DNA of 47,984 nucleotides from Terriglobia bacterium (GTDB lineage Bacteria > Acidobacteriota > Terriglobia > Bryobacterales > Bryobacteraceae), in contig JANXYJ010000136.1 of the NCBI GenBank assembly GCA_025350105.1, positions 1-47,984 of the forward strand. The letters are read 5' to 3'. The translations under genes were made by a program, and so were the position numbers. Shown here one piece after another: positions 1 to 47,984 of this stretch. The notes under the pieces were generated by a model. That model ran no database searches. It was given only the letters and a program-made list of their open reading frames with translations, and was not told where the DNA came from. Position 1 is the stretch's first letter. The number at the start of each line of letters is the position of its first letter.

Positions 1-194
1 GTGGGTGAATGACCGCTCCCTTTGGTCGCGGCTCGGTAGCGCTGGGGTGGGCCGCACACCTACGTTTGGCGGCTGGGTGCTTGGTGGAGTGCAGCGAATG
101 CCGGTCCAGGGTGGTTGACGGATTTGCGGCAGGAAGTTCCTCCGGTCTGGCGACCGGAGCTACTGGGCTACTGGGTTGGTTGTATTTCCATCAA
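1..194. other. Leading segment without a supported gene
   Basis: An open frame continues upstream from the first glycosyltransferase through this stretch, but its translation is low in recognisable structure and family members start at the methionine encoded at 195. The first bases (gtg ggt gaa tga) could be the last codons of a gene lying upstream, which cannot be tested here. An 8-bp unit, gctactgg, is duplicated in tandem at 159-174. Confidence 0.4.
159..174 (+). repeat. 8-bp tandem duplication
   Basis: The unit gctactgg occurs at 159-166 and 167-174, 20 bases before the first gene's start codon. Confidence 0.7.
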
Positions 195-1325
195 ATGATC
201 TTTCTACAAACACAAGCTTACGAGACGCACGGGGGGATGCAGACCTACATGCGGCGGATCGCGGAGATTATGAGCGAGATTTGCGAGGAGACGGAGATGC
301 CGTTCGACTCGGTGTCGGTGACGGATTCGGTGTTGAATCTGGCGCTACATACAAATGAATGCCATTACAACGATTTTCTGGCGGCGCGGGGGAATCGGGC
401 GAGGTTTGTTTCGATGGCGGTGGATTTATGCCGGAAGGCGAAACGCGCGGGAGTCAAGCACAAGGTGGCGGTGCTGGGACATGTGAGTTTGGCTCCGGTG
501 GGGGATTGGTTGCGGAGGCTGGGGTTGATTGATCACTATGTTGTGGTTCTGCACGGGATTGAGGCGTGGGTGCCGAAGAGCAGAATCAATCGCGCGGCAT
601 GCCGGCGGGCCTCGGGCATTGTCGCGACAACGCGGTATACGGCGAAGGAATTTCAGATTCAGAATCAGTTCGCGCACCGGGCGATGCATGTGGTGCCGCT
701 GGCGCTGCCGGAACATCATTTACTTCCGCGGAAAGTCACCGCAGCGGGCGGGCGGCTTTCGGTATTGACGGTGGGGAGGCTGGACTCTTCAGAACGCTAC
801 AAGGGATTTGAGCACTTGATCCACGCGGTTGGCCGGTTGGTACGGGATGGGGCGGAGATCGAGTTAAAGATTGTCGGCGTAGGCGATGACCGCCAGCGAT
901 TGGAGGCCCAGGCGCGTGACGCCGCTCCGGATGGCCGGGTGCGATTCCTGGGTGGCGTTCCGGAAGAAATGATGGAGCGGGTTTACCAGGAAGCAGATGT
1001 TTTCGCCATGCCGAGCAAGAATGAAGGCTTTGGCCTTGTCTTCCTGGAAGCCATGCGGTATGGCAAGCCGTGCATTGGGGGCAATCACGGGGGGACGCCG
1101 GAGGTGGTGCGGCATGGAGTGGACGGGTATCTGGTGGAGTTCGGCGATGAGGACAGTTTGACGCGCCATTTGGGAGAGATGGCGGGAGATCGTTCTTTGG
1201 TTAAGGAATTGGGTCGTAACGCTTATGAGCACGCGTCGGCGGAGTATGTGTATCCGGTGATGCGCGAGGGGTGGTGGAAGATCTTACGGGAATTCGCAGT
1301 GCCGGAGTACGCGGAGGCGGTCTAA
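195..1325 (+). CDS. GT4 family glycosyltransferase
   Basis: A 376-residue GT-B fold glycosyltransferase expected to transfer a nucleotide-activated sugar to a lipid-linked glycan at the inner face of the membrane. The N-terminus has the early Gly-rich turn of GT4 enzymes (ETHGGMQTYMRRI). The C-terminal half carries the donor-site pattern of the family, SKNEGFGLVFLEAM, with the two glutamates of the EX7E motif, followed by GGTPEVVRHGVDGYLVE. I chose the ATG at 195 because homologous proteins begin right at this beta-strand; a longer frame is open upstream to position 9 but looks non-coding. No clear ribosome-binding site precedes the ATG. Its last codons contain a GGAGG that probably serves the downstream asnB. 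Sugar and acceptor specificity cannot be read from the sequence. Confidence 0.85.
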   Translation: MIFLQTQAYETHGGMQTYMRRIAEIMSEICEETEMPFDSVSVTDSVLNLALHTNECHYNDFLAARGNRARFVSMAVDLCRKAKRAGVKHKVAVLGHVSLAPVGDWLRRLGLIDHYVVVLHGIEAWVPKSRINRAACRRASGIVATTRYTAKEFQIQNQFAHRAMHVVPLALPEHHLLPRKVTAAGGRLSVLTVGRLDSSERYKGFEHLIHAVGRLVRDGAEIELKIVGVGDDRQRLEAQARDAAPDGRVRFLGGVPEEMMERVYQEADVFAMPSKNEGFGLVFLEAMRYGKPCIGGNHGGTPEVVRHGVDGYLVEFGDEDSLTRHLGEMAGDRSLVKELGRNAYEHASAEYVYPVMREGWWKILREFAVPEYAEAV

Positions 1326-1327
1326 AT

Positions 1328-3232
1328 ATGTGTGGAATCGCGGGGGCGTTTTCTTATCGTGACTCCGGGCGGGTGGACCGCGGCGTGTTGGTTGCGGTGC
1401 GGGATCAGATGGAGCGGAGGGGTCCGGATGCGGCGGGGTTGTGGGTGTCTGGTGATGAGCGTGTTGGGTTGGCGCACCGGCGATTGTCGATCATCGATCT
1501 GAGCGATGCCGGAACGCAGCCGATGGTTTGCGGAGACGGGCGGTATGTGATCGTCTTCAACGGGGAGATTTACAACTATCGCGAATTGCGCGAGCGGGTG
1601 ATGGCGCGGGGGTATGAGTTGCGCTCGCACTGCGATACGGAAGTGCTGCCGTATTTGTATGAGATGGAAGGTATGGAGATGTTCCGGCTGATGCGTGGCA
1701 TGTACGCGTTTGGGTTGTGGGATACGCGCGAGCAGGAATTACTGTTGGCGCGGGATCCGTTGGGGATCAAGCCCTTGTATTTCGCCGATGATGGCAAGCA
1801 GTTCTGGTTCGCGTCGCAAGTGAAGGCATTGCTGGCGGGTGGAGTTGGGGGCGAGGCTGATCCGGCGGGGCATGTTGGGTATCACTTGTGGGGCAATGTG
1901 CCGGAGCCGTTCACGCTCTTCAAAAATATTCGGGCGTTGCCGGCGGGACATTATTTGAAGTTGGGGCGGGGTGGAGAGGCGAAGGTTCGAGAGTATTGGT
2001 CCTTGCGCGGGGTGTTGGAGCAAGCCGCGCAAGGGCGGGGAGTTTGCTCCGTTGCTGCGAGATCCGCGTCCACTGGATCGGCCGCGCGCGAGTCATTACG
2101 AGCGTTGCTGGCGGATTCGCTACGCGATCATTTGGTGGCGGATGTGCCGGTGGGAGTGTTTCTGTCGTCGGGAAGAGACTCGGCCACACTTGCGGCGCTG
2201 GCCAGCGAAAACAAGACGCACAATTTGCATGCGCTGACGATGGGTTTTGAAGAGTTTCGCGGCACGGAGAAAGATGAAATGCCGCTGGCGAGAGTGGTGG
2301 CGGAGCAATTCGGCGCAACGCACGATGAAGTGATTTACAGCCGGCTGGACATGCAGAAGTTGATGGACCCGTTTCTGGCGGCGATGGATCAGCCGACGGT
2401 GGATGGGTTCAACGTGTTCATGGTGAGTCACGCGGCGGCGGTGCGCGGATTGAAAGTGGCGCTATCGGGTGTTGGGGCGGATGAAGCGTTCCAGGGGTAC
2501 ACGAGCTTTCAAACTATTCCTCAACTGGCACGGCGGATGCGGGTGTTTGGAATGGTGCCGGGGTTAGGGACGGCATTGCGGGTGGTTTCGGCACCATTCG
2601 TGAAAGCGCGCACGAATCCGAAGTACGCCAGTCTGGTGGAATTGGGCGGGAAGTTGGGTGGCGCGTATTTGTTGCGGCGAGGGATGTACATGCCCTGGGA
2701 GCTGCCTTCGATTTTGGATGGCGAAATGGTGCGCGAGGGATTGCGAAAGCTGCAACCGTTGGCGGAGTTGAACGAGGTGGGCGGAACTCCGGGCATGGAT
2801 GACGGGGTTCGGCTGGTGGTGCTGGAGTTTCAGTACTATTTGCGAAATCAATTGCTGCGGGACACGGATTGGGCGTCGATGGCGCATTCGCTGGAGGTGC
2901 GGACTCCGTTTGTGGATGCGCGGTTATTGGAGGGAATCGTCAAACACGCGAATCAATTTGGGTGGCCGTCAAAGGGGTTGATGGCGGCGACACCGCGTAC
3001 CGGGCTGCCGGAAGAATTGTTGAACAAGCCTAAGACGGGATTCGGCATTCCAAGTTTTAATCCGCGCCGCGATAAACCGGTGAAGGGCGAATTGCCACAG
3101 CGCACCTGGGCGCGGGAAGTGTATCTGAACTATTTGCTGCCGGCAGCCAATGTGACGCCGAACGCGACGCCGAATTTTTTATCCGGGCGTTCTGATGCAA
3201 AGACCAGCGCCGCGGCTGTGTGCGTATCCTGA
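1328..3232 (+). CDS. asnB: Asparagine synthetase (glutamine-hydrolysing)-type amidotransferase
   Basis: A 634-residue class II glutamine amidotransferase fused to an ATP-pyrophosphatase synthetase domain. Cys2 of the MCGIAG start is the glutaminase nucleophile; R51/R52, the FNGEIYN motif (N78-E80) and D103 complete the glutamine site. The PP-loop near residue 280 reads SSGRDS rather than the common SGGxDSS, a variant that keeps the serine and aspartate. In this setting such proteins are usually thought to amidate a sugar carboxylate or other polysaccharide precursor rather than make free asparagine; that is inference. The ATG at 1328 is preceded by GGAGG about 10 bases upstream and follows the previous stop by two bases. 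The stop codon lies inside the first copy of a 29-bp repeat. Confidence 0.88.
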   Translation: MCGIAGAFSYRDSGRVDRGVLVAVRDQMERRGPDAAGLWVSGDERVGLAHRRLSIIDLSDAGTQPMVCGDGRYVIVFNGEIYNYRELRERVMARGYELRSHCDTEVLPYLYEMEGMEMFRLMRGMYAFGLWDTREQELLLARDPLGIKPLYFADDGKQFWFASQVKALLAGGVGGEADPAGHVGYHLWGNVPEPFTLFKNIRALPAGHYLKLGRGGEAKVREYWSLRGVLEQAAQGRGVCSVAARSASTGSAARESLRALLADSLRDHLVADVPVGVFLSSGRDSATLAALASENKTHNLHALTMGFEEFRGTEKDEMPLARVVAEQFGATHDEVIYSRLDMQKLMDPFLAAMDQPTVDGFNVFMVSHAAAVRGLKVALSGVGADEAFQGYTSFQTIPQLARRMRVFGMVPGLGTALRVVSAPFVKARTNPKYASLVELGGKLGGAYLLRRGMYMPWELPSILDGEMVREGLRKLQPLAELNEVGGTPGMDDGVRLVVLEFQYYLRNQLLRDTDWASMAHSLEVRTPFVDARLLEGIVKHANQFGWPSKGLMAATPRTGLPEELLNKPKTGFGIPSFNPRRDKPVKGELPQRTWAREVYLNYLLPAANVTPNATPNFLSGRSDAKTSAAAVCVS

Positions 3233-3300
3233 TTCACGCATTGGGCGTATGCGTATTTTAATCCACGCCCTGGGCGTATGCGTATTTTAATCCACGCCCT
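3220..3300 (+). repeat. 29-bp tandem repeat, three copies, carrying a gene start
   Basis: Start codons followed by codons for RILIHALGV occur at 3220 (GTG), 3249 (ATG) and 3278 (ATG), exactly 29 bp apart. The units 3243-3271 and 3272-3300 are identical. The first copy differs from the second within the coding part only at synonymous positions (for example atc/att, ctg/tta, gca/gcc). Because 29 is not a multiple of three, the first two copies run into TAA stops at 3259-3261 and 3288-3290, giving 13-codon mini-ORFs; only the third leads into the glycosyltransferase. Each identical unit also has an inverted repeat, gggcgt with acgccc at its two ends. The asnB stop codon (3230-3232) lies inside the first copy. 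Confidence 0.9.
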
Positions 3301-4417
3301 TGGCGTGTCAATGGGCGGCGCTAAGCGCCATCTGACGAATCTGCTGAAGACCCTGGCGGTGGATTCGCGGGGGCACAGCTTTGTGGTGTTCGGGCGGGAA
3401 TCGGTTCTGCCACAAAGCGCAACATCTCTAGAGAACGCAGCGTTTGAGTTCGTGAAATTTTCCGATGCTGGCAGCGGGTTTTCGCTCGGCCGGTTGAAGA
3501 CCGATGTTTTCGATACGCCGCGTTTTGCGAAACAACACGCCTGCGATGTGATTGTGAGCTTGACCAACAACGGCCCCATTTTTTCGCCGGTGCCGCATGT
3601 GGTGTTCCAAAGAAATGCGCTGCTGTTCGCTCCCGAATATTTGGCGGATTTGCCAAGATCTCAGCAGCACAAGATGAAGATGCAACGTCGGCTAGCGGTG
3701 GAAACAATGAAGCGTGCGCGGGTGATTGTCACGCCCAGCCGGTCCATGGCTGACCTTGTGAAAACGGATTGCCCCGAGGTAGCGGGTAAACAATTTCAAG
3801 TGCTGTACCACGGGTCGTCGGTAGCAGCGCTGAATGAACCCTTGTCCGAAAAAGTTGCCGTGCTTTTCGAAAGGCCCGGGCCCAAGCTCCTGTATCCCAC
3901 GCACGGGGCCATTCACAAGGGTTTCGACGATTTGTTGCGCTTGCTGGTGGAACTGAAAAAGCAATTGGACTTCACCCTGTACACAACCCTTGGGGAAGAG
4001 AGCGCGGACGTGCTGGAATCCGTTCGGAGTCAGGCGAAGGAGTTGGGCTTGGAACGGAATTTGGTTTTCACCGGGCAAATTCCGCAAGGCCAAATGGGCG
4101 GGCTGTACCGGCGTTGTGACGCGATGATTTATCCGTCTCTGCTGGAATCCTTCGGCTATTCGATGGTGGAAGCGATGGGCTGCGGCCTGCCGATTGTGGC
4201 GGCGGATACGGCAGTGAATCGGGAAATTTGTGGTGCGGCAGCGAAGTATTATGCCGCCATCGATGCGGTGGCGGGAGCGCGGAGCCTGCTGGCCGCCCTG
4301 GAAAAAGAAGAGAACCAACGGCTGAAGGCAGAGGCGCCAGCGCAACTTTCCGCGCTGAATTGTTCCTGGGACGCGTATCGCGAAAGTTTCTTGAAGTTGA
4401 TTGAGGCGGTGGCATGA
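3278..4417 (+). CDS. GT4 family glycosyltransferase
   Basis: A 379-residue GT-B glycosyltransferase. The N-terminus MRILIHALGVSMGGAKRHL is the usual first strand and Gly-rich loop of GT4 enzymes. The C-terminal donor site reads YPSLLESFGYSMVEAMGCGLPIVAADTAVNREICG, split here across the EX7E glutamates ESFGYSMVE. It probably adds one sugar to the lipid-linked repeat unit. The start is the third of three tandem copies of its own 5' end, so ribosomes may initiate at 3220 or 3249 and terminate early; no good Shine-Dalgarno sequence lies in front of the third copy. The last four bases (ATGA) overlap the start of the next gene, which suggests translational coupling. Confidence 0.85.
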   Translation: MRILIHALGVSMGGAKRHLTNLLKTLAVDSRGHSFVVFGRESVLPQSATSLENAAFEFVKFSDAGSGFSLGRLKTDVFDTPRFAKQHACDVIVSLTNNGPIFSPVPHVVFQRNALLFAPEYLADLPRSQQHKMKMQRRLAVETMKRARVIVTPSRSMADLVKTDCPEVAGKQFQVLYHGSSVAALNEPLSEKVAVLFERPGPKLLYPTHGAIHKGFDDLLRLLVELKKQLDFTLYTTLGEESADVLESVRSQAKELGLERNLVFTGQIPQGQMGGLYRRCDAMIYPSLLESFGYSMVEAMGCGLPIVAADTAVNREICGAAAKYYAAIDAVAGARSLLAALEKEENQRLKAEAPAQLSALNCSWDAYRESFLKLIEAVA

Positions 4418-5319
4418 GGGAAATTGCAAAAGGCGGTGAGCGGGCCGATGTAGCGGTGATCATCATCACCTACAACGAAGAGGCGAACATTGCCCAATGC
4501 CTGGAGTCGGTTTGCGGGTGGTCACGACAAGTGTTTCTGGTGGATTCCTTCAGTAAGGATAGAACGTTGGAGATTGCGAAACGGTTTGATTGCGAAGTGG
4601 TGCAGAACGCGTTTACGGGTCACCCGCAACAGCTGAATTGGGCATTGGACCATTTGCCATTGCAAACGGAATGGATTTTGTTCTTGGATGCGGACGAGTG
4701 GGCGCCCCAAGAGTTAAGAAATGAAATCTCCGCGGTGGTTGGACGGAACCCACCGGAGAATGGCTTTTCCATACGGTGGCGATTCATTTGGATGGGCCAG
4801 TGGGTACGGCGAGGCTACTACGAAAAGTGGCTGATCCGGCTGATGCGACGCGGTGTGGCGCGGTGGGAACAGAGGGAAGTGAATCAGCATCTGATTGTGG
4901 AAGGCACCACCGGGCACTTGCAGAGCGACTTTGTTCACGATAACCACAAAGGCCTTGCCGACTGGACGCAAAAGCATATCCGCTATGCGCGACTGGAGGC
5001 CGAACAATTGTTTCGGCATAGCAAAGAAGACGAAGATATATCCGCGCGGTTCTGGGGAACGCAAGCGGAACGCACGCGCTGGATCCGTCTGCGCATCTAC
5101 AACCGGCTACCACCATTGATTCGACCCGCGCTGTATTTCTTCTACCGCGTGGTGATCCGCATGGGTTTCCTGGATGGCTGGCAAGCGATGCTTTACCACT
5201 TCCTGCACGCGTTCTGGTGCCCGTTGTTGATTGACTTGTTCTATCTCGAAATGAAGCAGCAAAAACAGGTGGACCACAACGCTAAAGAACAGGCATCGAA
5301 AACGGCGGTGGCGCGATGA
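4414..5319 (+). CDS. GT2 family glycosyltransferase (WaaE-like)
   Basis: A 301-residue inverting GT-A glycosyltransferase resembling the lipopolysaccharide-core glucosyltransferase group. The nucleotide-binding region starts VAVIIITYNEEANI, and the metal-binding DXD-type motif is FLDADEW at about residue 91. Basic and aromatic residues dominate the middle, and the C-terminal 70 residues contain hydrophobic stretches (LYFFYRVVIRMGF, YHFLHAFWCPLLIDLFYL) likely to sit on or in the inner membrane. It overlaps the preceding gene by ATGA, with GAGG upstream inside that gene, and overlaps the following methyltransferase gene by another ATGA. The acceptor is unknown. Confidence 0.85.
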   Translation: MREIAKGGERADVAVIIITYNEEANIAQCLESVCGWSRQVFLVDSFSKDRTLEIAKRFDCEVVQNAFTGHPQQLNWALDHLPLQTEWILFLDADEWAPQELRNEISAVVGRNPPENGFSIRWRFIWMGQWVRRGYYEKWLIRLMRRGVARWEQREVNQHLIVEGTTGHLQSDFVHDNHKGLADWTQKHIRYARLEAEQLFRHSKEDEDISARFWGTQAERTRWIRLRIYNRLPPLIRPALYFFYRVVIRMGFLDGWQAMLYHFLHAFWCPLLIDLFYLEMKQQKQVDHNAKEQASKTAVAR

Positions 5320-6008
5320 AAACTGGAATAGCGAATCCGTGGCAGCATGTTCGGCAAGTCGAGGGTTATTTCGACTCTCTGGCCGGAACCTGGGAAGCGC
5401 ATTACTCGGCTGAAGGCAGCATGCGCGGCCGCCTGGATCGCTTTCGCGTTCCTTTGATGAGCCAAATTCTTCCTCCCGCGCCAGTGCTCGATTTCGGTTG
5501 CGGATCGGGAGACCTTTCCGCGTATTTGGCCGAAGCTGGATACGAAATTCACGGCGTGGATCGAGCGCGCGCAATGATCCAGCGGGCGCGAAAGCGTTTT
5601 GCCAGTCCGCTGATGGAATTTTCGGAAGTGCAGAACGCGCAGTTGCCGTTTTTCGACGGCCAGTTTGCGGCGTGCGTGTCATCCAGCGTTCTGGAGTACG
5701 TGGCTCCGCTCGCGATCTATTTAACAGAGTTACGACGGGTCGTGAAAAAAGGCGGAGTGGCGTTGGTGACGGTGCCCAATCCGTATCATCCCGTGCGGAT
5801 GGTGGAAAGCATGGAAAAGACGCTGTGGAGCATGATCCCGCGGATTGGTAATCACTGGCCGGAAGGACGGGTGCGGTATCTGAATGCATCGGTGAATCGG
5901 ATGCGGCCCGAACAGTGGCGGCGTGAAATGGCGGCGGCGCGGTGGCGGGTGGAATGGGTTGAAGGAACGTCGAAGCCGCTGGTGATGATTTGCGCGCGGG
6001 CAATTTAG
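5316..6008 (+). CDS. Class I SAM-dependent methyltransferase
   Basis: A 230-residue Rossmann-fold methyltransferase. Motif I is VLDFGCGSGD, followed by the acidic residue after strand 2 (HGVDRARAMI); the post-motif region PFFDGQFAACVSSSVLEYV matches the family's strand 4 and 5 region. It is placed between a glycosyltransferase and a two-domain oxidoreductase and so probably methylates a sugar or a lipid-linked intermediate of this cluster; small-molecule alternatives cannot be excluded. The start overlaps the previous stop by ATGA. Confidence 0.82.
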   Translation: MKTGIANPWQHVRQVEGYFDSLAGTWEAHYSAEGSMRGRLDRFRVPLMSQILPPAPVLDFGCGSGDLSAYLAEAGYEIHGVDRARAMIQRARKRFASPLMEFSEVQNAQLPFFDGQFAACVSSSVLEYVAPLAIYLTELRRVVKKGGVALVTVPNPYHPVRMVESMEKTLWSMIPRIGNHWPEGRVRYLNASVNRMRPEQWRREMAAARWRVEWVEGTSKPLVMICARAI

Positions 6009-6039
6009 GTGGGGCGATTTGGGGGTTTCAGTAATTGAG

Positions 6040-8133
6040 ATGCGACAGATCACTCAACATTTAGGGAATGGGGCGACGGCGTTGGCGACGGCTCCGGCTC
6101 CGGCGGCGGGACGAGAGGGGCTGTTGGTGCGAACGGGCGCGTCGTTGATTTCGGCCGGGACCGAACGGATGCTGCTCGATTTCGGAAAAGCGAGCTGGAT
6201 TGAGAAAGCCCGGCAGCAACCGGATAAAGTGCGAATGGTGCTGGATAAAGTGCGCTCCGATGGGTTGATGCCGACTCTGGAGAGCGTGCGGGCCAAGCTG
6301 GATCAGCCGATTCCATTGGGGTATTCGAGCGCAGGTGTGGTTCTGCAGGCGGGCGCGGGGGTGAGTGAATTTCGCGCGGGAGAGCGCGTGGTGTCGAACG
6401 GTCCGCATGCGGAAATTGCGTCGGTGCCAAAGAATTTATGTGCGCGGATTCCGGAGACGGTGAGCGATGAGGCGGCGGCGTTCACGGTGGTGAGCGCGAT
6501 TGCGCTGCAGGGGATTCGATTAGCCGAACCCACTTTGGGCGAGGCGTTCGTGGTGACGGGTTTGGGCCTGATTGGGTTGATCACGGTTCAACTGTTGCGG
6601 GCGCAAGGGTGCAGGGTTCTGGGAATTGATTTTGATTCGCGGAAGATTGCGTTGGCGGAACTGTTCGGCGCGGAAACGGTGGATCTTTCAAAAGGCGAAG
6701 ACCCGATTGATGCGGCGGAGCGTTTCAGCCGGGGCAGGGGAGTGGACGGCGTGATTCTGACGCTGGCGACGAAGAGTAATGAACCGGTTCACCAAGCTGC
6801 GACGATGTGCCGTAAGCGCGGGCGAATTGTGTTGGTGGGGGTGAGCGGGCTGGAGCTTTCGCGCGAGGATTTCTATAAGAAAGAGCTGTCGTTTCAAGTT
6901 TCGTGTTCCTATGGTCCGGGGCGCTACGATGCCGCGTATGAGCAGGGTGGGCAAGACTATCCGCATGCGCATGTGCGTTGGACCGCGCAACGCAACTTTG
7001 AAGCGGTGCTGGACATGATGGCCGACGGGCGTTTGAATGTGACGCCGTTGGTGACACACCGCTTTCCCTTTGATCGTGCGCTAGATGCGTACAAATTGCT
7101 GGACGGCGAGGAGTTTTATCTCGGAATCGTTTTACAGTATCCGAGTGAGAAAAGTGTCAGCGACCTTTTAGAGCGGCGGGTTACGCTGCGGCCGGCGCTG
7201 AGCACGGCGGCGAAAGCGAATATCGGCTTTATTGGTGCAGGCGGTTATGCGGCGAAGGTTTTGATGCCGGCGTTTCAAGAGGCGGGGGCAAATTTTGTGT
7301 CGGTGGCTTCGCAGGGCGGATTGAGCGCCGCGCATGCTGGCAACAAGTTTGGCTTCGCCGAAACCACGACGGATATCGACGCCATGTTCGCGGATGAGCG
7401 CATCGATACGGTGGTGATTGCGACTCGTCACGATACACACGCGGCGTTGGTTTGCCGGGCACTGGAAGCGGGCAAGCATGTGTTTGTGGAAAAGCCGTTG
7501 GCGCTGACGCTAGGGCAATTGGACGAAATCGAAGAGATGTATAGCGGCATGCGTGTTCGTCCGGTGCTGATGGTGGGCTTCAATCGACGGTTTGCTCCGC
7601 AGGTGAACAAGGCGAAGGCGCTGCTGGAGGGCGTGGGTGGACCGAAGTCGTTCATCTACACAGTGAATGCGGGGGCGATTCCTGGCGATCATTGGACGCA
7701 GGATCTGCAAACGGGCGGCGGGCGCATTGCGGGCGAGGCGTGCCACTTCATCGATCTGCTGCGCTATTTGGCGGATTCGCCGATCACAGAGGTTGAGACG
7801 AAACGCCAGTCGGCGGACACGGCGGTGATTCAGTGCCGGTTTGAAGATGGCTCGCTGGGGACGATTCACTATACGGCGACCGGGCACAAGTCGTTCCCCA
7901 AGGAACGTTTGGAAGTTTTTGGCGGCGGACGGATTTTGGCGCTGGACAATTTCAAAAAGATGCGCGGCTACGGGTGGCCGGGCTTTCGCACGATGAACCT
8001 TTGGAGCCAAAACAAGGGCGCGAAGGAAATGGCGGCGGCGTTTGTGGAGGCGATTCGCAGAGGTTCGGCTCCGCCGATTGGGTTTGAAGAGTTGATGGAA
8101 GTTTCCAGGGCGACATTATCTGCCGCGCAGTGA
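6040..8133 (+). CDS. Two-domain oxidoreductase (alcohol dehydrogenase-like + Gfo/Idh/MocA)
   Basis: A 697-residue fusion common in surface-polysaccharide clusters. Residues 1-380 resemble medium-chain dehydrogenases, with the substrate-domain signature SAGTERMLLDFGKA and the NAD-binding GLGLIG at 174-179. From about residue 390 a second Rossmann domain begins (IGFIGAGGYAAK), with the Gfo/Idh/MocA signature GKHVFVEKPLAL. The pair probably oxidises or epimerises a nucleotide sugar or a glycan; the true reaction of this fusion family is poorly defined. I chose ATG 6040 because family members start with M(K/R)Q; a TTG at 6019 has a better upstream purine run (AGGTGGGG) and is an alternative. The stop codon is inside the first of three 29-bp repeats. 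Confidence 0.85.
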   Translation: MRQITQHLGNGATALATAPAPAAGREGLLVRTGASLISAGTERMLLDFGKASWIEKARQQPDKVRMVLDKVRSDGLMPTLESVRAKLDQPIPLGYSSAGVVLQAGAGVSEFRAGERVVSNGPHAEIASVPKNLCARIPETVSDEAAAFTVVSAIALQGIRLAEPTLGEAFVVTGLGLIGLITVQLLRAQGCRVLGIDFDSRKIALAELFGAETVDLSKGEDPIDAAERFSRGRGVDGVILTLATKSNEPVHQAATMCRKRGRIVLVGVSGLELSREDFYKKELSFQVSCSYGPGRYDAAYEQGGQDYPHAHVRWTAQRNFEAVLDMMADGRLNVTPLVTHRFPFDRALDAYKLLDGEEFYLGIVLQYPSEKSVSDLLERRVTLRPALSTAAKANIGFIGAGGYAAKVLMPAFQEAGANFVSVASQGGLSAAHAGNKFGFAETTTDIDAMFADERIDTVVIATRHDTHAALVCRALEAGKHVFVEKPLALTLGQLDEIEEMYSGMRVRPVLMVGFNRRFAPQVNKAKALLEGVGGPKSFIYTVNAGAIPGDHWTQDLQTGGGRIAGEACHFIDLLRYLADSPITEVETKRQSADTAVIQCRFEDGSLGTIHYTATGHKSFPKERLEVFGGGRILALDNFKKMRGYGWPGFRTMNLWSQNKGAKEMAAAFVEAIRRGSAPPIGFEELMEVSRATLSAAQ

Positions 8134-8207
8134 TTCTGCGCTTTGTGTCTGCCGCGCAGTGATTCTGCGCTTTGTGTTTGCCGCGCAGTGATCTTGCGCT
8201 TTGTGTT
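8121..8207 (+). repeat. 29-bp tandem repeat, three copies, carrying a gene stop
   Basis: Units begin at 8121, 8150 and 8179 (tgccgcgcagtg...), each 29 bp; the third differs by small substitutions. The first unit contains the last codons and TGA stop of the two-domain oxidoreductase gene; the other two lie between genes, just before the ATG at 8214. Each of the first two units contains the perfect inverted repeat gcgcag-tgatt-ctgcgc, so the region could form up to three small hairpins. The unit is unrelated in sequence to the 29-bp repeat at 3220-3300 but has the same period. Confidence 0.9.
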
Positions 8208-8213
8208 TGCCAA

Positions 8214-9737
8214 ATGCTTTCGCGCATGATTCATACTGTTCGCCATCTGAAGCCGGTGCAGGTGTATGGCCGCGTGTATCGGCCGAAGCCGCGTTTGGTG
8301 AGTTGGGCCCCCGCACCGGAGTTGCGATTGTTGACGGGGCAGTGGCGTGAGGCGATTCAGCGCGAGAATGCGCAGCTGAGTGAGAACCGTTTCTTGTTTC
8401 TGAACCAGGAACGGGAAATCAAGACTTGGAACGACGAAAGGGTTCCCAAGCTGTGGTTGTACAATTTGCACTATTTTGATGCGCCCAATCGGCTGCTGGT
8501 TGATCGTTGGATCGCAGAAAACCCGGTGGGGGAGGGCAATGGGTGGGAGCCGTACCCGCTGTCGCTGCGGATCGTCAACTGGATCAAATGGCATTTGGCG
8601 GGGAAGGTTTTAGATGGCGCTGTTTTAGATACAGCGCAGCGAAACAGTTTGGCGGACCAGGCACGGTATTTATCGCAGAGCATTGAATACCATTTGTTGG
8701 CAAACCACCTGTTTGTGAATGCCAAGGCGCTGATTTTTGCAGGAACGTTTTTCGATGGGGACGAAGCGGCGCGCTGGTTGAGGACGGGGCTGACGATTCT
8801 GAACGCGCAAATCAAAGAGCAAGTGCTGAGCGATGGCGGGCACTTTGAACGCAGCCCGATGTATCACTCGCTGATTCTGGAAGACATTCTGGATTTGGTG
8901 AACTTAGCCGATGCGTACGGCACTTTGCGACAACGCGGCGAGTGGGCTGAATGTGGCGCCCGTATGTTGTGCTGGTTGAGCCAGCTGACACATCCAGACG
9001 GAGGCATTTCGTTTTTCAACGATTGTGCGTTCGGCATTGCGCCGGAGGTGGTTGCGTTACACGCTTACGCGGCGCGATTGGGACTGATGGCGGCTGATGT
9101 GAGGTTGGGCGAGAGCGGGTACATCCGGCTATCACATGAGAATACAGCGGTGCTTTTTGATGCGGCGGCGGTGGGGCCGGACTATCAACCGGGACACGCG
9201 CACGCGGATACATTGTCGTTTGAGTTGTCGCATCGGGGCCAGCGTATGTTGGTGAATTCGGGGACGTCGACTTATGGAAACGGAGCGCTGCGGCATTGGC
9301 AACGGTCGACCGCGGCGCACAATACGGCGACGGTGGATGGGCTGGATTCGTCAGAAGTGTGGAGCGCGTTTCGGGTGGCGAGGCGCGCGCGGCCGCTGGA
9401 GGTTCAATCCGACCACTGCAAGTTTGCCGAGGCCGGGCATTCAGGCTACCAGCGTTTGAGCGGTGTCATTATCCATCGGCGACGGCTGGAACTGGAAGCC
9501 GCGCAATTGCGCGTGATCGACAGTTTTGAAGGCTCTGGCGTTCACGACGTCAAGCTGTTCTTCCATTTGCACCCGGAAACCAAATGCAATCCGGTGCTGG
9601 ATCCGCAGCTGCGGGTGGCGGTTGAACCGAGCCAGTGGTATCTGGAGTTCAACGTGTCCGCACCCAATGTGACGATGGTTGGTTCCTGGACCGGCGAATG
9701 CCCGGCGAGGTTTATCAGTCACATTCCGCTTCCGTAA
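8214..9737 (+). CDS. Heparinase II/III family protein
   Basis: A 507-residue protein with the layout of heparinase II/III-like polysaccharide lyases: an N-terminal alpha/alpha-toroid part with LLANHLFVNAKAL and the hallmark GGHFERSPMYH (about 208-218), then a C-terminal beta-rich part with PGHAHADTLSFEL (H328, H330). No signal peptide is evident, which fits the cytoplasmic or membrane-associated versions found inside O-antigen and exopolysaccharide clusters beside WecB and AsnB genes. Whether it is a lyase or has another role in chain modification is not established for this subgroup. The start could also be ATG 8226. It follows the 29-bp repeats by six bases. Confidence 0.85.
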   Translation: MLSRMIHTVRHLKPVQVYGRVYRPKPRLVSWAPAPELRLLTGQWREAIQRENAQLSENRFLFLNQEREIKTWNDERVPKLWLYNLHYFDAPNRLLVDRWIAENPVGEGNGWEPYPLSLRIVNWIKWHLAGKVLDGAVLDTAQRNSLADQARYLSQSIEYHLLANHLFVNAKALIFAGTFFDGDEAARWLRTGLTILNAQIKEQVLSDGGHFERSPMYHSLILEDILDLVNLADAYGTLRQRGEWAECGARMLCWLSQLTHPDGGISFFNDCAFGIAPEVVALHAYAARLGLMAADVRLGESGYIRLSHENTAVLFDAAAVGPDYQPGHAHADTLSFELSHRGQRMLVNSGTSTYGNGALRHWQRSTAAHNTATVDGLDSSEVWSAFRVARRARPLEVQSDHCKFAEAGHSGYQRLSGVIIHRRRLELEAAQLRVIDSFEGSGVHDVKLFFHLHPETKCNPVLDPQLRVAVEPSQWYLEFNVSAPNVTMVGSWTGECPARFISHIPLP

Positions 9738-9760
9738 AATCCTCCGTCAAAAAGACTCCT

Positions 9761-10864
9761 GTGAAAATTCTTGTCGTGGCGGGCGCCCGGCCCAATTTCA
9801 TGAAGATTGCTCCCATTCTGGAAGCCCTGGCAATTCGGGGCGCCGGGAAGGATACGGTTACGTTCCGGCTGATTCACACTGGCCAGCACTATGATCGCGC
9901 GATGTCGGGCAGTTTTTTTTTGGAGCTAGGGATTCCGGAGCCGGACATCAATCTGGCGGTGGGGTCGGGTTCGCACGCCGAACAAACGGGGCGGGTGATG
10001 GTGGGTTTCGAAAAAGTGTGCCAGGATGAGCGGCCCGATTGGGTGATTGTTGTCGGCGACGTGAATTCGACGCTGGCTTGTTCGGTGACCGCGAAAAAGC
10101 TGGGCATTCGCGTGGCGCACGTGGAAGCGGGTTTACGTTCCGGTGATATGGCGATGCCGGAGGAGATCAATCGTCTGTGCACGGACGCGGTGTCGGATCT
10201 ATTGTTCACCACCGATGAACTGGCGGGCGATAATCTGCGGCGTGAAGGCGTGGCGCCGGGGAAGATTGCGTTCGTGGGCAATACCATGATCGACACGTTG
10301 TTGCGCAACAAAGCCCGCGCGATGGAATCGGTGTTGCCGGAAGGCGTAATCGAGAAACAGTATGCCGTGCTGACGCTGCATCGTCCCTCGAATGTGGATA
10401 GCGCGGCGGCGTTGCGGCGCATCTTTGAACCGGTACGCGAATTGGCGCGCATTTTGCCGGTGGTGTTTCCGGTGCATCCACGGACCAGAGCGAATCTGAC
10501 CGCGTTCAGTCTTTTGAATGCGGACGACAACAATATTCGCCTGATTGAGCCGCTGAGTTATTTGCCGTTTATTGGCTTGATTGCGCGGGCGAAGATGGTG
10601 CTGACCGATAGCGGTGGCATTCAAGAAGAGACGACCGTTTTAGGCGTACCGTGCATCACGATGCGCGAAAACACGGAGCGGCCAATCACCTGTACGGTGG
10701 GCACCAATATTTTGGCGGGCACCGACCCGGCGCAAATCCGGCTGGCAATTTCTTCCGTGCTGCAAGGCACAATTCGATCCGGCGCCATTCCGGATAAATG
10801 GGACGGCCACGCGGCGGAGCGCATCGTGACCAGGCTTTTGGATGAACATTCTGTTTCTGGCTGA
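9761..10864 (+). CDS. wecB: UDP-N-acetylglucosamine 2-epimerase (non-hydrolysing)
   Basis: A 367-residue GT-B-like epimerase interconverting UDP-GlcNAc and UDP-ManNAc in the cytoplasm. It shows the family signatures VAGARPNFMKIAP at the N-terminus, HVEAGLRSGDMAMPEEINR in the middle, and DSGGIQEETTVLGVPC with ENTERP near the C-terminus. GTG 9761 is chosen because the family starts immediately before KILVVAGARPNF; an in-frame stretch upstream overlaps the heparinase gene and is not family-like. The 3' end overlaps the next gene by 23 bases. The product could supply ManNAc for a WecG-type transferase such as the one at 33105-34076. Confidence 0.93.
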   Translation: MKILVVAGARPNFMKIAPILEALAIRGAGKDTVTFRLIHTGQHYDRAMSGSFFLELGIPEPDINLAVGSGSHAEQTGRVMVGFEKVCQDERPDWVIVVGDVNSTLACSVTAKKLGIRVAHVEAGLRSGDMAMPEEINRLCTDAVSDLLFTTDELAGDNLRREGVAPGKIAFVGNTMIDTLLRNKARAMESVLPEGVIEKQYAVLTLHRPSNVDSAAALRRIFEPVRELARILPVVFPVHPRTRANLTAFSLLNADDNNIRLIEPLSYLPFIGLIARAKMVLTDSGGIQEETTVLGVPCITMRENTERPITCTVGTNILAGTDPAQIRLAISSVLQGTIRSGAIPDKWDGHAAERIVTRLLDEHSVSG

Positions 10865-12209
10865 CAATTTTCCTCCGGAGAAGAACGCACAGGCGTCGCG
10901 GGTTTACGAACGCGCTTGCCATTGGGTGCGGTGGGGGCATCAGGTAACGGTGATTACCTGTGCGCCGAATTTTCCGGAAGGAAGAGTATACGAAGGCTAC
11001 GCCAACAAGTGGTACCAGGTGGAGGAGCGCGGCGGGATCCGGGTGGTGCGGGTGAAGACGTTCATCGCGGCCAACGCGGGCACGATGAAACGCGTGCTGG
11101 ATTTTCTGTCCTATATGGTGATGGCGTTTTTCGCCGGCACGTTTGAACCGCAGCCGGACGTCGTTGTGGCCACTTCTCCGCAGTTTTTTACGGCAATCGC
11201 GGGATGGGCGCTTTCGGTGGTGCAACGGAGACCGTTTGTGTTCGAGCTTTCCGACTTGTGGCCCGATTCGATTGTAGCCGTAGGGGCGATGAAGCAAAGC
11301 CCTGCCTTGCGGGCCATTGAGAAAGTGGAGCTGTTTTTGTACCGGCGGGCGGCAAAGATTGTTGCGTTGACGGGAGGGTTCAAAGACAATCTGGTGCGGC
11401 GCGGAATTTCCGCGGACAAGATTGCGGTGGTGAACAACGGAGTGGAACTAAGCCAATTTTCACCGCGGCCACGCAAAGACGAGCTGGCGGAACATTGGGG
11501 CGTGGCGGCCGATGAATTGGTGGTGGGTTACATCGGCACGCTGGGGATGGCGCACGGACTGGATAACGTTTTGCGCGCGGCGGAATTGGTGGGCGAGGCC
11601 CGGGTGCGGTTTCTGATGGTGGGACCGGGCGCGGAGCGGGAAAGCTTGATCACGGAAGCGCAACGGCGCGGGCTGAGCAACGTCACGTTTGTTCCGCCGC
11701 AACCGAAAGACGCGATTGCCGACTTTTGGAGTTTGTGCCACGTGGCGCTGGTGCATTTGAAGGATACGCCGTTATTTGAAACTGTGATTCCATCGAAAAT
11801 ATTTGAAGCGATGGGCATGGGGTTGCCGATTTTGCTGGCGGCACCGGCGGGCGAAGCCAGCAAAATCCTGCTGGAAGAGGGCGCGGGGATCTTCATTGCT
11901 CCTGGCGATCCGCAGGCGTTGGCTGAGGCAGTGTTAACGCTAGAGCGTGATGAAACGCAGTTGTGCCAGTTCGCGAAGGCGAGCTTTGAAGCGGCGCCCC
12001 GACATACGCGAGAACGTCAGGCAGAAGAGATGCTGGTGGCCCTAAAGTCTGCCTGCTGCCTGCCGATGTTTGCTGATACTCGGGCAATTGAGATTCAGGA
12101 AGATACAAAGGGTGAGACTCAAGCCGTGATTGATATGCCGAGGAGCGTACGTATTAATAGCGACGCCAATCACGCAGGCATGACCGCGCAGGCCGGTTCG
12201 TCAAAGTAG
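10842..12209 (+). CDS. GT4 family glycosyltransferase, WbuB-like
   Basis: A 455-residue GT-B enzyme of the WbuB/WcaI type. The N-terminus MNILFLADNFPPEKNAQ is characteristic, followed by VTVITCAPNFPEGRVYEGY. The donor site reads IPSKIFEAMGMGLPILLA, as in WbuB-type transferases that use UDP-FucNAc or similar donors; the actual donor is not predictable here. A tail of roughly 50 residues after the last domain, containing paired cysteines (ACCLPMF), is not part of the usual fold. The start lies inside the end of wecB, giving translational coupling. Confidence 0.87.
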   Translation: MNILFLADNFPPEKNAQASRVYERACHWVRWGHQVTVITCAPNFPEGRVYEGYANKWYQVEERGGIRVVRVKTFIAANAGTMKRVLDFLSYMVMAFFAGTFEPQPDVVVATSPQFFTAIAGWALSVVQRRPFVFELSDLWPDSIVAVGAMKQSPALRAIEKVELFLYRRAAKIVALTGGFKDNLVRRGISADKIAVVNNGVELSQFSPRPRKDELAEHWGVAADELVVGYIGTLGMAHGLDNVLRAAELVGEARVRFLMVGPGAERESLITEAQRRGLSNVTFVPPQPKDAIADFWSLCHVALVHLKDTPLFETVIPSKIFEAMGMGLPILLAAPAGEASKILLEEGAGIFIAPGDPQALAEAVLTLERDETQLCQFAKASFEAAPRHTRERQAEEMLVALKSACCLPMFADTRAIEIQEDTKGETQAVIDMPRSVRINSDANHAGMTAQAGSSK

Positions 12210-12249
12210 AGACCGTTGACATAGTCCGTCGAAACCAAAGCCGTCAAAC

Positions 12250-13782
12250 ATGTACTCGCTGTTGCTTTTGGGCATTTGCGCATTTGTCTTTGCGCTGGTG
12301 CTTACGCCGGTTGTGCGTAATTTGGCTAAACATTTCGGGTTTGTGGATCAACCGGATGCCGGCCGTAAGCTGCATCAACTGCCGATTCCGCGTCTGGGTG
12401 GGGTTGCGGTCTTTATTTCGTACCTGCTGGCCTATGGGGTTTTGTTGGCGGCCGGATTTGCGGCCACGCATGAAGTCCGGCGCGGGTATCCGATGGCGAA
12501 CCGGATGCTGCCCGCGATGCTAGTGGTTTTTGTGTTGGGCATTATCGACGATATCCGGCCCATCCGTGCGTGGCAGAAATTCGCGGGGCAAATTGTGGCG
12601 GCCACCATGGTTTACTTCGCAGGGGTTCATGTGGGCGGGTTCGGGGTGTATAAGCTGCATGACTGGTGGAGTCTGCCGGCCACAATCCTCTGGTTGGTGT
12701 TGTGCACCAACGCGATCAACTTGATTGACGGAGTGGATGGTTTGGCGGCGGGTGTGTGCGTGTTTGCCACCATCACGACGATGCTGGCCGCGCTGCTGCA
12801 GAACAACATTGACCTAGCGCTGGCGGTGGCTCCGCTGCTGGGGTGTTTGCTGGGCTTTTTGCGTTACAACTTTAATCCCGCCACCATTTTCCTGGGCGAT
12901 TCCGGGAGCTTGGTGGTGGGCTTTTTTCTGGGTTGTTGTTCCATTCTATGGAGCCAGAAGAGCGCGACGATTCTGGGCATGACGGCGCCGTTGCTGGCAC
13001 TATCGATTCCGCTACTGGATACATTGCTCGCGGTAGTGCGGAGATTCATGCGCAATCAACCGATTTTTACGGCGGATCGTGGGCATATACATCATCGGCT
13101 GCTGGATCGTGGTTGGACGCCGCGCCGGGTTGCGCTGGTGATCTACGGATTCAGTGCGCTGTCCGCGGTTCTGGCCTTGTGCCTGATGAACAAGAGTTTC
13201 CAGGGCGCGGTGATTGTGATTTTCTGCGTTGCCACTTGGATTGGCGTACAGCATTTGGGTTACGTGGAATTCGGTGTGGCGGGGCGCATGTTTATGGAGG
13301 GTGCGTTCCGGCGTCTGCTGAACACCAACATTGCGCTGCGAACGTTTGAAGAGAGTCTGCGCAATGCCGCGGAGCCTGATGATTGCTGGCAGGTGATCCG
13401 AAGCAGCGCGCGTGAATTCGGTTTCCAAACCGTCGAGATGTCTTTGAATGGAAGGCACTACTCACTTGCGGACGCGCCACTGGCCCATCCATTGGGGGCA
13501 TCGCATAGCGCGAATCGTCTGGGAGACCAAGCCTGGAAAGTCCGCATACCTCTTTCCGAGGCCGATTTTATCGCGCTGACTCGGCCATTCGGAGATCATA
13601 CCGGGCACAATGTGATTGCGCCCTATGCGGAATGCGTCCGGCGTTTGATGGAACCCAAGCTGGCCAACTTCCAGCGCCCCATGGTGACCATGGCGGAAAC
13701 GGAAACCGCCGGCTTACTTCGTTTCCAAGCCGCGACGGCTGGGGCGGAGTTTGCCGCTGCAGAGCAGACAGTCCGCTCCTGA
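12250..13782 (+). CDS. MraY/WecA-type polyprenyl-phosphate sugar-1-phosphate transferase with C-terminal domain
   Basis: A 510-residue polytopic inner-membrane enzyme that loads the first HexNAc-1-phosphate onto undecaprenyl phosphate. Catalytic motifs are all present: D100-D101 (IIDDIRP), NLIDGVDGL with D160 and D163, FLGDSGS at 215-220, and the HIHHRL histidines at 279-282. The hydrophobic enzyme core ends near residue 345. The remaining ~165 residues are soluble, begin around ALRTFEESLRNA and include the pattern PDDCWQVIRSSAREFGF. A similar tail is found in the paralog at 30263-31777. The gene closes the plus-strand cluster; its stop codon lies in a duplicated 13-bp unit. Confidence 0.9.
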   Translation: MYSLLLLGICAFVFALVLTPVVRNLAKHFGFVDQPDAGRKLHQLPIPRLGGVAVFISYLLAYGVLLAAGFAATHEVRRGYPMANRMLPAMLVVFVLGIIDDIRPIRAWQKFAGQIVAATMVYFAGVHVGGFGVYKLHDWWSLPATILWLVLCTNAINLIDGVDGLAAGVCVFATITTMLAALLQNNIDLALAVAPLLGCLLGFLRYNFNPATIFLGDSGSLVVGFFLGCCSILWSQKSATILGMTAPLLALSIPLLDTLLAVVRRFMRNQPIFTADRGHIHHRLLDRGWTPRRVALVIYGFSALSAVLALCLMNKSFQGAVIVIFCVATWIGVQHLGYVEFGVAGRMFMEGAFRRLLNTNIALRTFEESLRNAAEPDDCWQVIRSSAREFGFQTVEMSLNGRHYSLADAPLAHPLGASHSANRLGDQAWKVRIPLSEADFIALTRPFGDHTGHNVIAPYAECVRRLMEPKLANFQRPMVTMAETETAGLLRFQAATAGAEFAAAEQTVRS

Positions 13783-13801
13783 GTTGATCTCCTGAGTTGA
13801 T
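13776..13801 (+). repeat. 13-bp tandem duplication spanning a stop codon
   Basis: The unit ctcctgagttgat occurs at 13776-13788 and again at 13789-13801. The TGA at 13780-13782 in the first copy is the stop codon of the MraY-type gene. Confidence 0.9.
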
Positions 13802-13841
13802 CTCATGGGATGGGTCTAGCGCAGGCCCAGGTTATTCACTA

Positions 13842-13869
13842 AACGGTTGGCCGGACCGGTCATTCCGTT
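13842..13869. terminator. Possible hairpin between convergent genes
   Basis: An imperfect stem (aacgg with ccgtt outside, tggccg with cggtca inside, 3-nt loop) lies between the convergent MraY-type and VOC genes. There is no T-tract on either side, so this is a weak terminator candidate. Confidence 0.25.
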
Positions 13870-13915
13870 GTGGCAATCGCAGCGCTGAATCGCTTGTAAG
13901 TCATGGCCATTTGAT

Positions 13916-14380
13916 TTACGCACCCACGATCTGAACGGCCATCCCTTCCGGGTCGATGATGTGAAAGCCAGCATCCAAGTTGTCTTCGGCCTTGACGCCT
14001 TTGGCCAGCAGTTCGCGCGTCACGGCATCTTTGTTGAACTTCTCAACGCCGATGGCGAAGTGATCGACTACGCCGGTGGGGCTCTTATGATGCAGCGAGA
14101 CGTACACTTTCCCCACGCCCAGGCGGACAATTTCGTTGGGCTTGTCTGCGCTCAAAATAGTCATGCCGAATATTTTTTGATAAAAGGCGATGGAGCGGGG
14201 CAGGTCCGTCACCTGAATGCTGACGTGATCGATCTTGGCGGCTTTCATGCTGATGTCTTGCGCCTCTGCAACGGTCGCCGCGCCGCCGGTGGCCAGAAGT
14301 GCCAGACCTTGCGTCAACTGGCGGCGAGTGAGTGAACCTTTTTCAAAGCGATCTAGTAATTTTGCAATGATGGCTTCCAT
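13916..14380 (-). CDS. VOC (glyoxalase/bleomycin-resistance) family protein with twin-Arg-like leader
   Basis: A 154-residue protein. Residues 1-42 form a leader with TRRQLTQGLALLATGG, resembling a twin-arginine export signal, followed by a single VOC domain (IDHVSIQVTDLPRSIAFYQKIFGM ... GFHIIDPEGMAVQIVG, quoted as its two ends). VOC proteins bind a metal and act on small molecules; the substrate is unknown. A strong AAGGAG lies upstream of the ATG. It sits 22 bases downstream of the PQQ dehydrogenase start-to-stop unit on the same strand and is probably co-transcribed with it. Confidence 0.8.
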   Translation of the reverse strand: MEAIIAKLLDRFEKGSLTRRQLTQGLALLATGGAATVAEAQDISMKAAKIDHVSIQVTDLPRSIAFYQKIFGMTILSADKPNEIVRLGVGKVYVSLHHKSPTGVVDHFAIGVEKFNKDAVTRELLAKGVKAEDNLDAGFHIIDPEGMAVQIVGA

Positions 14381-14402
14381 TGTTTCTCTCCTTGTTCGGT
14401 GT

Positions 14403-16040
14403 TTACTTCAGGCCGTAGACGAACAAACTACTGCCCGCGGCGAAGGCCAGGTATTGTTTGCCGTTCACTTGATAGGTGATGGGACCCATGGCTACTTCAC
14501 CGCCGGCATTCACACGCCACAACATTTTGCCATTGCGCGCGTCTAATGCCTGGAAATACCCTTCGCGCCCACCGGTGAAAAGCAGATCGCTGGCGGTGGA
14601 CAAAATGCCGCTTTGCGTGACGTCGGCCATCTTGAATTCCCATTTTTTCTGACCGGTGATGGGGTCGAGCGCCTGCACCATGCCATAACCGTCGCCGTCG
14701 TTGCTGGCGCTCAACTGCGGGCCGCGTACTCCTTGCCGCGTCGCATTGACCACGCCACCGGTAAAGCGTTTGCCCTCTTCAAAAGGGGCTTCGGTCTTCT
14801 TGAACGACGCATGCACGCCTTCCCACGCGTTGACGTAGAACAAACCTGTGTGCGGACTAAAGGAGGGCGAAAACCAATTCGTGCCTCCGCTCTGGCTGGG
14901 ATAAATATCGGTGCCTTCGGGGGAGGGCGCGACGCCGTTAATACGCATGGGGCGACCCGCTTCGTCCAGACCCTTCGTCCAGGTGACTTTAACGAAGGGA
15001 GTGCCTTTCAGAAATTTGCCAGTGACGCGGTCAATGGCGTAGAAGAATCCATTGCGGTTGGCCCACAGCATTACTTTGCGCGGCTGCGGACGGCCACTGA
15101 CATCCGGCCAATTGATGTTGGCCAATACGGGCACCTGCACGGCGTCATAATCAAAATCATCATGCGGCGTGAATTGGAAATACCATTTCAGTTTGCCGGT
15201 ATCGGCGTCCAGGGCCACAACACAATCGCTATATAGATTGTCGCCGCCACGTTTGTCGCTATTGTAATCGGGGCCGGGATTGCCAACGCCCCAGTAAGTG
15301 AGATTGGTTTCGGGATCGTAGGAGCCGGTCACCCACACGGAAGCTCCGCCGTGCATCCAGGAATCGCCCGCCCAGGTTTCGTTCCCAGGTTCGCCCTTGC
15401 CGGGGATGGTGTAAAAGCGCCAGAGTTCGTTGCCCGTGTTGACGTCATACGCGGCGATGAAACCGCGAATGCCAAATTCGGCACCGGCAGTGCCCACGAT
15501 CACTTTGTCTTTGATGATCAGCGGCGCGTGGGTCATTGCATAACCGGCCTCCGCTTTGGCGATTTCTTTATCCCACAGAAGTTTTCCGGTGGCTGCGTTG
15601 ACGGCCACCAGGTGCGCGTCGATGGTGGCCATGTAAAGTGTAGTGCCGGAGATCGCTACTCCGCGATTCACCCGCCCGCAGCAGGGCCGGGCTTCGCGTG
15701 ATGGCGAATAGGAATAAATCCACTTCAGTTCGCCAGTGGCCGCGTCCATCGCGACAATGTCGTTCGGCGCCTGTGTCAGGTACATGGTGCCGTCGACGAC
15801 CAAGGGCGTCGCTTCAAATTTTTCGGTAGATCGCTGCTGGAAAGCCCATTGCAGCTGGAGACCATTCACGTTTGCGGGAGTGATCTGCGTGAGCGCGCTG
15901 TAGCGCTGGCTGGAGAAATCGCCGCCGTAGGTGAGCCAATTCTGCGGCTCCTTCGCCGTGTTTAGGAGGCGGTCGTGGGTGACCTGTGCGTTCAACGAAA
16001 GGAAAGAGGCGGCGAGAAGGATGAAATGGCGAGACTGCAT
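14403..16040 (-). CDS. PQQ-dependent alcohol dehydrogenase, methanol/ethanol type
   Basis: A 545-residue periplasmic quinoprotein with an eight-bladed propeller. MQSRHFILLAASFLSLNAQ is a signal peptide; the ATG at 16040 has AAAGGAG upstream, so the longer open frame is not used. Diagnostic features are the vicinal cysteine pair C120-C121 (RPCCGRVNRG), N254 in GVGNPGPDYN, and the catalytic region TPHDDFDYDAV with D297 and D299. Repeated 'ALDADTGKLKW' tryptophan-docking motifs are seen. There is no C-terminal haem-binding CXXCH, so electrons must go to a separate cytochrome, which is not encoded nearby. The second aspartate of the DYD motif is the position associated with lanthanide binding in XoxF-like enzymes. 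Confidence 0.9.
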   Translation of the reverse strand: MQSRHFILLAASFLSLNAQVTHDRLLNTAKEPQNWLTYGGDFSSQRYSALTQITPANVNGLQLQWAFQQRSTEKFEATPLVVDGTMYLTQAPNDIVAMDAATGELKWIYSYSPSREARPCCGRVNRGVAISGTTLYMATIDAHLVAVNAATGKLLWDKEIAKAEAGYAMTHAPLIIKDKVIVGTAGAEFGIRGFIAAYDVNTGNELWRFYTIPGKGEPGNETWAGDSWMHGGASVWVTGSYDPETNLTYWGVGNPGPDYNSDKRGGDNLYSDCVVALDADTGKLKWYFQFTPHDDFDYDAVQVPVLANINWPDVSGRPQPRKVMLWANRNGFFYAIDRVTGKFLKGTPFVKVTWTKGLDEAGRPMRINGVAPSPEGTDIYPSQSGGTNWFSPSFSPHTGLFYVNAWEGVHASFKKTEAPFEEGKRFTGGVVNATRQGVRGPQLSASNDGDGYGMVQALDPITGQKKWEFKMADVTQSGILSTASDLLFTGGREGYFQALDARNGKMLWRVNAGGEVAMGPITYQVNGKQYLAFAAGSSLFVYGLK

Positions 16041-16099
16041 GGCGTAGAAGGCTCCTTTGGGACATGATACGCCATGTTTCCTGGCACGGTACCGGTTCC

Positions 16100-16514
16100 T
16101 TAAATAACCGCGATCCCGCCCCACTCCACAATCCGCTGGTCGGATGTCAATAACTTCAGGTTGTGGCAGCGGGCTGTTGCGATGATGATGCGGTCTGCGG
16201 GGTCGGAGGGTGCTCCGCCTAACTGCATCGATGCTACGGCAACTTGCGGCGTGAGGGGAAGAACGTCAATCCAGGGGGTGATCAACCATCCCCTGCAGCC
16301 AGACATCGACGGGACCGTCAATGCGCACGCGTCCGCGAGAAACTACTTGGGCCAGCTCCCAGAGGCTGATGGCGGAGACGGCGACCAGCTGGCCTCGACG
16401 TTCTGCCATCAGCAACACGCGCGCCTGGGATTTCGTTCGCTTCGAAGGTTGATTGCGCCAGCGGAACCACACGTGGGTGTCTGCCAGCAGGGAGGCTACT
16501 TCAGGCATTCCCAC
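16100..16514 (-). pseudogene. VapC-like PIN-domain toxin, frameshifted
   Basis: Two reading frames together encode one PIN-domain ribonuclease. The first part (from 16514 or ATG 16508) carries LLADTHVWFRW and VSAISLWELAQVV, the second carries DVLPLTPQVAVAS, DPADRIIIATAR and LLTSDQRI, in the order of a normal VapC. The switch falls at a run of five G (five C on the coding strand) at 16274-16278; removing one base would restore a continuous protein reading VDHPWIDVLPLT. As it stands translation ends with HPLD. Acid residues of both halves of the PIN site are retained, so the lesion is either recent or a homopolymer sequencing error. It lies three bases after the antitoxin stop. Confidence 0.8.
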
Positions 16515-16517
16515 TCG

Positions 16518-16733
16518 TCAGTAAGTGTCGAAGTTGACGATGTCGCCGATCTCTTCGGCGGTGCCCGCCATGCCGCCCATCAAGGGCCGCACGGACTGCG
16601 AGGTTTTGGTAACCCTTGCGACTGGCTTCCCGTGTTTGGTGACCACCACCACCAGACCTGTCCGCGCCACGTCATCCAGAATGCGGAGGCATTTGGCTTT
16701 GAACTGGGTCGCGGAAATCGTTTGGTCGGGCAT
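16518..16733 (-). CDS. Phd/YefM-type antitoxin
   Basis: A 71-residue protein of the Phd/YefM fold: ISATQFKAKCLRILDDV at the N-terminus, followed by VVVVTKHGKPVARV, which forms the DNA-binding dimer in this family. The C-terminal part would neutralise the toxin. It forms a two-gene unit with the PIN-domain gene immediately downstream, which is frameshifted, so the antitoxin may be an orphan. Confidence 0.82.
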   Translation of the reverse strand: MPDQTISATQFKAKCLRILDDVARTGLVVVVTKHGKPVARVTKTSQSVRPLMGGMAGTAEEIGDIVNFDTY

Positions 16734-16774
16734 GCTTCACCGTAGCCTGAAAATGACCAGTTTTAAGGTCAGTT

Positions 16775-17347
16775 TCATTTTTTGGCCGCGGGTGGCGGAG
16801 GCTGACTGGATGGCGGCACGACTCCGTTCATCCGCGCATAGACCACCATCTGCCCGTAGTGATCGAACGAGTGCCAGGTGACCATGCTGGCGGCTTCCAG
16901 GCGCATCATGTCGCCGCCGAAGGGGCCTTTCACTTTATCCAGCTGATTTTTGGCGGTGAGCGTGGCGATGGATTTGTGTCCGTAGGCGAAGGCGCCTTTT
17001 AGGTACGTCACGATTTGGTCTTTCGTGGTCAGCGAATCGGGTCCGTTGTCGCCGGTGCCAATATCGACCGGAGGCTTTTCGCCTAGCGCCGCGGAGGACA
17101 CCATATAAATGATGGTGGCCATGTGCTTGGCCTGCTGCGCGAAAGTGCGAACGCCTTTGAACTGCGCGCCTTTGATACCGGCACTTTCCGGCGAGAAGTT
17201 GTATTTGTCGGCGGGCATGGCCTGGGCCAAGCCGACGGCGTCATGTTCCGCTTCCTTGAGTTCACCGTCAAAGTAGGTGGAGATGGGTTCGGCCGCGAAG
17301 AGAGGAGCGGCAATCACGAACACCGTTGCGAAAAAGGTAGTCTTCAT
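16775..17347 (-). CDS. Secreted DinB-like protein
   Basis: A 190-residue protein with a signal peptide (MKTTFFATVFVIAAPLFA) and a DinB-like four-helix bundle. Histidines compatible with the DinB metal triad are present (QQAKHMATIIY, YGHKSI, WHSFDHYGQMVVY). The C-terminus ends in a proline-rich tail (PPSSQPPPPAAKK). The ATG at 17347 has AGGAGA upstream and starts the signal peptide. DinB proteins with an export signal recur in acidobacterial genomes; their role is unknown, with thiol-transferase-like activity known only for other members. Confidence 0.75.
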   Translation of the reverse strand: MKTTFFATVFVIAAPLFAAEPISTYFDGELKEAEHDAVGLAQAMPADKYNFSPESAGIKGAQFKGVRTFAQQAKHMATIIYMVSSAALGEKPPVDIGTGDNGPDSLTTKDQIVTYLKGAFAYGHKSIATLTAKNQLDKVKGPFGGDMMRLEAASMVTWHSFDHYGQMVVYARMNGVVPPSSQPPPPAAKK

Positions 17348-17369
17348 AGTGGTTCTCCTATCTTCACGC

Positions 17370-19139
17370 TTAATGCTTGGTTCGCGCAATATAGGCGTCC
17401 ACCTGGCGTTCCAATAATTCCAGCGGGACAGCGCCGGCGTTCAAAATGACGTTGTGATATTCGCGGAGCGAGAACCTATCGCCCAGCTCTCGTTTCGCTT
17501 TTTCGCGCAGCTCAATGATCTTCAATTCGCCGATCATGTACGAACACGCCTGGCCGGGATAGACAACGTAGCGTTCAATCTCGCTGGCTTCAATGCCGTA
17601 GTCGATGGCTTGCTGGCGGGTCCAATGCATGGCGTGCATTCCAGTGTCTACCACCAAGCGCCGTGCGCGGAACAGTTCGTAGTTGAGTTGGCCCAACAAG
17701 CCTTCGGGGTCGCCGTCATACCAACCGGATTCGGCGGCGAGACGTTCTGCGTAAAGCCCCCAGCCTTCGGTGATGGCGGAGAGTCCGCCAAATGCCCGAA
17801 TTTGCTGGAACCGCGGAAGATTTCTGTTTTCCACCTGCAGGGCGATATGAAAGTGATGGCCCGGCACGGTTTCGTGATAGACGATACTGCGCAGGCCGAA
17901 TTTGGTCATATTCTCAATCCGGCGTGGGTATTGAAACGTGCCGGGACGGGAGCCGTCGGGCGCGGGGGAGTTGTAATTCGCCGCCGCGTTGGATTCGCGG
18001 AAAGTAGGGAAGGGCAGCGCGACTACGGGAGATTTGGGCCGCATGTCAAACAATAGCGCTGAACGCTTTTCGGCATCGCCCAGAATCACTTCAATGTCGC
18101 GCATAATTTGCGCGCGGCTTTCCTCCGAACGCGGATTGGGATACTGCATGTCCAGCTTCAGTTTCTCGATGCGGTCTTTAACGGAACCTTCGGTACGGCC
18201 CATTTTGCGAAAGATTGCGTCCATTTGCTTTTCGATGCGGTCCACCTCGCGCAGGCCGATCGAGTGAATTTGTCCGGCTGTCAAATCTGTGGTGGTGAAT
18301 TGGCGCAAATAGAACTTGTAGGCTTCGGCGCCGCCTTTCAGCCGCGAGATCCCCGCTTCATCGGTGGAGCGCGGCAATTGTGACTCGAGTGTGGCGATGG
18401 CGATCTTCCAAGCCGGATAAACTTGCTCCGCAACGATGTTTTCCGCCTGGGCGCGCAGATCTTTGCGCTTATCGGCGGAAATCGCAGAGATGTTTTCCAG
18501 CTTCTGGGCAAATACAGTCACAAAAGGATTTTGCGCTGGCGCAGGGTCCGCGAAACTCTGCATTTGTTTTACCGTGGCTTGCAGAATGAACCTGGGTGGG
18601 ATCACGTTTTGCGTCTCCAGGGACTTGGCGCGAGTGATGGCTTCGTTCATGCGCGCACTCACCTGGCTCAGGGCGGCTAGGTAATTCTCCGCGTCACGCT
18701 CGGTGGCCAGGGGATGACGCACGGTAAGTGATTCAATCAAATTCACGTTCACGCCATTCATTTGCTGGAGCGGGAAGTTGTATTCCAGAAAGGGTTCGGA
18801 GCGGACGACCGAATCTAGTTGCCAGCGCATCAGGTCTGCGGAATTGCGCTGAGCGGCGGTCAGTGGGGCAGACTTGTCAATCTTGTCAAACTTGGCCAGT
18901 TCCACCAGACCCTTGCGCGCCAATTGAATGCGCTGGCGCTCAAAGGCGACGGTTTCCGGGGTGAGTTGACGCTCCAAGCGGTCCTGCTCTTCGCCAGTGA
19001 AATAACGGTTGGCGGTGGCCGCGTTGGGGCTTTGGCGAACCCATTCATCAGTGAAGTCGCGAAAGAAGCCGTCGATACTCTGGGCTTGTGCCCATCCGGT
19101 GGAGAGCAGGAACACCAAGGACAATATACGGTTTATCAT
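17370..19139 (-). CDS. DUF885 family secreted protein, putative zinc peptidase
   Basis: A 589-residue exported protein: MINRILSLVFLLSTGWAQAQ is a signal peptide. The long helical body is typical of DUF885, and the metallopeptidase-like motif HETVPGH (H422, E423, H428) lies in the C-terminal third, followed by ITEGWGLYAERLA, which supplies the usual third acidic ligand. Family members are thought to be carboxypeptidase-like, but the substrate here is unknown. GGGGGAT precedes the ATG. It is 22 bases upstream of the DinB-like gene on the same strand. Confidence 0.83.
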   Translation of the reverse strand: MINRILSLVFLLSTGWAQAQSIDGFFRDFTDEWVRQSPNAATANRYFTGEEQDRLERQLTPETVAFERQRIQLARKGLVELAKFDKIDKSAPLTAAQRNSADLMRWQLDSVVRSEPFLEYNFPLQQMNGVNVNLIESLTVRHPLATERDAENYLAALSQVSARMNEAITRAKSLETQNVIPPRFILQATVKQMQSFADPAPAQNPFVTVFAQKLENISAISADKRKDLRAQAENIVAEQVYPAWKIAIATLESQLPRSTDEAGISRLKGGAEAYKFYLRQFTTTDLTAGQIHSIGLREVDRIEKQMDAIFRKMGRTEGSVKDRIEKLKLDMQYPNPRSEESRAQIMRDIEVILGDAEKRSALLFDMRPKSPVVALPFPTFRESNAAANYNSPAPDGSRPGTFQYPRRIENMTKFGLRSIVYHETVPGHHFHIALQVENRNLPRFQQIRAFGGLSAITEGWGLYAERLAAESGWYDGDPEGLLGQLNYELFRARRLVVDTGMHAMHWTRQQAIDYGIEASEIERYVVYPGQACSYMIGELKIIELREKAKRELGDRFSLREYHNVILNAGAVPLELLERQVDAYIARTKH

Positions 19140-19503
19140 TTTAGATCCCCCATTTATCAGGATGTTTCTAATGTACTGGAGTCATCTTGGTATTTCCACT
19201 TTGCGTGAGGGCCAGCATCCGTACCGATTGAACCTAGGCAAGAAATTGACAGAAGGAATGGTGGAACTGGTCCGGCGAAGCCCGCGTGAAAGCAGGGACG
19301 TCTCAACAAAAGTAGCACCAAGCCGCGACCGCAAGGCAGCGGCGAAGCGGGATCGGGTATGGGAGCATGCGCTGGGATGGGTTCAGTGATTCATTTAGGA
19401 ATACTTCAGGGTCGATTGAAAGATTTGATTGGACCTTGTGCCCACGGGCCGCTTAGAATTTAGATTCGTCGCAAGGGAGCCGCGTTTGCTTATCCGTGAC
19501 TGA
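19140..19503. other. Intergenic region between divergent genes
   Basis: This 364-base gap separates the divergent DUF885 and glutaminase genes and should hold both promoters. An open frame crosses part of it on the plus strand, but its product has no recognisable family features. A TAGAAT resembling a -10 box occurs at 19454-19459 without a well-spaced -35 partner. I see no RNA gene or mobile element. Confidence 0.4.
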
Positions 19504-20580
19504 ATGCGAGGAATCGCTTTGCCCGAGAAAACCAACGAACTGGCAGTTGAACCGCTTGTGGTAACCCGCGCGGATAGCCCCACGCCCGCCCAGGAACTTA
19601 ACCTGCAAAGCGTAGTGGACCAAATTTACGAGAAGTACCGCAATGTGAACGAAGGGGCGGTGGCAACCTACATTCCTGAGTTGGGTAAAGCCAACCCTGA
19701 CGACTTTGCCATTTGCCTTACTACGGTAGGCGGAAAGATGTTCCGGGCGGGGGATTTCAATAACGAATTCACCATCCAATCCATGTGTAAGCCGTTTGCT
19801 TTCCAGTTGGCGCTGGAACAACATGGCGTGGAAGAGACCTTGAAGCACGTGGGCGTGGAGCCCAGTGGAGACGCCTTCAATTCCATTGAACTGGATTCGA
19901 AGACCACCAGGCCGTTTAATCCCATGATCAATGCGGGCGCGATAGCGGTGGCTTCGCTTTTGAAAAAATCGCCAGTGGAGGAGGGCGTCCAATGTTTCGT
20001 GGATAAGATGAGCGAGGCCGCGGGCAGGAGCTTGCGCAATGATTTGTCAGTCCTGCAATCGGAGACGCTGACGGGGAACCGTAACCGCGCCATTGCATAT
20101 TTGATGCGCAACTTTGGGATTATCGACGAACAGGTGACGGAATCTCTGCATCAGTATTTTGCGCAGTGTTCCCTACTGGTGAGCTGCCAGGATGTTGCGA
20201 TGATGGCGGCCACCTTGGCGAATATGGGAACCAATCCCATGACGGGCAAGCGCGTGTTCGATTTCCAGTACATCAAATATATTCTGACGGTGATGTTTAC
20301 CTGCGGACTTTACGATTACGCCGGAGGCCGGGCTTTTGAAGTGGGCCTGCCGGCAAAGAGCGGCGTATCCGGGGGGGTGTTCGGCGTGGTGAACCGGCAA
20401 TTGGGCGTTAGCGTCTATTCGCCGCGGCTGGACGCCCAGGGCAACAGTGTGCGTGGCATTTTGGTGTGCAAGGAACTGGCGCGGCACCTGGGCCTGCACG
20501 CCTTTGAGTTCACCAACGTTGGATCCAGCTTCATGCAGTGGCTGCTGTGTTCTTTTGCCGGGCTTAGTTGTTGGGTTTAG
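19504..20580 (+). CDS. glsA: Glutaminase A
   Basis: A 358-residue serine-dependent beta-lactamase-fold glutaminase that hydrolyses glutamine to glutamate and ammonia. The catalytic SxxK pair is S93-K96 in IQSMCKPF; further substrate-site residues are N143 (NPMINAGAI), the ETLTGNRNRA segment at 187-195, Y218 in HQYFAQCS, and Y270 in FTCGLYD. An N-terminal extension of about 30 residues precedes the family core. ATG 19504 has no ribosome-binding site, while TTG 19519 has GCGAGG seven bases upstream, giving a protein five residues shorter. The gene meets the pilin gene tail-to-tail, nine bases apart. Confidence 0.93.
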   Translation: MRGIALPEKTNELAVEPLVVTRADSPTPAQELNLQSVVDQIYEKYRNVNEGAVATYIPELGKANPDDFAICLTTVGGKMFRAGDFNNEFTIQSMCKPFAFQLALEQHGVEETLKHVGVEPSGDAFNSIELDSKTTRPFNPMINAGAIAVASLLKKSPVEEGVQCFVDKMSEAAGRSLRNDLSVLQSETLTGNRNRAIAYLMRNFGIIDEQVTESLHQYFAQCSLLVSCQDVAMMAATLANMGTNPMTGKRVFDFQYIKYILTVMFTCGLYDYAGGRAFEVGLPAKSGVSGGVFGVVNRQLGVSVYSPRLDAQGNSVRGILVCKELARHLGLHAFEFTNVGSSFMQWLLCSFAGLSCWV

Positions 20581-20589
20581 ATATCGTGT

Positions 20590-20823
20590 CTAGCTGCCTT
20601 GCGTGGCGGCGTTGGTCATCACGCTGGCAACCTTGCTAAATACGGTGCTGATGCTGCGCGAAATGCCGGGCATGATGGCGCCGGCGGTGACGGCCACGAA
20701 ACCGGCGAGAAGGGCGTATTCGATCAGGTCCTGGCCTTGTTTGTCTTGCAGAAGAACGTCGATCCGCATCTGCACTTGGATGAACGCTTGATTCAGGAGC
20801 TGGGTCAGGTTGAAGTTTTTCAT
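20590..20823 (-). CDS. Flp-type pilin precursor
   Basis: A 77-residue protein with the Flp/class III prepilin pattern: a hydrophilic leader of about 27 residues ending KQGQDLIEYALLAGFVAV, where cleavage after Gly would leave a mature N-terminus with glutamate at position 5, followed by a hydrophobic helix. It would be assembled by a Tad-type secretion system, which is not encoded in this window. ATG 20823 is chosen because MKNFNLTQLLN fits the short leader. The mature protein ends in Ala/Thr/Ser-rich residues. Confidence 0.83.
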   Translation of the reverse strand: MKNFNLTQLLNQAFIQVQMRIDVLLQDKQGQDLIEYALLAGFVAVTAGAIMPGISRSISTVFSKVASVMTNAATQGS

Positions 20824-21023
20824 AGTGGTTGGTTGGCTGTGTTTGCCTGAGTTGATTGTGCCGGACGGGGCGTGTGGGGACAATCACATCAAACTACTAA
20901 TTTGGCCGACGGGGGTACCGCGGTGGAGATGGTATGGCCGGGGTAGTACTCGACAAAGGCGCGGATGGATGATGAGCGATGGGAGCATGAGCCTATCGGC
21001 TTAAACTAGCATAGAGGTCAGCT

Positions 21024-21854
21024 ATGAAATACAAATTTATGTTGGTGCTGGTCTCGACTCTGGCCCAAGCGCAATGGCTGAACTTCCCCACTCCCGGAGT
21101 GCCCCGGAGCAAGGACGGTAAGCCGAACCTTGCGGCCAAGGCGCCCCGAACAGCGGACGGCAAGCCTGACCTGTCAGGGGTGTGGCACGTGCAGCCTACT
21201 TCGATGGCGGAAATGAAGCGGCTTTTTGGTAATCGCGCGGATGCCACCGATGTTCCTGGCATGGAACTGGACACGGTCTCTAAATATGCCGTGAATATTC
21301 TGCTGGACTCCAAACCTGAAGATGCGCCGCTGCGGCCGGCGGCAACAGCGGTGATGAAGCAACGCGCGGGCAAGGACCTGCCGTCGTCGGGTTGCCTGCC
21401 GCTGGGCATCCCGCTGAATAGTCTTCTGTCGGAACCGTTCAGGATCATCCAATCGCCGCGCCTGCTGGCGATGCTGTATGAAGCGGACGACAAGCATCGG
21501 CGCATCTATCTGGACGGCCGAGTATTGCCAAAGGAATTCGATCAACCGGCGTGGTTAGGGTATTCGGTGGGCAAGTGGGATCGTGACACGCTGGTGGTGG
21601 AAACGGCGGGGTTCAACGACAAATTGCCGTTGGATATCATGGGCCATCCGCGCAGTGAGGCGCTGAGGGTGACGGAGCGCTTTCATCGCCGCGACTTCGG
21701 CCATCTGGACGCCGAAATGACGTTTGACGACGCGGTGATGTACGCCAAACCTTTCAGCATTAAGCTGACCTACAATTTGTGGGCGGACTCTGACATTTTC
21801 GAATATGTCTGCGCCGAAAACGAAAAGGATCGGGCGCATTCGGTGGAGAAGTAG
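21024..21854 (+). CDS. Secreted protein of an acidobacterial-type family, function unknown
   Basis: A 276-residue protein with a short signal peptide (MKYKFMLVLVSTLAQA). The N-terminal part has a duplicated motif, SKDGKPNLAAKAPR and TADGKPDLSGVWH, which I associate with a large paralogous secreted family in Acidobacteriota. Later patterns include SEPFRIIQSPRLLAMLYE, YLDGR, and YSVGKWDRDTLVVETAGFND. These give a predominantly beta, lipocalin-like impression, but no activity can be assigned. GAGGT precedes the ATG. The next gene, an APC permease, follows after three bases, so the two are probably co-transcribed. Confidence 0.75.
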   Translation: MKYKFMLVLVSTLAQAQWLNFPTPGVPRSKDGKPNLAAKAPRTADGKPDLSGVWHVQPTSMAEMKRLFGNRADATDVPGMELDTVSKYAVNILLDSKPEDAPLRPAATAVMKQRAGKDLPSSGCLPLGIPLNSLLSEPFRIIQSPRLLAMLYEADDKHRRIYLDGRVLPKEFDQPAWLGYSVGKWDRDTLVVETAGFNDKLPLDIMGHPRSEALRVTERFHRRDFGHLDAEMTFDDAVMYAKPFSIKLTYNLWADSDIFEYVCAENEKDRAHSVEK

Positions 21855-21857
21855 TCG

Positions 21858-23273
21858 ATGACGCCAAGCGGCGATTCTTCCGGCGGCCTGAATGTCCAAC
21901 TCCACAGCGCGGAACTGAAGAAAGAACTATCGCTGCCCAATCTGGTTTTCACGCAGGTGCTGTCCATTCTGGGCCTGGCGTGGATTGGCAGCGCGGGGAA
22001 GCTGGGTGGTTCTCACCTGATTTTTTGGCTGGCGGGGATTATTCTGTTCTACGTCCCCTCGGCCCTGGTTGTCATTCACCTGAACAACGCGATGCCATTG
22101 GAGGGTGGGCTGTATCAGTGGGCCAAGCTCCGGTTCAATGAGATCACCGGTTTCCTGGTGGCCTGGAATATGTGGCTGTACGCGCTGATCTTTGTTTCCG
22201 AAATGGGTTTGCTGGTGACCAACAATCTGGCGTATGCGCTGGGGCCCGCCTATGCCTGGCTATCCAGCAACAAAGTGGCGTTAAGCCTTGCCAGTGTGTT
22301 GGTTACTTTGGGGCTGGTGCTGGTGTGCAGATTGGGTTTGGCACTGGGCAAGTGGATTCACGGTTTTTCTGGATTCATGATCCTGTTTCTGTTCGGGGCC
22401 ATGGCTGCGTTCGCGATCCCACGATGGATTAGCGGTCCGGTGGCCCACGTGCCTTTGGCGTTGACCATACCGGCGTTTACGCTGGTGAACATGAACATCC
22501 TGGGCCGGATGGGCTTTGGCGCGCTTGGCGGTTTCGATACGGTGGCGCTTTTCGCTGGAGAGTGTCAGGACAAAGACCCCGCCCGCGCCATCCGGCGTTC
22601 GGTATGGATTGCGACGCCGCTGATCGCCGGAGCATTTGTGTTGGGCACGGCGTGTCTATTGGTGTTCGTAAAACCGGAGGAGATTGATTTGATTTCGCCG
22701 ATCACGCAGGTGCTGAATCGCGGCCTGCAATCGGTGGGCTACGCCGGATCCGCCACGCCACTGATCGGCGGTTTGATCATTGTTACGCTGCTGGGGCAGG
22801 CCGCGCTCAGCTTCAATTACGCTGCGCGGTTGCCACTGGTTGCCGGCTGGGATCATTTGCTGCCCGCGTGGTCCACGCGTCTGCATCCCAAACATAAGAC
22901 GCCGGTGGGTTCTATTGCGATGATTGGCGCCGCTACTCTGGTGGTTGCTTCACTCAATAGCCTGGGCGCGGGGAATCAGGAGGCGTTTCAGGTGTTGCAG
23001 AATGCCTCCGGAATTGCTTATGGATTGGCGTATCTGGTGATGTTCGCCATACCTGTATTCGGAAGGGGAGAGAAGCCGCCGCTGATGCTGCGCGTGGCGG
23101 CTGTTTCCGGTTTTGGCATGACGCTGTTAAATATTGTGCTCTCGGTATTTCCAATAATTGATGTTGCGAATCCCTTTCTATTTGCGGCAAAAGCGGGCGG
23201 GACGGTGGTGGGCTTAAACCTGGCGGGCGCGTGGTTCTTTTGGCGGGCGGACGCAAAACGCAAACGGGCATGA
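21858..23273 (+). CDS. APC superfamily amino acid permease
   Basis: A 471-residue integral membrane protein with about 12 hydrophobic segments. The first helix pair has ILGLAWIGSAGKLG and the conserved 'P-ALVVIHLNNAMPLEGGLYQWAKL' type of TM1-TM2 region, shortened here to NNAMPLEGGLYQWAKL, which matches the amino acid-polyamine-organocation family. A loop with GGFDTVALFAGECQDKDPAR is the family's conserved segment after TM6. The transported substrate is unknown; glutaminase nearby is only weak support for an amino acid. GGAGAAG lies before the ATG. Confidence 0.85.
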   Translation: MTPSGDSSGGLNVQLHSAELKKELSLPNLVFTQVLSILGLAWIGSAGKLGGSHLIFWLAGIILFYVPSALVVIHLNNAMPLEGGLYQWAKLRFNEITGFLVAWNMWLYALIFVSEMGLLVTNNLAYALGPAYAWLSSNKVALSLASVLVTLGLVLVCRLGLALGKWIHGFSGFMILFLFGAMAAFAIPRWISGPVAHVPLALTIPAFTLVNMNILGRMGFGALGGFDTVALFAGECQDKDPARAIRRSVWIATPLIAGAFVLGTACLLVFVKPEEIDLISPITQVLNRGLQSVGYAGSATPLIGGLIIVTLLGQAALSFNYAARLPLVAGWDHLLPAWSTRLHPKHKTPVGSIAMIGAATLVVASLNSLGAGNQEAFQVLQNASGIAYGLAYLVMFAIPVFGRGEKPPLMLRVAAVSGFGMTLLNIVLSVFPIIDVANPFLFAAKAGGTVVGLNLAGAWFFWRADAKRKRA

Positions 23274-23437
23274 GGGATGCTGAAACCGACGAGTGCGAAT
23301 CCCGATCTTTTCGGCATCGGTGGGCACGGTCGCGATTTGTAGAGTAGCAAGGATGAATCGCTAAAGGACGATCCGGCACCACTGCTCATTCCATACGTCG
23401 CCCCCAGTAATAAAGACCCTGGGCGGTGGTCCCTGCG

Positions 23438-24325
23438 TTACTGAATCCCCAACCGCCAACCCAATTTCGCTTCATCAAACCAGAAGACGTTGTGGCCGAA
23501 CCATTTTGTCTGCGGATTCTGCGGCTGTTTCTTTGAGCCGAGGATGAAAGCGCAAGGGCCCTCGCCGGTGGTGGCAAGGCGCTTGGTTAACCAGGACGTG
23601 GCATTCAGAGGCGCGGCGAGCATGATGGGCGTTCCTTCAAACGCCGCTAAGCGGGCGCCGAAGATTACGTCGGTTTGTTGGGTGGGGGCGGGGAGGCTGT
23701 AGGCCTTGCGGTAACGGGCGATGGCGGCGTTGAGGTCGCGGACGACGATCACTACGCTACGGATGCCGGTGAAGTTGGTGTTGGTGGGTTTGGCGGTCGG
23801 CATCGCGCGCAAGTCGCGCAGCGTGATGTCGTGAATCAGGACGGGAAAGAAAGTGCCGTTGGGCTCGGGGCCAACGGGGGCGGATTCCCATTCGATGTGG
23901 GTGCCGTCGGGACGGTCGCGGGCGCTGTGAGTGGGATCGGTTACGGTGATTGCGGCGGCGCGGAGGCGGACGACTTCGGTCTTGATGTCCGGCGCCCGGA
24001 CCGCAAAAGCAGTGGGGCCTACATTTGTTTGAATCTGTTTCGACCAATAATGTTTGGCGAGGGCAGCGGCGTCCGGGTTGGTTTGCGCGGCGATCAGTTC
24101 CAAATACGAACCGTCGGGAAAGCTGGTGAGCGCCATTTGTGTGGCGTGGTTGTTATGCAGGCCGCCGAATTCGGTTTGGATGCCAATAGAAGCGAGTTGG
24201 GCTCGCATAGTGTCGAGGTTGGGGCCAGCCACGGTGGCGTGATCGATTTGAAGATCGGCGGCGTTTATGGAAAAAGGCGCCAATAGAATTTGTGTCAAAA
24301 AAAGAAATGCACGGGTGGGTGGCAC
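23438..24325 (-). CDS. Secreted glyoxalase-like (VOC) domain protein
   Basis: A 295-residue protein starting at GTG 24325, with a hydrophobic signal peptide (FLFLTQILLAPFSINA). The body matches the glyoxalase-like domain group: DHATVAGPNLDTMRAQLASIG at its start, a central FFPVLIHDITLRDLRA, and a second half beginning VVIVVRDLNAAIARYRKAY. It contains two VOC-like halves. No clear catalytic assignment is possible. It is divergent from the small secreted protein gene at 24538. Confidence 0.72.
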   Translation of the reverse strand: MPPTRAFLFLTQILLAPFSINAADLQIDHATVAGPNLDTMRAQLASIGIQTEFGGLHNNHATQMALTSFPDGSYLELIAAQTNPDAAALAKHYWSKQIQTNVGPTAFAVRAPDIKTEVVRLRAAAITVTDPTHSARDRPDGTHIEWESAPVGPEPNGTFFPVLIHDITLRDLRAMPTAKPTNTNFTGIRSVVIVVRDLNAAIARYRKAYSLPAPTQQTDVIFGARLAAFEGTPIMLAAPLNATSWLTKRLATTGEGPCAFILGSKKQPQNPQTKWFGHNVFWFDEAKLGWRLGIQ

Positions 24326-24537
24326 GAGTTGATTTTACGACGAATGCGGGGGGGCGCGCCGTGGAGTTTGCCAAACGAGCGTTAATGGATGCAGTTCAGT
24401 TCCGGCTGAAAAACACCGGCGCGGTGGAGCGGAACCAATGCTCCATCGCACGCTTCAAGCACAAAGCATTGATGATGAATGATTTGCATTTTGGCCTCTC
24501 TGTTGCAGCGAGCAATGGCGCAGGGAGGCTAAACAAA

Positions 24538-24846
24538 ATGAAATCGAAACTGATCACACTGTTGTTGGTGGCGGGGACTACGGTATTCGCCCAGGGAGGC
24601 TGGCATGCGAGGGAGGAGCAACGCGATCTGCGGCAAGATGAGATCCGCATGGAGAGATTGCGTGCGGACGTGGCCCGGGACAGGTTTGAGCTGAATCGCG
24701 CGCGAGCGTTTGGCGACCGTTGGAGAGCGAATCAGATTGCCAGAGATTTGGCACGCGATCAGGGCGAGTTTGAAGCGCTGCGGCGGGACATGGCGCATGA
24801 TCGGCACGAACTGTGGGAAGACCGGTTCGGACGCGGCTATCGCTAG
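24538..24846 (+). CDS. Small secreted charged protein
   Basis: A 102-residue protein: MKSKLITLLLVAGTTVFAQ is a signal peptide; the mature part is almost entirely Arg/Glu/Asp-rich helix with heptad-like repeats (RQDEIRMERLRADVARDRFEL, shown by its ends RQDE and RFEL). GGGAGG lies nine bases before the ATG at 24538, which decides the start over the longer open frame. I do not recognise a family; it may coat or bind another envelope component. A strong hairpin follows its stop codon. Confidence 0.65.
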   Translation: MKSKLITLLLVAGTTVFAQGGWHAREEQRDLRQDEIRMERLRADVARDRFELNRARAFGDRWRANQIARDLARDQGEFEALRRDMAHDRHELWEDRFGRGYR

Positions 24847-24868
24847 TTCTCATGCTTTGGTGAAGTAA

Positions 24869-24915
24869 AAAAGGGCCGAGTCTGCATTCTGCTTGAATGC
24901 TGGCTGGGCCCTTTT
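24869..24915 (+). terminator. Long hairpin followed by T-rich tract
   Basis: Arms 24869-24889 and 24895-24915 pair over 21 positions with two mismatches and one G-T wobble, closed by the 5-nt loop tgctt. The outer part is aaaagggcc with gggcccttt, giving a GC-rich stem bordered by A and T runs on both sides, so it could stop transcription in either direction. It lies 22 bases after the small secreted protein gene. Confidence 0.65.
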
Positions 24916-25059
24916 GCTTGTTGGGAGGTGAACCCGATAAAGCAAAAATTACTGAGACTGATTTACTGGTAAAGCCGCTTACAGGCGGCAAGTGTTTTGT
25001 TTGTAACGCCAGCGGGATTTGGCACGCACCGTGCATTGTTTCGCAGCAAAGGAGCCAAC

Positions 25060-25209
25060 ATGCTGGAAACGATCGCGGTGGTTTTGCTGCTGTTGTGGTT
25101 GCTAGGCGTGATTACTGCCTACACGGTGGGAGGTTTCATACACGTCCTGTTGGTGATTGCGGTTGTGGTGGTATTGATTCGCGTGATTCAAGGAAGGAGA
25201 CCGATATGA
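25060..25209 (+). CDS. Small lmo0937-like membrane protein
   Basis: A 49-residue protein starting MLETIAVVLLLLWLLGV with two hydrophobic helices and a basic C-terminus (IRVIQGRRPI). This is the pattern of the lmo0937 family of tiny stress-associated membrane proteins. AAAGGAG lies just upstream of the ATG. Its TGA overlaps the ATG of the CsbD-like gene by three bases, so both are translated as a coupled pair. Confidence 0.75.
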   Translation: MLETIAVVLLLLWLLGVITAYTVGGFIHVLLVIAVVVVLIRVIQGRRPI

Positions 25210-25424
25210 ATTGGGATCGCTTTGCAGGTGAATGGAAACAGGCAAAGGGGATGGCGCGAGCGCATTGGGGCAAGCTCACCGATGATGACATCGAGCACAT
25301 CGCAGGACACAAGGATCAATTGGTGGGCAAGCTGCAGGAGCGCTACGGCATGGCGAAGGAAGCTGCGGAGCATCAAGCAGAACAGTGGTGGGGAAAGATG
25401 GAACGCGCGCTGGCAAAGAGATAG
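25206..25424 (+). CDS. CsbD family stress-response protein
   Basis: A 72-residue soluble protein matching CsbD: MNWDRFAGEWKQAKG at the start, WGKLTDDDIEHIAGHKDQLVG (W...DD core) in the middle, and YGMAKEAAEHQ toward the end. CsbD proteins are induced by general stress in several bacteria; their molecular role is undefined. GGAAGGAGA precedes the ATG, which overlaps the previous stop (ATGA). The stop codon pairs with that of the convergent MBL-fold gene in a small hairpin. Confidence 0.87.
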   Translation: MNWDRFAGEWKQAKGMARAHWGKLTDDDIEHIAGHKDQLVGKLQERYGMAKEAAEHQAEQWWGKMERALAKR

Positions 25425-25443
25425 GCTTCGTGAGGCAAGCCTA
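25422..25443. terminator. Stop-to-stop hairpin between convergent genes
   Basis: Perfect 7-bp arms taggctt (25422-25428) and aagccta (25437-25443) with an 8-nt loop. The TAG stop codon of the CsbD gene and the TAG of the MBL-fold gene (CTA on the plus strand) form the base of the stem. No T-tract follows, so termination may rely on the convergent arrangement. Confidence 0.5.
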
Positions 25444-26871
25444 CCGTGCTGCAGCGAGTTGTTCGGCTTCCAGTTGGCGAACCGACTTTCCCGCGACCAG
25501 GCCGAAGAGCAAGTGCGCATACAGCACCACTTCACGCCAGCGGCGGAGATAGACGCGGGCAGTGCGCAAAGAGAAGAGCTTGCCCAGCGGCAGCACTTCG
25601 TACTCATAGGCCGCGAGCAGGGAATTGAAGCGCGTGAGGTAGCGGGCGTCTGCCTGGGTGGTCTTGTAAGCCACGCGCTTGCTGATGCCGATGTGGCTGA
25701 ACATGTTCAGGGCCATGGCGCGGCGCAGGATCAGCCCTCCGGTTTCAAAGACGATGGAGTTGGCCGGAATGTCCGCGGTAACCTGCACGGTTTCGCCGGT
25801 GAAGAGATCCACTTTGAAGTAGTCGGCTTGATTACCGTATTTGGCCGCAAACACGATGGGCTTGTTTTTCAATGATCGGCGGAGAAACCAGGGCACGGCT
25901 TTGCGAAAGCGCGCAAAGTATTTGGCCACTTCCTCGGCCCGTAGGCGGGTGCGGTCTTCCTGGGCATAAAACGTTTCCAGCTTGGTCTGGTTTTGCTCCA
26001 GATACTGGGCGAGATGTGCCGGGCGCTGAGTAAACCAGTCCTGGGCGGCAATGGAGAATCCATTGGCCGAATCCCAGGAATCGCCGCTGACCATGATTTT
26101 CAGATCGAAGGGCGCTTTTGTGTTGGGGGACGCGGCTTGCTTGGAGGCAATGTACTGCTGCACGCGGATGGGCGTTTCCACGGTGGTGTTCAGATGGAAA
26201 ACATCCTTGTGCAGGAAGCAGTGATTGCTGGCGAACGGGATGGCGTATTGGGGCCGCACGGTGTTCATGAAGTCGACGAAGGACTGGGCGTAGAGGCTGG
26301 GATCTTCATAGGCGGGCGTGCGGGCGTCTGTGTATTGGTAACAAATACGATCGTTCGCGGAGCTGTGACTGCGGAAAGCGAAATCAAATTGCTTGTGCTG
26401 GTTCAGAATCTGACGTAGCGGTGCGCCCATGAACTTGGCGTCGTTGGCGTTGAGAAGGGAAACGCCTTCGGCTTCGATGACGACAGCGCTATCGCCCCAT
26501 GGAGAGAACTGATACGAGGTGAGTTTGAAGTCCTGATGGACTGAGTAAGATTTTCCGTGCGGGACTTCGATGATGTTGGTGAAGCCCATCGCCTTCAGGT
26601 CGCGCCAGGTGCGGGCGGAGCGTTCCAGCGGAATGATGATGGGTGTCTGTTTGGAGAATTTGCGCAAGGTGGCGCCGTGGAAATGATCCCAGTGCACGTG
26701 GGTGATGTAGATGGCATCGGGCTGGAGATCCTGGATCAATTCCTTTTTCACCGGCGGATAGTTCCACCAGGAGCGCCAATAGCAACTGCCCAGCAGCCAA
26801 GGATCGGTGAGCAGAGTCTTGCCGCCGCTGCGAACCAGGAGAGAGGCGTGGGAAAGGACTTGGAAGAACAT
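25441..26871 (-). CDS. MBL-fold metallohydrolase (UlaG/CMAH-like)
   Basis: A 476-residue protein. The N-terminal ~230 residues form a metallo-beta-lactamase fold: LTDPWLLGSCYWRSWWNYPP, then the metal motif THVHWDHFHG with H58, H60, D62 and H63, and later LNANDAKFMG supplying further ligands. The C-terminal half lacks a domain I can name. The arrangement resembles the hydrolase-like part of CMP-N-acetylneuraminate hydroxylase, without a Rieske centre. It is the last gene of the minus-strand polysaccharide locus and probably acts on a nucleotide sugar or lipid-linked glycan. The ATG at 26871 fits the fold; the longer open frame overlaps the preceding fucose gene and is unlikely. Confidence 0.78.
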   Translation of the reverse strand: MFFQVLSHASLLVRSGGKTLLTDPWLLGSCYWRSWWNYPPVKKELIQDLQPDAIYITHVHWDHFHGATLRKFSKQTPIIIPLERSARTWRDLKAMGFTNIIEVPHGKSYSVHQDFKLTSYQFSPWGDSAVVIEAEGVSLLNANDAKFMGAPLRQILNQHKQFDFAFRSHSSANDRICYQYTDARTPAYEDPSLYAQSFVDFMNTVRPQYAIPFASNHCFLHKDVFHLNTTVETPIRVQQYIASKQAASPNTKAPFDLKIMVSGDSWDSANGFSIAAQDWFTQRPAHLAQYLEQNQTKLETFYAQEDRTRLRAEEVAKYFARFRKAVPWFLRRSLKNKPIVFAAKYGNQADYFKVDLFTGETVQVTADIPANSIVFETGGLILRRAMALNMFSHIGISKRVAYKTTQADARYLTRFNSLLAAYEYEVLPLGKLFSLRTARVYLRRWREVVLYAHLLFGLVAGKSVRQLEAEQLAAAR

Positions 26872-26972
26872 AGTGATTTGTAGTTGCTGCTTACGGCGCT
26901 CCCTTACGGTCGCAGCTTTGTGCCAGGTTTTGGAGCTTGGATATGCATCCCTGCTGGGCCTGGGCGCCCTGC

Positions 26973-27938
26973 CTAAGCGACGGAGGAAACTTGGTGTTCC
27001 AAATACCACTGATAGGTTGCGCGAATGCCGTCGGCCAATGGAATGGATGGCCGCCAGCCAGTAGACTGCAGGCGGGAGACATCCAATAGCTTGCGCGGAG
27101 TGCCATCGGGTTTGCTGGAGTCGAAGACAATCTCGCCGTCAAAGCCCACGGTGGCGCCGATCAAATCCGCGAGTTCTCGAATCGTCACGTCGCTGCCGGT
27201 GCCTACGTTGACGATGCGTTCGTCGTCCCAGTGCTGCATAAGATGGACCGCGGCGGAGGCGAGGTCGTCCACATGCAGAAATTCGCGGCGCGGGGTGCCG
27301 GAACCCCAGACGGAAACCTGCGATTGGCCATTGATTTTGGCTTCGTGAAACTTGCGCATCAGCGCGGGCAGCACGTGTGAGCTTTGCAGATCGAAGTTAT
27401 CGCCGGGGCCGTAGAGGTTGGTGGGCATTAAACAAATGCCGTTGAAATTGTATTGGCGCCGGAATGCCTGAATCAGCTTGATGCCGGCAATTTTGGCGAT
27501 GGCGTACCACTCATTGGTGGGCTCCAGCGGACCGGTGAGCAGGGCGTCTTCGGTCATCGGCTGCGGCGCGAACTTGGGATAGATGCAAGACGAGCCAAGG
27601 AACACCAGCTTCTTTGCGCCATGGTCGAGCGCCGACTTCAGGATGTTGGTTTGCATGGCCAGGTTGTCGTAAATGAAGTCCGCCGGATAGCTGGAGTTGG
27701 CTAAAATACCGCCGACTTTGGCGGCGCAGAGGAAGACGAACTCCGGACGCTCGGCCTTAAAGAAGTTGTCGACGGCCGCCTGATTGCGGAGGTCGAGTTC
27801 CTTGGACGTGCGCAGCAGCAGGCGTGAAAAGCCCTGCTGCTGCAATTGACGCACGACGCCGGAGCCCACCAGGCCCCGGTGTCCGGCGACAAAGACGGCA
27901 GAATCGTTGTGCATGGTCATCGTTTTAGGCGTAGGCAT
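26973..27938 (-). CDS. fcl: GDP-L-fucose synthase
   Basis: A 321-residue short-chain dehydrogenase/reductase converting GDP-4-keto-6-deoxymannose to GDP-L-fucose by 3,5-epimerisation and NADPH reduction. The nucleotide-binding site is [13 protein letters not shown], the catalytic serine lies in LGSSCIYP and the Tyr-Lys pair in [22 protein letters not shown] and [11 protein letters not shown] complete the family pattern. It directly follows gmd, overlapping its end by 14 bases if ATG 27938 is used; ATG 27920 or 27914 would avoid the overlap, but AGGT lies before the first. Confidence 0.94.
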
Positions 27939-29028
27939 GTTCGACCTGAGGGACGCCGTGGCCGTGATCCACCAGGAAGCGTTCGCGCTTGGCCAGATCC
28001 AAATCGTGCTGGATCATGCGATGGACCAGAGTGGGGAAGTCGACCTTACATTTCCAACCTAATTCGCGTTGGGCTTTGGAGGGATCGCCCAGCAGATAGT
28101 CTACTTCAGTGGGACGGCGGTAGCGGGGATCGATTTCCACGTGTTTGCGCCAGTCCATCTCCAGGGCGGCGGCGGCGGTGTCGAGCAATTCCCGCACGGT
28201 ATGCGACTCACCGGTGGCGACGACGTAATCGCCGGGCTGAACCTGCTGTAGCATCAGCCACATGGCTTCGACGAAATCCGCCGCATGACCCCAGTCGCGC
28301 GACGAATCGAGGTTGCCCAGGTAGAGCTTATCTTGGAGGCCAAGTTTAATGCGGGTAAGCGCGCGGGTGATTTTACGGGTGACGAAGGTTTCGCCGCGGC
28401 GTTCGGATTCATGATTAAACAAAATGCCGTTGCTGATGAACATCTTGTAGGCTTCGCGGTAGTTGATGGAAAACCAATGGGCGGCCACTTTCGCTACCGC
28501 GTACGGACTGCGCGGATAGAACGGAGTGGCTTCGTTTTGCGGGGGCGCGGCTGCGCCGAACATTTCCGATGAGCCCGCCTGATACAGCCGGATCTGTTTG
28601 CCCTGCGCGTCACAGGCGCAGCGTACCGCTTCCAGCATACGAAGCGCGCCCATGGCGACGGCGTCGGCGGTGTATTCGGGTTGATCGAAAGAAACGCGAA
28701 CGTGGGATTGCGCGGCCAGGTTGTAAACTTCGTCGGGCTGAATATCGTCCAGCATTTTGCGCAGGCCGCCGCCATCGGTGACGTCGCCGTAGTGCAACAG
28801 CAGGCGGGCGCTGCGTTCATGCGGATCCGTGTAGATGGAATCGAGCCGAGCTGTGTTGAAAGTGGAAGCACGACGGACTACGCCGTGCACGAGGTAGCCT
28901 TTGCTGAGCAGGAATTCCGCTAAATACGATCCGTCCTGTCCGGTGATTCCAGTAATGAGCGCAACTTTGTTTTGGGTGGGGTTTTGGGTGGGGTTTTGGG
29001 TGTGGGTAGTGTTTTGTGGGTTGGGCAT
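27925..29028 (-). CDS. gmd: GDP-mannose 4,6-dehydratase
   Basis: A 367-residue SDR enzyme that makes GDP-4-keto-6-deoxymannose from GDP-mannose, the precursor of GDP-L-fucose. It has [17 protein letters not shown] for NADP binding, the SSEMFG catalytic segment and the Tyr-Lys pair in [11 protein letters not shown], then [15 protein letters not shown], typical of Gmd. The first 20 residues are a Thr/Gln/Asn-rich extension, produced by an in-frame 12-bp tandem repeat coding TQNP. The gene is adjacent to fcl, giving a complete GDP-fucose branch. Confidence 0.95.
28969..29004 (-). repeat. 12-bp in-frame tandem repeat at the gmd 5' end
   Basis: Three units of gttttgggtggg (28969, 28981, 28993; the third ends tgtg) code for repeated TQNP in the N-terminal tail of Gmd. 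The length is a multiple of three, so copy-number change would not break the gene. Confidence 0.85.
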
Positions 29029-29069
29029 GTTTTTCCAGTATTAGAGTAAAATCGTGTAATTTCCCGTGA

Positions 29070-30260
29070 TTATCGCTTTGTGTCGACCCAGGGTAGACGG
29101 AGCAGATCTCGCAAAGGAGCCCGCCGAGCGGAGTCAACAGCATCAAGCAGAGGTTGATTGGGCGTTTGGCCGGGCAAGTAGTCTGCCCGTAGTTCCCATA
29201 AGGTCCAGCCGCCCAGGGAGTGGCCGCGGGCGAAAGCAACTTTTTCGGTAACCGATTCGGCGTCGTCGTAAGTAATGAATTGGGTGGTGTGGTCCGCGTT
29301 AGCGGGAATGCTGAGATAGGGCACGCGGGCTTGTAGATCGCGGTGGAAAGTTGTGGCCGGCAAGAGCATCCCCGGAGGCAGCAGGCCCTGCGCCACCAGC
29401 GCCTGGTAATAAGTCTGCGTGAGTTTGGGCTCACGGTCCCAATGTTGGCCGGGCCCGCTGACCGAACTGTCGCTCCAAACATAACCGAAGAACGGAATGC
29501 CGATGTTGATTTTGTTAGGCGGCACGCCTTTATCGGTAAATTTCCAAACCGCGGAGTCGACGGAAAATACCGTAGCATCTGGCGAAAACAAGGCCGCGTT
29601 GTGCCATGAATAGGGATTCCAGGTGCCGGTGAGATCGTAGGTCATCACGGTTAAGCGATCGAGATCACCGATGACGGTGCCCCAGAACGCGGAGTCCGTG
29701 ACGATGGCGTCGGCGGACAGGATGCGCGCTCCTAAGCGGCTACGCAGCGCGGAAAGCAGCCGCTTCATGCCGGGTCCGTTGCCGGAGGGCTGAAATGGCT
29801 CCCAATCGATGTCGAGACCGTCGAAGCCATAGGTATTGACGGCGCGGAGCAGGTTGTCGGCGAGCGCATTCAAATTTGTGTTGGTTGCGGTGTTCAGGCT
29901 GGATGTGTCGCCGGTCCAATAGGGTTGCGCCACGGCCGGCAAGGCTTTCACGCCGTGCGCGTGGGCCTGTGCCACCAGTGCAGGAGCGTCGATGGCGACG
30001 CGTTGTAGATCCAAGTCCAGCGTTCCATCGGCGCGGACGATGGCCCATGCATGGGCAATATGGGTCAGCGCGCTCCAGTGAATTTCGGTAATGGGCAAGG
30101 GTTGCTTTCCCCAAGGCGTCCAGAAGCCCAGGCTCCATTGCAGGCTTGGGGGGCCAGTCCGGTTCGGCGCGCCGCAAAGTTGCGTCGTGGTGAGCGCAAG
30201 CATCAGGCTGATGCCCAATCGGCGTCCCCAGCCATTTCGAGTTGTAGAGTAAGGCGACAT
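29070..30260 (-). CDS. GH18 family glycoside hydrolase
   Basis: A 396-residue exported or anchored protein; the N-terminus has a basic stretch and hydrophobic helix (LGISLMLALTTTQLCG) that may be a signal peptide. The (beta/alpha)8 catalytic motif DGLDIDWE is complete: D147, D150, D152 and the acid E154. LTVMTYDLTGTWNP and the Trp of GGWTLWELRADY fit the substrate pocket. GH18 enzymes cleave beta-1,4 GlcNAc-containing chains; the chain in question may be the polymer made by this locus. It starts two bases after the MraY-type gene's stop. Confidence 0.88.
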   Translation of the reverse strand: MSPYSTTRNGWGRRLGISLMLALTTTQLCGAPNRTGPPSLQWSLGFWTPWGKQPLPITEIHWSALTHIAHAWAIVRADGTLDLDLQRVAIDAPALVAQAHAHGVKALPAVAQPYWTGDTSSLNTATNTNLNALADNLLRAVNTYGFDGLDIDWEPFQPSGNGPGMKRLLSALRSRLGARILSADAIVTDSAFWGTVIGDLDRLTVMTYDLTGTWNPYSWHNAALFSPDATVFSVDSAVWKFTDKGVPPNKINIGIPFFGYVWSDSSVSGPGQHWDREPKLTQTYYQALVAQGLLPPGMLLPATTFHRDLQARVPYLSIPANADHTTQFITYDDAESVTEKVAFARGHSLGGWTLWELRADYLPGQTPNQPLLDAVDSARRAPLRDLLRLPWVDTKR

Positions 30261-30262
30261 GC

Positions 30263-31777
30263 TTATCCGGCGGCGGAATTTTCGAAAGGTGGTTCGAAAG
30301 GCGGTTCGGTGGCTGGGCGGCGTGTGGTGGGAACCCGAAAGGGCGCAGGCTTACGTGTGCTGACCACCAATGTGGAGGCGCGCAGTGCCTCGGCCTTCGC
30401 CTCCAGCGTTTGTTTCAAAACGTCGGTAAGTTGGACAGGGATCCCGTTGAGCACGCCATCGCAGGAACCGGTGCGGACCAAGGTAAGATAGCCCAATCCG
30501 GAGAGCGGCACGGTCACGTTCCAGGCGTCGCTGTCCAGATGGTTGCGGCCCTGTTCCCAGAAAAAGCGTTCGCCCAATTTCATGGCGCTGCAGGCAAAGC
30601 CGAATTCATCACCGGCAGCAACCAGAACGCCCCAACATTCGTCCGGGGTTTCAGCCTGGCGCAGTTTGGCCGCATAGTCCAAAAGCGCAATGCGCATTTT
30701 CATATCGGAACGGAAGTTCCAGTGGCGGATGCTGTTGGCCAGGGCGTGAAACTCGGTGTAACGCAGCTTCACGATGAACAAAGCCAGCGTCACGGCGAGC
30801 ACGGCGCAAGCTGCCGTTGCCACCTGCACCTGGGCAAAGGTTAAGATGCCAGCGGCGATGCCACCGAGCGCGGCCACGGCCCACATCAGCCGCACGGTAT
30901 TGCGCGACGAGTATCCAACCCGTAACAGGCGATGGTGCACGTGGCCCTGGTCCGCGCCAAAGATGGGCTTCGATGCCAGGAAGCGGCGGACAATGGCCAG
31001 CGACATATCGAGCAAGGGAACGATGAAGGCAATGATGGGCGCGAAGGTGCCCAGTAAACGGGTGGAGTCGTTGGCCCATCGAATGCCCAATATGCCCAAT
31101 AGAAAGCCGACGGTGAGGCTGCCGGAATCGCCTAGAAAGATGGAGGCGGGAGTCCAGTTAAAGATCAGGAAGGCGGCCAGCGCAGCGGCGAGCGGAAGGG
31201 CGAGCAGGACCAATCCAGTATCGCCACAAAGTAACGCGCCAACGGCGGCGGCAAGCGCTCCAATCATGCCCACGCCGCCTGCCAATCCGTCCACACCGTC
31301 CACCAGGTTAAGAGCATTCATGCAAATTAACAGCCACAGCATGGTGACAGGCACGCCAATGTAAGGATGAAGCGGCTTGCCCGCGAAGGAATGCAATTGC
31401 AGGCCTGCCCCACAGGCGAAAGCGGCGGCGACGACTTGCCCCGCTAGCTTTTGCTTTGCGTTCAGACCGATGACATCGTCCAGCAGACCGGTGATGAAAG
31501 CGAAGAAAGCAACTGGAATCGATAGCCAAGCGAAAAGGAACGCGGGGTGAAGCTGGAAACCGAGGTAAGGGGCCGCCAAAAAAATGAGTGCCGCCGAACC
31601 GGTATAGCCCAACATCACCGAAACGCCGCCGATGCGGGGGACGCGGTGCAGGTGGAACTTGCGATGCTGGTCCGGTTCGTCAAACCAATTCAGGTGCGCG
31701 GCCAGCATGCGCACCAAGGGCGTGAAGATCAGGCAAAGCAGGAAGGCTGCGAGGCTGGTATAGAGGGCGGTGGTCAC
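30263..31777 (-). CDS. MraY/WecA-type polyprenyl-phosphate sugar-1-phosphate transferase with C-terminal domain
   Basis: A 504-residue polytopic enzyme, a paralog of the one at 12250-13782 with which it aligns almost without gaps through the core: D100-D101 (LLDDVIG), NLVDGVDGL with D160 and D163, FLGDSGS, and the HVHHRL histidines. As in the paralog the membrane core is followed by a soluble tail of about 150 residues, here beginning with RIALLDYAAKLRQAE and showing PDECWGVLVAAGDEFGF. The last 20 residues include the repeat EPPFEPPFE from a 12-bp DNA duplication. It would start synthesis of the repeat unit of this locus. Confidence 0.92.
   Translation of the reverse strand: MTTALYTSLAAFLLCLIFTPLVRMLAAHLNWFDEPDQHRKFHLHRVPRIGGVSVMLGYTGSAALIFLAAPYLGFQLHPAFLFAWLSIPVAFFAFITGLLDDVIGLNAKQKLAGQVVAAAFACGAGLQLHSFAGKPLHPYIGVPVTMLWLLICMNALNLVDGVDGLAGGVGMIGALAAAVGALLCGDTGLVLLALPLAAALAAFLIFNWTPASIFLGDSGSLTVGFLLGILGIRWANDSTRLLGTFAPIIAFIVPLLDMSLAIVRRFLASKPIFGADQGHVHHRLLRVGYSSRNTVRLMWAVAALGGIAAGILTFAQVQVATAACAVLAVTLALFIVKLRYTEFHALANSIRHWNFRSDMKMRIALLDYAAKLRQAETPDECWGVLVAAGDEFGFACSAMKLGERFFWEQGRNHLDSDAWNVTVPLSGLGYLTLVRTGSCDGVLNGIPVQLTDVLKQTLEAKAEALRASTLVVSTRKPAPFRVPTTRRPATEPPFEPPFENSAAG
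30281..30304 (-). repeat. 12-bp in-frame tandem duplication near a gene 3' end
   Basis: The units ttcgaaaggtgg (30281-30292) and ttcgaaaggcgg (30293-30304) code for the repeated Pro-Pro-Phe-Glu at the C-terminus of the MraY-type protein. A further degenerate copy follows. Confidence 0.8.
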
Positions 31778-31828
31778 TGGACTTTTCTCCGTAAGTCAGT
31801 TGTCGAAAGGAGACCAGTTCTGCTTGGA

Positions 31829-33112
31829 CTAGTCGGACGCTGCGGCCGCTGGTGCGAACTCTGCCGCGGATGAGCGCTGCTGGGAAGTCATCCGATGGGC
31901 ATGCGAATGGATGGAAGCGTCATTTGACGCCGGATTTACAGAAAGACCGCGGAAAGGAGGCCAATGCGCCAGGCGCTGGGCAAAATGCGGGAGATCAAAC
32001 TGCGACGCAATTTCCAGGGAGATTTTGCCGGCGTCCGGCAGAGCCAGCGCGCGCTCCATTGCATCGCAGTATTGCCGCGGTTCGCGATCATTCACGACGA
32101 AGCCATTGCCATTGGGCTGAATCAATTCATCGGTACCGCTGACGGCGGTGGACACCAGCGGCTTGCCGCAGGCCATGGCTTCAATCATGGAAGTGCACCA
32201 GCCCTCGGCGAAGGAACCGAAGAGGATCAGATCGGCCGCATTCAAGTAGTCGGCCACCTTCGATTGCGGAAGAAATCCGGTGATCCTGACGTGGCCAGCA
32301 ACATTGCGAAGTTTGGCGTGCTCCAGCAGAGCCTCGCGATCCTCGCCGTCACCGGCGAAGATCAAGTGCGCGCTGGGGTGTTTCTGCGCAAAGTGCGCAA
32401 AGGCGTCGATCAATAATTCCCAACCCTTGAAGCGGCCAATTCGTCCAGCGTTCACAAACACGGTGCTTTCCTGCGGGATGTCCAACTGGCGGCGGAGGGC
32501 TGCTGCGTCGGCGGGATGGAACAGATCCGTATTGAAGCTGGTAGGCAGTTGCACCACTCGCTGTGCCGACAAGCGGCCGTTGCTGCGCGCGATCATACGG
32601 GCGATGGCGGCTTGGTCGCCGGTGGCGAAGATCATGTCGGCACGATCGAGAGCCGAAAACAAGCGCTTTTCATACACTGCGGCCAAATGCTTGCCGTACC
32701 AATAGCGCGAAAGGCTGAGCGGGTTTTCCACGCCCGGAAAATCGAAGCAAAGGCTATCCCATTCCCAATCCGCCACCGCCAACAGCACTTCCTGTCCTTG
32801 AATGAATACATTGCGGCAACCTTTCTCCAGAATCTGCTGGCGGTAGCGGCGCAGGGCGCGGAAGAAAGTTACGCGCACCGGCACCAGGGGCTTGGCGGCG
32901 GCGGGCTGGCGCCGGCACACGGAAAGAAACCAGTAGGCAACGCCGTCGATGGTCTTCTCAATCCACTGGCCGATGGGTTCGTCCCCCTTCGACATACCCA
33001 CCAGCGCAAGGCGCGGGCCGTAGAGTTTCATCAGGCACCGAACCATCGTGAGCTGGCCGCCGACCGGAAAAGTCTCGAAGTCGGAACCTTCGATGAGCAA
33101 GACGTCAGGCAT
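31829..33112 (-). CDS. GT4 family glycosyltransferase
   Basis: A 427-residue GT-B glycosyltransferase. It begins MPDVLLIEGSDFETFPVGGQL with the Gly-rich loop, and has the donor-site pattern FGSFAEGWCTSMIEAMACGKPLVSTAVSGTDELI (split across the glutamates of EX7E). VFVNAGRIGRFKGWELLIDAF marks the start of the C-terminal domain. The C-terminal 30 residues are polar and Ala/Ser-rich. Its ATG lies inside the end of the GT26 gene (8-base overlap), so the two are coupled. Confidence 0.85.
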   Translation of the reverse strand: MPDVLLIEGSDFETFPVGGQLTMVRCLMKLYGPRLALVGMSKGDEPIGQWIEKTIDGVAYWFLSVCRRQPAAAKPLVPVRVTFFRALRRYRQQILEKGCRNVFIQGQEVLLAVADWEWDSLCFDFPGVENPLSLSRYWYGKHLAAVYEKRLFSALDRADMIFATGDQAAIARMIARSNGRLSAQRVVQLPTSFNTDLFHPADAAALRRQLDIPQESTVFVNAGRIGRFKGWELLIDAFAHFAQKHPSAHLIFAGDGEDREALLEHAKLRNVAGHVRITGFLPQSKVADYLNAADLILFGSFAEGWCTSMIEAMACGKPLVSTAVSGTDELIQPNGNGFVVNDREPRQYCDAMERALALPDAGKISLEIASQFDLPHFAQRLAHWPPFRGLSVNPASNDASIHSHAHRMTSQQRSSAAEFAPAAAASD

Positions 33113-34076
33113 GCATGCCCTTCGCTTTCGCTGCTTTTACCGGAGAACTGGCCGGAGAGCTAAGCGGCAGTTCTCCCCGGTTTGAATGAACCGGCCGGCC
33201 AAGTGCAGCGCTTACGCGTTGACCGGCCACCGCGGCCAGGAATGTGAAGCTATCCAGATTGCGGCGCCACAAACGTGCAGGTTCCTGAAACAGGCGATAG
33301 GCCCACTCCAGCCCGATGCGGCGCACGGGGGCAGGGCACCAGGGAATTTGCCCGGAATGAAAATCGAATGCGGCGCCGACACCGATGACGGAACTGCACT
33401 GCAGCGCGCTGCGGTTGCGCTCAATCCATTTTTCCTGTTTGGGGGCACCCAGGCCAACCCACAAAATATCGGCTTGCGCAAGATTGATTTGCTCGAGGAC
33501 TGCGGCGTCTTCTTCCGAAGGGGCCTGGCGGAAGGGCGGAGTGTGCGTGCCCGCCACCAGCAAACCGGGGAATTTGACCTGTAGATTCTGCGCCAGCGTT
33601 TGCGCCACGCCTTCGCCGCCGCCGTAGAAAAAGTGGCGCAGGCCGTGGGCGCGGCCGTGGCCGCATAAATACAACATGAGTTCCGGACCAGAAACGCGGC
33701 CGTAATGAGGATAGGAGAGCATGCGCGCGCCCAACACAATTCCGATGCCGTCAGGAAGCGTCAGGCCGGAGTTGGAAATGGCGCTGCGCATTTCCGGATC
33801 GCGCCGGCACAACAGAACCGAGTGCGGATTCACCAAAGAGATCGAGTGGCGGGCGGCCCGGCTTCTCCATTCGAGAACTGACTGGAGGACGGTTTCGGGC
33901 GTCACCAGGTGGAAGTCGACTCCAGCAATCGGGAAAGGGCGTCTTTCGGCGATTTCGTCGTCGGCAAAGGCACCCACTTCCCCAACCGGCAGAATGGGTT
34001 GGGCAAGTGCGGCATTTGCGGTGCGCGGAATAGCGGAGACGGGCGAGGCAGTGAGACTACTGTCTGTATCGATCAT
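33105..34076 (-). CDS. WecG/TagA/CpsF family glycosyltransferase (GT26)
   Basis: A 323-residue enzyme of the GT26 family, which adds ManNAc or ManNAcA to polyprenyl-diphosphate-GlcNAc. Signatures are PDGIGIVLGARML, the loop FYGGGEGVAQTLAQNLQ, and WVGLGAPKQEKWIERN at the end of the core. A 50-residue N-terminal extension precedes the core start (GVDFHLVTPETVLQSV). If the donor is UDP-ManNAc, it could be supplied by WecB of the plus-strand cluster. A 199-base gap containing an AT-rich stretch separates it from the preceding gene and may hold an internal promoter. Confidence 0.9.
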   Translation of the reverse strand: MIDTDSSLTASPVSAIPRTANAALAQPILPVGEVGAFADDEIAERRPFPIAGVDFHLVTPETVLQSVLEWRSRAARHSISLVNPHSVLLCRRDPEMRSAISNSGLTLPDGIGIVLGARMLSYPHYGRVSGPELMLYLCGHGRAHGLRHFFYGGGEGVAQTLAQNLQVKFPGLLVAGTHTPPFRQAPSEEDAAVLEQINLAQADILWVGLGAPKQEKWIERNRSALQCSSVIGVGAAFDFHSGQIPWCPAPVRRIGLEWAYRLFQEPARLWRRNLDSFTFLAAVAGQRVSAALGRPVHSNRGELPLSSPASSPVKAAKAKGMHA

Positions 34077-34185
34077 AAATGGGCTCCACGGCGGGGCTGA
34101 TCTGCGAATTGTGGTAAAAAAATTAGCGCTGGTTGCGCTTGATTCTCTGCTAGATTAGCCGGAGAAAATTGCAGCTTGCTGAATC

Positions 34186-34213
34186 CTGGATTTGGGTTTC
34201 TGGATTTGGGTAA
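34186..34213. repeat. 14-bp tandem duplication in an intergenic gap
   Basis: The unit ctggatttgggttt at 34186-34199 is followed by a near copy (ctggatttgggtaa) at 34200-34213, upstream of the GT26 gene. Confidence 0.8.
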
Positions 34214-34263
34214 TGAAAAGTGAATCTCGCCACGCGGCTTTTAGAATGCACTTAACTTTTTTG

Positions 34264-34293
34264 TGGCGCTGTGGTTTATGGCGCTGTGGTTTC
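34264..34293 (-). repeat. 15-bp tandem duplication spanning a stop codon
   Basis: The units tggcgctgtggttta (34264-34278) and tggcgctgtggtttc (34279-34293) differ only at the last base. On the coding (minus) strand the gene end reads Thr-Thr-Ala-Pro-stop and the next unit repeats Thr-Thr-Ala-Pro in the same frame. The single base difference is what creates the TAA stop. Confidence 0.85.
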
Positions 34294-36477
34294 GAATGAG
34301 TCAGTCGCAGTCTGCCCTACCGCGTTTTGATTTACAGCGGTTTGATTTAAAATTGTCACCGGCATTGTCACCGGCAAGGATAATTCCACTCCTGGCTTGC
34401 GGCGCAGCAGACTATTTAAAGTGGCGACAGCGGGGCCCCAAACTCCGGTTATGCGGCAAACGGCTTCCGGAAAGGTAATCCCATCGGGGATACAAACCCG
34501 TGGCAAACGAAGCGGATTGCTTCCCAGGTTGATAAAAGCGGATTCGGTGGTGGCCGCCAGTTGATAGCCACAAAAGCGCAGAGAGTGATCCGCGCGCGCC
34601 TCCACCGCACCGCCCGGGAATGCAAAAGAGCGAACGGTTTGGCCGAGAGCGGCCTCCAAAGTTTTCTTGCACTGGGAAATTTCGAAATGAAGGTCGGGAT
34701 CGCCGAAGTTGGTCACCAAGGGATGGGTGACAGTATGGCCGCCAAAGGCGATTTCGGGAATGCTTGCCGCCGCGCGAAGTTGTTCCATGGTCATGGCCTC
34801 GCGCACGGCGCGGAAACTTGACATGGCTGGCTTAACGGGGCCGTTTCGGTTCCCGTAGTTCGGATCGTGGAGCCAGGGAAATAGGCCCTCACCTTCCACG
34901 ATTCCCGAGGGTACAAAGAGAGTAACGGGAACGTGGAATTGGGAGGCCACCGGGATTACATTGTCGCTCCACTCGCGATAGGCGTCGTCGAGGGACAACC
35001 ACACTGGCTTTGCGGGCGGCTGTTTCGACCCATTCAAAATGGCTATGAGCTCAGGTTCGGAAACCACTTGATAGCCATGCTGCCGCAGCCATTCGAGCGT
35101 GCGTTGAAACAGGCGTTTGGGTGGGTTATGAAAATAGAGCGACGTGATGGAACCCCGCTGTTGCAGGCGAGCCAGGGCGCGGCTACTCCTGCCACTGGCA
35201 ATCAGCATCAGCGCGAACGCGCCGCACAACACATGCCGCAGTGCCACCAGCATTTTATGCAGCGTGCTCTCCTGCGATACGGGCTGCTCCAGGCAGGCGC
35301 GGAAAAATTCGGCGATCTGTTTCTGGTGAACTGCCGGATGCAAGCGCCGCTGGGCAATTCTTTGGCCCCTGACGCCTACCGCTTCGGCTTGTTCGGGATG
35401 CTGCAGAATGTCAATCATCTGCCTGGCGAAATCTTGGTCGTCCCCCGGTTCCGCCAGGTAGGCATCCTGTTTGTGTACCAGCAAGTCGCAGACATCGCCG
35501 ACGCGGCAGGAAATCACCGGACGCCCCGAGGCAAGATACTCACCCAGTTTATTTGGCATGCGCGTACGCGAACGGTCATCGTTCCAAAGCGGGGCCAGCA
35601 GGGCACGTGCGGAAAGATATTCGGCTTTCACCTGATCGGCGTCGATGAAGCCCGTAAAGACGATGTCGTTCTGATCCACGCCAAGTTGAGTGGCGTAGGC
35701 TTTGATGGATGCTTCACTCGCCGCGTGCGGGCCGATAATCTTCGCCTGGCAAATAAACCCTTTTTGCTTGGCCGCCGCCATGGCGCGCACGACGTAGCGA
35801 ACATCCTTGATCCATCCGCTACCGCCGGACCAAACGAAAAAGGGAGAAGGCTTGGGTTGCGGGGTGGAGAGATCGGCGGCGAACTGCGTGGTGTCCACCA
35901 AGGCCGGCACGCGAAGGACCAACAGATCGCCATTCACGCGTTGGGCGGCGTTGCTCACACGTTGTTCTAAAAGTTTCGAGATCACCAGCACGCCCCGTGC
36001 GTGCTGGAACATTTGCACGCGATGTTGCCAGTTCGAGAAACGGCTGTTGCCGGGTTCCGCGGGGAGCCACTCGCACAGCTCCTGCACGGTTGCGAAGCCC
36101 AGCCAGCGGCATAGCAGGATCACATAACCATGCAGCAGGCCACCCATGAAATAGATCCACACGGCTGTATGCCCCCGTTGGGGACGCAACGAAACCATCT
36201 TCCAGGTGAGATTCCAGATGGCGGTCAAGTACACCAGCGCGCGCAGGAAAGGATTTGCCGGCCGCCGAACCTGTGTCAGGTACTCAAACGGAATCTCGTC
36301 GTGAATGCCGGCGGCTTGTGTATCCAGCGCATACGGACTAGGCCCGCAATGCAATAGCCGGAAATCATAACCCTGGGACTGCAGCGCTTTTCCAACAGCG
36401 GTGATGCGGGCAGCGGAAGCGATGCCGTTGGGATATCCCAAACCGCCACAAATACAGATTGCGTTCAAGGCCTTCAT
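34276..36477 (-). CDS. Glycosyltransferase (GT4) - polysaccharide deacetylase (CE4) fusion
   Basis: A 733-residue two-domain protein. Residues 1-400 are a GT-B glycosyltransferase (CGGLGYPNGIASAARI at the start; GPHAASEASIKAYA, then MPNKLGEYLASGRPVIS in the donor domain, with the usual EX7E glutamates not clearly kept). A hydrophobic stretch (about 413-428) links to a NodB-type deacetylase domain (about 445-690): LSLDDAY with D497-D498 and GGHTVTHP with H581 and H585 as metal ligands, and FAFPGG. The motif normally reads (T)FDDG; the Gly is Ala here. It would add a sugar and remove an acetyl from a nearby GlcNAc or peptidoglycan-like group. ATG 36477 lies two bases after the upstream stop. 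Confidence 0.85.
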   Translation of the reverse strand: MKALNAICICGGLGYPNGIASAARITAVGKALQSQGYDFRLLHCGPSPYALDTQAAGIHDEIPFEYLTQVRRPANPFLRALVYLTAIWNLTWKMVSLRPQRGHTAVWIYFMGGLLHGYVILLCRWLGFATVQELCEWLPAEPGNSRFSNWQHRVQMFQHARGVLVISKLLEQRVSNAAQRVNGDLLVLRVPALVDTTQFAADLSTPQPKPSPFFVWSGGSGWIKDVRYVVRAMAAAKQKGFICQAKIIGPHAASEASIKAYATQLGVDQNDIVFTGFIDADQVKAEYLSARALLAPLWNDDRSRTRMPNKLGEYLASGRPVISCRVGDVCDLLVHKQDAYLAEPGDDQDFARQMIDILQHPEQAEAVGVRGQRIAQRRLHPAVHQKQIAEFFRACLEQPVSQESTLHKMLVALRHVLCGAFALMLIASGRSSRALARLQQRGSITSLYFHNPPKRLFQRTLEWLRQHGYQVVSEPELIAILNGSKQPPAKPVWLSLDDAYREWSDNVIPVASQFHVPVTLFVPSGIVEGEGLFPWLHDPNYGNRNGPVKPAMSSFRAVREAMTMEQLRAAASIPEIAFGGHTVTHPLVTNFGDPDLHFEISQCKKTLEAALGQTVRSFAFPGGAVEARADHSLRFCGYQLAATTESAFINLGSNPLRLPRVCIPDGITFPEAVCRITGVWGPAVATLNSLLRRKPGVELSLPVTMPVTILNQTAVNQNAVGQTATDSFETTAP
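34352..34375 (-). repeat. 12-bp in-frame tandem duplication in the fusion gene 3' end
   Basis: The unit attgtcaccggc occurs at 34352-34363 and 34364-34375 and codes for the repeated PVT(M/I) in the C-terminal tail. A looser 15-bp pair (34322-34336 and 34337-34351) lies next to it, so the last 35 residues of the protein are built from duplicated DNA. Confidence 0.8.
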
Positions 36478-36479
36478 GT

Positions 36480-37904
36480 TCAGTTGTCCCCCAGCGGATC
36501 CCATTTGTTCGGCGAGGGGATGGCCGTGATTGGAGCAGATGGTCTTGGTGTGTAACGGTGCGGGTAGCCACCGGGCAAAGCGCTTGTAGCAGCAGCGCGC
36601 GCCGCCGCTGTATTCGCGGACCGGTCGTGCAGCAGCCGGTGGCAGCGCCCGGCCCACAGTGCGACCAGAAAACTGGGCAAAGCCAATGAGGGCCCGCTGA
36701 AAGTGCTGAGCCCGGCCAGGGTCAGTCCCCAAAAGATCACCATGCAGATAGACGCCACGTCAGAGGACTGGCCCTGACGCAGATAGCTGATGATGTGGCG
36801 TGAGAGCGGAATGGCCGGCCAAACTTGCGTGGCAAAATATGTCAGCAGCAGCGGCACCCCGCCCAGGAACAACATCCACAGATATCCATTGTCGATGAAC
36901 TGGTAGTCGCCAACGTCGGTCCAATACCAGGTGCCGTTGGGTCCACGGCCCAGCAACATCTCTGCTGGCTTTACGTCCGCGAAGAAATCGACGTACTGGC
37001 CGGAACGGGTGTCATCGCCCATGCGCTCCGCCAGTTTCCCCACGGCGCTCTCGGAGTCCGCCATACGTGAGGCAATCCGGTTTATCGCCAACACTCCGCC
37101 GACTGCCAGCACGGCCAGCAGAAACGCGCTCTTCAACCAGCCTTGATGGCCAATGCGCAGGCAGGTCCAGGCGGCGCCCAGCAGCAGCGTGAGCAAAGTC
37201 CAACTGCGCGACTGACTGACGATGGCGACCGGAACCATCACCAGATAAGGGACCACCCGGAAGATGAGCGCAATGCCGCTCAGATGCGCGCCAGCAAGCA
37301 GTGACCATCCCACCACCCACATCATCAACAAGGCGTACGCGGTATGGATGGACAAGCCAAAAGAATAGTCGGGAACCGGCGCGGTTAACAGCATTCGTAC
37401 GGCAAACAGCGCGGTGAAAAGAGCTAGCCACGGCACCACTTTTTCTATCGTCCGATGCACGCTGGTAAGAGCGCCGCAGAAAGTAAAAATTAACATCAGC
37501 CAAACGAAGGGCCCGGTGGCGCCCAGAATCAGTGAAGAAAGAATTTGGCGCGGCGCATAGGCTACCGCAGCCCAAATCACAGCACTCAAAAACAGGCCCG
37601 CCATGGCCAGCCGCGCGCTGATTTTCAGGAACAAACCCGCGCCGTTCAGCACAGCCAGGAAGCCGGAAATCAGTCCCAGAAGAATGGATCCGGCATGAGT
37701 CACGTAATAGACCATCGATTTGGGAGCCGCCAGATCGATGATGCCGTCCACGGCGCCTTCGGCGAGCGCGATTTCGGCGATCCAGGCCAAGACGAGAGTG
37801 GCCGTAACCAGGAAGCCGATGTCGTCAAACGGCAACCGCCGAAGCGAATTGGCTGCATGGCTCATGCGGAGGTTCGGGTTGCCGGTTACCTGTCTGCCAG
37901 TCAA
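36480..37904 (-). CDS. Wzy-like O-antigen/EPS polymerase
   Basis: A 474-residue membrane protein with about 11-12 hydrophobic segments (for example FLVTATLVLAWIAEIALAE, LSSLILGATGPFVWLMLIF). The long periplasmic loop after the middle segments, with RMGDDTRSGQYVDFFADV and LGRGPNGTWYWTDVGDYQF, is where O-antigen polymerases carry their substrate residues. Family sequence similarity is too low to be certain, so the assignment rests on topology and on its position between the flippase and the glycosyltransferases. TTG 37904 is preferred: GGAGG lies seven bases before it and it overlaps the flippase stop (TTGA). ATG 37865 is an alternative without a ribosome-binding site. Confidence 0.72.
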   Translation of the reverse strand: MTGRQVTGNPNLRMSHAANSLRRLPFDDIGFLVTATLVLAWIAEIALAEGAVDGIIDLAAPKSMVYYVTHAGSILLGLISGFLAVLNGAGLFLKISARLAMAGLFLSAVIWAAVAYAPRQILSSLILGATGPFVWLMLIFTFCGALTSVHRTIEKVVPWLALFTALFAVRMLLTAPVPDYSFGLSIHTAYALLMMWVVGWSLLAGAHLSGIALIFRVVPYLVMVPVAIVSQSRSWTLLTLLLGAAWTCLRIGHQGWLKSAFLLAVLAVGGVLAINRIASRMADSESAVGKLAERMGDDTRSGQYVDFFADVKPAEMLLGRGPNGTWYWTDVGDYQFIDNGYLWMLFLGGVPLLLTYFATQVWPAIPLSRHIISYLRQGQSSDVASICMVIFWGLTLAGLSTFSGPSLALPSFLVALWAGRCHRLLHDRSANTAAARAAATSALPGGYPHRYTPRPSAPITAIPSPNKWDPLGDN

Positions 37905-39259
37905 AGCGACGCCTCCGGCAGCGGAGTAGTGGAAACCAGATTCGCGGAGAAGTTTGCTTGCAGTTGGCGATAGACCACGGCCAACAGCAGCGCGCCCGCC
38001 AGACTATAGCTGATCAACCAGGCCAACATTACGCCGCGGGCGTCCGCAGCCAAACCGAATACGCAGAGCCCCAAGAGTAAGACTGTGCGCAGAATATCAA
38101 TGCCCAACATCTGGGAGGGCTTGCCGATGGCCCACAAGGCAGATCCGCCGATGGTGTAGAAGCCGCCGGCAACCGCGCTGGCCGCGGCCAGCGGCAACAC
38201 GTTGGCACCCCGGGCGAATGCCGGGCCATAGGCGGACATCAGTCCGGGCGCGATGAAAGCCACCAGCGCGGCGGCGGTCCCGGTGATGGCCGCGTTGCCG
38301 CCCAAAGCCGCCGCCACAATCCGGCGGCAAGCGGCGTGGTCCCCGGCCGCGCGGCGTTCGGAGAGCATGGGCAAAATGACTTGAAACAGAACTTGCGGCA
38401 GAAACACCAGCGCAATGCGGAATTTATCGGCGGCGTTGTAGAGTCCAACTTGCGTGACGCCTTCACTGTGCTTGGACATCAGTACATAAACCACCCAAGT
38501 AGAACCTGACAGCAGCCACGACCCTGCCCACAGGGATGCTGAGGTGCCGTACACGCCTTTTTCAGACGTGCGTCCATAGTGCAGCGGCACAGCCACGGCG
38601 GCGCACTCTTTTCGCAATACCATTTGACCGGCGGCGAAGACCAGCAGGCTCACTAGGCCCAACCCAGCGATAGCTCCCACCAAACCTGCTTGATGCGCCC
38701 CAAGATAGACCACCGGAAGAAGCAGCAAGCCACGTAGCCACTGCAGCCGCGCCGTCGCGGAGAAAGCTTCAATGCCCGCGAGCGCGCCCAGTTGCACGCG
38801 GTTTAACATATCGAAAATCAAAATGGCACCTGCGGCAGCGAACTCTCGCGTACCCAAGGCGGAACTGGAAAGAGTGAGGAAACGTTGGGCCCCAAACAAG
38901 ACGAATGCGGAAAGCACCGCAAGCGCCGCCGTGATCAGCAAAGCCCAGCCAATAAAGCGTCCCGCGCGCGGTGGATCGGTTTTGCTCCAGGCGCTGGTAA
39001 ATTTAGTAGTGGTGAGGCTGAGCCCCGCTTCGCCGAAATTTCCGAACATCACGATGGTGGCCTGCAGCAGCGCCAGATTTCCAAAGCCTTCCAGGCCAAG
39101 TATTCGCCCCAGCAAAATCGACGACCCCATGGACGAGGCCTGCGAAAACCCGGAGCCCAGCATGGCCCACATGGTATTCCGCGCCAAGCGGCCGCGCAGA
39201 GAACGGGCTTTGGGCGGGCCAGCCGGTTGGTGAACTGGTGGGTTGAGGGTCGGAGTCAT
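37901..39259 (-). CDS. Wzx-like flippase (polysaccharide transporter)
   Basis: A 452-residue protein with 12-14 hydrophobic segments of the MOP/PST superfamily. The N-terminal signature AMLGSGFSQASSMGSSILLGRILGLEGFGNLAL, shown here by its ends AMLGSGFSQ and LEGFGNLAL, is typical of Wzx/RfbX proteins, which move lipid-linked repeat units to the periplasmic face. It is upstream of the polymerase gene, and the two stop and start codons overlap (TTGA). The N-terminal 25 residues are Pro/Arg-rich and cytoplasmic. Confidence 0.87.
   Translation of the reverse strand: MTPTLNPPVHQPAGPPKARSLRGRLARNTMWAMLGSGFSQASSMGSSILLGRILGLEGFGNLALLQATIVMFGNFGEAGLSLTTTKFTSAWSKTDPPRAGRFIGWALLITAALAVLSAFVLFGAQRFLTLSSSALGTREFAAAGAILIFDMLNRVQLGALAGIEAFSATARLQWLRGLLLLPVVYLGAHQAGLVGAIAGLGLVSLLVFAAGQMVLRKECAAVAVPLHYGRTSEKGVYGTSASLWAGSWLLSGSTWVVYVLMSKHSEGVTQVGLYNAADKFRIALVFLPQVLFQVILPMLSERRAAGDHAACRRIVAAALGGNAAITGTAAALVAFIAPGLMSAYGPAFARGANVLPLAAASAVAGGFYTIGGSALWAIGKPSQMLGIDILRTVLLLGLCVFGLAADARGVMLAWLISYSLAGALLLAVVYRQLQANFSANLVSTTPLPEASL
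37912..37916 (-). promoter_or_regulatory. Ribosome-binding site deciding a TTG start
   Basis: GGAGG (CCTCC on the plus strand) seven bases before TTG 37904, inside the end of the flippase gene, supports translation of the polymerase from TTG. Confidence 0.6.
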
Positions 39260-39272
39260 CGGGTGAAGGACG

Positions 39273-39310
39273 TCAGAATCAAATCAATAGTCATCAGAAT
39301 CAAATCAATA
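39273..39310 (-). repeat. 21-bp tandem duplication spanning a stop codon
   Basis: The 17-bp core tcagaatcaaatcaata occurs at 39273-39289 and 39294-39310, a period of 21 bp. The TGA stop of the tyrosine-kinase gene (39305-39307) is inside the copy nearest the gene. Confidence 0.9.
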
Positions 39311-41884
39311 TTCAATGGCTGTCGACTGCCACTGATTCAAAATTGTCCCCAGCACCGGCGTACCGTCCATGTCGAACCGGCGGGCGGTGGCCAAAGCCGT
39401 GTATTGATCGGTACTGTTGGCGCGCAGGACCAAAATCACGCCGTCGGTATGCGCGGCAAGAATTCTGGCATCGGCAAAGGGCAACGCCGCGGCAGAATCC
39501 AGCAAAACAAAATCGAACTGGCTTCGCAGGCTGGCGACCACTTCTTCGAGGCGCCCGGAAGCTGAGCCAAAGTGCGCCGTTTCTTTCGGCGCCTGCCCGG
39601 CCGGCATGACGGAGAGATTGGGAATGGCCGAGGCTTGTACCAATTCGGTGGCATGTCCGAAGCCCGGCGCCTGGTCCGGTTCGCCGGCGATGAAATCGCA
39701 AACACCGCGATGGTTGGATACGCGAAAGATATCATGCAGGCGTGGCCGCCGCAAATCGCAATCGACGATCACAACCCGCTTTCCCGATTGCGCCAGGGCA
39801 ATGGCCAGATTGCTGGAAACCGTGGTTTTCCCATCACCCGGCATGGGGCTGGTGATCACCAACGTGCGCAGCGGATCGCCGTTAGGCAGCCGTTTGGACA
39901 AAATGGAAAACAGCGCCGCGCGGAAGGATTCGGAAATATCGGAAGCTTCCTGTTCGTAGCTGACGCGGGCAATGTCCGCCGAACGTTTGGCCTCACTCAG
40001 GTTCGATTCGCCGCCAGGTTGTCCCGCTGGCCGGCCGATTGCCTGCAATCCCAACCAGGTGAAGGCTCTGCCTGGGGCGGCGGGTATGGCACCCAATTCC
40101 GGCAGACTGAGGATCGACTCCGATTGCCCCGGCATGCGCAGTTGTCCGGTATTGCGTTCCTGCATGGCAACGATACAAATACCCAGCAGCCCAAACAGAG
40201 ATGTGCCCAACAGGCAGTTGGCCAAAACGTCGGGCTTGAACGGAATGGAGGGCGGCTGGGCGATGCTCAATAGCTTCCCGTTTGCCGGCCGGACGGCCAT
40301 GGCCATCCGCGCCTGCGCCACTTGCCGCAGCATGGCATCGTAAACCTGCCGGGCCGTTTCCACGCGTTGGCGCAAGGTTTCGTAATGCACCAGTTTGGTG
40401 GAGCTCTGCGTGGCCAGTTCGGTTTGGCGGGCATTGGCGGCGGCCAGCGCCTGCTCCCGTTGATTGGCGGCGGAGTACTCAGAACCCAATCGTCCGCGCA
40501 ACTTCGCCGTCTGCTGTGCCAAAGCTGCTTCGATTTGCGTGATTTGAGCCTTTAAACTCACGATCTTTGGATTCTCAGCCGTGTAGAGGACATCACGGTC
40601 CGCCAGTTCGCGCTTCAACTCGGCCAGCTTCACCTCGTATTGCCGGATGACCTCGTTGTCCAGGTTGACGCCTTGCGTGTCGGTGGCGTCCTCACGGTAG
40701 GTGGATTCTTTGGCGATGCGGTCGGCCTCGGCTCGGGCGAGTTCAGACTGCAACAGATGCAGGCGGTCTTCTTCCAGATTCTCGTGGCCCGGCGTCAGAC
40801 CGATGCCGGCTCTTGAAACATAACTGGCCAGCGCTGTTTCGGCGGCATCCAGATCCGACTTGTGCTCGTTCAACTGCGGCTGCAGCCATTGTTGAATTTG
40901 CCGGGCGCCATCAAAGCGGCTGTCGCGCGATTGCTGAATGTAGACTTGCGAAATGGCGTTCACCATGTCCGCCGCCGATTGCGGGGAGGTGGATTCAAAC
41001 GTCAAGCGGATGACGCGGCTCTTCTTGCGGATCTCCACGGTCAGCCGTTTCAGGACTGCCTCCACACGAACATCGTCCTGGGCCGCAGAACCCAACCCAG
41101 CGCTAGTGGAAGGCAGGCGAAGCAGACTGCGGACCTTCTGCGTCAGGCCCGCGACAGGGAGTGGTTCCGGGTGCTCCATTTTCTGCAGGGCCTGTTTCAT
41201 CAACTGCGGCTGCTGCAGGATTTCCGCCTGAGTTTGGATGTAGGAATCCTCGGATACGATCGTTGGATTCGAGGTGGGGTTGATGCCGCGCAGGTTCAGG
41301 AAGTCCTCATTGGGAGGCTGGACTTCCAGAAACGTTTCGCCTCGATAAGTGCGCGGCTGAAACCGGCTATAGGCCAAGGCCAATAGCAAACCGGTAAGCG
41401 CGGCAACCAGGATGGTTAACTTCCGCCGATAAAGCAGCGCTGCAAAATCGGACAGGGCCATGTACTCGGAAGCAAATTCGCCCGCAGCGCCAGCCGTGTG
41501 CAGCGGGGCAGCGGAATTCGCAACGGAGTAGCTGGCGCTAGATGCAGTCTGCGCGACGCTGGCCGAGTTCATCAACACGTCTGCCGACAGCGCCGCCGAA
41601 GAATGTGCCGCCGAAGGCGAGGAAGGATGCAACGAAGAAGAAGGATGCAACGAAGAAGAACGCAAAGAGGAAGTGGGGGACCTAAGCCGTCCGGCGATGG
41701 CAAACGGGCGGCCAGCGGGTTTGTTGCCTGGGTTAGCCGATGATTCGGGGTCAAGTGCCCGGGAAGCCGAACGCGAGTGATGATCTTTCGCCATGGCCTG
41801 TCCGTTCACGACAACTGGCAAGGTTGTGCTGGAAGGTTTTCGAGGGCGGTCCGACGGGACAGGTAGCTTAAAGACTTTTTTCAT
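39305..41884 (-). CDS. Wzz/Wzc-type chain-length regulator with BY-kinase domain
   Basis: An 859-residue inner-membrane polysaccharide co-polymerase fused to a bacterial tyrosine kinase. Segments in order: a disordered Ser/Ala/Pro-rich N-terminal region (1-140), TM1 (about 157-173), a periplasmic coiled-coil Wzz region (to about 560) with FQPRTYRGETFLEV, TM2 (near DVLANCLLGTSLFGLLGICIV, cited by its ends), then the kinase: Walker A GDGKTT (683-688), Walker A' VVIVDCDLRRP (near 708) and Walker B FVLLDSA (near 794). The tail ends QSTAIEY with a single tyrosine, lacking the usual tyrosine-rich cluster. It would control polymer length and couple polymerisation to export. Confidence 0.9.
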   Translation of the reverse strand: MKKVFKLPVPSDRPRKPSSTTLPVVVNGQAMAKDHHSRSASRALDPESSANPGNKPAGRPFAIAGRLRSPTSSLRSSSLHPSSSLHPSSPSAAHSSAALSADVLMNSASVAQTASSASYSVANSAAPLHTAGAAGEFASEYMALSDFAALLYRRKLTILVAALTGLLLALAYSRFQPRTYRGETFLEVQPPNEDFLNLRGINPTSNPTIVSEDSYIQTQAEILQQPQLMKQALQKMEHPEPLPVAGLTQKVRSLLRLPSTSAGLGSAAQDDVRVEAVLKRLTVEIRKKSRVIRLTFESTSPQSAADMVNAISQVYIQQSRDSRFDGARQIQQWLQPQLNEHKSDLDAAETALASYVSRAGIGLTPGHENLEEDRLHLLQSELARAEADRIAKESTYREDATDTQGVNLDNEVIRQYEVKLAELKRELADRDVLYTAENPKIVSLKAQITQIEAALAQQTAKLRGRLGSEYSAANQREQALAAANARQTELATQSSTKLVHYETLRQRVETARQVYDAMLRQVAQARMAMAVRPANGKLLSIAQPPSIPFKPDVLANCLLGTSLFGLLGICIVAMQERNTGQLRMPGQSESILSLPELGAIPAAPGRAFTWLGLQAIGRPAGQPGGESNLSEAKRSADIARVSYEQEASDISESFRAALFSILSKRLPNGDPLRTLVITSPMPGDGKTTVSSNLAIALAQSGKRVVIVDCDLRRPRLHDIFRVSNHRGVCDFIAGEPDQAPGFGHATELVQASAIPNLSVMPAGQAPKETAHFGSASGRLEEVVASLRSQFDFVLLDSAAALPFADARILAAHTDGVILVLRANSTDQYTALATARRFDMDGTPVLGTILNQWQSTAIEY
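41623..41658 (-). repeat. 18-bp in-frame tandem duplication in the Ser-rich N-terminal region
   Basis: The unit aaggatgcaacgaagaag at 41623-41640 is repeated at 41641-41658 and codes for the repeated SSSLHP segment of the kinase's N-terminal extension. Confidence 0.9.
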
Positions 41885-41933
41885 AGATCCACGCGACGGT
41901 GAATATGATGCGGCTTGGGATTCAGGTTGCGCT

Positions 41934-42980
41934 TTAGGGGATTCGGAAAATGGTCACACCAATCGCCGTTTGTACGGCGGCTTCAATGGCCCGTACGGCC
42001 ACCCGTTTTGCGGCGGCGTCCGGAACCCAAAGGATATCATCCGGCACTAGGCCGATGTCTTCTGCTTTCCCTTGCAAAACCTTCTTGAGATCGATGGGAA
42101 TCTCCTGGCGGCTGGCTCCGCCGGGCCCGCCGGGGGCGGAGGAAAAGCGCAGGATCTTGGCGTTTTGCGGGGAGGCATCGTGTTCCAGCCCCTCCGCCAA
42201 AGCCAGAGCTTGCAGGCTTGAAATTTTCAGGCGATCGCTCATCGCAAAACCGCCCGGCTTACGAACGTCACCCATCACGTAAATGGTCTGCGCTTTGGGT
42301 ACGGTAATCAGATCGTAAGGCTGCACCAAGATGTTGGTGGCGGGCGCGCTGATATCTATGAATTCCTTCAAGCGGATCTCAGCTACGCTATAGCCGCTTG
42401 TGGCGTCGGTGGTGACCGCCGGAACTATAGCAGCGGGGAAGGGGAGTGCGTTGGCTTTATTCGGGCGGGCAATCTTTACGTAGGGGCCTGAGTTATCGGC
42501 CAATCCTCCTGCCATGGAAAGCACTTCAGCCAAGGTCTTGCGCCCACGCAATTGCAGGACGCCCGGGTTTCGTACCGCGCCCAACACCGAAACCGGCTGG
42601 CTACCGAACTCCACCACGTCCACCGAGACCTGGGGGTTACGCACGGTTCTGGCCAGGGTCTTCAACAAGACAGCCCTCAGCTCGCTGATCGTGGCGCCTC
42701 CCGCTGCGACGCGGCCCACTACCGGAAGATCGACGAAGCCAGTAGGATCAATGCGATACGGGTCCTTGGCAATCTCCTCCACGCCCATCGCCCAAACTTT
42801 GATCTGGTCATCCGGGCCAAGTCGATACTCAGGAGGCAGGCTGGGTTCGCTTTCCGCCGGGGTGCTTCGTACAGAAGCCGCCTGCCCCAACGAAACCTGC
42901 CCCAACAGCAACGAAGCGAACATCACAGCGAAGGCCAGACAGGACTGGAACGCTTTATCGGATGGAGAGGACGTCTTCAT
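41934..42980 (-). CDS. Wza-type polysaccharide export protein
   Basis: A 348-residue secreted protein with a hydrophobic leader (LAFAVMFASLLLGQVSLGQA) and no lipobox cysteine, so probably not a lipoprotein. The body has the poly-export (PES) domain YRLGPDDQIKVW and then two SLBB-like beta-grasp repeats: QPVSVLGAVRNPGVLQL and IYVMGDVRKPGGFAM. It would form the outer-membrane or periplasmic part of the export channel beside the Wzz-kinase. The ATG at 42980 matches the start of the leader; the upstream in-frame stretch is Pro-rich and not signal-like. Confidence 0.88.
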   Translation of the reverse strand: MKTSSPSDKAFQSCLAFAVMFASLLLGQVSLGQAASVRSTPAESEPSLPPEYRLGPDDQIKVWAMGVEEIAKDPYRIDPTGFVDLPVVGRVAAGGATISELRAVLLKTLARTVRNPQVSVDVVEFGSQPVSVLGAVRNPGVLQLRGRKTLAEVLSMAGGLADNSGPYVKIARPNKANALPFPAAIVPAVTTDATSGYSVAEIRLKEFIDISAPATNILVQPYDLITVPKAQTIYVMGDVRKPGGFAMSDRLKISSLQALALAEGLEHDASPQNAKILRFSSAPGGPGGASRQEIPIDLKKVLQGKAEDIGLVPDDILWVPDAAAKRVAVRAIEAAVQTAIGVTIFRIP

Positions 42981-43067
42981 AGGCAACTGAACTAAGACAG
43001 GTCGCGGGATGGGAGCAGGTGGCGCAGCTTGAAGCGGCAAACTCTGGTTGGGCGGAGAATCCAATCC

Positions 43068-43655
43068 TTAGATTACATTTTGAACCACGGGGCGCACCCA
43101 GCTACGATCAATCTCGACGCTGATCGAGCGCTGCAGCAGGCTGATTGACAGTAAGAGCCGGTCAGAGCCTTTGGTTTGCAGCAGGTACCCGCTCACGCCT
43201 TTCAGTGAGCCCACTTGAACGGTTACCTGGTCGCCAGTCTGCAAGTATGGCCAAGGTTCGGAACTCTGGCCGGACTCGACTACCCGAATGATGGCGTCAA
43301 TTTCGCAATCGGGGATGCGGGCGGGTACGTTTCCAAAGCAGACAATACTTTCAACGCCCTCACATTGCAGCAGTTGTACCCGTTGCTCCAGGGTGAAGCC
43401 GCAGAACAGATAGCCAGGGAACAGGGCGGATTTCACTTTCTTAATGCGGTCGGAATAAACGCGGGAGGTAATGTAGGTGGGCAGAAAAGGATGAAAACCG
43501 CGGCCCTTCAGCGCGCCTTCCACTCGAACTTCGGCACCAGAACGGATTCGGACGGCATACCAAGGCTGGCCGGATGTGGGTAAATGCGAAGGTAGGAGTG
43601 GATTTAACCCAAGCTCCGCCATTTTTGTCACATTCACGTGGTCTTTTTGCCTCAA
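43068..43655 (-). CDS. NusG/UpxY-like transcription antiterminator
   Basis: A 195-residue NusG paralog: an NGN domain starting WYAVRIRSGAEVRVEGAL, with the conserved FLPTY, SALFPGYLF and GVESIVCFG segments, and a KOW region near the end (LQTGDQVTVQVGSLKGVSGYLL). Proteins of this group sit at the head of polysaccharide operons and let RNA polymerase read through the whole operon. Its place directly before the export genes of the 18-kb minus-strand locus fits that role. TTG 43655 is preferred because GGAGAG lies about nine bases before it; ATG 43622 lacks a ribosome-binding site. Confidence 0.88.
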   Translation of the reverse strand: MRQKDHVNVTKMAELGLNPLLPSHLPTSGQPWYAVRIRSGAEVRVEGALKGRGFHPFLPTYITSRVYSDRIKKVKSALFPGYLFCGFTLEQRVQLLQCEGVESIVCFGNVPARIPDCEIDAIIRVVESGQSSEPWPYLQTGDQVTVQVGSLKGVSGYLLQTKGSDRLLLSISLLQRSISVEIDRSWVRPVVQNVI

Positions 43656-43662
43656 TGTTTAT

Positions 43663-43670
43663 CTCTCTCC
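43663..43670 (-). promoter_or_regulatory. Ribosome-binding site deciding a TTG start
   Basis: GGAGAGAG (CTCTCTCC on the plus strand) lies 7-9 bases before TTG 43655 and supports that start for the antiterminator. Confidence 0.6.
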
Positions 43671-43808
43671 GACCGGGGTGTGAATCCCCAATCCCATCCG
43701 CTGGTACCGCAACACATTGCTCGAAAATGGAGCCTCCGATTTCCAGGAGCGCGCCCTCCGGAGCTCGCCATAAAACAAGTCACCTCAACCACGCCTGGAA
43801 GCAGGGAA

Positions 43809-43834
43809 AGTCAAACCAAATGAATGGTTTGACT
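43809..43834. promoter_or_regulatory. 10-bp perfect inverted repeat
   Basis: Arms agtcaaacca (43809-43818) and tggtttgact (43825-43834) flank a 6-base centre. It lies 155 bases upstream of the antiterminator's start, downstream of the candidate promoter, so it may be an operator or a leader-RNA hairpin that the antiterminator acts on. No T-tract follows on the minus strand. Confidence 0.55.
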
Positions 43835-44048
43835 GCACAAAGTGGGTTGAACTTGACTAAGCTTACCTTGCATAGTTTGCACCCGTCAATCCCAGGACTG
43901 GCAGTACTTACTGGCTCGGTTTTTTGGGCGGCCTGGAACGTTCCGGCAGGGGAAAGTTGCAATCCGTGATCAAGGGCGAACAAGCCAAAATATAACGACG
44001 CTGTGTTTCGGCCATTTCCCCTCAGGCCAACACGCTGTAATATTCGTT

Positions 44049-44076
44049 ACTATACGCGATCTCTCGCCTGATTGAA
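44049..44076 (-). promoter_or_regulatory. Candidate sigma-70-like promoter of the polysaccharide operon
   Basis: On the minus strand TTCAAT (44076-44071) and TATAGT (44054-44049) are separated by 16 bases. The -10 matches the consensus at five of six positions, the -35 only at three. It would start transcription about 400 bases upstream of the antiterminator. Confidence 0.3.
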
Positions 44077-44272
44077 AGCATTTTTATCCACTATTGTTTG
44101 CAACGTGATGGGACGTGCCACGAAGAGCAAAATGTTGCAATTTGTTTTCAATGGTACTAATAGAACTTCTGCGCGGCCAACGTGGTCATTTTGGGGATCA
44201 TCTTGAAACGTGTTGAGGGCCGCCGCACCAAAAGTGCAAACGGCCCCAGTGGACTACTCCAACCCTTGGGAT

Positions 44273-46405
44273 CTAGTTTCCGCCGGTGTTGAAGCTCCAC
44301 ACCGACCAACCACCGAGACTGGTGCCGTTGTTATCCGCAACCGCACCTGAAACCAATACGATGTAGTTGGTCCAAGTTTCCAGTTTTGGTGTAGGAGTCA
44401 AGGTGACGGTTGAACCCGACACGGAGATGGACGCGGGTACCACCAAGCCGTCACCCTCAAAGAATTCCTCCCAGGAAAGGATTTTAATGTTAGAGGAATT
44501 GAGTGTCGAGAGCTTCATGGGCCGGTCAAACGTGATGGTTACCTTGCTGTTGGAATTCACATTGTAGGCATTCGAAGACGGCGTTCGGCTGACGATCGCT
44601 GGCCGTCCGGCGGGGGCGGTGGTGAAGGTCCAGGATGCGGCGGTGCCGAGAGCGACACCGTTCGGATCTGTGACCGTACCAGACACGGTCACGGTGTAAG
44701 TGGTGCCCGCGGCCAGGTTTGCGTTGGGGTTCAGCATGGCGTTTGCTCCAGATACCGTTACGGCACCCGGCACGTTGGATGATGTTCCTGCGGCGCGCAG
44801 CGTAAAGGTGGAGGTACTGAAAGTAGATGCTTTCATCGCACGGCTAAAGGTAACTACGACATCGGTAGCGTAGGCGACACCGGCGGCGCCCGGCGCCGGA
44901 GTCTGGCTAAGAACGGTGGGCCGCGTTGTGCCGACGAAACGGTTCAGAACGTTGGCGGTGATCGCTTGCACGCGTGCATCGGCGAAGCCGGGGCGGGACA
45001 ATCCCCAACTCCAGTCCATGCTGGCCGTGGCGAAAACCCAGGCGCCGCTCGGGGCCTGATAAACCGACGAGTTGCCAACGACGGGTGCATTGCCGTTGTT
45101 CACGTCGATGGTGGGCGAATTCGAAAGCAGCGTATAGGTGCCAGGATTGGCCAGCGGGCTGGGGAAAGCACTGTTAAAGCCATCGACTTCATAGCCCACG
45201 ATCAGAGGTATGGCAGTTCCGTTGGCCACCCCGGTACCGGCATAAACCCAATTGTTGGCGTTAGCCACGACATAGCTGGCGGGCGGATCGGCAAAGCCTG
45301 CGACGTTTTGCGCGGCGAACATGACGCCGACCAAAGGTTGCTCCGGCAAATTAATAAACGGATCGCTCCATTCAACAGTGGTGGTGGGCCCTTGCACGGG
45401 GTCAACGGTTTTGGATTTGTAACAGACCATCACGCGATTGGCGGCGGCCGTGGCCGGGGAAGGCTCAAAACGCACTTGCCAATCCACCGAATCAGCGCTG
45501 ATGAAAGCCAGGTTGATGCCGGCGTCGCGCGCGGTTTCAACGGCTGTGCGCATGGGCTTCGACCAGTATTCGCTGTGGCCGACGGCGAGTAGCGCTTTAT
45601 GATTCAGCAGCGCCGCGCCGTTGGCATGCGTATCCACATCGGTGCTGTAGCTGACGTCATAGCCGTTTTGCTCCATCCATTGCACCGTGTACACTTCCCA
45701 GCTCAGGAAATCGCCGTCACCGGCATTGGAATAAGGCCGGTCAAATGATACTTTCACCGCGCGCTTCGAACCCGCAGCGGTGGCAGCGCCATTGCTGCTG
45801 AAATCGTACAGGCTTTTACCGGTCAGGCTGTCGTTGGGATAGTTGTTGTAGGCTTGGGCCGTGTTCACGCTTTGTTGATAGAGCAGCGCGGAATGGCTGG
45901 CATCGTCGCGCACCACGAACGGGACATAATTCTGAAAACCGGCCGCGTTGGTGAGAAAGGCCAGATACACGCCGGTAGTCCAGGTGGTGGGAATCGTGAT
46001 GCTGGCGCCCGGGCTCCACGCGCAGGCGATCATGCCGGTGGTGGCGTCGGTAGGACAAGCCGGCTGCTGAATCCCGGCATTGGGACCGATATGCTGCATC
46101 AAGCGGCCGCCCAGACCCTGGTAGTATCCCATGCGGTAAATATCGATAGTGTAGGTTTGCGCTGGCGTGACCGTGGCGTAAAAAGTGATGGAGCCGCCTT
46201 TATTGACGCTGGTGGCCGAGGCGTACCCCTTGATCTGCTTGTTCACGTCATCGGCCCGGAAAAAGCCCGGCAGCTGCAGCATCCAGCGATTGGTTCCCGG
46301 CTGTTGGTTCTCAAGAACAATAGGATTACTGGTCTGGGCGGAGCCCGTGACGGACAAGAAACATAGCAGCAAAATGATCGCGATATGTCGCGCTTTGAAT
46401 AGCAT
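44273..46405 (-). CDS. Secreted N,N-dimethylformamidase large-subunit-like protein with two Ig-like domains
   Basis: A 710-residue exported protein. A signal peptide (IAIILLLCFLSVTGSAQ) is followed by a beta-sandwich region (FYATVTPAQTYTIDIYRMGYYQG), then a large domain with SFDRPYSNAGDGDFLSWE, the marker AVGHSEYWSKPMR and DWQVRFEPSP, matching the DMFase large-subunit-like domain. Two C-terminal Big_5/SbsA Ig-like repeats follow, from RPTVLSQTPAPGAAGV and from RPAIVSRTPSSNAYNV. Catalytic activity is unproven; in known enzymes this domain carries an iron site. GGAGG lies before the ATG. It is closely similar to the next gene upstream. Confidence 0.83.
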   Translation of the reverse strand: MLFKARHIAIILLLCFLSVTGSAQTSNPIVLENQQPGTNRWMLQLPGFFRADDVNKQIKGYASATSVNKGGSITFYATVTPAQTYTIDIYRMGYYQGLGGRLMQHIGPNAGIQQPACPTDATTGMIACAWSPGASITIPTTWTTGVYLAFLTNAAGFQNYVPFVVRDDASHSALLYQQSVNTAQAYNNYPNDSLTGKSLYDFSSNGAATAAGSKRAVKVSFDRPYSNAGDGDFLSWEVYTVQWMEQNGYDVSYSTDVDTHANGAALLNHKALLAVGHSEYWSKPMRTAVETARDAGINLAFISADSVDWQVRFEPSPATAAANRVMVCYKSKTVDPVQGPTTTVEWSDPFINLPEQPLVGVMFAAQNVAGFADPPASYVVANANNWVYAGTGVANGTAIPLIVGYEVDGFNSAFPSPLANPGTYTLLSNSPTIDVNNGNAPVVGNSSVYQAPSGAWVFATASMDWSWGLSRPGFADARVQAITANVLNRFVGTTRPTVLSQTPAPGAAGVAYATDVVVTFSRAMKASTFSTSTFTLRAAGTSSNVPGAVTVSGANAMLNPNANLAAGTTYTVTVSGTVTDPNGVALGTAASWTFTTAPAGRPAIVSRTPSSNAYNVNSNSKVTITFDRPMKLSTLNSSNIKILSWEEFFEGDGLVVPASISVSGSTVTLTPTPKLETWTNYIVLVSGAVADNNGTSLGGWSVWSFNTGGN

Positions 46406-46732
46406 GGAAATCCTCCGGTGAATAGTCGTTTCGATTTGGTCACGGCAAGCGTAACATTGCGGGCGGAGGCTACAACTGAGCTGTTGGGTCTGGTAATTAC
46501 TACCAATTAGAAAGCGTGCGCCGTGGGGCGGGAGATCTACATCCTTAGTACCTTAGATTTAAGGCCCCGGAATAAGGCCTATTCAGGGTTAGAGATGGAG
46601 TGAGGGGATATAGACAGATTCTGCAGCCAATCAATATTCTGAATAGGATCAATCCAAAATAAAATACCCAAAAAAGTTTAACCCAAAATAGTTCAACCCA
46701 CAATAGTTCAACAACGATGGGCGTGACGATTT
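46406..46732. other. Gap between the two paralogous secreted-protein genes
   Basis: This 327-base gap has no supported gene. It contains the promoter and ribosome-binding site of the gene at 44273-46405, an AT-rich segment, and a 15-bp tandem repeat (46667-46711) 22 bases beyond the stop of the other paralog. Short inverted repeats around 46560 are too weak to call. Confidence 0.5.
46667..46711 (-). repeat. 15-bp tandem repeat, three copies, just past a stop codon
   Basis: Units cccaaaaaagtttaa (46667), cccaaaatagttcaa (46682) and cccacaatagttcaa (46697) are 15 bp each, with a degenerate fourth unit before them. They lie downstream of the stop codon at 46733. Confidence 0.8.
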
Positions 46733-47984
46733 CTATGGCCCCGTGGTGAAGGTCCAAGTGACTGCCGTGCCCAGCGGTACTCCATTGCTGTCGGTTACCG
46801 TCCCCGCCACTGTTGCTGTATAAGTTGTTTGGGCGGCGAGCGTAGCGGACGGCGTCAGCGTCGCGGTGGCACCCGATGCCGAAACCGTTGCCGTTACGTT
46901 GGTTCCCGCGGCAGTCGTCGTTAGTGTAAATGTAGTCGGAGTGAAACTGGCCGCTTGCATGGCCCGGTTGAAGGAAAGCGTCACGTTGGTGGTCCGGGCA
47001 ACAGAAGTTGCTCCGGATGCCGGTGTGCGGCTAAGAACGATGGGTGCTGGAACGGAACTAGCAAACCGATCCAGAATGTTTTTGGTCACCAACTGAATGC
47101 GCGAGTCGACAAACCCCGGATTTGATAGACCCCAGCCCCAATCCATCGTTCCGGAGGCGAACACCCATGCTCCACTAGGCGCCTGATAAACCGAGGAGTT
47201 CCCGAAGGTTGCCGTATTGCCGTTGTACACATCCACCGTTGGCGAATTGGACAACAGCGTATAGGTGCCGGGAATGGCCACTGGTGCAGGAAAGGCGCTG
47301 TAGTATTGATCCACTTCATAGCCCACGACCAGAGGAACGGTGGATCCAGTGGTCAATCCGGTGCCTGCATAAACCCAATTGTTGCCGTTGGTCACCACTA
47401 AGGTGGCCGGCGGATCGCCGTAATTCGCGATGTTTTGTGCCGCGAACATGACGCCAACCAGCGTCTGTTCCGGCAGGTTCACCGGTGCATCCTTCCACTC
47501 CACGGTGGTGGTGGGGCCTTGCACTGGATCAGCGGTTGCCGATTTGTAACACACCATGACGCGATTGGCCACCCCAGTTGTGGGCGAAGCTTCAAAGCGC
47601 ACCTGCCAACCCACCGAATCGGCGCTAATGAAGGCCAGATTCACGCCGCTATCGCGAGCGGTTTCCGCCGCTGTCCGCATCGGTTTCGACCAATACTCGC
47701 TGTGGCCCACCGCCAGCAGTCCTTTGTGATTGAGCAGCAGGGCCCCATTGGCGTGGCTGTCCACGTCGGTGGAATAACTGACGTCGTAGCCGTTTTGTTC
47801 CAGCCATTGAACCGTGTAAACTTCCCAGCTGAGAAAATCACCCACGCCAGCATCGGCGTAGGGACGGTCGAAAGATACTTTCGCGGCGCGTTTGCTGCCG
47901 ACCACGGTGTTGGCTCCATTGCTGTTGAAATCGTACAGGCTCTTCCCAGTGCTGCCGTCGTCAGGATAATTGTTATAGGCTTGG
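46733..47984 (-). CDS. Secreted N,N-dimethylformamidase large-subunit-like protein, partial
   Basis: The open frame enters from beyond the right edge of the window (first readable codons give QAYNNYPDDGSTGKSLYDF) and ends at 46733, so its N-terminus and signal peptide are missing. It matches the neighbour at 44273-46405 almost residue for residue over the shared part: SFDRPYADAGVGDFLSWE, AVGHSEYWSKPMR, WQVRFEASP. It ends with only one Ig-like domain (PAPIVLSRTPASGATSV ... WTFTTGP) where the neighbour has two. The pair is a tandem gene duplication. A GTG at 47905 lies inside the coding region and is not the start. Confidence 0.85.
   Translation of the reverse strand, partial: QAYNNYPDDGSTGKSLYDFNSNGANTVVGSKRAAKVSFDRPYADAGVGDFLSWEVYTVQWLEQNGYDVSYSTDVDSHANGALLLNHKGLLAVGHSEYWSKPMRTAAETARDSGVNLAFISADSVGWQVRFEASPTTGVANRVMVCYKSATADPVQGPTTTVEWKDAPVNLPEQTLVGVMFAAQNIANYGDPPATLVVTNGNNWVYAGTGLTTGSTVPLVVGYEVDQYYSAFPAPVAIPGTYTLLSNSPTVDVYNGNTATFGNSSVYQAPSGAWVFASGTMDWGWGLSNPGFVDSRIQLVTKNILDRFASSVPAPIVLSRTPASGATSVARTTNVTLSFNRAMQAASFTPTTFTLTTTAAGTNVTATVSASGATATLTPSATLAAQTTYTATVAGTVTDSNGVPLGTAVTWTFTTGP

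Follow-up and report, generated by a model that had tools for sequence, protein, structure and literature searches.

Three tandem copies of a glycosyltransferase gene start, diverged by silent changes, at an asnB–GT4 junction

Genes and repeat units at the junction

The window, which is contig C160 of the draft genome G000 at its full length of 47,984 nucleotides, comes from an uncultured bacterium and carries a sugar-polymer gene cluster; the draft comprises 4,736,772 bases in 206 contigs, with a completeness of 96.46. At the junction between an asnB-type asparagine synthetase gene and a GT4-family glycosyltransferase gene lie three head-to-tail 29-bp units (3220-3306), with starts at GTG 3220, ATG 3249 and ATG 3278 (Table 1). 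The downstream protein falls in the GT4 family by its PF00534 match (2.2e-21), which scores 76.6 bits where the curated cut-off is 26.4. Every unit opens with M/V-RILIHALGV, the start and first codons of this GT4 protein. The triplicated, 29-bp-spaced starts described in an earlier note on this DNA were recovered both by a repeat search and by TRF (3221-3306, period 29, 3.0 copies, score 116), and by these searches the array fits the minisatellite/VNTR class in its unit size, tandem units of approximately 10-100 bp.

Table 1. Features at the asnB–GT4 junction, in window coordinates
Feature	Position	Strand	Description
asnB-type glutamine-hydrolysing asparagine synthetase gene	1325..3232	+	ORF; Pfam Asn_synthase 8.4e-52, GATase_7 3.1e-44; TGA stop at 3230-3232
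Unit 1	3220..3248	+	GTG start, RILIHALG(V); first 13 nt (3220-3232) overlap the asnB end and stop; geometry of the single G170 junction
Unit 2	3249..3277	+	ATG start, RILIHALG(V); identical to unit 3 at 28/29 bases and to unit 1 at 22/29
Unit 3	3278..3306	+	ATG start, in frame with the GT4 body
Mini-ORF a	3220..3261	+	13 codons, (M)RILIHALGVCVF; TAA 3259-3261; 13-nt overlap with start 3249; read from the sequence
Mini-ORF b	3249..3290	+	13 codons, MRILIHALGVCVF; TAA 3288-3290; 13-nt overlap with start 3278; read from the sequence
GT4-family glycosyltransferase gene	3278..4417	+	ORF, 379 aa; Pfam Glycos_transf_1 2.2e-21
Possible hairpin with ATG 3249 in the loop	3243..3270	+	GGGCGT (3243-3248)/ACGCCC (3265-3270); -9.1 kcal/mol, z -0.39; not significant
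Hairpin of the same type around the GT4 start	3272..3299	+	GGGCGT (3272-3277)/ACGCCC (3294-3299); -11.1 kcal/mol, z -1.34

Per 29 nucleotides, units 1 and 2 differ at seven positions, units 1 and 3 at eight, and units 2 and 3 at one. The sole difference within units 2 and 3 (3272 G against 3301 T, CTG/CTT) is silent, and corrects the earlier description of copies two and three as identical in DNA. Codon comparison bore out the further claim of exclusively synonymous differences between copies 1 and 2, which affect five of the nine RILIHALGV codons. Against unit 3 the same five codons differ, and so does the third position of the V codon, a base outside the 29-nt unit; again every difference is silent. 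The start codon (GTG in unit 1, ATG in units 2 and 3) is the only change of a non-silent class in the GT4 frame.

As had also been described, copies one and two are shifted out of frame and end after 13 codons, each at its TAA. Since 29 leaves a remainder of two when divided by three, a ribosome that has crossed one unit enters the following one in the asnB frame and meets a stop, giving the 13-nt overlap at the end of each mini-ORF. The arrangement of a coupled gene pair, with a stop overlapping or near the next start, is thereby found three times, at asnB/unit 1, mini-ORF a/unit 2 and mini-ORF b/GT4, by 13 nt each; the GT4 start ATG 3278 itself lies at +45 nt from the asnB stop. One third of all unit lengths would give this geometry, which is therefore no evidence of selection by itself. 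Whatever the number of units, it is the start in the final one that adjoins the GT4 body, and the GT4 frame is therefore independent of unit number. By this reasoning on the sequence, the array is not a phase-variable contingency locus in which repeat number switches the frame, and the proposal that loss of one unit shifts which start feeds the gene is not supported when understood as a frame change. Separately, over 3230-3280 the asnB TGA is in frame with ATG 3278 with no intervening stop, so that readthrough would yield an AsnB-GT4 fusion; this arrangement is likely due to chance (one in three).

Silent divergence and the junction in relatives

An outcome in which all differences are silent was rare under chance. 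For six random substitutions in 26 coding bases its probability was 6.5e-5 to 5e-4, and for seven it was 2.5e-6 to 8e-5, the ranges spanning choices of transition bias and starting copy. These values supersede a first version of the test, with one base outside the unit and another transition weighting (P 4e-4 to 9e-4 for six changes, approximately 3e-6 to 3e-5 for eight). The outcome was also rare when constraint was simulated on the downstream copy only: all-silent differences arose in 0.015-0.73% of runs, a range that covers both freezing of the 13-nt asnB overlap of copy 1 and retention of just its stop. In the asnB frame (VCVS against VCVF) and in the other frames compared, the differences between unit 1 and units 2 and 3 are non-silent. 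Given the rarity of an all-silent outcome under both chance and downstream-only constraint, the simplest explanation is that the versions diverged as working GT4 starts and met later. We therefore suggest that the two junction versions probably drifted apart during a period in which each served as the functional start of a GT4 gene, and that they were subsequently brought together. The chance tests and the simulation thus support the earlier argument that silent-only divergence implies that copy 1 was once the start of a real protein.

A single-copy form of the junction is present in G170, a genome from another genus of the same family that keeps the order asnB-GT4-GT2-methyltransferase-Gfo/Idh. 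Protein identities between the window and G170 are 42, 33, 52, 34 and 60%, respectively (the names asnB, GT4 and GT2 come from Pfam on the window genes, methyltransferase and Gfo/Idh from inspection by eye). The G170 junction holds one unit (a single pattern match), in which a GTG GT4 start overlaps the asnB TAA by 13 nt. This is the geometry of 3220-3232, and it favours the earlier suggestion that copy 1 is the original start overlapping the asnB stop. The start-region bases were compared with G170 only. Despite 33% overall identity, the two GT4 proteins share eight of their first nine residues, indicating that the N-terminus is strongly constrained.

With asnB as the neighbour, a stop/start overlap is the usual state of this junction. 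Among 15 homologous loci, asnB lies directly upstream in seven, and in all seven it overlaps the glycosyltransferase start (six by 4 nt, G170 by 13 nt); at the remaining eight, the end of the upstream ORF ranges from 4 nt inside to 73 nt before the match start. These loci comprise G170, the 11 of 25 other class matches for which a locus was given, and L107, L109 and L111, the L107 genome being also one of those 25.

The distribution of the cluster looks patchy, judging from the genomes searched. In the order, 6 of 257 genomes matched GT4 at E ≤ 1e-20, the bacterium's own included; the best other was G170 (32-33% identity), and no near relative carrying the GT4 gene was found among the 257 (best other 32% identity). 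The 22 genomes of the same genus gave no GT4 match better than 1.4e-18. Matches at E ≤ 1e-20 occurred in 7 of 151 relatives of G170, and a class-wide search with a two-row alignment matched 26 of 399 genomes at E ≤ 1e-35. At E ≤ 0.001 the GT4 protein had matches in 60 of 61 genomes, all but its own weak (best other 5.7e-32), and GTDB genome contigs yielded 17 GT4 loci, the best-scoring at 28% identity. Viral contigs contained no exact match to a 20-base piece. An orthologous polysaccharide-type operon from another genus, at L113:4923-13520, comprises asnB, GT4, GT2, a methyltransferase, a Gfo/Idh fusion and a heparinase-like gene (the last assigned by eye).

Origin of the array and tandem repeats in the genome

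In the origin that we propose, the junction would once have existed in two diverged versions, each a real GT4 start; unit 1 would stem from one of them and units 2 and 3 from the other. Short direct repeats are sites where slippage or out-of-register joining creates tandem units, and GGCGT is such a repeat: it immediately precedes the starts of both unit 2 and unit 3 and recurs, at 29-bp spacing, in GT4 codons 9-10. Out-of-register joining, probably at this repeat, would first have united unit 1 with a type 2/3 unit, which slippage would then have duplicated; the postulated second allele would likewise have carried GGCGT ahead of its start. The diverged downstream allele might have been imported, one of its ends being joined through microhomology. 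Homology-facilitated illegitimate recombination has one homologous and one illegitimate end, as described in PMC3240628. Such recombination would join a diverged allele; here it is only a possible route, the donor not having been found in G000, where searches with the unit 2/3 and unit 1 patterns at up to three mismatches returned only the array and one three-mismatch hit. Codon usage shows only a weak difference between the two sides of the junction (chi-square 56.8, 37 df, P 0.02); ordinary variation between genes could account for this, and it was set aside as a trace of recombination. We also dropped the idea of a chimeric unit 2, formed from unit 3 with the end of unit 1, its basis being a single within-unit base.

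Two diverged versions of one junction standing side by side are also the expected look of a strain chimera, in which an assembler has fused DNA from two strains that differ in their synonymous codons, and the window is a single contig of a 206-contig metagenomic draft. We consider such an artefact unlikely. The unit boundary GGCGT/ATGCG occurs twice (3248/3249 and 3277/3278), and single-copy junctions would, by inference, offer an assembler just a few overlapping bases there.

Short tandem arrays are plentiful in this genome. A G000 sample of 985,184 bases gave 81 TRF rows of period at least 16 and score at least 50, overlapping rows included. When the period was not a multiple of three, our tally placed 25 of 32 rows in the gaps between mechanical ORFs or at their edges; for multiples of three the figure was 14 of 49. 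A second 29-bp array (8119-8211; 3.2 copies, 95% matches) sits 5 kb away at another gene junction, where it covers the 3' end and stop of a Gfo/Idh-type fusion gene and reaches the start of a heparinase-like gene at 8214 (both by eye). Its sequence is unrelated to that of the first array, and its 26-base core has no other genome match within three mismatches. Period 29 was rejected as a genome-wide signature, since among the TRF rows of the sample it occurs in just the window's two arrays. In the same genome, a 28-bp array (L068:6812-6924; 4.0 copies, 96% matches) lies inside a minus-strand mechanical ORF; its period is not a multiple of three, and the ORF may therefore be spurious or the array frame-changing.

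These arrays make an ordinary minisatellite a possible, if not a probable, explanation of the junction: a slippage array without a role in expression, tolerated since GT4 stays intact through its final unit, its silent-only pattern being coincidence or old history. The number of arrays in the sample, the unrelated 29-bp array nearby and the position of most non-multiple-of-three arrays between or at the edge of ORFs all argue for it. The tolerance part, however, fits the joining of two versions equally, and the silent-only divergence is left unexplained. The array resembles bacterial minisatellites in its head-to-tail 29-bp units, two of them near-identical, and in its array-rich genome; it differs in that every unit includes a conserved protein's start together with a stop out of frame, and in that the changes in the diverged unit are all silent. 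Thus, given how plentiful such arrays are, the array as such is ordinary, whereas coupling-junction units with silent-only divergence are unusual. The array is a real oddity, and a statistically clear one, for which the joining of two versions would be a sensible evolutionary reading and the functional reading below a proposal.

Predicted hand-over of ribosomes from asnB to GT4

The stop/start overlap of asnB and GT4 is a probable translational-coupling junction that would have been tandemly multiplied to three 29-bp units. GT4 would be made from ATG 3278 alone, and this start, 45 nt after the asnB stop, would be too distant for efficient direct reinitiation. Huber et al. (2023; PMC10666635) found with E. 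coli reporters that reinitiation across a 38-nt gap fell by 80-90% for two gene pairs and was lost altogether for another. We propose instead a stepwise hand-over, in which ribosomes terminating at the asnB stop would restart at GTG 3220, those terminating at TAA 3259 at ATG 3249, and those terminating at TAA 3288 at ATG 3278. Since each mini-ORF restores the 13-nt stop/start overlap, the units may pass coupling on instead of just blocking it; since ribosomes would be lost at each step, the array should lower GT4 relative to asnB, and more so with added units, while leaving the GT4 frame unchanged. It is thus possible that the array lowers or tunes GT4 expression, and it may slow the hand-over of ribosomes from gene to gene without breaking it.

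The junction resembles known overlapping pairs with termination and reinitiation in the 13-nt overlap of asnB and unit 1, as of asnB and GT4 in G170, and six more asnB-glycosyltransferase pairs overlap by 4 nt. It departs from such pairs in that the overlap occurs three times in a row, with a chain of two mini-ORFs between the genes, and in that coupling here is predicted. An overlap of 13 nt is unusual; the commonest overlap lengths, by a wide margin, are 4 and 1 nt (Huber et al. 2023; PMC10666635). In the open-licence PMC papers found on repeats with coupling or reinitiation, slipped-strand mispairing at starts, tandem starts or VNTR, the titles and abstract openings showed no similar arrangement.

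RNA unfolding is the other model of translational coupling named in a review (PMC12548453). The start-codon hairpin is predicted to be weak in the window copies (Table 1), and the unit 1 start-codon fold has a z of +0.90. The G170 counterpart, whose GT4 start also carries GGGCGT, is strong (-14.9 kcal/mol, z -2.57). Ranked against 685 mechanical ORF starts of G000, the folds fall within the lowest 0.9% (G170), 5.1% (unit 3), 14% (unit 2) and 17.8% (unit 1). A fold spanning the whole junction (z -0.64) was rejected. No Shine-Dalgarno-like 4-mer is present 18 to 4 nt before any of the three window starts; the stretch before the G170 GT4 start holds GAGG, and such a 4-mer occurs at only 179 of the 685 mechanical ORF starts.

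The mini-ORFs might instead have been selected as leader peptides, the 13-residue (M)RILIHALGVCVF itself being made and needed, for example for regulation. Both mini-ORFs do encode the same peptide after the start. Their residues, however, are the conserved GT4 N-terminus and are thereby explained without a second function; the CVF tail is merely the next unit read in the asnB frame, and the G170 junction has no such mini-ORF. A selected peptide is thus very unlikely. The best combined explanation, the joining of two diverged junction versions followed by a relay through the mini-ORFs to GT4, seems to us about equally likely to be right or wrong; our confidence is higher for the anatomy of the array and lower for the relay. 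More broadly, a repeat-built translational relay could be a graded attenuator of a downstream gene, tunable by unit number and arising from the joining of two diverged junction alleles, an idea that we regard as rather doubtful on present evidence from sequence.

Phase-variable coding repeats change by slipped-strand mispairing, and here too a change in repeat number near a start codon could alter expression. Unlike in those loci, each unit brings its own start and the GT4 frame is fixed, such that a graded rather than an on/off change is predicted. If the relay is false, the array would still be a molecular record of two diverged alleles fused at a gene junction. If it is true, the junction would show, as a natural test, over what distance and how often terminating ribosomes can be passed on, and the ratio of two proteins of one operon could be tuned through repeat number in small, frameshift-free steps, unlike classical phase variation.
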